DNA of 33,936 nucleotides from Deltaproteobacteria bacterium (GTDB lineage Bacteria > Desulfobacterota > Syntrophobacteria > Syntrophobacterales > Syntrophobacteraceae): positions 1-33,936 of the forward strand of contig JAJYDE010000045.1 of NCBI GenBank assembly GCA_021777755.1. The letters are read 5' to 3'. The stretch's first letter is position 1; every line of letters begins with the position of its first letter. The notes beneath the pieces are model-generated. The model was not told the DNA's origin and ran no database searches. It worked only from the letters and a program-made list of their open reading frames with translations. This document shows, one piece after another, positions 1 through 33,936 of the stretch. Both the position numbers and the translations under genes were made by a program.

Positions 1-426
1 TGCTCGGTCTTCCCATTTCTGGTCCAAGACCTGAGCGCCTCTCTCTCAGAGTCGTTTAATTTTATAGGAGTCGATCTCATCGAAGCAGGGTACATTGTTT
101 CGCGAAATTATGCAAGTTAGTACTAGTATGGTTCATAATGGTGAGGAAAAAAGGTGAACAATCAATCTTGCAAGAGCCAGTAATATATAGAATATCTTTT
201 TTAAAACTAACAATACAAATAAAGGCTGAAATAACAGCTACTATATGGTATATTCGCCCAGTTAAAATATACTTACGAAATAGCCCTGGAATACATTCAG
301 AAAAACGATTTAAGATGGCTTTTATCGTGAATGCCATAAATCATAATTACGCCTTACTAATTATCGATAAGGAAATGAGGGCGAATTTCGTTTGTCATCC
401 AATTAGACTAAAAGGTTGCCCGCATT
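1..426. other. AT-rich stretch without a convincing gene
   Basis: Two overlapping AT-rich reading frames exist here (138-461 plus, 77-337 minus). Neither has a clear ribosome binding site or a recognisable family, and they exclude each other. The minus frame would have one hydrophobic segment. An 11-bp match to the inverted resolvase half-site (TGCCATAAATC) lies at 332-342. Otherwise I see nothing that can be assigned. Confidence 0.4.
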
Positions 427-630
427 TTATTCGGCATTGTATACTTTGGGCTGCGACTTAGCTGTTTGGGAGTTGGGATCTGGTCGACAAGGTTTCTTCG
501 GCGAGGAAAGATTGGGTCTGACAAAAATACCTTTCGTGCTGCCTCTTTCCAATATTGGGTCAACCAAAATACCCCAAGCCATAGCGGCCAAGGTTGCAAT
601 TCCGCCTGCGTTGATTATTTCATTGAACAT
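427..630 (-). CDS. possible small hypothetical protein (67 aa)
   Basis: This is a weak candidate gene. The N-terminus (MFNEIINAGGIATLAAMAWG) is hydrophobic and could form one short membrane segment, followed by a polar, Pro/Lys-rich tail. An AGGGG motif lies 9 nt upstream of the ATG on the minus strand, which is the best argument for translation. An overlapping plus-strand frame (416-634) competes for the same DNA. I recognise no family. A phage-type small membrane protein would fit the accessory context, but that is only a guess. Confidence 0.25.
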   Translation of the reverse strand: MFNEIINAGGIATLAAMAWGILVDPILERGSTKGIFVRPNLSSPKKPCRPDPNSQTAKSQPKVYNAE

Positions 631-966
631 TTAGGATAGCCCCTTTGTTTAGAATGCTGACTTTTTGAGAGGCAACCGCCTATCGGTTGAGTGGTGTTGA
701 GGAGAAGGACCCAACTCCATCCGCCCCTGTCTGAGAGGAAAACCCTTTCATTTGCCCGAAACGCTCGGCAAATGACAAGAAAAAAATAAGCGTTTTCTTC
801 TGGAATTTAAAAAAAGCACGTCGTCAAGCATCTTGTCAATCCCCCATGTTTTTGCATGGAGAGAGAGAGGAAAAAAACTGGACAAAATCACGTCTTTTGT
901 CTGGTTTCTGAAAACCGTGCTCAGGATTCATGCGGGTTTGCGGGGGAACGTGGGGGCCGGAAACTA
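631..966. other. non-coding stretch with a hairpin
   Basis: No supported gene lies here. The sequence is rich in A-tracts and AGAGAG. A strong hairpin with a 10-bp stem and one bulged C lies at 749-774 (CATTTGCCcGA paired with TCGGCAAATG, loop aacgc). No T-run follows it on either strand, so it is not a typical intrinsic terminator. Confidence 0.4.
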
Positions 967-1036
967 GACAAATTGCCGAACTCCACAAAAAAATGGCTTG
1001 CAATCCGTTGACAAATTAGCCAACATCCCCATTATG
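967..1036 (+). promoter_or_regulatory. candidate promoter/operator of the HigBA-type operon
   Basis: Two near-identical 15-mers, GACAAATTGCCGAAC (967-981) and GACAAATTAGCCAAC (1010-1024), lie just upstream of the TA operon and could be binding sites for its antitoxin. A TTGACA hexamer (1008-1013) is followed after 17 nt by ATTATG (1031-1036), which overlaps the toxin ATG at 1034. If that is the promoter, the mRNA would be nearly leaderless. No Shine-Dalgarno sequence is seen before 1034. Confidence 0.35.
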
Positions 1037-1378
1037 AGAGATACGCGGCCAATTTCATGGATAAGGGGTGCTCAGAGGGAATTCGAGGATTTCCCCGAAG
1101 ACGTACAGGACGTTATGCTGAGGGCCTTAACGATAGCCGCCAAGGGGGGCATATCGAATAAGGTCAAGCCATTCAAGGGCGTTGACGGCGGCGTATTTGA
1201 AATTGCCTTGCGGCATCGAGGCGACGCTTTCCGCGTGATTTACGCCGTTAAGATAGGCGCGGCTATTTGGGTTATCCACGCCTTTCAAAAGAAGTCCAAG
1301 ACCGGCATCAAAACGCCTCAGATGGAGGTTGACCTTATCCGTGAGCGCCTGAAACGATTAAAGGAGGTCTTACAATGA
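1034..1378 (+). CDS. higB: HigB/RelE-type toxin, phage Gp49-like family
   Basis: This is a 114-aa protein of the phage-derived Gp49-like/HigB group. Members of this fold are mostly ribosome-dependent mRNA endonucleases. The family pattern is clear: a WIRGAQREFEDFP start, a central VKPFKG segment, FRVIYAV, and the highly characteristic HAFQKKSKTGIKTP block followed by a basic C-terminal helix (LIRERLKRLKEVLQ). I chose ATG 1034 because the family aligns from there. A TTG at 998 in the same frame would add 12 unlikely residues. The stop overlaps the next ATG (ATGA), so toxin and antitoxin are translationally coupled in toxin-first order, as in HigBA. The family call is firm; the exact target is not visible. 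Confidence 0.88.
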   Translation: MRDTRPISWIRGAQREFEDFPEDVQDVMLRALTIAAKGGISNKVKPFKGVDGGVFEIALRHRGDAFRVIYAVKIGAAIWVIHAFQKKSKTGIKTPQMEVDLIRERLKRLKEVLQ

Positions 1379-1704
1379 GCGACGACGATTTTGAACTTGT
1401 GCACGGCAGCGGCAATGTGTTTCGGGATTTTGGCCGTCCTAACGCCGATCTTGAACAAGCCCGCGCCATTATTGCGGCGGAAATCATCCGCACTCTTGAC
1501 GGGCGCGGCCTATCGACGCGAGAAGCCGAGAAGTTGACGGGCGTGAAGCATTCCGAGTTTTCACGCATTCGCAATGTAAGGCTTGAACGTTTCACGCTTG
1601 ACCGGATGATCACGATACTCGGAAAGCTGGACGAAGACGTTGAAGTCAACGTGACCTTACGGCCACGGCCCCGCGCGGCTTCGGGGGGAGAATTACACGC
1701 CTGA
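1375..1704 (+). CDS. higA: HigA-type XRE antitoxin
   Basis: This is a 109-aa helix-turn-helix antitoxin of the XRE type that pairs with Gp49-like toxins. The HTH lies at about residues 38-75 (STREAEKLTGVKHSEFSRIRN, then LERFTLDRMITILGKL) and is followed by a short beta-like tail (VEVNVTLRPRPRA). An AGGAGG-like site before ATG 1375 sits inside the toxin 3' end, and the genes overlap by 4 nt. It should neutralise the toxin and repress the operon, possibly through the GACAAATT repeats upstream. Its last 12 nt overlap the 3' end of the convergent resolvase gene. Confidence 0.88.
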   Translation: MSDDDFELVHGSGNVFRDFGRPNADLEQARAIIAAEIIRTLDGRGLSTREAEKLTGVKHSEFSRIRNVRLERFTLDRMITILGKLDEDVEVNVTLRPRPRAASGGELHA

Positions 1705-2247
1705 AGCGGCCAGTCCTCTGTAAAGCGTTCGGCGTGAGACGTTGAGCGATTGCGCCACCGTGTCGGGGCGCTCCCCCTGTCCTATAAGCCTGCGGGCGTG
1801 GGCGACCTGTTGCGGTGTCAGTTTGGGTTTGCGGCCCATCTTTACGCCACGGACGACGGCAGCCGCGCGACCGGCCTTTGTCCGCTCCTGAATGAGCGAC
1901 CGTTCAAGTTCCGCGAGGATGCCGACAATTTGCCACTTGGCGCGGCCCGTGGCCGTTGTGGTGTCGATTGATTCCGTCAGCGACCGGAAGGCTACGCCCC
2001 GCGCCTTCAGATCGTCCATGAGAATGATAAGGTCACGTAGCGACCGCCCCAGGCGGTCGAGCTTCCAGACCGTCAGCGCATCCCCTTCACTCATGGACTT
2101 GAGGCACTTTGTCAGTTGAGGCCGGTTGACGTTCGCGCCCGTGGCCTTGTCCGTGAAGATTTTTTCGCACCCCGCCCCCTTCAAGGCCGTTAGTTGAAGA
2201 TCGGGGTTTTGATCGTCCGTCGATACACGCGCATAGCCGATTTTCAT
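1693..2247 (-). CDS. serine recombinase, resolvase/invertase family
   Basis: This 184-aa small serine recombinase is of the Tn3-resolvase/Pin type and has the usual length. The catalytic serine is Ser9 in YARVSTDDQ. The Arg-rich active-site block VWKLDRLGRSLRDL follows at about 60-73, then the long E-helix (about 100-130, GILAELERSLIQERTKAG). A C-terminal HTH (about 142-180) reads TPQQVAHARRLI...TVAQSLNVSRRTLYR. All catalytic motifs look intact. A res-like site lies directly upstream (2276-2347), in the gene order typical of tnpR-res. No transposase gene is adjacent, so it may serve multimer resolution or be left over from a transposon. It converges with the HigA-type gene with a 12-nt overlap. 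Confidence 0.93.
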   Translation of the reverse strand: MKIGYARVSTDDQNPDLQLTALKGAGCEKIFTDKATGANVNRPQLTKCLKSMSEGDALTVWKLDRLGRSLRDLIILMDDLKARGVAFRSLTESIDTTTATGRAKWQIVGILAELERSLIQERTKAGRAAAVVRGVKMGRKPKLTPQQVAHARRLIGQGERPDTVAQSLNVSRRTLYRGLAASGV

Positions 2248-2275
2248 GCCTTATTTCTCGCCCTGTTTTGTCCCT

Positions 2276-2347
2276 GATTTATGACACAGCAAGCCCTTGA
2301 TAACACAGAGGCGCGTCCTTGTGTCAAAAATCTAGATTTATGGCACA
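2276..2347. promoter_or_regulatory. res-like recombination site of the serine resolvase
   Basis: A 28-bp imperfect palindrome at 2320-2347 consists of TGTGTCAAAAATC, a central TA, and GATTTATGGCACA. The arms differ at only 2 of 13 positions. This matches the size and TA centre of Tn3/gamma-delta res subsite I. A second half-site, GATTTATGACACA, lies at 2276-2288, about where subsite II is expected. The resolvase start is at 2247, so subsite I is distal to the gene, as in known res sites. Subsite III is not clearly seen. The resolvase promoter probably overlaps. Confidence 0.6.
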
Positions 2348-2411
2348 GGGCACAGGATTCGCTTGCCGGTAATTCGGCTAAGGGCTTGCGAGAATAAAAA
2401 AGGGGGGTCGT

Positions 2412-3191
2412 TCAGTGCGGATCAGGGTTTTGGACTGATCCTGACCGTTGGTAAGCCTTGGCGACGAGCAGCCGTTGCTGCTTCAGCCATTCGAGTACTG
2501 ATGGCGGCAACGGATTCAACACGATATAAGTATCCTGCCTCAATGTCTGTGAGGCAGTCTGTGCCGTGGCCGAGGACTTGTTGCCAGAAGTATAGTTAAG
2601 TTCGTTTCCATGCTTCTCTTGTAGCATAAAAAGGGTTTCAGGGCGAGCCGCTATTTTTCGGCCTCCACCCGTCTCGGTTAGCGTCGTCATGCCGATGACG
2701 TGGCCCCCGTTCACTTCAATATAGCCTCGCAGATTAGCAAGGGTACCTCCAAAGCCAACGTGGTCATCTACAAGAAAATAATCACTTCCTTGGATGATCG
2801 TGCCGGTGAATGTGGCCGGTGTCACGAGCCTATGCCAGCCATTAGCCCGTGTATGGGCGACATAGTTGGATTGCCCAATATCATAAGATGCCATCTGTAA
2901 ACTTAGCGCGGCAGCCAAGGCTTGCGCCATGGCGTCGGGTATCGCATTAAAGCCGCCAACCTCAAGAGCCGCCGCAGGAACAACAAAAGGTTGACGCGAG
3001 CCGATCAGCTGCGCGATTTCTTTTACGCTGTCCGGCGATAGGAGATCATCAACAAGCTGTTGGGCGGCGGTAATATCGCCAGCCTTTGCCTTTTTGTAAG
3101 TAGGATGAGCATTCCGCGTATGCAAATCATTGTGAATGATGACATCCGGGAAATTTGCTGGCCAAGGTGTACGCGGGACATAGGTGCTCAT
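2412..3191 (-). CDS. phosphoribosyltransferase-fold protein
   Basis: This 259-aa protein carries a type I phosphoribosyltransferase PRPP-binding loop, YFLVDDHVGFGGT (about residues 138-150, acidic pair D142-D143, then Gly-rich to T150), preceded by beta-strand-like segments (QPFVVPAAALEVGG at about 67-80). The N-terminal 60 residues (YVPRTPWPANFPDVIIHND...) and C-terminal 60 residues are not part of the core fold. I recognise no purine or pyrimidine salvage signature, so the substrate is unknown. Such orphan PRTases do occur on mobile elements. It is a single gene between copies of the resolvase half-site (2335 and 3273). ATG 3191 was chosen as the first start after a GGAGGGG stretch about 12 nt upstream. 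Confidence 0.7.
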   Translation of the reverse strand: MSTYVPRTPWPANFPDVIIHNDLHTRNAHPTYKKAKAGDITAAQQLVDDLLSPDSVKEIAQLIGSRQPFVVPAAALEVGGFNAIPDAMAQALAAALSLQMASYDIGQSNYVAHTRANGWHRLVTPATFTGTIIQGSDYFLVDDHVGFGGTLANLRGYIEVNGGHVIGMTTLTETGGGRKIAARPETLFMLQEKHGNELNYTSGNKSSATAQTASQTLRQDTYIVLNPLPPSVLEWLKQQRLLVAKAYQRSGSVQNPDPH

Positions 3192-3272
3192 AGCGACATT
3201 TTTCCCCTCCGCGTTGTTTATAGATCAATAGTGGACTATGCGGCTAGAGATTTAACGATAGGCCATTGTTTT

Positions 3273-3285
3273 GATTTATGGCACA
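3273..3285 (+). repeat. third copy of the resolvase half-site
   Basis: GATTTATGGCACA here is identical to 2335-2347 and in the same orientation. The left partner (3259-3271) matches the expected inverted arm at only about 8 of 13 positions, so this is at best a degenerate subsite. With the res-like site it brackets the PRTase gene, about 938 bp apart. A GC-rich hairpin (CCCGCC gaagat GGCGGG) follows at 3307-3324. Confidence 0.5.
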
Positions 3286-3359
3286 CCCTGCCCGCTTACG
3301 GGCGAACCCGCCGAAGATGGCGGGCCGGGTGCTACTCGCTTCGCTCACCGAGCCGGACC

Positions 3360-4001
3360 ATGGCAACGATTCATGCGCTTGCCGATCCTAAAAACCCGCG
3401 CAATGCCGATTTTTTAAGCAAGCATCCCGCCATTGAAAATACGCTATTGGCGATAAAGAACAGAATTTGCGGGCGTGTCGATCTGAACAACGCTCGCATT
3501 GCCGATGTTATTAATTTTTATCTGAACCAAGCGAAGCGCACGTTCCAAACGAACGGTGAATACAGTGTGGACGCCATCGTGGCCACGGCGTTACTGCGTA
3601 TCGAAGCGGTCATGGATAAAAATACTGGGCTTGCCGCTGGCGGTTCTGCGGTCGGTGAAACAGAAAAAACCAAGACAGACGCGACGGCTGCTGACAAAAC
3701 CTCTTCTAATATATTTTTGCTTTATATTTCCGAGGAGGCCATTCGGAAGGCGGAGAGATATTATGGGAAGGACAGAGAAGGGCTGATAAGGGAACTGGCG
3801 TGGCGCGAAGTAGCAGCCAAGTGGGGGGGATCATCTCGAGTCGCTGAAGCGAGGTCCGTTAAAAACCGTCAACTTTCGCCAAGATTTCTCTCCTTTGGCG
3901 AAAGTTTAGCGAAAGGTCGGCGAAAGTGGTCAAGGGTTAAGGACGGTGCCATGATACCGTTCTGGAATTTTTGTCGTAACACTGTGTTATGTTTCCCTTG
4001 A
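3360..4001 (+). CDS. hypothetical protein of the mobile region
   Basis: This is a 213-aa protein that I do not recognise. The open frame extends upstream to 3060, but that part overlaps the PRTase gene antisense. ATG 3360 begins a sensible protein (MATIHALADPKNPRNADFL). Residues 20-95 look alpha-helical (IENTLLAIKNRI, VINFYLNQAKRTF, VDAIVATALLRIEAVMD), followed by a Thr/Lys-rich linker and a second helical part (YISEEAIRKAERYYGKDREGLIRELAWREVAAKWGG). After about residue 160 the composition changes to Arg/Ser/Phe, where the DNA carries 11-bp repeats. The original C-terminus may therefore have been replaced by a junction. A role in plasmid or element maintenance is possible but unsupported. Confidence 0.55.
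   Translation: MATIHALADPKNPRNADFLSKHPAIENTLLAIKNRICGRVDLNNARIADVINFYLNQAKRTFQTNGEYSVDAIVATALLRIEAVMDKNTGLAAGGSAVGETEKTKTDATAADKTSSNIFLLYISEEAIRKAERYYGKDREGLIRELAWREVAAKWGGSSRVAEARSVKNRQLSPRFLSFGESLAKGRRKWSRVKDGAMIPFWNFCRNTVLCFP
3871..3926. repeat. iteron-like 11-bp repeats with a perfect 12-bp inverted repeat
   Basis: A 12-bp perfect inverted repeat (AACTTTCGCCAA at 3871-3882, TTGGCGAAAGTT at 3895-3906, 12-nt loop) leads into three phased copies of RGCGAAAG starting at 3897, 3908 and 3919, exactly 11 bp apart. Such helically phased repeats are typical of binding arrays (iterons or operators). They sit inside the end of the preceding reading frame and about 100 bp before the DUF4258/MqsA-type operon. 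Confidence 0.55.
3977..3989. promoter_or_regulatory. palindromic candidate operator of the second TA operon
   Basis: TAACACTGTGTTA is a perfect 13-bp palindrome, 39 nt before the toxin start at 4029. MqsA-type antitoxins repress their own operons by binding palindromes upstream, so this is the natural candidate site. A -10-like TGTTAT overlaps it, but I could not identify a convincing -35. Confidence 0.4.
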
Positions 4002-4028
4002 CCATTAAGCTCATGGGAGATTATCATC

Positions 4029-4322
4029 TTGATCGAGCCGCTTTCCTCTTCGGAGGCGATAAGGCGTATTCGAGAAATCGCCAATCTCGGTTCTGTCCAG
4101 ACGACAGGACACTGCCGGAAGAGGATGGCTGAAAGAGGGCTTGGGTTTCAGGATCTGCTCTCGATATTATTGAATGGAGAGATAAAAAGCCAGCCTGAAT
4201 ACGACCCAAAGCACGACCAGTTCAGGTATCGGGTGGACGGAAATACAATCGATGGGGATTCAGCCGTAGCCATAACCGTGATCGTGAGTTCCCGTTCGGT
4301 TTTGATTGTTACCATTTTTTAG
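4029..4322 (+). CDS. DUF4258 family protein, putative type II toxin
   Basis: This 97-aa protein is of the DUF4258 type, small alpha/beta proteins commonly encoded before MqsA/YgiT-like antitoxins and thought to be RelE/MqsR-like RNases. The family pattern is the helix-His block TTGHCRKRMAERGLGFQDLLSIL, then a strand-rich half (FRYRVDG, AITVIVSSRSVLIVTIF). I chose TTG 4029 because a GGGAGA sequence (4015-4020) lies 8 nt upstream. It is 9 nt from the antitoxin gene, so the two form an operon. The toxin role is inferred from family and context; no catalytic residue can be named with certainty. Confidence 0.8.
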   Translation: MIEPLSSSEAIRRIREIANLGSVQTTGHCRKRMAERGLGFQDLLSILLNGEIKSQPEYDPKHDQFRYRVDGNTIDGDSAVAITVIVSSRSVLIVTIF

Positions 4323-4331
4323 GAGCCGGTC

Positions 4332-4823
4332 TTGGATAATCTGGAAAGATGCCCGACATGCGGCGGTGAGCATTTTGCCTTCAAGAAAACCCATTACCAC
4401 TTTCTTGAGAGTGGGCTTGACAACGTTCATCTGACCAACGTTGAAATCGGGATTTGCAGCGAATGCGGCGAGGAAATCGTTTGCATACCCCACTCGACGG
4501 AACTGATGAAACTGATCGGCGAAAGCGTCCTGCTTAAACCCATGAACCTCAATGGCGCGGAAATCCGGTTCCTTCGAAAAAATCTTCATCTCAAGATAAC
4601 CGATTTCGCCCAACTGCTCGGAGTGGATCGGGTCACAGTGTCCAGATGGGAAAATGGACACGAGAAACCTTCGAGAGCCGTTGACCGGCTGGTAAGGCTG
4701 ACCTATGCGGTGGAGGCAAAAATCACTGAAGCGACAATGGAGCAGGTGAGAAAGAATCTCAGAAGTGAAGAAGTCGATTCCAAGGTGGATTACTTCGTGC
4801 CGGTCCCATTGGCATCATGGTAA
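4332..4823 (+). CDS. MqsA/YgiT-like zinc-finger HTH antitoxin
   Basis: This 163-aa two-domain antitoxin has an N-terminal zinc-binding domain with CPTCGG (residues 7-12) and a second pair, CSECGE, at about 39-44. A C-terminal XRE-type HTH spans about residues 75-130 (LRKNLHLKITDFAQLLGVDRVTVSRWENG). This is the MqsA architecture. The start is TTG 4332, with AGGAG at 4321-4325 at 6-nt spacing. It should bind the DUF4258 protein through its N-terminus and DNA through its HTH, with the palindrome at 3977-3989 as the likely operator. The tail (SKVDYFVPVPLASW) is short and intact. Confidence 0.88.
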   Translation: MDNLERCPTCGGEHFAFKKTHYHFLESGLDNVHLTNVEIGICSECGEEIVCIPHSTELMKLIGESVLLKPMNLNGAEIRFLRKNLHLKITDFAQLLGVDRVTVSRWENGHEKPSRAVDRLVRLTYAVEAKITEATMEQVRKNLRSEEVDSKVDYFVPVPLASW

Positions 4824-5220
4824 TTTTTCGGACTTTCCACAGAAACAAAGCTGAATGTATGTCCTCAATCTCCCGCTGCAAAAAGCAGAAGCCCCACAAG
4901 GGGGCTTCGCAGCCCAAGGTCGAAACCTTGGGGGGATAACAAATTTAAAGACTGAAAAATAAAACCTTTGAAGCGGCGTTTCAAGAAAAATCCAAACATC
5001 GTAGCGGCTGATCGGCGCGCCGGAAGTTTTTGGGGACATTTAACCGCCGAACCTTCGGCTGACTCCCTCACTGTTACTCATCGTTACCTGCGGTTTGGAC
5101 AAATTCGGGCAAAAATTTTGGAGCCAAAATCGTGGGTAGCGATGGGGATCAGCCGCCATATTTATCGGTCACTGAATCAATTTTCCCACTCGACGACCAG
5201 CACCATTCTGTCCCGCGAAT
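4824..5220. other. non-coding stretch with several hairpins
   Basis: No supported gene is seen. Two GC-rich hairpins follow each other: GAAGCCCC...GGGGCTTC (4888-4908) and CCAAGGT cgaa ACCTTGG (about 4914-4928). They may end transcription of the TA operon, although no T-run follows. Further on is a long imperfect palindrome at about 5079-5146 with a perfect inner repeat, ATTTTGG ag CCAAAAT (5115-5130). Reading frames here on both strands lack starts or family resemblance. Confidence 0.45.
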
Positions 5221-5442
5221 TCAAACCCAACGCGACCCTTTGAATTCGCCCCGAAGCCTGTAAAAACCATCGCCGAGGGAAAGGAAATATTTTTTGTATG
5301 TAAGACTATGGTCGCCGCTTGCTCCGTTTGCCAGAGCTACGACGATATATTGTTCTGGTGACTCCGGGGTCCACCCCTTCTCCCTGATGACCTTTCGAAC
5401 ATCCTTGGTTGGTAGAAAACGGCTCTGATAGAAAGCCGGTAT
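5221..5442 (-). pseudogene. start-less protein fragment, unknown family
   Basis: On the minus strand a frame open between two stops reads like real protein (FLPTKDVRKVIREKGWTPES..., ...YKKYFLSLGDGFYRLRG..., ending GSRWV) but has no ATG. It therefore looks like the 3' end of a gene whose front was lost where the integrase remnant begins. I recognise no family. Its stop lies inside an inverted repeat (GAATTCAAA at 5217-5225, TTTGAATTC at 5239-5247). Confidence 0.35.
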
Positions 5443-5837
5443 TCACTGCTGCAACAACTTCCCTGTTCAGACCGCGACCTACGATGTGGATTCGTTCAGG
5501 AAAAAATCCTTGGACAACCGCTCCAAATGATGCCGGGGTTGGCTATAGGGTTCCATATAGCACAAGGCATACTTTTGCCGCGTGGTCATTGACCCTCGGG
5601 ATGGACCCGAACAAGCTCGTAAGGCGCATGGGGCATGGTTGGAAGAAGATGGTTCATGAAGTGTACGGGAACCATGTCGAAGGTATTCAGAAGGACGCGG
5701 GCGGGATTTTGGAGTATTGTGGCAATGACTTCATCAACTTACTAAAAGAGAAAGCCTCCGCTTTCACCACCGGGGAAAGTAACGGTGAAAGTCGAAGGCT
5801 CATGAAAGCCAAAACTGGTGGAGGCGGCGGGAGTTGA
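5409..5837 (+). pseudogene. tyrosine integrase remnant, truncated and frameshifted, abutting ssrA
   Basis: Only the C-terminal catalytic part of a phage/island-type tyrosine recombinase remains. YSTRHTFAAWSL holds the RH pair, LVRRMGHGW the GH motif, and HEVYGNHV the likely catalytic Tyr. A full integrase has 350-400 residues; here the N-terminal arm and core-binding domains are missing. Just upstream, the matching sequence (NFPVQ, then TYDVDSFRKK) is in another frame, and the switch falls at a run of six A (5501-5506), so a frameshift in a homopolymer is likely. The frame ends in GGGGGS inside the tmRNA 3' end. This is the classic arrangement of an element integrated into ssrA, so the gene marks the right end of the element. 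Confidence 0.8.
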
Positions 5838-6170
5838 ACCCGCGTCCGAAAGCATTCCGCCAAAGCTTCTACATGCTTATTCCGCTCTTTGATTCTCGCT
5901 TCGGCGACCTCCTGCGGACCGGATTTCGCCGACGCCAGCCCACTGAATCTCGTCGCCGTCACTGCGGGCATAATGACGGCAACCATCCCACTTAGTCGAC
6001 GCCTCCATGGTCCCCGCAGGAACAGGACCTGGAGACGGCAGCCGCGGTTAAGCGGCTACAGCGTACGCGTAATCGTCAGCGTTTGTTTTATTCCCCGCTG
6101 TTTTACGAGCAGCAAGGACCTCGGCATGCGACTTGAGCTTCTCTACCTCCGTCGAACCCGTTGCGCCCCC
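5816..6170 (-). ncRNA. ssrA: transfer-messenger RNA (tmRNA)
   Basis: This 355-nt tmRNA is read on the minus strand and rescues stalled ribosomes. The 5' end GGGGGCGCAACGGGTTCGAC and the 3' end (T-arm GGGTTCAACTCCC and encoded CCA, 5816-5818) form the tRNA-like domain. The acceptor stem GGGGGCG pairs with CGCCUCC, with one G-U. The tag frame (6080 down to 6048) encodes ADDYAYAVAA followed by TAA, which ends in the usual Ala-Ala degradation signal and resembles deltaproteobacterial tags. The GC-rich middle carries the pseudoknots. The integrase remnant overlaps its 3' end, and the gene copy is complete. Confidence 0.95.
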
Positions 6171-6191
6171 CTTTCTTATTGTAATAGAGCA

Positions 6192-6219
6192 ATTGTATCT
6201 TGTTTCCGGTCATTGTCAA
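6192..6219 (-). promoter_or_regulatory. ssrA promoter
   Basis: On the minus strand, TTGACA (6219-6214) and TACAAT (6197-6192) are separated by 16 nt, a near-consensus sigma-70 promoter. The mature tmRNA begins 21 nt after the -10, leaving a short leader for RNase P to remove. Confidence 0.7.
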
Positions 6220-6446
6220 GTAGGCTGATGTCCGTCCGGAACCCCGGGGATTCGGAGGGTGTCTGGAACTCGGGCCGCCCCGGGTTGGAGTCCGTCCGGA
6301 AAGCAAGCGGTGGGCAAGAGGAAGCCTTTGGCCACCCTTGAAACCGCGCCGGCCGAACCGGTGGGCACAAGCAGTACCGTGCCCGCCACCGCGAGGAAGT
6401 CGGGTTCCCGGACGCCAGGGCAGGCTCGGCAGGCTGCATCCATGCG

Positions 6447-7307
6447 TCATTGCCGGCGCAGTGAATCGCGAAAACAGGTCCGCAGGTTGCTGTAGATACC
6501 CTTGCGGCTGTTTGTGACGTAAATGCGGTGGCGCACGTGAAAGACCTCGTCGGCAACCCTTTGAACCGCCCGGTCCGAGGCCGGTTTGCCCGCGCGCTCG
6601 AGTCCCGCGGCAAGGAGCGGAACGAGTTTGTCGCTCATGCGCAGTTGGGTATCGACGAGCAAAACCGCAATGGATGGGCGAAGATCTTCGAGCCTTGCCA
6701 GAAATGCCTCCACCGCCCGGTGTTCAACGCCCCGGGGCGGTGAAGACTTTACTTCCAGATAGACGAGGCGTCCCGCCACAATAGAGAGGACATCGTAGTC
6801 TCCGCCCAGTCGGGTATTTTCAAGTTTCACATTGAAGATGGCCGGTGCGAGAAACTCGCGCCTCAAAACCTCGCAGACATACCATTCGAGGGTGGGGCCA
6901 AAGCTCGGGACCATTCTTTCGAGCCGGTAGCCCCCGTCGGCAAGGCAGACGATTCCCAAAGCGGCGAGAGTATCGAGGTAGCTCCGGGTGGTTCGCGGCG
7001 AGCAGTAGCGGGTGAGGGGGCCAAGATCGTTTCCTTCCGGGAACTTTATCAGGTCCCTTATGAAAAGCCTGAACGAGTATCGCTTCATCATCCGATAGAG
7101 CCGTGAGAGCGACGAAGCGAGGATTGCCGGGGGAAAAAGGATCTGCTCGCCGCTCCCGTGGCTCATTACGGGAAAGCCGTTTTGCCACAGCAGATTTTCG
7201 ACCGGGTGGTCCGAGAGGCGGGAGAGTGCTTCGAGGTTGCGCTCCAAAGCGCCGATTCTACCTGTAAGCTCGTTGATGCGCCTTTCAAGAAACTCGAACC
7301 GGTCCAT
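6447..7307 (-). CDS. predicted PD-(D/E)XK nuclease-like protein
   Basis: This is a 286-aa protein of unknown biological role. Residues 1-35 (FLERRINELTGRIGALERNLEAL) form a short coiled coil. About 60-150 looks like a winged-helix or helical region (SLSRLYRMMKRYSFRLFIRDLI, then YLDTLAALGIV). A PD-(D/E)XK-type core then appears: GGDYDVLS (D170, D172), followed by LVYLEVKSS (E185, K187). The spacing and strand pattern suit a metal-dependent nuclease. Similar layouts occur in uncharacterised archaeal and deltaproteobacterial proteins. It lies 8 nt after the acetyl-CoA hydrolase gene and is probably cotranscribed with it and lgt. Nuclease activity is inferred from the motif only. Confidence 0.65.
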   Translation of the reverse strand: MDRFEFLERRINELTGRIGALERNLEALSRLSDHPVENLLWQNGFPVMSHGSGEQILFPPAILASSLSRLYRMMKRYSFRLFIRDLIKFPEGNDLGPLTRYCSPRTTRSYLDTLAALGIVCLADGGYRLERMVPSFGPTLEWYVCEVLRREFLAPAIFNVKLENTRLGGDYDVLSIVAGRLVYLEVKSSPPRGVEHRAVEAFLARLEDLRPSIAVLLVDTQLRMSDKLVPLLAAGLERAGKPASDRAVQRVADEVFHVRHRIYVTNSRKGIYSNLRTCFRDSLRRQ

Positions 7308-7315
7308 TGGAGTTT

Positions 7316-9238
7316 TCAGGACTTTGGGGGTGAAGGTTCGTCCAGGCGAAGCCGTATTTCATGGACCCCCGAGGCAAGGGTTCTTTCCACCGCGAACCCC
7401 AGTTTTTCAAAAACTCCGAAGGCCTGTTCGCTTCCGAGGGGAACGAAGGAAACGAGGTTCTTAATGCCTCTTGAGGCGAGCTTGGCGGCGATGTGGGCAA
7501 CCATGGAAGTTGCAATGCCTCCGCGGGCAAAATCGGGGTGAACGGCGAAATCGAGTTCGCCCGTAACCGCGTCACCATCATACAGGTGAAAATGGGCAAC
7601 GGCGATAATCCGGCCTGAATCCTTCTGCCCCGCGAACCCGAGGATGCATATCTCACGGTGATAATCGGTATTGACGAGCGTCTTCACGTCATAGAGGGGA
7701 TAGGCCTTGAGGAGGGCGGGGAAACGCAGATAAGCCCGTGTGTGGGGCAAGGAGTAGAAAAACTCCTTTACCGCCCGTTCATCGATGGATTTCGAAGGCC
7801 GGAAAAATATCTTTCCCGCGGTGGAAGTCGTAAGGGAATGCTCCCAGTCGTGTGGATAGATGGCCGTTGTGCCGGCCCAGCGCTTTCCATCCTTTTCGAG
7901 ATAATTGATGCGCCTTGCGGCCTCCATGAGTTCGTCTCTGAAGTCGGGATGGGCTATGGAGATGAGGGCCAGGGCACGCTCCCGGTGGCTCTTGCCCTGT
8001 AATGCGGCCACTCCGAATTCTGTAACGACGTATTCGACGCCCCCGCGCGTGGTCATCACGCCGGCGCCCTCGGAAAGAGCTGGAACAATCCTCGACCTGG
8101 AGGCGTCAAATGTTGTGGAGGGCAGCACCATTATCGCCTTTCCGCCCCTGGAACCCTTGGCCCCTCGAACAAAGTCGATGGTGCCGCCAACGCCGCTGTA
8201 TATTTCATAGCCCAGCGAATCGGCGCAAACCTGGCCGGTCAGATCCACTTCCAGGGCGGAATTTATGGTCACCATCCGGTCGTTTTCGGCGATGATCGCG
8301 AAATCGTTTGTGTAGTCGACCGGATAGAGGGCCACCATGGGGTTGTTGTTTACAAAATCGTAGAGTTCGCGCGAACCAAGGCAAAAGCTGGCGACAATTT
8401 TACCGGGATGCAGGGTCTTTCGGGCGTTGGTTATGGCGCCCCTTTTCACCAGGTGCAGGTAGGCGTCCGTGAGCATGTCCGTGTGAACGCCCAGGTCCTT
8501 TTTACCTTCCAGGGCGTAGAGCGAGGCGACGGAGATGGAGCCCACCCCGGCCCGGATGGTCGAGCCGTCTTCGACCAGTCCGGCCACGTGCCTGCCGATG
8601 TCGGCCGCGATCCGGTTCATGATGGGAAGCCTTACTTCGAGGAGTGGTTCCTCGTGCTCAACGAACGTATCGATGTGGCTGACGTGTATGAAAGAATCTC
8701 CCAGAGTCCGAGGCATCCGGGGATTTACCTGCGCTACAACATGCCTTGCGGTCTTTGCCGCGGCCTTCACGATGTCCACGGATATTCCGCACGAACAAAA
8801 GCCGTGGTCGTCGGGAGGCGACACCTGGATCAAGGCGACGTCGATGGGCATTGCCGCGGAGCGGAAAAGTCCCGGGATATCGGCCATGTTTATGGGCGTA
8901 TAGTCCGCACGGCCCTCGGCCACCGCCTCGCGGTTTCCCGAAGCTACGAAAAAGGACTTCAGCCGGCACTGATCAAGGCCTATGTCGGTAAACCTCGGCT
9001 CTCCAACGCTCAGAATGTGGAGAATCTCCAGGTCCGAAAGCCGCGGGAGCCGTTTTTCCAGTGCCTGGGCCAGCAATTGGGGCTCGCCGCAACCAGAGCC
9101 CATAAAGATTCTGTGGCCGCTCCGGATGACGGCGAGCGCGTCCTGGACGTCTTTTTTAGCCGCCTCGTAGAGTGGACGCCATTCACGAGTGATCCGCAAG
9201 TCCCCCCGCACCGAAGCCGCACTTTGATCTAGCGCCAT
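7316..9238 (-). CDS. acetyl-CoA hydrolase/transferase fused to a GNAT acetyltransferase
   Basis: This 640-aa fusion has a class I CoA-transferase/acetyl-CoA hydrolase part at residues 1 to about 450. It shows GSGCGEPQLL near the N-terminus, GVGSISVASLYAL, HTDMLTDAY and the conserved NSALEVDLTG, whose Glu330 is the expected residue that forms the glutamyl-CoA intermediate. A GNAT domain follows at about 490-635, with the acetyl-CoA loop in DFAVHPDFARGGIATSMV. The reaction may be acetyl-CoA:carboxylate CoA transfer or hydrolysis, with the GNAT part perhaps acetylating a protein or small molecule. The pairing is common in anaerobic proteobacteria but its role is not established. It is the middle gene of the lgt operon (10-nt gap upstream, 8 nt downstream). 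Confidence 0.9.
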   Translation of the reverse strand: MALDQSAASVRGDLRITREWRPLYEAAKKDVQDALAVIRSGHRIFMGSGCGEPQLLAQALEKRLPRLSDLEILHILSVGEPRFTDIGLDQCRLKSFFVASGNREAVAEGRADYTPINMADIPGLFRSAAMPIDVALIQVSPPDDHGFCSCGISVDIVKAAAKTARHVVAQVNPRMPRTLGDSFIHVSHIDTFVEHEEPLLEVRLPIMNRIAADIGRHVAGLVEDGSTIRAGVGSISVASLYALEGKKDLGVHTDMLTDAYLHLVKRGAITNARKTLHPGKIVASFCLGSRELYDFVNNNPMVALYPVDYTNDFAIIAENDRMVTINSALEVDLTGQVCADSLGYEIYSGVGGTIDFVRGAKGSRGGKAIMVLPSTTFDASRSRIVPALSEGAGVMTTRGGVEYVVTEFGVAALQGKSHRERALALISIAHPDFRDELMEAARRINYLEKDGKRWAGTTAIYPHDWEHSLTTSTAGKIFFRPSKSIDERAVKEFFYSLPHTRAYLRFPALLKAYPLYDVKTLVNTDYHREICILGFAGQKDSGRIIAVAHFHLYDGDAVTGELDFAVHPDFARGGIATSMVAHIAAKLASRGIKNLVSFVPLGSEQAFGVFEKLGFAVERTLASGVHEIRLRLDEPSPPKS

Positions 9239-9248
9239 AAGTCGATCC

Positions 9249-10109
9249 TTATCGGCGAGCGCTTCCGTGCGCTCCCGCCTGCCTTGCCCCGTCTACTTGT
9301 CCGACCTTTTTGCGATTCAAAAAATAGATCAGGCCAAGGGCGGCGGGGACCATCGCAATGCACAGCACCTGTCCCACCGTCAAATGGCCTCCGAAGACGT
9401 AGCCGAGCGGCGGCGGATCGGGTTCTTTGAAGTATTCGATTATAAACCGGAAGACGGCGTAAAAGAGCAGGAAAAAAGCGACCATCATGCCGTCTTTGAA
9501 CTGCTTTTTCCTGAGGCGCCACATGATGATAAAAAGAAGAAGACCTTCGGCCAGAGCTTCATAGAGTTGCGAGGGGTGCCTGGGAACCGGGCCTCCGGCC
9601 CATGCGGGCGCGTCAGGAAAGATCATCGCCCAGGGCACATGGCTGGGCAGTCCCAACAGTTCGCCGTTTATGAAATTACCGATGCGCCCGAAGCCCAGCC
9701 CGATCGGAGCGGTAACAATGGCCGAATCGGCAATGACCGCGAAGGGAATTTTTCTTTTCCTCGCAAAAAGCCATACGGCGATAACGCATCCTATGAGGCC
9801 GCCGTGAAAGGACATGCCGCCGTGCCAGGTCGCGATGATTTCCAGAGGATGGTGGATATAATAGCCGAAGTCAAGGTATTCGTAAAAAAGAATGTAGCCG
9901 AGCCGTCCCCCGGCGACCACGCCTATGGCCAGGTAGAAGACGAGATCCTGGGCCGTCTGGCCGACCAATCCGACCTGTTTGGATCGCTCCTGCTTTTGAA
10001 TCAGGATGTAGGCGGCGATAAAACCGATGACATACATCACGCCGTACCACCTGACGCGGACCGGACCAATCGAAAAAATGACGGGACTGATATTCGGATA
10101 AGGAATCAT
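9249..10109 (-). CDS. lgt: prolipoprotein diacylglyceryl transferase
   Basis: Lgt is an inner-membrane enzyme that moves diacylglycerol from phosphatidylglycerol to the lipobox Cys of prolipoproteins. At 286 aa it has normal length, with about seven membrane segments. The family signatures are YGVMYVIGF near residue 23, HGGMSFHGGLIG (essential His loop) and GRIGNFINGELLG (signature 1, with the essential Arg). ATG 10109 has GGAGG 8 nt upstream. It is the first gene of a minus-strand operon with the acetyl-CoA hydrolase/GNAT and nuclease-like genes. The C-terminus (QVDGARQAGAHGSARR) is basic. Confidence 0.97.
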   Translation of the reverse strand: MIPYPNISPVIFSIGPVRVRWYGVMYVIGFIAAYILIQKQERSKQVGLVGQTAQDLVFYLAIGVVAGGRLGYILFYEYLDFGYYIHHPLEIIATWHGGMSFHGGLIGCVIAVWLFARKRKIPFAVIADSAIVTAPIGLGFGRIGNFINGELLGLPSHVPWAMIFPDAPAWAGGPVPRHPSQLYEALAEGLLLFIIMWRLRKKQFKDGMMVAFFLLFYAVFRFIIEYFKEPDPPPLGYVFGGHLTVGQVLCIAMVPAALGLIYFLNRKKVGQVDGARQAGAHGSARR

Positions 10110-10258
10110 TTAATGACCTCCACGATCAGGAAGGCTATCATACCATGAGATCGGGGTCAATCGGAGGCCGACATCGGGGGCTCGAGGCGGCAGAGTATCG
10201 GCGGAAAAAATTTCAGCCCCGGGGAAACCGGTGGTGAGAAGGAGAGGGGAATCGACTC

Positions 10259-10567
10259 ATGCACGACAGTCACGATAAGCACCACGCACATCACGGGCAT
10301 CATGAACATCACGAGGATCAGTGCGGCGTGCGGGGCGGCGCCGCTCCCGGCGTTCAAGACCTTGAGACCGGCAGGCTTCGCAAAATGGTCGAACACTGGA
10401 TAAGTCATAACGAGGATCACGCCGGGTCCTACAGACTTTGGGCCGGCCGGGCCAGGGAGGCCGGCCACGAAGCTGCGGGCGCGATTTTGGAAGAAATCGC
10501 ATCCGAGGTTGTCAAACAAAATGAGAAATTCGCCGCAATCGTGCGACTGATCGACTCATCCAAATAG
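10259..10567 (+). CDS. small histidine-rich protein, putative metal binding
   Basis: In this 102-aa protein, 10 of the first 18 residues are His (HDSHDKHHAHHGHHEHHED), a typical Ni, Zn, Co or Cu binding tail. The remainder is a compact helical domain (LRKMVEHWISHNEDHAGSYRLWAGRAREAG, AILEEIASEVVKQNEKF) with more His/Glu positions. I do not recognise the domain by name. There is no signal peptide, so it is probably cytoplasmic. An AGGAGAGGGGA stretch precedes ATG 10259. It is 16 nt upstream of mobA and likely cotranscribed. The context suggests metal storage or sensing, perhaps for nickel or molybdenum enzyme assembly, but that is inference. Confidence 0.8.
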   Translation: MHDSHDKHHAHHGHHEHHEDQCGVRGGAAPGVQDLETGRLRKMVEHWISHNEDHAGSYRLWAGRAREAGHEAAGAILEEIASEVVKQNEKFAAIVRLIDSSK

Positions 10568-10583
10568 CGTTGGGAGAAAACAA

Positions 10584-11177
10584 TTGATAGCGGGAGCCGT
10601 TCTTGCCGGAGGCAAGAGCCTGCGGTTCGGCAAAAACAAGGCGTTGCAGACCTTCAGGGGCAAACGGTTTATCGATCTTGCGGTCCAATCGCTTCGCCCT
10701 CTGTGCGACCCGGTGATGGCGGTTGTAAATGAGATCGAACCCTATCGGGACACCGGGGCCGTGCTGGTTCGGGACCTACTGCCCGATCTGGGGCCCCTTG
10801 CGGGCATCTACACCGCGCTTCTTTACAGCCCTTGCGAATGGGTTTTCGTGAAGGCCACCGATATGCCGTTCCTGGTCCCCGAGATGGCCGCTCTTCTTAT
10901 CGGGGCGGCAAAAGAAGGCTTCGACGCGGTGGTACCCAAAGCGGGGGAATTTTTCGATCCGCTTCTGGCGCTCTACAATAGAAGATGCATGCCCGTCATA
11001 GCTCGACGGCTCCAGGCGCCCGCAAACCCCCAGGTGGTTGCTTTTTATCGAAAAATAAGGCTGCGGACCATTGCCGAAGCCGAGTGGCTCAAGGTGGACC
11101 CCGAGGGGCTGAGTTTTAAAAACGTCAATACGATGTCCGATCTGGCCGAGATCGATGGAGTTGCAAAAAGCTCGTGA
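10584..11177 (+). CDS. mobA: molybdenum cofactor guanylyltransferase
   Basis: MobA transfers GMP from GTP to molybdopterin-Mo, giving the MGD cofactor used by formate dehydrogenases and other DMSO-reductase-type enzymes. The nucleotide-binding signature is AGAVLAGGKSLRFGKNKAL at the N-terminus. DLLPDLGPLAGIYTAL and FVKATDMPFL (the DMP motif) follow, with FKNVNTMSDL near the end. Length 197 aa is normal. It starts at TTG 10584, with GGGAG at 7-nt spacing. It follows the His-rich gene. Nothing looks damaged. Confidence 0.95.
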   Translation: MIAGAVLAGGKSLRFGKNKALQTFRGKRFIDLAVQSLRPLCDPVMAVVNEIEPYRDTGAVLVRDLLPDLGPLAGIYTALLYSPCEWVFVKATDMPFLVPEMAALLIGAAKEGFDAVVPKAGEFFDPLLALYNRRCMPVIARRLQAPANPQVVAFYRKIRLRTIAEAEWLKVDPEGLSFKNVNTMSDLAEIDGVAKSS

Positions 11178-11314
11178 TACGGGCTGGCGGGTTGCCTTGC
11201 TTCGTGCTCCATGGCTTCCCGTTTGTCAGTTTCCCGTCAGGTTGCTGTGCTATCCTGTGGCATTGGTGGTAGAAGCCGAAGACTGTGCAAATTCATCACA
11301 GGCCATAATCAAAT

Positions 11315-12718
11315 ATGAAGAAATTGCTCTCATATTTTTTGTGCGCGGCTGCTTTGGCGGGATGCGCCTCTTTTCAATCCAAGCCGATTTCTGCGGCCAC
11401 CAATGCGGCCACCCTGGAAAGGCGCAGCCTGGAAAATCCGCGCCTCCAAAAATTCATGGAGCAAAGTCTGAACCGGCCGATTCGGCCCTGGCCGGTTTCC
11501 AGGTGGGATTTCGCGCTGCTTACCCTGGCGGCCTTTTACTATTCTTCCGATCTTGACCTGTCCCGTGCAAGAGAGCAGGTCGCCGAAGCGGGAAAAATAA
11601 CCGCGGGCGAGCGCCCCAATCCAAAAATATCCCTGCTGCCCGGTGTCATCTCCAACCCGACCCGCAGTCCCTGGATTTTTTCGATCTATCCAAGCGTACC
11701 TATCGAAACGGCGGGGAAACGAGGCTTTCGGTTGGCTGAGGCCGGGCAATTGGCAAAGGCCGCCTATCTGGATACCCGAAGGACCGCCTGGCGGGTGAGA
11801 AGCCGTCTTCGATCGAGCCTGCTGGAGCTTTACTTCAACAGGAAAACGGAGGAGGTTTTGAAGCGGCAAGTCCGGACGCAGGCAAATCTTGTGCAAATGC
11901 TCTCGGTCTTGCTCTCCAAAGGTGAAATCCCGAGGCCGGTTTTGACACGGGCACAAATTTCCCTTGATTCGGATCGGCTAAAACTGATCGACATTCGAAG
12001 CCGGGCCGCCGACAGCCGCGCTCGCCTGGCCGCTTCCCTCGGCTTGTCTCCAGGTCGCCTGCGGCCGGTGAATATTTCCTTCGATTTTCTAAAAAGCTTC
12101 CCGGAAGAGATTGCTTTGAGCCGGCTAAGGCGTAGGGCACTTTTGAGCCGTCCGGACATACTGGCCGCCCTGGCCCGCTACGGGGCGGCCCAAAGCGCCT
12201 TGCAACTCGAAATAGCCAAACAATACCCGGATGTGAATCTTGGTCCGGGCTACAGTTTCCAGGATTCGGAAAACTACTGGACGCTGGGCCTGACTTTGAC
12301 GCTTCCTGTTTTAAACCAGAACCAGGGGCCGATCGCCCGGGCGCGCGCCCTGCGAAAACAGGCCGGGGCCGCCTTCACGGTCCTCCAGGCAAGAGTCATG
12401 GAGGAGTTGGACCGCAGCGAGGCCGGCTATAAAGAGATGCTTTTAAAAGTCGGGACCGCCGGGGCTCTCGAATCGGCGTCGAGGCTCCAGATGGATTCGG
12501 CAAGGCGCTCCTTTGCCGAGGGTGAAACAAGCCGCCTAGAGCTGCTGAGCGCCCGAGAACTCTATTATGCCGATCTATTGCTGCGCCTGCAGGCGGCCCG
12601 GCAGGCGCAGCAGGCCCTGGGCCGGCTGGAAGATGCGCTCCAATCGCCTCTTTTGGCTTCGGAGTGCGGACCGATAAAGAATCGACCCTATCCTGAAAAG
12701 GAAAAGAGCATTGAATAA
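11315..12718 (+). CDS. TolC-family outer membrane efflux lipoprotein
   Basis: This 467-aa outer-membrane channel subunit of an RND pump has an N-terminal lipoprotein signal, MKKLLSYFLCAAALAGC, with the lipobox Cys at 17. Lgt upstream would modify it. Two OEP repeats follow: about 80-250 (GERPNPKISLLPG, RLRSSLLELYFNRKTEEVL) and about 265-455 (RRALLSRPDILAALARYGAAQSAL, KQYPDVNLGPGYSF, GETSRLELLSARELYYADLLLRLQAARQ). This is the CusC/CzcC kind of arrangement. No good Shine-Dalgarno is seen before ATG 11315. The 3' end overlaps the adaptor gene by 8 nt. The 137 bp before it should hold the operon promoter, which I could not assign. Confidence 0.92.
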   Translation: MKKLLSYFLCAAALAGCASFQSKPISAATNAATLERRSLENPRLQKFMEQSLNRPIRPWPVSRWDFALLTLAAFYYSSDLDLSRAREQVAEAGKITAGERPNPKISLLPGVISNPTRSPWIFSIYPSVPIETAGKRGFRLAEAGQLAKAAYLDTRRTAWRVRSRLRSSLLELYFNRKTEEVLKRQVRTQANLVQMLSVLLSKGEIPRPVLTRAQISLDSDRLKLIDIRSRAADSRARLAASLGLSPGRLRPVNISFDFLKSFPEEIALSRLRRRALLSRPDILAALARYGAAQSALQLEIAKQYPDVNLGPGYSFQDSENYWTLGLTLTLPVLNQNQGPIARARALRKQAGAAFTVLQARVMEELDRSEAGYKEMLLKVGTAGALESASRLQMDSARRSFAEGETSRLELLSARELYYADLLLRLQAARQAQQALGRLEDALQSPLLASECGPIKNRPYPEKEKSIE

Positions 12719-13751
12719 GCTTCGATCGTGTTGCGCAACCGGGGCCGCGCTGCTTTTGCTGACTTCAGGCCTGGCGGTCGCCGGGGGGTGTTTTGCGTGT
12801 TTCGCGTGGAGCGCATCCGCCGTGGCGGGGCCCGCGATATCGGTGGTTATGGACAAGGAGGCCTGCGAAAAGGCGGGAATCGTCTCAGCACCTCTTAGGC
12901 GCATATCCCGCGCAAGGCAAAGCGAGGCCTACGGGAGGGTGCTTTCGTTAAAAGGGCTTGCTGATCTGCGGAGAAGCTACGTCCTGGCGGTGGCGCGGGT
13001 TGAAAACGCGAAGGCCAAGCTGCGCGTCTCGAAGGTTGAATATAAGCGCCTGAAGTCCCTTTACTCCCAAAATCAAAGCAGTTCGCTTAAAAACCTCCAG
13101 CTTGCTGAAAGCCTCCGCAGCCAGGACCAGGTCAACCTGGAAACCGCCCGAACCCGGCGCCGACTTTTGGCCGGTACGGCCCTTCAACAGTGGGGGAAAG
13201 TGATTGCGGACCGGCTTTCCACCGGAGATCGGTTCTACTGGAGGCTGATGGAGCGGCGCGACCTGCTCCTGCTGGTGAGCTTGCCTCCGGGGGAGGATAT
13301 CTCGCCGATGCCTCGGGAAGTAACGATCCAACCGCCCGGGAAGGCCCGATTGGCGGCTCGCTATGTTTCGGCTTCGCCGCGCACCGATCCGCAAATCCAG
13401 GGTTTGAGCTATTTTTACACGGTCTCAACTAAAAGCGGGCAGCTCCGGACCGGGATGAATCTGGCCGTTTTCGTGCCAAAAGGCCAACCTGTGGATGGCT
13501 TTCTCATTTACTCCCGCGCGGTGGTCTGGCAAAACGGCCAGCCGCTAGTATTTGTGCAATCCGGTGAAGGCCGCTTCACGGCCCGGCCGGTTGCCACAAA
13601 CATGCCGGTTAAGGCAGGCTATCTTGTCAGGGCCGGTTTTTCGGCCTCGGACCGGGTGGTGGTCACGGGGGCTCAGGCATTGCTTTCCGAAGCTCATTTT
13701 TCGGTTCCCCGGAAGGCTGCCGGGGGCGGCGGAGACGGGGACGACGATTGA
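12711..13751 (+). CDS. RND efflux periplasmic adaptor subunit
   Basis: This 346-aa membrane-fusion protein links the RND pump to the TolC-type channel. An N-terminal hydrophobic stretch with several Cys (CCATGAALLLLTSGLAVAGG, then CFACFAWSASAVAG) acts as signal or anchor. A coiled-coil hairpin spans about 85-150 (VLAVARVENAKAKLRVSKVEYKRLKSLYSQNQ). Beta-barrel and membrane-proximal parts follow (LLLLVSLPPGEDI, LRTGMNLAVFVPKGQP, RVVVTGAQALL). It is shorter than CusB and lacks an obvious metal-binding N-terminal tail. It starts at TTG 12711 inside the end of the upstream gene. The Gly/Asp tail (GGGGDGDDD) is unusual. Confidence 0.85.
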   Translation: MNKLRSCCATGAALLLLTSGLAVAGGCFACFAWSASAVAGPAISVVMDKEACEKAGIVSAPLRRISRARQSEAYGRVLSLKGLADLRRSYVLAVARVENAKAKLRVSKVEYKRLKSLYSQNQSSSLKNLQLAESLRSQDQVNLETARTRRRLLAGTALQQWGKVIADRLSTGDRFYWRLMERRDLLLLVSLPPGEDISPMPREVTIQPPGKARLAARYVSASPRTDPQIQGLSYFYTVSTKSGQLRTGMNLAVFVPKGQPVDGFLIYSRAVVWQNGQPLVFVQSGEGRFTARPVATNMPVKAGYLVRAGFSASDRVVVTGAQALLSEAHFSVPRKAAGGGGDGDDD

Positions 13752-16700
13752 TGAAACAGGCTGAGACGGGGATTGAAGCCGGCTTTTTGGGCGCAATTGT
13801 TCATTTCGCCCTGCGGCGGCGCGGGGCTGTAACGGCCCTGGCCGTGATGCTTTTGGCCTATGGGATCTACACGGTAAGCGGGGTTGGCTACGATGTTTTC
13901 CCGGAATTCGCCTCCCCGCAGGTCTCGATTCGAACCGAAGCTCCGGGGCTATCGCCCGAGCAGGTCGAGGAACTTGTCACCCGGCCCATCGAATCGGCGG
14001 TTCTTGGCGCCACAGGGATTGCAAACGAGCAGTCCACCTCCAGCCAGGGGCTTTCGGCGCTAAAAATCGTCTTTTCCCCTGAGACAAACGTCTACCTGGC
14101 GCGTCAACTGGTGGCCGAACGGCTTACATCGCTACGGGGCCAACTGCCCGTGGAGGCCAAAGCTCCCGTGCTTACGCCGCTTACCTCCTCGACCGGGGTG
14201 GTGATGGTGCTGGGATTTACTTCCAAGACCCGCTCGCTCATGGAAGTTCGCACCATCGTGCGCTGGATGGTAAAGCCCGCGCTTCTCGCCGTCCCGGGGG
14301 TTGCGGGAGTGCAGGATTTCGGGGAAGGCGTCAAGCAATTCCAGATCCAGGTGAGACCGGATAAACTCCTCAAGTTTCGAATCGGCCTGAACCGGGTGCT
14401 CGCCGCCGCGCGGCATGCCACGGGAGTCCGCGGGGCGGGATTTATCGAGACCGCAAATCAGCGCATCACGTTGCAAACCGGCGGGCAGCCGATGACAACC
14501 GGCGGACTTGGTTCGGTGGTGCTGTTTCATCGCGCCGGGGCCTCCGTGCGGCTAAAAGATGTGGCGATCCTTACCACGGCAGGCGCCCCGGCCGTCGGGG
14601 CGGGCCTGATCGATGGCCGGCCCGGCGTAGTGATGCTCGTAAACGCCCAATACCGCTCCAATACCCTGGATGTGACAAGCCGTGTGGACCGGGTTCTCGG
14701 GGCGATTAAGCCCGCGCTTGCCAGGGAGGGGTTGGTTCTTCACTCCGTGTTTCGTCCGGCCTACTTCATTCACACCGCCGTTCACAATGTCTTGTCGGCC
14801 CTGGCCATCGGCGCCGCCCTGGTCATTATCGTGCTGATCCTGTTTTTGTACGATTTTCGAACGGCCCTGATTTCCTGCGCCGCCATTCCGCTTTCGCTTC
14901 TGGGCGCCATCATCGTGATGGAGCGCCTTGGTTTCAGCTTCAATACGATGGTCATGGGGGGGTTGGCCATAGCCATAGGCGAGATTGTGGACGACGCCGT
15001 GATCGATGTTGAAAATATACATCGCCGGCTGCGGGAAAATCGCGGCCTGGCTTCCCCCCGGTCCGTATTTCTCGTGATCCTGGAGGCCTCCCTGGAAGTG
15101 CGGGCCGCGGTCGTTTTCGCCACCTTCGCCGTAATCCTGATCTTTTTTCCCATTCTGACGCTTTCCGGAGTGGCCGGCCGGCTGTTCACCCCTCTCGGGG
15201 TGGCCTATATACTTTCTGTTCTCGCCTCGCTGCTGGTAGCCCTGACCGTAACCCCCGGCCTGTGCATGCTCCTTTTGGGCCGGCGCGAACTTTCCGCCGA
15301 GGACCCGCCTGTTGTCCGAGGGCTGAAGCACCGATACGCTCGACTGCTTGAGCGGGTGGAAAGCCATCCGCGCCCGGTTTATCTGCTGGTTCTGCTGCTC
15401 CTGGCCGCCGCTCTGGTCGCCGCGCCTTTTTTAAAGAGCAGTTTCCTGCCAAATTTCGAAGAGGGCCATTATATTGTCCACATGGTGCTCATGCCCGGGT
15501 CTTCGCTACAGGAATCCCTGCGGCTCGGCAAACGGGTGACGCGGGAGTTGCTGAAGCTTCCCTTTGTCAGCACCGTGGCTCAGAAGGCGGGAAGACCCGA
15601 AAAGGGCAGCTCGATCCGCGGGCCGAATGCCTCCGAAATCGAGGTGAACCTAAAACGCGGCCACCAGCCGCTTTCGGCCGGCTCTCAAATCCGGCGGTGC
15701 CTGGAAAAAGTCCCTGGCGCCACATTTTCCGTCAATACCTTCCTCAAAGAACGCATGGAGGAGACCGTTTCGGGCTACACCGCTTCACTTGTCATCAATA
15801 TTTTCGGCAACAAGCTCGATGTTCTCGATCACGTGGGGCGTAAGGCGGCTTCGGTGCTTGAAAAGATCCCGGGAATTGCCGATGTCCAGCTGCTCTCGCA
15901 GGCGGGGGCGCCGCGGATCGCCATCAGCCTGCGCAAGGCAGCGCTTCAGCGGTGGGGCATTTCCCCGGTCACGGTTCTCGACGCTGTGGAAACCGCATAT
16001 CAGGGAACAACGGTCGGGCAAATCCACCAGGGCGAAAGAGTCTTCGATCTGACGGTGATTCTTTCTCCGGGAGATCGCGGGATAGCCTCGGTGGGCGAGC
16101 TTCCGGTTCGCACACCGGGCGGAGTGTTTTTGCCGCTAAAGGAGTTGGCCTCCATTCGGATGAAGTCAGGCCGTTTTTCCGTATTGCACCAGGGTGGCCG
16201 GCGGGTTCAAACCATCACCTGCAACGTGACGGGTGCAAACGGCGCGGCCGTAACGGCCGAGACCGAGAGGCGTCTACGCGCGGCGGTCTTGCTTCCAGCA
16301 GGCGTCTTCATGGAGTTCGCCGGGACCGCGACCGCGCGGTCCCGGGCGGTAAAGGAGTTGATTTTTCACTCTCTGCTGGCTGCCGCGGGCATAGTGCTCC
16401 TGGTTTCGGCCATCGCCGGAAACTGGCGAAACAGCTTGCTTCTTCTTTTGAATCTGCCCTTCGCCCTGGCCGGTGGAGTGCTTGCCGTGCTGGTAAGCGG
16501 GGAGGCGTTGTCCCTGGGGGCTCTGGTGGGTTTTGTAACGGTCTTTGGCATAACGCTTCGAAACTCGATCATGCTGATGTCTCACTATGAGCACCTGGTG
16601 AGGGTGGAAGGGATGGAGTGGGGGCCGCAAGCCGCTCTGCGGGGCGCCTCCGAGAGGCTTTGTCCGATTCTGATGACCGCCTTGGTAACCGCCCTGGGAC

Positions 16701-16867
16701 TTCTGCCCCTGGCGCTCGGGGCCAAAACACCCGGTCGGGAGGTGGTGGGCGCTCTTGCCATCGTGGTGTTGGGAGGAATTTTTACCTCGACGGCCCTGAA
16801 TCTTTTGGTTCTGCCAACACTGGCGCTTCGGTTCGCCCGATTCGGCAGTCGGGACGAAGTCGAATAA
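13751..16867 (+). CDS. RND efflux permease, CusA/CzcA-like heavy-metal group
   Basis: This 1038-aa inner-membrane proton/substrate antiporter has the usual twelve membrane segments in two halves, each followed by a large periplasmic loop. The first half shows GVGYDVFPEFASPQVSIRT and TRPIESAVLGATG, typical of the HME group. In TM4, GEIVDDAVIDVENIHRRL holds D414, D415, D419 and E421, the expected proton-relay residues. The second half repeats the pattern and ends with TALGLLPLALG and a LPTLALRF end. ATG 13751 overlaps the adaptor stop (TGATGA), so it is translationally coupled. Metal specificity (Cu, Ag, Co, Zn, Cd) cannot be read from the sequence. It completes a three-gene pump operon. Confidence 0.93.
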   Translation: MKQAETGIEAGFLGAIVHFALRRRGAVTALAVMLLAYGIYTVSGVGYDVFPEFASPQVSIRTEAPGLSPEQVEELVTRPIESAVLGATGIANEQSTSSQGLSALKIVFSPETNVYLARQLVAERLTSLRGQLPVEAKAPVLTPLTSSTGVVMVLGFTSKTRSLMEVRTIVRWMVKPALLAVPGVAGVQDFGEGVKQFQIQVRPDKLLKFRIGLNRVLAAARHATGVRGAGFIETANQRITLQTGGQPMTTGGLGSVVLFHRAGASVRLKDVAILTTAGAPAVGAGLIDGRPGVVMLVNAQYRSNTLDVTSRVDRVLGAIKPALAREGLVLHSVFRPAYFIHTAVHNVLSALAIGAALVIIVLILFLYDFRTALISCAAIPLSLLGAIIVMERLGFSFNTMVMGGLAIAIGEIVDDAVIDVENIHRRLRENRGLASPRSVFLVILEASLEVRAAVVFATFAVILIFFPILTLSGVAGRLFTPLGVAYILSVLASLLVALTVTPGLCMLLLGRRELSAEDPPVVRGLKHRYARLLERVESHPRPVYLLVLLLLAAALVAAPFLKSSFLPNFEEGHYIVHMVLMPGSSLQESLRLGKRVTRELLKLPFVSTVAQKAGRPEKGSSIRGPNASEIEVNLKRGHQPLSAGSQIRRCLEKVPGATFSVNTFLKERMEETVSGYTASLVINIFGNKLDVLDHVGRKAASVLEKIPGIADVQLLSQAGAPRIAISLRKAALQRWGISPVTVLDAVETAYQGTTVGQIHQGERVFDLTVILSPGDRGIASVGELPVRTPGGVFLPLKELASIRMKSGRFSVLHQGGRRVQTITCNVTGANGAAVTAETERRLRAAVLLPAGVFMEFAGTATARSRAVKELIFHSLLAAAGIVLLVSAIAGNWRNSLLLLLNLPFALAGGVLAVLVSGEALSLGALVGFVTVFGITLRNSIMLMSHYEHLVRVEGMEWGPQAALRGASERLCPILMTALVTALGLLPLALGAKTPGREVVGALAIVVLGGIFTSTALNLLVLPTLALRFARFGSRDEVE

Positions 16868-16880
16868 AAGGCTCGATCAA

Positions 16881-16902
16881 TGAATTTGCCTCCGCAAATT
16901 CA
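16881..16902. other. hairpin between convergent genes
   Basis: TGAATTTG cctccg CAAATTCA is a perfect 8-bp stem between the RND and thioredoxin stops. It lacks a T-run on either strand, so termination is only suggested by position. Confidence 0.35.
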
Positions 16903-16959
16903 AAGCGTTGCAGCCCTTTTCCCATACGGTTCGGGCAGGCGTTGACAAAGCAGATCGTC

Positions 16960-17412
16960 CTAGAGCATGGCGCGAAGGTGGTGTATGATCTGATCTTTGG
17001 GAAGGGCGCCGAGAAGGCGGTTGAAAAGCCTGCCGTTTTTAAATTCGAGCATCGTTGGTACGCTTTGGACCTGGTACTGCGAGGCCAGTGCCTGATTTCT
17101 GTCCAGATCGACTTTTACGAACTTGACCAGCCCGGAATATTCCGTGGCCAGTTGATCCACGATGGGAAGCACGGTTCGACAATGGCCGCACCAGGTCGCC
17201 CAGAAAAGAACGAGCACCGGCCCTGGAAACCCGACTACTTCGCGTTCGAACGAATTTTCATCGACCGCCATGGCGTACGGGGGATAAGCCGCTTTGAAAT
17301 GAAGCGGAGCCCGGCATTTGCCGCAGACCGCCCTGTCCCCGGAGCGCGAGCCCGGGATGCGGTTCTTTGCGCCGCATTTGTCGCATCGGACTATAAAACT
17401 CTCCTCCGCCAT
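16960..17412 (-). CDS. trxC: thioredoxin 2-like protein with N-terminal zinc ribbon
   Basis: This 150-aa thiol-disulfide protein follows the TrxC plan. The N-terminal zinc-binding part has two pairs, CDKC and CGKC (residues about 10-33), followed by a thioredoxin fold with LVLFWATWCGHC (active site), VKFVKVDLDRN and the cis-Pro loop VQSVPTM. The active site is CGHC, as in protein disulfide isomerases, rather than the usual CGPC. That normally makes the disulfide more oxidising. ATG 17412 has GGAG 11 nt upstream. GTG 17424 in frame is less well placed. It is divergent from the DUF3786 gene. Confidence 0.9.
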   Translation of the reverse strand: MAEESFIVRCDKCGAKNRIPGSRSGDRAVCGKCRAPLHFKAAYPPYAMAVDENSFEREVVGFPGPVLVLFWATWCGHCRTVLPIVDQLATEYSGLVKFVKVDLDRNQALASQYQVQSVPTMLEFKNGRLFNRLLGALPKDQIIHHLRAML

Positions 17413-17528
17413 TGATCTGGACACTCCATTTCATTTAGAATAGCAATGCTGAGTTCAGGTTGAGATGAATCATAGGAATAATCACTTAACTTTTCCAATG
17501 CAAGCGCAATTTCCATGAAGGAATCAGA

Positions 17529-18158
17529 GTGGCTCGGATAGACGATTACAAAGAATCATTTCGGCTGGCCGCCCTGGAACTCGAAAAACGCGACCTGTCC
17601 GCTTTGGCACGATCCTGCGGGGCGGAATTTTCTCCGGAAACGGGGTTGGTGGTGACTTTTTTGGGCTCCCGGTATCGAGTTTCACTAAACGGGGAGAGTA
17701 AAATCGCGCGGGTTGATTCCGGCGAAGATGTCTCGCTTCCCGACCAGATCCTGATTGCCCATTATCTGCTGGGCGCCGGTGGAAGAAAAGCGACCGGAAA
17801 TCTCATTACGTTTCGTCAGGTGCCGGACGGCCATTTTTATTTCGACGCCTTCCAGAGGAGGGCGACCGAACCTTTTGTGAAATTTTTCGGCGATAAGGGG
17901 GCGCTTTTTGTAAAATGCGCCGAAGCTCTGGGTGCCTCGCCGGTTGAAAATGGCGATTACGGCATGGAGTTTTCCGTCTTCCCCAACATCGGGGTTCAAT
18001 TGGTTTTGTGGGCCGGAGACGAGGAGTTTGCCGCCGAGGCGACCATTCTTTTCGACGAGAGCATCCAGTGGTTGCTTCCCGCCGAGGACATCGCGGTGAT
18101 GAGCGGGGGATTGGTCTACAGGCTTATGGGTCTCGGGAGAAAAATGCTGTCGGCCTGA
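17529..18158 (+). CDS. DUF3786 domain protein
   Basis: This 209-aa protein of the DUF3786 family is found mainly in anaerobes with the Wood-Ljungdahl pathway, often beside CODH/ACS genes. Its function is unknown. Visible blocks are LVVTFLGSRYRVSL, ILIAHYLLGAGG, LITFRQVPDGHFYFDAFQRRA, VFPNIGVQLVLWAGDEEF and ATILFDESIQWLLPAEDIAVM. These suit a soluble cytoplasmic alpha/beta protein. GTG 17529 has AAGGA at 6-nt spacing. It is followed closely by cooC, so a role in metallocentre assembly or in corrinoid or CODH metabolism is plausible but inferred. Confidence 0.88.
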   Translation: MARIDDYKESFRLAALELEKRDLSALARSCGAEFSPETGLVVTFLGSRYRVSLNGESKIARVDSGEDVSLPDQILIAHYLLGAGGRKATGNLITFRQVPDGHFYFDAFQRRATEPFVKFFGDKGALFVKCAEALGASPVENGDYGMEFSVFPNIGVQLVLWAGDEEFAAEATILFDESIQWLLPAEDIAVMSGGLVYRLMGLGRKMLSA

Positions 18159-18181
18159 CAGGGAAAATTGGAGGGATGATT

Positions 18182-18961
18182 TTGAAAATTGCTGTGAGCG
18201 GCAAAGGCGGGGTAGGCAAGACCACGTTGAGCGCGTTTCTGGTCAGATGGTTCGCCGAGCAGGGTAGAAAGGTCCTGGCTATCGATGCCGACCCCGATGC
18301 AAACCTGGCCCACGGTCTGGGCATTGACGACGCGGGAACCATTACGCCCATCTCGCAGATGAAGGAATTGGTGGCCGAGCGGACCGAGTCGGTTCCCGGC
18401 TCGTACGGGGGCTATTTCAAGCTCAATCCCCGAGTTGACGATCTGCCCGAAAAGCTCTCCATTCGCCAGGGAGAAAACATTCGGCTCATGGTCATGGGGG
18501 GAATTAAAAAGGGCGGTACGGGCTGCGTGTGCCCGGAGAGCATTTTACTCAAAAATCTCGTCCAGCACCTTATCTTGAGGCGTGACGAAGTGGTGGTGAT
18601 GGATATGGAGGCCGGTATCGAACATCTGGGGCGCGGGACCTCCAAGGCCGTCGACTGGTTGATCACGGTCGTCGAGCCCGGCAGGCGCAGCATAGAAACA
18701 GCCGCGCGCATCCGCGAACTGGGCAGGGATATCGGTCTGACGAAAATCGGGCTTGTTGGCAACAAGGTGCGAAACGACGAGGATCGCAATTTTTTGAGAA
18801 AGGCCCTGAGCGGCCATCTTATCCTGGGTTTCATCCCTTACGACGATCTTATTATCGAGGCGGACCTCCAGGCGAAATTCGCCGAAAATGTGAGTGATAA
18901 AACCCGGGCGGGTCTTGAGCGGGTGGTTAAAAACCTGCTGGAAGCCTCCGAAGGGGCTTAG
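18182..18961 (+). CDS. cooC: CooC-type nickel-insertion ATPase
   Basis: This P-loop ATPase of the MinD/NifH group (259 aa) uses ATP to help load nickel into CO dehydrogenase. SGKGGVGKTT is the deviant Walker A. IDADPDANLAHGLGI follows, then GGTGCVCPES, whose Cys-X-Cys pair binds the metal at the dimer interface. VVVMDMEAGIEHLGRG is the switch/Walker B region. The start is uncertain: GGAGG (18170-18174) is 7 nt from TTG 18182 but only 1 nt from ATG 18176, so I prefer TTG (MKIAVSGKG). It is likely cotranscribed with the DUF3786 gene. The CODH genes themselves are not in this window. Confidence 0.92.
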   Translation: MKIAVSGKGGVGKTTLSAFLVRWFAEQGRKVLAIDADPDANLAHGLGIDDAGTITPISQMKELVAERTESVPGSYGGYFKLNPRVDDLPEKLSIRQGENIRLMVMGGIKKGGTGCVCPESILLKNLVQHLILRRDEVVVMDMEAGIEHLGRGTSKAVDWLITVVEPGRRSIETAARIRELGRDIGLTKIGLVGNKVRNDEDRNFLRKALSGHLILGFIPYDDLIIEADLQAKFAENVSDKTRAGLERVVKNLLEASEGA

Positions 18962-19100
18962 CCGGATACCGGGTGAAAAAATTGACGAAAAGGGTCGATG
19001 ATTTCCTCGTCGCGGGGAAAGCCGCGATCGGGGATTGCCTTTTCGAGTTTGCTGATATTTTAGAATCCACCGATTAACTCCAGTATTGCGGAATTACCTT

Positions 19101-19874
19101 ATGATCGATGTCCAGAGCCAAGCGGACCATAGGAATATCGGGATAGACAAGGTTGGTGTCAAAGACATCCGCTACCCGGTCACCGTTATGGACAAGAGCA
19201 ACGGCGCTCAGAACACCGTTGCTTCCATCAACATGTATGTGAACGTGCCTCGTGAGTTCAAAGGGACTCACATGAGCCGGTTCATCGAAATATTGAACGA
19301 ATTTCACGGCCATCTCGATATCCGCGAATTCTCCTCCGTTCTGAAGGCTCTCCAGGAGCACCTTCGGGCGGAGTCCGCGCACATGGAAATACACTTTCCC
19401 TACTTTATTCGCAAACTCTCGCCCGTAACGGGAAGTCCGGGCCTCATGGAATACGGCTGCCGCATTTCCGGCTCCCTTGACAGCGAGAAAGGCTACGACC
19501 TGGTCGTCGAGGTAAATGTTCCAATCACCACCGTGTGCCCCTGTTCCAAGGAAATGAGCGACTACGGCGCGCACAACCAGAGGGGCTCGGTACGCCTGGC
19601 CGTTCGCTTCAAGCACTTCATCTGGATCGAGGACCTTATCGATCTGGTTGAAAGGTCCGCCTCCTGTGATGTCTTCTCGGTGCTAAAAAGGCCCGATGAG
19701 AAATATGTTACCGAAGTCGCCTATGAAAATCCCAAATTTGTCGAGGACGTGGTCCGTGACATAGCCTTCGAACTCAAGCGCGATTCCAATGTGTCCTGGT
19801 TTCTGGTCGATGTCGAAAATTTCGAGTCCATTCACAACCACAGCGCTTATGCCTTTATCGAGAGGCGCAAATGA
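19101..19874 (+). CDS. folE2: GTP cyclohydrolase I, FolE2 type
   Basis: FolE2 (type IB) converts GTP to dihydroneopterin triphosphate, the first step of folate and queuosine synthesis, and works with metals other than zinc. Length 257 aa is typical. Signatures are IDVQSQADHRNIGIDKVGV at the start, REFKGTHMSRFIEIL, and the catalytic TTVCPCSKEMSDYGAHNQRG with the essential Cys of CPCSK, plus NFESIHNHSAYAFIE at the end. ATG 19101 fits the family start; TTG 19086 would add five residues. A short hairpin (TCGCGG ggaaag CCGCGA) lies in the 120-bp leader, but I see no known riboswitch. Confidence 0.96.
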   Translation: MIDVQSQADHRNIGIDKVGVKDIRYPVTVMDKSNGAQNTVASINMYVNVPREFKGTHMSRFIEILNEFHGHLDIREFSSVLKALQEHLRAESAHMEIHFPYFIRKLSPVTGSPGLMEYGCRISGSLDSEKGYDLVVEVNVPITTVCPCSKEMSDYGAHNQRGSVRLAVRFKHFIWIEDLIDLVERSASCDVFSVLKRPDEKYVTEVAYENPKFVEDVVRDIAFELKRDSNVSWFLVDVENFESIHNHSAYAFIERRK

Positions 19875-19939
19875 GCGGGGGGCCTCAAACGTGCGGTGTT
19901 GACGATCGAGCTTGCCCGGCCCATTGACGGAGATGGACA

Positions 19940-21544
19940 GTGAGCGAGATGAACACCTTCGAGCGGGTCTGCCTCGCCATGGCCCGCCCCGACTTCTATC
20001 CCCATCCGGTCTCAAGGCTCGAAAGACGCGAGACCCACATCTCGGTGGTCTTTCTTGCCGGAGATTTCGTCTACAAGCTAAAAAAGCCGGTCGATTTCGG
20101 TTTTCTCGACTACACGGACCTGGAGACCAGAAGGAGGCTGTGCGATCTCGAGGTAAAGCTCAATCGGCGGCTGTCCCGCGGGGTTTATCTCGGGGTCGTC
20201 CCGATCTGCGAAAAAGAGGGCCGGTTTGGGCCGGGCCTTGATGGCGCGGAGGTTGAGTACGCGGTCAAAATGCGCCGGCTCCCCGAGGAAGCCTCCCTTT
20301 CCTCTCTTATCGCCCGCCAAAAGGTGTCTACGGAGCAGATGAGATTACTGGGCGGTCGCCTTTTCGAGTTTTTCCGTACGGCGCGACAAGGCGAGTCGAT
20401 CGACAAGTACGGCGGAAGAGAAATCCTGGAATGCAATACGGAGGAAAATTTTCGTCAGCTTGAGCCGTTTGTGGACGCGCTGCCTGGTAGAGAGCGCTTT
20501 GAATTCATAAGGGAGGCGACTCGGGCTTTTTTAAGGGACCGCGCGGCTCTTTTCCGGCGCAGGGTCGAGGAGGCCAAGATCTGCGAGGGCCATGGAGACC
20601 TCAGGGCCGAACACGTCTATTTCCAGGAGCACATCCAGGTAATCGACTGCGTCGAATTCAGCGAGCGGTTGCGTTGTGGAGATCGCGCCGTCGATCTCGC
20701 CTTCCTGCACATGGATGTCGAGCGGTTGGGACGGCCCCTTTTGAGCCTGGCGATGTTGCAGGGCTACATCGAAGCGAGCGGCGACCCTGGCGTCTACGCT
20801 CTCCTCGATTTCTATTCATGCTACCGGGCGGTCGTAAAGATCAAGGTGTCGTGTCTTAGCGCATCCACATCGGGCGATACCTCCAAGATTCGCGAGATGA
20901 AAATGCGTGCCGTTGAGTATTTCGACCTTGCCTTTCGTTACGCGGTTCTTTTCGCAAGGCCGACACTCCATGTCCTTTGCGGACTGCCGGGGTCGGGCAA
21001 ATCCACCTGGGCAAAGATAATCGCTCAAACCTTCGATCTTTCAATATTTAGTTCGGACGAGACAAGAAAGGAGCTTCCGGAATACAGGGACCACGGCGGA
21101 CCGAGCGCATTCGGTGCGGGAATCTACCGGCCCCGGTGGCGGGGGCGCGTCTACTCGAGGCTCCTTTCATCCGTTCAGGGGGAGCTGAAAAGCGGACGTT
21201 CGGCAATCCTTGACGCCACCTTCTCGAAGCGAAAATGGCGCGAGGAGGCCGCGAGGTTGGCCGGGGATCTAGACGCGAGCATATTGTTTATCGAATGCGT
21301 CAGCTCGCGGGAGGCTCTTCTGGACAGGCTGGGCAGTCGGGAAGGCCAAGCCGGCTCCTCGGATGCAAGAAGGGAGCAGCTGCCCGGATTCTTGGAAGAA
21401 TTCGAGCCCCTTGACGAATTGCCGCCCGAACGCCACATGAGGATAGACACCGATGTGCCGGTCGAGGCGAACCTGGCGTCGGTATTATCCGATCTCTATG
21501 CAAAAAAGGCGGCGCAGGTGGAGCCGATAATCGAAGGTCTCTAA
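19940..21544 (+). CDS. APH-like kinase fused to a P-loop ATPase
   Basis: This is a 534-aa fusion. Residues 1 to about 330 form an aminoglycoside-phosphotransferase-like kinase (GDFVYKLKKPVDFGFLDY, catalytic loop HGDLRAEHVYF at about 216, DRAVDLAFLHMD). The C-terminal half is a zeta-toxin/polynucleotide-kinase-like P-loop NTPase with GLPGSGKST at 348-356 and IFSSDETRKEL. Proteins with this pairing are widespread in proteobacteria; their substrate is unknown and antibiotic resistance is not implied. GTG 19940 has GGAG at 7-nt spacing. It follows folE2 at 65 nt and ends 4 nt from the convergent ddl gene. Confidence 0.9.
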   Translation: MSEMNTFERVCLAMARPDFYPHPVSRLERRETHISVVFLAGDFVYKLKKPVDFGFLDYTDLETRRRLCDLEVKLNRRLSRGVYLGVVPICEKEGRFGPGLDGAEVEYAVKMRRLPEEASLSSLIARQKVSTEQMRLLGGRLFEFFRTARQGESIDKYGGREILECNTEENFRQLEPFVDALPGRERFEFIREATRAFLRDRAALFRRRVEEAKICEGHGDLRAEHVYFQEHIQVIDCVEFSERLRCGDRAVDLAFLHMDVERLGRPLLSLAMLQGYIEASGDPGVYALLDFYSCYRAVVKIKVSCLSASTSGDTSKIREMKMRAVEYFDLAFRYAVLFARPTLHVLCGLPGSGKSTWAKIIAQTFDLSIFSSDETRKELPEYRDHGGPSAFGAGIYRPRWRGRVYSRLLSSVQGELKSGRSAILDATFSKRKWREEAARLAGDLDASILFIECVSSREALLDRLGSREGQAGSSDARREQLPGFLEEFEPLDELPPERHMRIDTDVPVEANLASVLSDLYAKKAAQVEPIIEGL

Positions 21545-21548
21545 AGAG

Positions 21549-22484
21549 CTACTTCTGCCTGCCAAGCTCGATCAGCCTGTCCAGAAGCTGCGAAAAGCCG
21601 ATGCCCGCCTTTGCCGCAGCCTGGGGAAAAAGGCTCGTGGCGGTCATGCCCGGAATGGTGTTTGTTTCCAGGATGTAAAAATCGCTCCCGGAAATGATCA
21701 TGTCCGTGCGGCTGTAGCCCCTGCAGTGGAGGGCTTTGTGGGCCTGCCGGGCGTAGTCCCGGGCGATTTGGGCAAGTTCGGGCGAAATCCTTGCCGGGCA
21801 GATCTCCTTGGTCGCCCCCGGGGTATATTTGGCCTCGTAATCGAAGAATTCGTAGCGTTGGTGGGGGCAGATCTCGATAAGCGGAAGGGCCAGCAGGTCG
21901 TCGTTTCCAAGGACCCCGGCGGTTATTTCGATCCCCTTTGCGTATTTTTCGATGAGGCAGCGCCTGTCGAAGCCCCAAGCCTTATTCAGCGCCCTCTCAA
22001 GGTCCGCCTCCTCCTTTACGATCGTAAGGCCTATACTCGACCCTTCATGTTCGGGTTTCATAACGACGGGCAACCCGAGCTTGTCCAGAATTTCGGCTGT
22101 CCGGGGCGGCTTCGATCTGTCCGCAACAATGTAAGGGGCCGTGGGCAGGCCGGCGGCAACGTAGAGTTGTTTGCTCAGTATCTTGTTCATGGCAATGGCG
22201 CTTCCGAGCACTCCGCTGCCCTGGTAGGGTATTCCCAAAGAGTCGAGAAACCCCTGAATGGTGCCGTCTTCGCCCATTCGTCCGTGAAGGATGATGAGGG
22301 CCACGTCGATTCGGCCCGCGTCTTTTGCCAGAAGCGGCAGGTCTGTGGCCGGATCGTATCGAAGGATATTGTATCGCGATTTATCGAGCGCCGCGAATAC
22401 CTGTTCGCCGCTCGAAAGCGAAATGTCTCGTTCAGCCGATTTGCCTCCCGAAAGCAGGGCCACTGTCAACTTTTGCGTTTCCAT
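21549..22484 (-). CDS. ddl: D-alanine-D-alanine ligase
   Basis: Ddl is an ATP-grasp enzyme that joins two D-Ala for peptidoglycan. At 311 aa it has normal length. Key blocks are VALLSGGKSAERDISLSSG (N-terminal ligand loop), LHGRMGEDGTIQGFLD, PVVMKPEHEGSSIGL (ATP-grasp) and FYILETNTIPGMT near the C-terminus, where Glu and Asn bind magnesium. ATG 22484 is in frame with the family start. It lies 29 nt after the HD-domain gene on the minus strand. Confidence 0.97.
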   Translation of the reverse strand: METQKLTVALLSGGKSAERDISLSSGEQVFAALDKSRYNILRYDPATDLPLLAKDAGRIDVALIILHGRMGEDGTIQGFLDSLGIPYQGSGVLGSAIAMNKILSKQLYVAAGLPTAPYIVADRSKPPRTAEILDKLGLPVVMKPEHEGSSIGLTIVKEEADLERALNKAWGFDRRCLIEKYAKGIEITAGVLGNDDLLALPLIEICPHQRYEFFDYEAKYTPGATKEICPARISPELAQIARDYARQAHKALHCRGYSRTDMIISGSDFYILETNTIPGMTATSLFPQAAAKAGIGFSQLLDRLIELGRQK

Positions 22485-22513
22485 AACTGCCGACTCACTC
22501 CTTGATGATATCT

Positions 22514-23062
22514 TTATATGGTTATCCCCATGATTTCAGGGCCATGGGGCGCTATGGCCAGGTGGGAAAAAATAGTGCGCTCGAGCGCGATGTAGAGATC
22601 GAGTTTTGCGCGCAGCATCACGGCCTGGGGGGGAGATTTGGCGTAACGCTCGATCAGGTCTTCGAAGCGCTCCCGGATGGTTACGATCCGGTCGTGTTTG
22701 ACCCTCTTATCGGAATAATTGACAATCAGGGATTCGGTAAGAGGCCCCCCGGTTTGGGAATCGTCGAGGTAAATGTGCTCCGCCACAATGCGGGCGATCG
22801 GTTCAGTTACGATCCCTCCGAGTATTCGGGCCCCGAGTTCGGCGTGATTTTCACCCGTTTTAAGCCCCTGCATTTTGCCGATGTCGTGCAGCAGGGCAGC
22901 GGCTTCCACAACGTCCGGGTCGAGCCGGCAGCCGTTGCCGTTTAATCGGGCTGCAAGGACGAGCGCCACTTCGGTTACAAGCATGCTGTGCCTGCGAATA
23001 TGCGCGGGCATATTGTGCTGTGTGAGCATTTCCAGACATTGATCGCGGGATGGAACAACCAT
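22514..23062 (-). CDS. HD-domain (HDIG) phosphohydrolase
   Basis: This 182-aa metal-dependent HD-superfamily protein shows HSMLVTEVALVLAARL, the HD motif AAALLHDIGKMQG, NHAELGARILG and IVNYSDKRVKHD. These give the His, HD and distal Asp ligands in order. HDIG proteins of this size are thought to hydrolyse nucleotides or phospho-compounds; the substrate is not known. It lies between pgpA (77-nt gap) and ddl (29-nt gap), probably in one transcript. Nothing looks truncated. Confidence 0.9.
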   Translation of the reverse strand: MVVPSRDQCLEMLTQHNMPAHIRRHSMLVTEVALVLAARLNGNGCRLDPDVVEAAALLHDIGKMQGLKTGENHAELGARILGGIVTEPIARIVAEHIYLDDSQTGGPLTESLIVNYSDKRVKHDRIVTIRERFEDLIERYAKSPPQAVMLRAKLDLYIALERTIFSHLAIAPHGPEIMGITI

Positions 23063-23139
23063 TGTGACGTCAATATTCCTTCAAATCAATTTTAAGCCTG
23101 AATTTATCCCAATTTTCCTCATTTTTAAACAATTGTCCA

Positions 23140-23607
23140 TCAGAACGCCACAAGCTTCAAAATGATCAGTCCCAGGATATTGGCCGCGATACCCGCCAGG
23201 ACATCATCGAGCATAATTCCAACCCCGCCGCGGACTTGCCTGTCCACCCACCGGATCGGCCACGGCTTCCAGATGTCGAAAAGACGGAAGAGCAAAACCC
23301 CGGTCAAAATGGACGCAAAGCCTGTCGGATGGCCCAACATGGCGATGAGAAACCCGCAGAGTTCGTCTATGACAACCTCTTGCGGGTCGGATCGGCCCAG
23401 TTGCTTTTCCGCTTCATGGGACACATACGAGCCGACTGCAAACAGGGCTGCGGCGAAGGCCGCCTGGGCCGGCGGGGAAAAACGGCCGATGAGCAAAAAA
23501 CAGGGAATTCCGGCCACAACTGTGGCCACGGTCCCCGGGGCCACAGGGGATTTTCCCAGCGGGAAAATGGAAGCCAGTCTGGAATGAATCGAGGGAGTGT
23601 CCCGCAT
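23140..23607 (-). CDS. pgpA: phosphatidylglycerophosphatase A
   Basis: PgpA removes phosphate from phosphatidylglycerophosphate at the inner membrane to give phosphatidylglycerol, the lipid donor used by Lgt. At 155 aa it has the usual length and several membrane helices. Family blocks are KSPVAPGTVATV, VIDELCGFLIAM, FRLFDIWKPWPI and GGVGIMLDDVLAGI, with the conserved acidic DE and DD pairs. It follows the unknown gene at 23627 by 19 nt. The Shine-Dalgarno is weak. Confidence 0.96.
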   Translation of the reverse strand: MRDTPSIHSRLASIFPLGKSPVAPGTVATVVAGIPCFLLIGRFSPPAQAAFAAALFAVGSYVSHEAEKQLGRSDPQEVVIDELCGFLIAMLGHPTGFASILTGVLLFRLFDIWKPWPIRWVDRQVRGGVGIMLDDVLAGIAANILGLIILKLVAF

Positions 23608-23626
23608 GGGATGAATTGTAACCTGT

Positions 23627-24286
23627 TTACTTCGCTTGTCCGGGGGGGACGGGCGATTCGGGATTTTCTTTGATTTCCATCAGGAGCGGAGCCGAGCATT
23701 CCCCAAGGATTTGAATCAGCCTGTCCAGGGGAATTTCCGCCTTGGGGTTCCGCGGTGTGAGGCTGATAGTGTAAATTCCGCCAAGATAAATTTCTATGTT
23801 GGTCCGGCAGGGTTTGTATTCGAAGTAAACGCGGTCGGCGCCCTCCGGATGGAAAAATTCGATGTAGACCGAACCGCCCCGGTCGGTGGTGAAAAATCCC
23901 TGACCTTCGTTGGCGAAGGCTCCAACTGATAACTCGTCGTCTGTGGACAGCCTCGCTTGAGGTTCGGCTGCCAGGTCAAGTTCGCCGACCTCCATGTGAA
24001 CAACCCCGCTTCCCGCGTACCGGGCCATGGACCGCAGGGATTCCAAAACCGGGGGTTTTATCGAAATCGCGAAGCGTTCGGCCACGTCCGGATAGAGTCT
24101 TAGAATGTTTTCAAAGTCGGCTCGCAGCTCTGAGGGCAGCGCGAGCATCAGGTGATGGAAATCGGACAAAAGCGGTTCGAGAATCCTTCGCACCGTATCG
24201 GCAGGGACCATTCCCAGCAGCATCTGTTTTCTAAGGCTCCCGAAAACAATGTCGGGGAACTTTTCAAATAAAACGTCGGGATTCAC
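23627..24286 (-). CDS. hypothetical protein, second of an overlapping pair
   Basis: This is a 219-aa protein I do not recognise. GTG 24286 is chosen because it overlaps the stop of the upstream gene by 4 nt (GTGA) and has GGGAG just before it. A longer frame starting at 24367 would overlap the neighbour by 84 nt. The first half looks helical (LFEKFPDIVFGSLRKQMLLG, LELLLSDFHHLMLALPSEL-like). The second half is strand-rich (SGVVHMEVGELDLA, GSVYIEFFHPEGADRVYFEY, NIEIYLGGIYTISLTP). No signal peptide or membrane segment is apparent. It seems cotranscribed with the 24283-25134 gene and with pgpA. No function can be given. Confidence 0.75.
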   Translation of the reverse strand: MNPDVLFEKFPDIVFGSLRKQMLLGMVPADTVRRILEPLLSDFHHLMLALPSELRADFENILRLYPDVAERFAISIKPPVLESLRSMARYAGSGVVHMEVGELDLAAEPQARLSTDDELSVGAFANEGQGFFTTDRGGSVYIEFFHPEGADRVYFEYKPCRTNIEIYLGGIYTISLTPRNPKAEIPLDRLIQILGECSAPLLMEIKENPESPVPPGQAK

Positions 24287-25134
24287 TTCTCTCTCCCAGT
24301 GGACATTTTGCAAAAAAGAGCCATTACCTGCACCAGGATGCATCTTCTGTGATCGGCCAAAAGGCACCTGTTGACATGCTCGAGCCTGTTTTCCATATTG
24401 AATTGGCGTCGGAGCTTGATGGCGAATTCTCTCCTGTCTTCACCCTGAAGCCAGCCGAAAAGGGTCTTTTCCCATCGGCCCTCCTCAAAGCCCGGGAACC
24501 TGGATTCTTCGTCTATGATAGTCCCGTCGATGGTGTGATCCAGTAGTTCCCTGAATTTATTTCTGAAGTACTCCAAGCCTTTCGAGCATACCGCCTGCTC
24601 GGTTTTAACGATTTCGACGGCCAGGTAGATGAACCAGATCATCGACCTGAGGCGCATCGTTCTGTCCTGGTCCGGACGCACCTCGGGTTTTTTTATGGAA
24701 AACATATGCAGAAAGGAGAGGATGTCCTTCTCATCGGCCGCCTTGGCCCGGTGGAAAAGGCATTGGATCAGAATCTTCAAGGCCTCGTTTTGATGAGGGA
24801 TGAGTATGTCGTCTCGATCGGCCCGGCACTGTATGCCGTAGGAGTCCTCCAAAATGACCTCGACTGTCTCCGTATCCCGAAAAATCGTGAAATGCTCGGG
24901 GGTGATCTCGCCGGCCATGCGCTCAAGGGCGAAATTTATAAGAAACAATCGTACGGCATCCTGTGCACAGCTGCCTTTAGTGCCCTGCCGCTCCGTCAGA
25001 TCCCGGAGCTTTTTGACAAGAATTTCGCGTGAGTTGCGAAGAATTTCCGCCATGGGCGCAAAAGAGGGAATAGTTGACCAAACGTAGATATGGTTGTCGA
25101 TGGTCGTATCTATGCGGCTGATGCGGTTGGACAT
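24283..25134 (-). CDS. hypothetical helical protein, first of an overlapping pair
   Basis: This is a 283-aa, apparently all-helical protein of unknown family. ATG 25134 (MSNRISRIDTTID) is preferred because GAGGG lies 5 nt upstream; the open frame extends 26 codons further without support. Recognisable stretches include ILRNSREILVKKLRDL, ALKILIQCLFHRAKAADEKDILSFLHMF and SMIWFIYLAVEIVK (possibly buried or membrane-associated). The C-terminus carries several Cys. It heads the minus-strand cluster with 23627, pgpA, HD and ddl. The 163 bp upstream of it contains TATAGT and A/T-rich sequence that may be its promoter. Confidence 0.75.
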   Translation of the reverse strand: MSNRISRIDTTIDNHIYVWSTIPSFAPMAEILRNSREILVKKLRDLTERQGTKGSCAQDAVRLFLINFALERMAGEITPEHFTIFRDTETVEVILEDSYGIQCRADRDDILIPHQNEALKILIQCLFHRAKAADEKDILSFLHMFSIKKPEVRPDQDRTMRLRSMIWFIYLAVEIVKTEQAVCSKGLEYFRNKFRELLDHTIDGTIIDEESRFPGFEEGRWEKTLFGWLQGEDRREFAIKLRRQFNMENRLEHVNRCLLADHRRCILVQVMALFCKMSTGREK

Positions 25135-25297
25135 GCAAACCCTCGCGCCATCCCTCCTGCTTGAGGCGAGGAGGAATGAAGCCTTGACAGGTTCGAATCC
25201 TTGGAATTCCAACTCTATGAAGCCAGGATTTATTCAAGAATCTGGTGAATGCCCGAATATACTATAGCAATCGAAAACCACGGGCAAGTTATAAATA

Positions 25298-26422
25298 TCA
25301 TTGCCGGGCGATGGCCTCCTCGGCGGGCCTGTAGGACTCCGCCCGGCCGAAGGCTTCGGCAACCGGCCTGAAAGTGATCCATCCCCTGTGGACATTTAGT
25401 CCGTTCATCAGGGCCGGTTCTTTGAGACAGGCTTCCACGCCCATGTCCGCGATCCGCAGTCCATACTTTCCCGTGCGGTTGTTGAGGGCGAAGGTGGAGC
25501 TTCGGGCATAGGCGCCGGGCATGTTGGCCACGCAGTAATGGACAACGCCATCGACCAGATAGACCGGATCGCCGTGAGTCGTGGGCCGGGAGGTTTCCAC
25601 ACAGCCCCCCTGGTCTATGGCGACATCTACGATCACAGAGCCCGGCTTCATTATTCCCAGCTGCTCGCGCCTGACGACTTTGGGCGCCCGCGCCCCCGTA
25701 ACCAGAACCGCCCCGATGACTATGTCGGCTTCCCGTAAACCCTTATCGAGGGTGTAGGCGTCGGCGTAAATGGGGCAGACGTTGGCCGGCATGATGTTGC
25801 CCAGATGTTCGAGCGTGTCGAGGTTGATGTCCAGCAGCGTCACGCGAGCCCCCAGACCGGCTGCCACTTTGGCCGCGTTGCTCCCGACCGTGCCGCCCCC
25901 GATGATCAGAACGTTGGCGGGCGCAACCCCCGGCAGTCCGGTGGGCAGAAGCCCCCGGCCTCCGAATATCTTTCCCAGGTAGAAAGCGCCCATGAGAGGG
26001 GCCATCCTTCCAGCCACCTCGCTCATCGGTTTAAGAAGCGGCAGCGAACCGTCTTTTTCCTGGACCGTCTCATAAGCGATGGCCGATATCTGCTTTTCCA
26101 TGCATGCAAGGGTGAGCCTTTCATCGGCCGCGAAGTGAAAATAGGTGTAAATGATCTGCCCCGACCGCATCGAATCATACTCGGCAGGAAGGGGCTCCTT
26201 GACTTTTACGATCATCTCGCAACTTTCCCACACCTCGCGGGCCGTCGTGCAAATCCTGGCTCCCGCCTGTTCGTAGAGATCATCGGAAATGCCCGCCCCG
26301 ATTCCGGCCCCGGTTTCCATCCACACCTGGTGACCTCTATCAACATATGCCTTTACCGTGGCCGGGATAAGTCCAACCCGGAACTCCTGGCTCTTGATCT
26401 CTTTGGGGCATCCGATTCTCAT
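25298..26422 (-). CDS. ald: alanine dehydrogenase
   Basis: Ald is an NAD-dependent enzyme interconverting L-alanine with pyruvate and ammonia. At 374 aa it has the usual length. Signatures are RIGCPKEIKSQEFRVGLIP, MIVKVKEPLPAEY (substrate Lys), YFHFAAD (catalytic His), the Rossmann loop IGGGTVGSNAAKVAAGLGA and VDVAIDQGGCVETSRPT (catalytic Asp). ATG 26422 has AGGAGG at 8-nt spacing. A frame 20 codons longer lacks this. A TATAAT-like hexamer lies on the minus strand at about 26460. It is a single gene, divergent from the ribosomal cluster. Confidence 0.96.
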   Translation of the reverse strand: MRIGCPKEIKSQEFRVGLIPATVKAYVDRGHQVWMETGAGIGAGISDDLYEQAGARICTTAREVWESCEMIVKVKEPLPAEYDSMRSGQIIYTYFHFAADERLTLACMEKQISAIAYETVQEKDGSLPLLKPMSEVAGRMAPLMGAFYLGKIFGGRGLLPTGLPGVAPANVLIIGGGTVGSNAAKVAAGLGARVTLLDINLDTLEHLGNIMPANVCPIYADAYTLDKGLREADIVIGAVLVTGARAPKVVRREQLGIMKPGSVIVDVAIDQGGCVETSRPTTHGDPVYLVDGVVHYCVANMPGAYARSSTFALNNRTGKYGLRIADMGVEACLKEPALMNGLNVHRGWITFRPVAEAFGRAESYRPAEEAIARQ

Positions 26423-26533
26423 TACCAAAACCTCCTGGTGGGAAGACCGTTTTTGTATTATTATACATGATAATCGGTTCAAACCTGCCTGGTAGTTAGC
26501 GGCCTCAAACGATTTTTCAGACGCAAACTTTCA

Positions 26534-26638
26534 TTGACCTCAAGGGATAAAACTGGTAAGAAAGATTCTTTTATCTGTCCAGGCTCCTTGCTCCTTCCAA
26601 TATAGAGTTGGGGCTAATTTAACCCGAAGGGAGATCAA
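26534..26638 (+). promoter_or_regulatory. rpsF leader with candidate promoter
   Basis: TTGACC (26534-26539) is followed after 17 nt by TAAGAA, a weak promoter match. Near the start, GGGG...AACCCGAAGGGAG can fold over the ribosome binding site. This could be a version of the S6:S18-binding leader known before rpsF, but I cannot confirm the structure. Confidence 0.3.
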
Positions 26639-27076
26639 ATGCGCAAGTACGAGACCTTTTTCATTGTCGATCCGGAACTGCCTGAAGAAACAAATTCGGT
26701 GCTCGACAGCAAAATTCAGACAATTGTCACCTCCAATGGCGGAGAGGTGCTCAACTATGTCCCGTGGGGGAAAAGAAAGCTGGCTTACGCGATAGGCAAG
26801 CGCACCCGGGGACTTTACGTGCTGATGGAATACGTCGGTGGCCCTCAGCTCGTGGCCGAACTCGAACGAAATCTTCGAATCGATGAACGTGTTCTCAAGT
26901 TCATAACCGTTCTGCTCGATGAGCGCTACGATCCGGAAAAGGAAAAAGAGCGCCAGGCGGCACTGGCCGCCGCGGCCCAGGCGCAGGAAGAAACCCCTGC
27001 GGAGTCTGTTGGCGAGCAAGAAGAGGGCTCTGAGGATGCCGAGCTCGAAGAACTCGAAGAAGACAGCCAGGAATAG
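26639..27076 (+). CDS. rpsF: 30S ribosomal protein S6
   Basis: This is bS6 of the small subunit, which binds 16S rRNA together with S18. The S6 fold is clear in residues 1-95 (MRKYETFFIVDPELPEE, GKRKLAYAIGKRTRGLYVLMEYVG, NLRIDERVLKFITVLLDERY). The C-terminal 45 residues are a long acidic, low-complexity tail rich in Glu, Ala and Gln, as seen in several deltaproteobacteria and E. coli. GGGAG precedes ATG 26639. It is the first gene of the rpsF-rpsR-DUF2232-rplI-dnaB cluster. Confidence 0.97.
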   Translation: MRKYETFFIVDPELPEETNSVLDSKIQTIVTSNGGEVLNYVPWGKRKLAYAIGKRTRGLYVLMEYVGGPQLVAELERNLRIDERVLKFITVLLDERYDPEKEKERQAALAAAAQAQEETPAESVGEQEEGSEDAELEELEEDSQE

Positions 27077-27120
27077 CTAAAAGATTCTAACCTATACGAT
27101 ATGGAAAGAGAGCCGAAATC

Positions 27121-27369
27121 ATGATGACCGTCAGGCGTAAAAGGCGCACGTTCGCGCGGCGTAAAATTTGCCGTTTCTGTGTGGATTCAGACCTCAAAAT
27201 CGATTATAAAGATTCGAAAACACTTCGCTATTTCGTAACAGAGCGTGGCAAGATAGTGCCCAGGCGAATATCGGGAAATTGCGCCAAACATCAGCGCGAA
27301 CTGACGACGGCCATAAAGAGGGCGCGTCAGATCGCCCTTCTGCCCTACACTGTCACGCACATGCTTTAG
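27121..27369 (+). CDS. rpsR: 30S ribosomal protein S18
   Basis: bS18 (82 aa) is the partner of S6 on the small subunit. Family blocks are RRKICRFC (a CxxC pair often linked to zinc-containing forms), [26 protein letters not shown] and [21 protein letters not shown]. It starts at ATG 27121, with an ATG at 27124 just behind it; GAGAG lies shortly upstream. It is 44 nt after rpsF. Confidence 0.97.
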
Positions 27370-27390
27370 TCGTGTGAGCTGCTGCCGGAG

Positions 27391-28332
27391 ATGAACGAGA
27401 CCAGGCAAGATCTGCCCGTCCGCCCCGCGGGCGGGGAAATAAAGGAATTTATGATACTGACCGTGTTGACGGTTGGTCTTTTCCTCTCGGGACTGTTCGC
27501 ATTTTTGACCCCTGCGCCCGCGGCGTTTGCCATCGCGCGGCGGGGCGCCGGCAGGGGCTGGGTCGTGCCTGCCGGCGCGGCTTTGCTGGGCTCTTTGATA
27601 TTTTACCCTCTGGGTCCGTTCGAGTTGGGGATCTATCTGCTGCTGATCGCTATGGGGGTGCTCATCGGGCGTGGTTTTCTGCAAATGTGGCCGGCCCCGA
27701 AGACGGTGGGCATTTCCACCCTTTTGGCCCTCGGGGGCGCCGCCTCTTTTGTGTTCGCCGCCTATCTGATGACCAAAGGGCAAATCGTTCCCCTTTTCGA
27801 GCACTACCTTCGGGGGCAAATCGGGCAGGCCGTGAAGCTTTTGGGCGCGGCCGGTTCCGCGCGGACCGAAGAGATCAAAAAGGGCCTTCTCGAGATGGTG
27901 CCGCAGGTGGTCGGCATGTTGCCCGGAATTTTCATCTCCAGTACGCTGATGGTCTCCTGGGCCAATCTGCTCCTCTGCCGCAGGTATTGTCGGGGGGTTG
28001 CTCCGGATGACGACCGTCAGGAAAGGCTTTGCCTCTGGAAAAGCCCGGAGCATCTGGTGTGGGTCGCCATCGCCGCGGGTCTTATGTTTCTCGTGCCTTC
28101 AAGGGCTGTCAATCTGCTCGGAAGCAACGTGATGCTCGTTATCGGGACGGTCTACTTTTTCCAGGGCCTTGCGGTAGTGGCCTTCTATTTTGAAAAATGG
28201 AGAGCGCCGATTTTTGTCAAGGGCTTCATATGTGCCGTGCTTTTGCTTGAGGGAACTTCGAGAATTGCGGTCGCGGCAATGGGGCTCTTTGACGTGTGGT
28301 TCGATTTTCGAAAGCGGGACAAGCAGGCCTGA
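27391..28332 (+). CDS. DUF2232 membrane protein
   Basis: This 313-aa polytopic inner-membrane protein of the DUF2232 (YybS-like) family usually lies in this ribosomal cluster, but its function is unknown. About eight hydrophobic segments can be seen, for example VLTVGLFLSGLFAFLTPAPAAF, AALLGSLIFYPLGPFELGIY, IFISSTLMVSWANLLL and NVMLVIGTVYFFQGLAVVAFYF. The Pro-rich first loop is typical. ATG 27391 has poor spacing to its GGAG; ATG 27451 has AAAGGA at 4 nt and would remove a soluble 20-residue lead, so the start is open. Confidence 0.88.
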   Translation: MNETRQDLPVRPAGGEIKEFMILTVLTVGLFLSGLFAFLTPAPAAFAIARRGAGRGWVVPAGAALLGSLIFYPLGPFELGIYLLLIAMGVLIGRGFLQMWPAPKTVGISTLLALGGAASFVFAAYLMTKGQIVPLFEHYLRGQIGQAVKLLGAAGSARTEEIKKGLLEMVPQVVGMLPGIFISSTLMVSWANLLLCRRYCRGVAPDDDRQERLCLWKSPEHLVWVAIAAGLMFLVPSRAVNLLGSNVMLVIGTVYFFQGLAVVAFYFEKWRAPIFVKGFICAVLLLEGTSRIAVAAMGLFDVWFDFRKRDKQA

Positions 28333-28390
28333 GGCTGCTGCCGGCCCGCCCTCCTCGGCTTATGGTGTCTCTGTTCAACAGGAGTTTCGA

Positions 28391-28837
28391 ATGAAAGTCA
28401 TTTTAACTGAAAGCGTCGAAGCGATCGGGCAAATCGGCGATCTGGTCAATGTGGCGCCAGGGTATGCCCGCAATTTTCTTTTTCCCAAAAATCTCGCGAT
28501 GGAAGCCACCGGCAGGAATGTGCGCGATCTTGAGCACAAAAAGCGTGTTCTGGCCCAAAAGCGTGAAAAACAGCGCCAGGAGATGCTCTCATTTGCTGAA
28601 AAGCTCAACGCCGTGACGGTGTCCATGCGCCGAAAGGTTGCCGAGGACGATAAGCTTTACGGTTCGGTGAGCACGACGGATGTGGCCAAATCGCTCGAAG
28701 ATCTGGGGTTTGCCGTGGAGCGCAGGAATATCCTGCTCGAGCAGCCCATCAAACAGCTTGGCGAACACTCCGTTATCCTTCGCGTCGGTGGCGAAGTCAC
28801 CGCAACCATTCGCGTGGTGATCGAAAAAGAAGAGTAG
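28391..28837 (+). CDS. rplI: 50S ribosomal protein L9
   Basis: bL9 (148 aa) has the N-terminal rRNA-binding domain MKVILTESVEAIGQIGDLV with the signature VAPGYARNFLFPKNLA. A long basic connecting helix follows (LEHKKRVLAQKREKQRQEML), then the C-terminal domain (KLYGSVSTTDVAKSL, LEQPIKQLGEHSVILRV). ATG 28391 has AGGAG at 28380-28384. An earlier in-frame start at 28190 is in the DUF2232 gene and unlikely. Two nt separate its stop from dnaB. Confidence 0.97.
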   Translation: MKVILTESVEAIGQIGDLVNVAPGYARNFLFPKNLAMEATGRNVRDLEHKKRVLAQKREKQRQEMLSFAEKLNAVTVSMRRKVAEDDKLYGSVSTTDVAKSLEDLGFAVERRNILLEQPIKQLGEHSVILRVGGEVTATIRVVIEKEE

Positions 28838-28839
28838 TC

Positions 28840-30186
28840 ATGGAGGAGCTTTCAGCCGAACTCCGCAAGATTCCCCCCCAGCAGATCGAGGCCGAACAAT
28901 CGCTGCTGGGGGGAATTATGGTGGACAGCTCCGGGTTGCCCTCGGCCCTCGAGATTCTAAAGGGCGACGAATTCTACAAGGAATCCCACCGGATTATCTT
29001 TACGGCAATACAGGATCTTTTCGAGCAAAACGAGCCGATCGATATCCTGACCGTAACAAACCTGCTCGACAATCGAAAGCAGCTCGAAGGCGTGGGCGGC
29101 GCCTCCTACATCGCGGCGCTGACCGACACGATGCCAACGGCCTCCAATGTGGGTGCCTACGCTAAAATCGTCAGTGAAAAGGCGGTGTTGCGCAGGCTTA
29201 TCCAGGCCGCCAACGAGATACTCTCTTTCGCCTACGGCGGGGGCAAGAGCTCCGAAGAGGTCTTGGACAGCGCCGAAGCCGCGATTTTCAAAGTCGCCGA
29301 ACGCCGGATCAGGAATTCCTATTTTCCGCTAAAGGAAGTTATCAAGAAAAACATCGAGGCTATCGAGCGCTACCAGGAATACCGGGAATCGGTCACAGGG
29401 GTCTCCAGCGGCTACCGGGATCTCGATAAGCTCACCGCCGGTTTTCAAAAATCGGATCTCATCATACTGGCCGCCAGACCCAGCATGGGAAAAACCGCCT
29501 TTGGCCTGTGCATCACGCGAAACGCCGCGATGGAAAGCGGGGTGCCCGTGGGCTTTTTTTCCTTGGAAATGAGCAAGGAGCAGCTTGCCATGCGCCTTCT
29601 TTGCTCGGAGGCACGAGTTGATTCCCACAAGATTCGAACCGGTTTTCTAAGCCGCCAGGAATGCGGCAAGCTTCTTCAGGCCGCCGGGCAGTACATGGAC
29701 GTACCGATCTATATCGACGACACCCCGGGGATCTCCACCCTCGAGCTTCGAGCCAAGGCGCGCCGTATGATGGCCGACCGGGGCCTGGGGCTGATCGTGG
29801 TCGACTATCTGCAGCTCATGCGGGGCAGGGACTCGGTTGAAAGGCGCGAGCAGGAAATATCGGAAATATCGCGCTCTCTTAAAGGACTGGCCAAGGAACT
29901 CGATATCCCGGTGATCGCCCTTGCACAACTCAATCGAAAGGTCGAAGAGCGAACCGATAAGCGGCCCATGCTGAGCGATCTACGCGAATCGGGGGCCATC
30001 GAGCAGGATGCGGATGTGATCGCTTTCATTTACCGGGACGAGGTCTATTCGAAGGCGGCCTGCAAGGAGCCGGGTGTTGCCGAGATCATAATCGGCAAAC
30101 AAAGAAACGGGCCCGCGGGCGAAACCGTCAAACTTGCCTATATTAATACCTATACGCGCTTTGAAAACCTCGCGGTGGCCGATTGA
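28840..30186 (+). CDS. dnaB: replicative DNA helicase
   Basis: DnaB (448 aa) is the hexameric 5'-3' helicase of the replication fork. The N-terminal domain is PPQQIEAEQSLLGGIMVDS and GGASYIAALTDTMPTASN; a linker follows. The RecA-like core contains LIILAARPSMGKTAF (Walker A), FFSLEMSKEQLAMRLL, LIVVDYLQLMRG (Walker B), PVIALAQLNRKVEER and SDLRESGAIEQDADVIAFIYRDE. No intein interrupts it. A GC-rich hairpin (GGGGG cttct CCCCC, about 30195-30210) follows the stop and may end the transcript, although it lacks a T-run. Confidence 0.97.
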   Translation: MEELSAELRKIPPQQIEAEQSLLGGIMVDSSGLPSALEILKGDEFYKESHRIIFTAIQDLFEQNEPIDILTVTNLLDNRKQLEGVGGASYIAALTDTMPTASNVGAYAKIVSEKAVLRRLIQAANEILSFAYGGGKSSEEVLDSAEAAIFKVAERRIRNSYFPLKEVIKKNIEAIERYQEYRESVTGVSSGYRDLDKLTAGFQKSDLIILAARPSMGKTAFGLCITRNAAMESGVPVGFFSLEMSKEQLAMRLLCSEARVDSHKIRTGFLSRQECGKLLQAAGQYMDVPIYIDDTPGISTLELRAKARRMMADRGLGLIVVDYLQLMRGRDSVERREQEISEISRSLKGLAKELDIPVIALAQLNRKVEERTDKRPMLSDLRESGAIEQDADVIAFIYRDEVYSKAACKEPGVAEIIIGKQRNGPAGETVKLAYINTYTRFENLAVAD

Positions 30187-30254
30187 TCGCCCCCGGGGGG
30201 CTTCTCCCCCGCGGGTGAGATGTTTACAATGAGTTGAATTAAGGGAGGCCGCAT

Positions 30255-31919
30255 ACGAAAGTCATTGGAAACCTGACCGGGCTAAAGCCCGGAGTGCGCC
30301 GCCGCCTCGACGGCCTTGGCCGGCGCAAAGTCCCCGCCCACCAGGTGATTTCACCCGATCTTTCCCGAGACCTTGCACATCTTTCCTTTGAATCCGGTCG
30401 CCAGATCGGAGTGCTCATTGGCCGCGATGGCGCGGTTGAACTGGTGCTCGTTGGCGGACCTCGCTCTCTATTCATTCCCGATCTGCCCAAGAGTCGCGGG
30501 GGAAGGAAGCGCTTGCGCGGTCTTCGGCTCGTGCACACGCACCTGGAAGCCGAACCGCTTTCCCAGGACGACCTGATGGATCTGGTCTTCCTGAGGCTCG
30601 ATTGTATGGCCGCGGTGGCAGTCGATGCAAACGGGGGGGCCGTTCAACTCGAAGTTGCTCATATTCTGCCGGCGAGTCGAAGCGGCGGGCGCGGCTTCGA
30701 GGTGCTTGACCCCATGCCCTGCCATGATCCGGACCTGGATTTCCCGGCCCTTGTTCGTTCGCTCGAAGGCGAGCTGGAACGCAACCTGCCTGCCAGCTCG
30801 GCGGGCAAGGACGGCCAGGAGCGGGCGATCCTTGTGAGCGTGACCGACAGGGACCGGGAGAGTGCCAATCAATCGATGGCCGAACTGGTCGAGCTTGCGC
30901 TTGCGGCGGGAATTGTCTCCGCCGATACGATCGTTCAGATGCAGCGCCGCAGGGACCCCAAATATTTCATCGGCAAAGGCAAGCTGAGCGAGATTGTGCT
31001 TCGAGCGCTTCAGTGCGGGGTCGATCTTTTGATCTTCGACCAGGAACTCAATCCTTCACAGGTGCGGGCGATCACGGACACCACCGAACTTCGGGTGGTC
31101 GACAGAACTCAACTCATACTCGATATTTTCGCCCAAAGGGCCCATAGCGGGGAGGGCAAGCTCCAGGTCGAAATGGCCCAGCTCAAATACCTCCTGCCCA
31201 GGCTCGCGGTAAAAGACGACGCTCTATCCAGGCTTACCGGTGGCATTGGCACCAGAGGGCCCGGCGAAACCACCCTGGAAATCAACCGGCGCCGCATCAA
31301 AGATCGCATCGCCCAACTCGAAGACGATCTGCGAAGTCTTAGCAAAAGGCGCAACCTCAGGCGCACCAGAAGGACAAGAAAACAGATCCCGGTCATTTCC
31401 ATCGTCGGCTACACCAACGCGGGAAAATCGACCCTGCTGAACGCACTTACTCACAGCTCGGTTAACGTTGAAAACAAGCTTTTCGCCACCCTGGATCCCG
31501 TGAGCCGCAGGCTCCGGTTTCCAAAGGACTTCGAGGTCATCATAACCGACACGGTGGGGTTCATACGGGATTTGCCAAAGGATCTCGTGGAGGCATTTTC
31601 GGCCACACTCGAGGAACTCGGGGAAGCCGATCTGCTGCTTCATGTCGTCGATATCGGCAACCCCCGGTTCGAAGATCAGATCGAAGCCGTTGAAAGCACG
31701 CTGGCCCGGCTCGAACTGGACAAAAAACCGACGATAATGGTTTTGAACAAAATCGACCGGGTGGAGGCCGAATTCGCCCTGCGGAAGATAAACAAATTTG
31801 GCGCAATAGGTATATCGGCGCTAAACCAGAGAACGCTGCACCCTCTCATTTCGGCCATGGAAGATCGCGTCGCGGGCTTTATGGAAAGAGAAATCGGAGC
31901 AGAGGTAACGAAAGATTGA
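30255..31919 (+). CDS. hflX: GTPase HflX, apparently with an ACG start
   Basis: HflX is a ribosome-binding GTPase that splits stalled 70S ribosomes. Domains are an N-terminal helix-rich region, the ND1 segment (MQRRRDPKYFIGKGKLSEIV, LIFDQELNPSQVRAITD), the signature GGIGTRGPGETTLE, a coiled coil, then the G-domain with GYTNAGKSTLLNAL (G1), DTVGFIRDLP (G3) and NKID (G4). The first in-frame GTG is 30294, but the family sequence continues upstream (KVIGNLTGLKPG) to ACG at 30255. That codon lies 6 nt after GGGAGG (30243-30248). From ACG it would be 554 aa; from GTG, 541. GTG sits right behind a hairpin (CCGGGC taaa GCCCGG). Confidence 0.93.
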   Translation, partial: TKVIGNLTGLKPGVRRRLDGLGRRKVPAHQVISPDLSRDLAHLSFESGRQIGVLIGRDGAVELVLVGGPRSLFIPDLPKSRGGRKRLRGLRLVHTHLEAEPLSQDDLMDLVFLRLDCMAAVAVDANGGAVQLEVAHILPASRSGGRGFEVLDPMPCHDPDLDFPALVRSLEGELERNLPASSAGKDGQERAILVSVTDRDRESANQSMAELVELALAAGIVSADTIVQMQRRRDPKYFIGKGKLSEIVLRALQCGVDLLIFDQELNPSQVRAITDTTELRVVDRTQLILDIFAQRAHSGEGKLQVEMAQLKYLLPRLAVKDDALSRLTGGIGTRGPGETTLEINRRRIKDRIAQLEDDLRSLSKRRNLRRTRRTRKQIPVISIVGYTNAGKSTLLNALTHSSVNVENKLFATLDPVSRRLRFPKDFEVIITDTVGFIRDLPKDLVEAFSATLEELGEADLLLHVVDIGNPRFEDQIEAVESTLARLELDKKPTIMVLNKIDRVEAEFALRKINKFGAIGISALNQRTLHPLISAMEDRVAGFMEREIGAEVTKD

Positions 31920-31991
31920 AAGTGGGTTGCCCTGACGGCGATCTGCACACGGAGAGCTGCTCGCCGCCAAGGCCGAACTGTTTACCGCGAT

Positions 31992-32933
31992 TCACGCACC
32001 GCGGCTTGCCAGCTCTTCGAGAATTTTTTTTGCCCTCTCCACGTCTTTTTGAATCTGCACCGCCAGCTCTTCGGGGCCCGAAAAGCGCCTCTCTTCGCGC
32101 AGACGGTCGATGAATCTTATTACGATGGTCTTGCCGTAGATGTCCTCATGGAAATCGAAAAGGTGTGCTTCGAGCGACACTTCGGTGTTGCCGAAGGTCG
32201 GATTGTATCCGAGATTGGCCGCGCCTCCGTACCTTTTGCCCTCGACTTCGGCTTCGATCACATAGACGCCCGTGGGCGGGGTGGCCGTGGAGGGCATCCT
32301 GATGTTTGCGGTGGGAAATCCCAGGCTAATACCGCGCCGCCGCCCGGCAATGACCTCGCCGCTCACCTCGAAGAACCGTCCGAGAAGGCGATTGGCGTCT
32401 TTGATTTTGCCCCCCGCGATCATCTGCCGGATGGCCGTGCTGCTGACAACGGTCTCATCGACCTTGATGCCCGAAACCGTATCGACTTCAAAGCCGTATT
32501 CGCCTCCAAGGCGTCTTAGAAAATCGATGTCGCCCTCGCGGCCTTGCCCGAACCGGTAGTCGTAGCCAACGATGATCGCCTTTGCGCCGATGTTTTCCAC
32601 CAAAACGATCTGCACGAACTCCCGGGCCGACATTCGAGAAAAAAGGTGATTGAAGGGAATCACAATCGTTGCGTCGATGCCGCACCTGGCGATGAGGTCC
32701 ATCTTGAGTCTGTGGCTGGTTATGAAAGCGGGGGCGCGTTGGGGAGAAAGCACCTCGATAGGGTGGGGATCGAAGGTCGCCACCGCCGAGTGGCCTCCGA
32801 GCTTGTGCGCCCACTCTCTTACCTTTTGGAAAAGTGCCTGGTGGCCTTTATGGATTCCATCAAAGTTTCCGATGGTTATGGCGGGATCTTTTAGCCTGCC
32901 GCGTGCGGACTGAATTCCGTGAAACACCTGCAT
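31992..32933 (-). CDS. ribF: bifunctional riboflavin kinase/FAD synthetase
   Basis: RibF (313 aa) phosphorylates riboflavin to FMN and adenylates it to FAD. The adenylyltransferase half (about 1-180) shows AITIGNFDGIHKGHQAL, ATFDPHPIEVL and IVGYDYRFGQGREGD, with SSTAIRQ. The kinase half (about 185-305) shows GRFFEVSGEVIAGRRRGISLGFPTANI and VEAHLFDFHEDIYGKTI-like blocks (HLFDFHEDIYGK). ATG 32933 (MQVFHGIQSARG) matches the family start; the longer frame from 32999 would run into the tRNA promoter. No FMN riboswitch is seen upstream. Confidence 0.95.
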   Translation of the reverse strand: MQVFHGIQSARGRLKDPAITIGNFDGIHKGHQALFQKVREWAHKLGGHSAVATFDPHPIEVLSPQRAPAFITSHRLKMDLIARCGIDATIVIPFNHLFSRMSAREFVQIVLVENIGAKAIIVGYDYRFGQGREGDIDFLRRLGGEYGFEVDTVSGIKVDETVVSSTAIRQMIAGGKIKDANRLLGRFFEVSGEVIAGRRRGISLGFPTANIRMPSTATPPTGVYVIEAEVEGKRYGGAANLGYNPTFGNTEVSLEAHLFDFHEDIYGKTIVIRFIDRLREERRFSGPEELAVQIQKDVERAKKILEELASRGA

Positions 32934-32971
32934 ACAGTTTGAGACATCCTTCGGAAAGTAATCGAAACGCC

Positions 32972-33000
32972 TTGACAGGCAAAGACTTTTAAAATACAAT
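32972..33000 (+). promoter_or_regulatory. promoter of tRNA-Leu
   Basis: TTGACA (32972-32977), a 17-nt spacer and TACAAT (32995-33000) form a near-consensus sigma-70 promoter, 26 nt before the mature tRNA. It overlaps the leader of the divergent ribF gene. Confidence 0.8.
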
Positions 33001-33026
33001 AACTTTCATTCTTTTTCAAGGCAATT

Positions 33027-33110
33027 GCCGAAGTGGCGGAACTGGTAGACGCGCTAGGTTCAGGGTCTAGTGGCCGTACGGCTGTCGGGGTTCGAGTCCC
33101 CGCTTCGGCA
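33027..33110 (+). tRNA. tRNA-Leu (anticodon CAG)
   Basis: This 84-nt class II tRNA has acceptor stem GCCGAAG/CTTCGGC, D-arm GCGGAACTGGTAGACGC, anticodon arm CTAGG TTCAGGG TCTAG (anticodon CAG, codon CUG), a long variable arm (GGCCGTACGGCTGT) and T-arm CGGGG TTCGAGT CCCCG. The discriminator is A73, as required for leucine. CCA is not encoded (AAC CA follows with a gap). Confidence 0.97.
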
Positions 33111-33124
33111 AACCAGTAAAATCT

Positions 33125-33160
33125 AAGGACTTGGCGGGATTTCCGTTGAGTCCTTTTTAG
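33125..33160 (+). terminator. intrinsic terminator after tRNA-Leu
   Basis: AAGGACT (33125-33131) pairs with AGTCCTT (33149-33155). The loop is 17 nt, and TTTT runs from the second arm, 15 nt after the tRNA. Confidence 0.6.
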
Positions 33161-33530
33161 TTCGGTTTAAAAACCCCTGTGCACCAAGGCGGTTTGAAGC
33201 GGTTTTTTAGCCGGTCGCAATGACGGTCGTGGAACCCGCCGCCCTTGCCCATGTCTGAGCCTTCCATTTCTCGATGGCAAGGGGCATACCTGCCGGGATA
33301 TTGCAGCTTTTTAACATTGTGGGGAAAAGAAGGAATTGAATTGAGATAGACGGGGTGCCAGGATACGGCCCGCGACAATGGTCTTCAGTGGCCGCGTTTT
33401 TCGGTCGGGACCGGACATGGTCTTTCCCGGATGCCTGCAAAAGCCGTATTCTTCTGACAATCCCGAGCCGGCTTACAAAAGGAATCGATTAAGGCTCCAT
33501 GAGGAAGGGTCTTGGCGGCCCTTGACCTCC
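33161..33530. other. non-coding stretch
   Basis: There is no supported gene. Overlapping minus frames (33157-33378, 33207-33440) have odd Cys/His/Arg-rich composition and no starts with ribosome binding sites. The segment GCCGGTCGCAATGACGG near 33210 resembles dispersed non-coding repeats common in deltaproteobacteria, but only one copy is present here. Confidence 0.4.
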
Positions 33531-33562
33531 AAAACAAAGCCGGAGCCTTTAACGGCTCCGGC
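33531..33562 (-). terminator. intrinsic terminator of the interrupted cold-shock gene
   Basis: On the minus strand, GCCGGAGCC gttaaa GGCTCCGGC (a 9-bp perfect stem, 33562-33539) is followed by TTTGTTTT (33538-33531). It lies 36 nt after the remnant csp stop codon. Confidence 0.75.
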
Positions 33563-33597
33563 CAATGCTTATCTCGGCATGTTTCGCAAAGCTTCGA

Positions 33598-33654
33598 CTA
33601 GAGTTTTCGCACGTTTACCGCGTTTGGCCCTTTGGAACCTCTTTCCTCGTAACC
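33598..33654 (-). pseudogene. 3' remnant of a cold-shock protein gene
   Basis: The minus frame ends GYEERGSKGPNAVNVRKL and then TAG, which is the C-terminal pattern of CspA-family RNA-binding cold-shock proteins (…GPxAxNVxx). A complete Csp has about 66-70 residues; only the last 18 or so remain. Directly upstream the sequence changes to the end of an IS66-type transposase in the same frame, separated by a TGA (33672-33670). The gene was evidently broken by that element. Its terminator still follows. Confidence 0.65.
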
Positions 33655-33669
33655 GTTCACCGTTGAGTT

Positions 33670-33936
33670 TCATTTGAGAAGAGAGGGCAACGACTCCCGC
33701 CGGAAGAACGCACTCATCAGATGAGAGAGAAACTGAAAAGCATTGCTGTTTTGCATTTGGCAAGTGCGGGTGACAGTGAGGATTCTTTCCGTGAAACGCT
33801 CTCCGTCGCAGGACTGATTACCGAAGCAGATTTTACGCCATTGGACGGCGGGTCTTATAGCCCGCTCAGCCGCATTGTTGGTTGGCTCTATCCCTTCAAT
33901 TCGCAAGAAGGTAAAGAGAATGTCCCAGTTTTTGAG
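33670..33936 (-). CDS. IS66-family transposase, C-terminal part (runs off the window)
   Basis: The C-terminal part of an IS66-type DDE transposase is present. EGIEPTNNAAERAIRPAV contains the catalytic Glu region, followed by WRKICFGNQSCDGERFTERILTV, TCQMQNSNAFQFL and SLPSLLK. The frame stays open to the window edge, upstream of the first visible ATG (33906). The remainder of the gene, the tnpA/tnpB partners and the other end of the element are outside. The terminal inverted repeat is not obvious after the stop, so the element may be cut at this end. Confidence 0.88.
   Translation of the reverse strand, partial: LKNWDILFTFLRIEGIEPTNNAAERAIRPAVQWRKICFGNQSCDGERFTERILTVTRTCQMQNSNAFQFLSHLMSAFFRRESLPSLLK

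Follow-up and report, generated by a model that had tools for sequence, protein, structure and literature searches.

A resolvase res site as a probable joint for the swapping of stability genes across a bacterial genus

Integrons combine an elaborate platform site, adjacent to the gene for the recombinase, with simpler sites on the individual units, and they use a tyrosine integrase and folded attC sites. The pdif sites of Acinetobacter are acted on by the XerCD tyrosine recombinases. A shuffling function of resolvases was reportedly put forward by Kholodii in 2001, mosaics being formed by recombination at res sites in mercury transposons. The plasmid dif modules of Acinetobacter, in the passages of PMC13141974 used here, are site-bounded, often carry toxin–antitoxin genes and are shuffled at short sites. 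For Tn3 transposons, the passages used from Lima-Mendez et al. (2020, PMC7157771) describe toxin–antitoxin pairs, including Gp49/HTH_37, that abut res site I. They also describe hybrids whose homology breaks at site I, from which those authors infer resolvase-mediated exchange, and they call the recruitment of the pairs unclear at the molecular level. The case described below was not found in print in the open-access full texts searched, where the nearest papers were those on Tn3 toxin–antitoxin pairs and on SGI1 resolution.

The locus compared here with these systems lies on contig C35 of genome G000. The window is the whole stretch of DNA that was analysed (33 936 nucleotides). The features concerned are as follows.

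998–1704, plus strand: Gp49 toxin/HTH_37 antitoxin pair, adjoining the resolvase gene at its 3′ end (Pfam, Gp49 2.6e-20, HTH_37 1.3e-18)
1693–2247, minus strand: small serine recombinase (resolvase) of 184 aa, open over its length (Pfam and alignments to relatives of solved structure)
2264–2307, plus strand: putative accessory part of the res, lying between the resolvase start and site I and conserved across seven aligned res loci
2320–2347, plus strand: predicted res site I, 28 bp, core TA at 2333–2334; the joint where left and right neighbours change
2335–3272, plus strand: PRTase (phosphoribosyltransferase) unit, made of the right arm, the gene transcribed towards the site and the promoter end; core-to-core length 938 bp
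2412–3191, minus strand: KfrC-type phosphoribosyltransferase-like gene, frameshifted near codon 200 (tblastn)
3271–3317, plus strand: right copy, made of core TT, GATTTATGGCACA (3273–3285) and the right-flank motif CGCTTACGGGCGAACCCGCCGAAGA (3293–3317)
4029–4823: DUF4258/MqsA-like toxin–antitoxin pair (Pfam)
5816–6170: tmRNA gene

The recombinase matched Pfam Resolvase (PF00239, 4e-43) and HTH_7 (PF02796, 1.3e-8), that is, the catalytic domain and the C-terminal helix-turn-helix of the small serine recombinase/resolvase class. Alignments over the whole length were obtained with the solved DNA invertase 4m6f (2.6e-50) and with the gamma-delta resolvase 1gdt (4.4e-31); its best solved relatives are DNA invertases, followed by the gamma-delta and Tn3 resolvases. 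Relatives of the recombinase, 75–80% identical to it, are present in one genome of the same family (G408) and in two of the same genus (G402 and G397). Seven res loci (the window, 408C170, 408C39, 402C78, 397C363, 397C223 and 402C61) were aligned; they had been picked for showing the res arrangement. Between the start codon and the palindrome, the accessory motifs were conserved across the seven loci and conservation ended with the palindrome. The palindrome, TGTGTCAAAAATC-TA-GATTTATGGCACA, had been called res-like in a sequence-only reading of this DNA, which gave its length and TA centre correctly. Judged from its conservation, together with that of the accessory region upstream of the gene, at six further loci in the genus and family, it is site I of the resolvase's res. 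The accessory part holds a 25-bp site III-like stretch (2264–2288, TGTTTTGTCCCTGATTTATGACACA) and a further arm (2297–2307, TTGATAACACA), from which we infer separate sites II and III. A 49% identical resolvase of the same genome (G000:C102) had no such site upstream of it, as judged by eye. The resolvase reading frame was uninterrupted at three of the seven res loci (the window, 408C170 and 408C39) and broken in 402C78, 397C363 and 397C223; at 402C61, just the first codons adjoin the res. The broken or truncated genes at four of the seven loci (L061, L062, L063 and L069) look as if the system were decaying there.

The repeats were checked by direct reading and with a repeat finder. The two identical 13-bp copies of GATTTATGGCACA were found at 2335–2347 and 3273–3285, both on the plus strand and in the same direction, as had been claimed. 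The variant copy GATTTATGACACA lies at 2276–2288, also on the plus strand, and belongs to the accessory part of the res. The further 11-bp match in reverse orientation that had been reported at 332–342 is present as well. The pattern GATTTATGGCA occurred seven times in the window's own genome and its reversed form not once. In the model listing, no full site was found at the 332–342 match or at two GATTTATGGCA matches on contigs C6 and C26.

Sites of this type were then located in relatives. A degenerate site pattern had matches in 6 of the 11 genomes of the genus, and the reversed control had none in all 11. The 38 matches of this search include many that are both strands of one palindrome; places were therefore counted, and G400 (one match) and G404 (four matches at three places) were left out of this count. 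A sequence model made from 21 sites and searched against 59 genomes yielded two more sites (408C66 and 402C159), which brought the tally to 7 res sites and 16 solitary sites. Model matches below E 0.009 came from five of the 59 genomes, and exactly these five had a resolvase match with 75% identity or more (in G401, a fragment only); the co-occurrence is partly circular, as the training sites of the model were taken from the same five genomes. Weaker site-like matches were found in G404 (best E 0.017) and G400 (0.094), both without a close resolvase; a weak partial match in G420 (E 0.0096), outside the five genomes, was left uncounted. A relic of the accessory part of the res was kept at the solitary sites 408C66 (on its left) and 401C225. 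Plasmid searches returned three records of 20–23 bases each with the res region as query and two records of 18 bases with the C24 site, and the exact site had no match in viral contigs.

The solitary sites are nearly palindromic and were oriented by their arms and core, so that 'left' is partly a convention. A TT core (which would read AA in the other orientation) was present in 14 of the 16 solitary sites versus one of the seven res sites (Fisher p 0.0017), and the variation of the res cores may lock units in place. At ten of the 16 solitary sites, a toxin–antitoxin operon lies on the left and its promoter faces the site. Five of these operons were recognised with Pfam (C24, C19, 402C159, whose toxin is cut short, 402C78b and 408C66), four by DNA identity to pairs named with Pfam (397C33, 397C260, 401C213 and 401C225) and one by eye (401C105, in which Pfam found nothing). 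No toxin–antitoxin pair was recognised on the left of the other six, in one case owing to a short contig. Twenty-five loci were scanned with a site matrix, for which three matches of at least 11 bits were expected from shuffling. Two strong sites were found in just one locus, 402C78 (L061) of G402, where they surround a Gp49/HTH_37 pair in a layout of 942 bp, the window counterpart being 938 bp. Weaker second matches reached 23 bits in L069 and L153, which are one place, and 17.5 bits in L062.

The PRTase-like ORF is the sole gene between the identical copies of the window, as had been stated earlier; to that description must be added a frameshift, which the sequence-only reading had missed. 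In tblastn, the ORF matched the KfrC/phosphoribosyltransferase genes of the five IncP/IncU plasmid copies compared at 38–43%, four sphingomonad copies at 53–55% and G401:C168 at 75%. Compared with the relatives that match past this point (L004, L005, L006, L009, L010 and L058), its frame changes near codon 200, and its last 60 residues are out of register. Because of the frame change, this copy is probably inactive, unless there is a sequence error at that position. In the passages of PMC8124265 used here, the N-terminal phosphoribosyltransferase domain of KfrC (RA3) is held responsible for toxicity in excess, and plasmid stability is altered in kfrC mutants. Like KfrC of IncP/IncU plasmids, the window gene has such an N-terminal domain, assigned by homology: residues 1–195 are 43% identical to the phosphoribosyltransferase whose gene follows kfrA and kfrB on the IncP plasmid pUZ8002. 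That protein reaches 24.1 bits with PF00156, under the cut-off of 26.3, and a Pfam search of the window protein gave no match. Unlike KfrC, it is without the long C-terminal alpha-helical extension (259 aa versus 448 aa in pUZ8002) and is frameshifted. Among viral contigs, 10 stretches fitted a PRTase pattern and none of them encodes a relative. A KfrC-like phosphoribosyltransferase is added to the list of cargo, which fits a role in stability or addiction.

Flanks of up to 600 bp were compared at 24 places, i.e. the 23 sites (7 res and 16 solitary) and the right half-site of the window. The same left flank was found in 29 pairs, which fall in four families and are thus not 29 independent cases (21 pairs among the seven res loci, six among four Gp49/HTH_37 loci, one RelE/XRE and one DUF4160/DUF2442); 27 of the 29 had nothing in common on the right (E 0.001). 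The Gp49/HTH_37 copies 402C78b, 397C33, 397C260 and 401C213 share 84–93% identity that ends no more than two bases from the site, and the right neighbours of the four sites differ. Nine pairs shared a right flank. In two of them the common stretch starts at the first base after the site, and in the other seven it starts 14–493 bases from the site. The first of the two joins the window to contig C24, which belongs to the same genome; identity is 97.7% across 86 bp, at which point the C24 copy of the PRTase unit runs into the contig end. The unit is behind the resolvase in the window and behind a DUF6088/Fic pair in C24, the DUF6088 match being barely above its cut-off. The second joins 408C170 to 408C66 (87% over 102 bp), where the same flank follows the resolvase-res in the former and a DUF4160/DUF2442 pair plus a res relic in the latter.

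The sites thus exist at many places, they are conserved, and the breakpoints of left-flank homology typically coincide with them. From these comparisons it is fairly probable that the res site has served as a joint at which stability genes are swapped by the small serine resolvase and its relatives, and such res-site shuffling across a genus is better supported than a local excisable cassette. The exchanges would have been made by this resolvase family and presumably take place at the core dinucleotide. In the proposed mechanism, the stand-alone resolvase (1693–2247) would bind the res (2264–2347), and this enzyme and its relatives would recombine site I (2320–2347) with the site-I sequences scattered through the genomes of the genus, most of these partners lying beside toxin–antitoxin operons. 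Strand exchange at the central dinucleotide would swap the DNA to the left and right of the site, so that stability genes would be reassorted; the reassorted units would be Gp49/HTH_37, RelE/XRE, DUF4160/DUF2442, VapBC, DUF6088/Fic and the KfrC-like PRTase. In the window, insertion or exchange would have placed the PRTase unit between the resolvase-res and the DNA that starts at 3286. Against this mechanism stand the resolvase gene being open in three of seven res loci, the invertases being its best solved relatives, the non-TT cores at six of the seven res sites and the site-like matches in genomes without a close resolvase. A wider proposal is made tentatively and is, in our judgement, possible but rather doubtful: a stand-alone resolvase would run the capture of stability genes, with the res as platform and the solitary 28-bp TT-core sites on toxin–antitoxin and PRTase units as partners, and the genus would reassort its addiction modules without a transposase or an integron integrase.

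The surroundings of the cluster bear on another agent. Toxin–antitoxin pairs lie on both sides of it (998–1704 and 4029–4823), and an Rfam search of 1–6300 with a lax threshold gave the tmRNA gene and two sub-threshold permuted-tmRNA matches. The ORF at 5409–5837 resembles the end of a tyrosine integrase by eye and has no Pfam match. Because the tmRNA gene and the integrase-like ORF are beside it, the cluster probably belongs to an island. Beside the same DUF4258/MqsA-like region, G404 has a 30-bp repeat of the tmRNA end (L066, 6434–6463) and G395 the tmRNA gene itself (L067, 7272–7355), so that the genus probably has an island site here. The ORF right of the half-site (3357–4001) has no Pfam match, and its first 117 codons had no match in plasmids. 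Relatives of the window Gp49/HTH_37 pair were also seen in G402:C164 and G403:C52 (L064 and L065; toxin 61–91% identical in the matched pieces), in stretches where the site scan found none, which indicates that toxin–antitoxin pairs also move by other routes.

A tyrosine recombinase or the movement of islands could have built the mosaics, with the res sites as passive passengers; we regard this as unlikely. Besides the adjoining tmRNA gene and integrase-like remnant and the many broken resolvase genes, it would account for the tyrosine-recombinase 3′-end fragments, recognised by eye and by mutual similarity, that lie to the right of four sites (402C78, 408C170, 408C66 and 397C100) and, in G401:C168, to the left of the PRTase gene. 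However, in the resolvase, Gp49 and PRTase families the breakpoints are at the resolvase site and not at those gene ends. The recurring piece, a short tyrosine-recombinase-like 3′ end (28–102 bp in the comparisons), was observed at 5600–6250 in G401:C168 (L058) and beside the sites of L061, L059, L150 and L113, at the edges of shuffled units, like a second joint. Since these ends recur at several junctions, a second recombinase may also have a part in the shuffling.

Shuffling at the res has also to be set against the earlier proposal that the two direct copies bound an excisable or reversible cassette. That the right copy lacks a good partner arm had been recognised then, and the left arm is indeed absent at 3258–3270: the 13 bases before the core are ATAGGCCATTGTT, with 8 mismatches of 11 scored, and the full-site matrix gave no match at 11 bits. 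The core of this copy is TT versus TA at site I. The state without the segment was sought in relatives and was seen in G397:C223, where a res is followed by the right flank without the PRTase, about 24 bp plus the right arm being common with the window. The right-flank pattern CGCTTACGGGNGAACCCGCCGAAAG, written from the window and G397:C223 flanks themselves, matched with at most three mismatches in 2 of the 11 genomes of the genus, once each and both times just right of a right arm (window 3293–3317; G397:C223, directly behind the res). This pair is too short to be listed in the 24-place comparison. Its alignment beat 200 of 200 shuffles; the shuffle comparison and one recombinase-fragment comparison were made with 22 of the 24 flanks, without 408C66 and 402C159. 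From this common right flank, the window looks like a PRTase-free junction with the PRTase unit added between.

It is improbable that the segment is still active, i.e. that the resolvase deletes 2348–3285 between the direct copies. The identical right arms in direct orientation, the open resolvase gene of the window, the similar layout of 402C78 with two full sites around a toxin–antitoxin pair and the PRTase-free junction of G397:C223 would all suit such a deletion. They are met by the missing left arm and a site score under 11 bits, by the unmatched cores and by the frameshifted cargo gene; moreover, in the part of PMC12217951 used here, the SGI1 resolvase did not bind half of site I. A simple excision product of the window, with the crossover at identical cores, was rejected as a candidate for the same two reasons, the TA and TT cores and the missing arm; cores that differ in this way should block simple exchange. 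With one arm of the right site absent, the cores unmatched and the gene frameshifted, the PRTase unit of the window is probably no longer mobile. Of the cassette proposal, the movement as a unit seems to stand, the C24 copy being behind another left neighbour, and excision today is not supported: the idea is probably right as history and doubtful as a present switch. The sequence-only reading had picked out a genuine joint and named a mechanism of the right type. The PRTase gene looks like one swapped-in unit, now broken and locked in place, and the many units exchanged at the site are a broader phenomenon than one switch.

We give equally little credence to the 28-bp palindrome being a regulatory operator of the resolvase or of the toxin–antitoxin operons, with the modules shuffled by other means. 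Resolvases commonly repress their own promoter, and 10 of the 16 solitary sites (one by eye) are on the promoter side of a toxin–antitoxin operon. Yet the palindrome is common to unrelated toxin–antitoxin families, homology breaks at it, and conserved accessory motifs accompany it in the res loci. Short chance repeats beside ordinary neighbours are very improbable indeed: the right copy is just 13 bp without a partner arm, but all three occurrences of GATTTATGNCACA in the own genome (4.2 Mb; none of the reversed pattern) lie within about 1 kb in the window, and the flank right of 3285 is found again at a res flank in G397.

Recombination at res as a joint for stability genes can now be placed beside the known systems. 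As in integrons, a complex site lies beside the recombinase gene and simpler sites lie on the units. Unlike in integrons, the recombinase next to the site is of the serine type, no IntI tyrosine integrase was found there, and in the 25 loci scanned with the site matrix no integron-like or long multi-cassette array in one orientation was seen. The Acinetobacter dif modules depend on XerCD, in contrast to the small serine recombinase here. The mercury transposons of Kholodii differ in their content, the modules exchanged here being stability modules in one genus and a relative.

The Tn3 transposons are distinguished by their transposase, which was not found in the same element here. The Tn3 transposase profile (PF01526) gave five matches in G000 and none on the window contig C35; it gave none in the assembly of G397, which has two res loci (both resolvases broken) and four solitary sites. 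This search left out G408. A C-terminal fragment of a Tn3 transposase was observed directly right of the solitary site of G401:C253 (L109, 7702–8034) and is the only Tn3 link seen at the sites. The many solitary TT-core sites and the KfrC-like cargo are further differences. Here the right-hand gene points towards the res in the three loci looked at (the window, 402C78 and 397C223), and toxin–antitoxin pairs are also found left of solitary sites, where the res has its resolvase. In contrast, most Tn3 pairs directly adjoin the resolvase gene on its upstream side, and those drawn as tnpR examples in the passages used from PMC7157771 are transcribed away from it. The genus offers loci without a Tn3 transposase match beside the sites (one fragment excepted), and these sites are simple enough for tests on plasmids. 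The comparison suggests a possible route by which toxin–antitoxin and other stability genes get recruited and swapped: the exchange of toxin–antitoxin pairs at res sites, known from Tn3, appears here to have acted on loci without a transposase.
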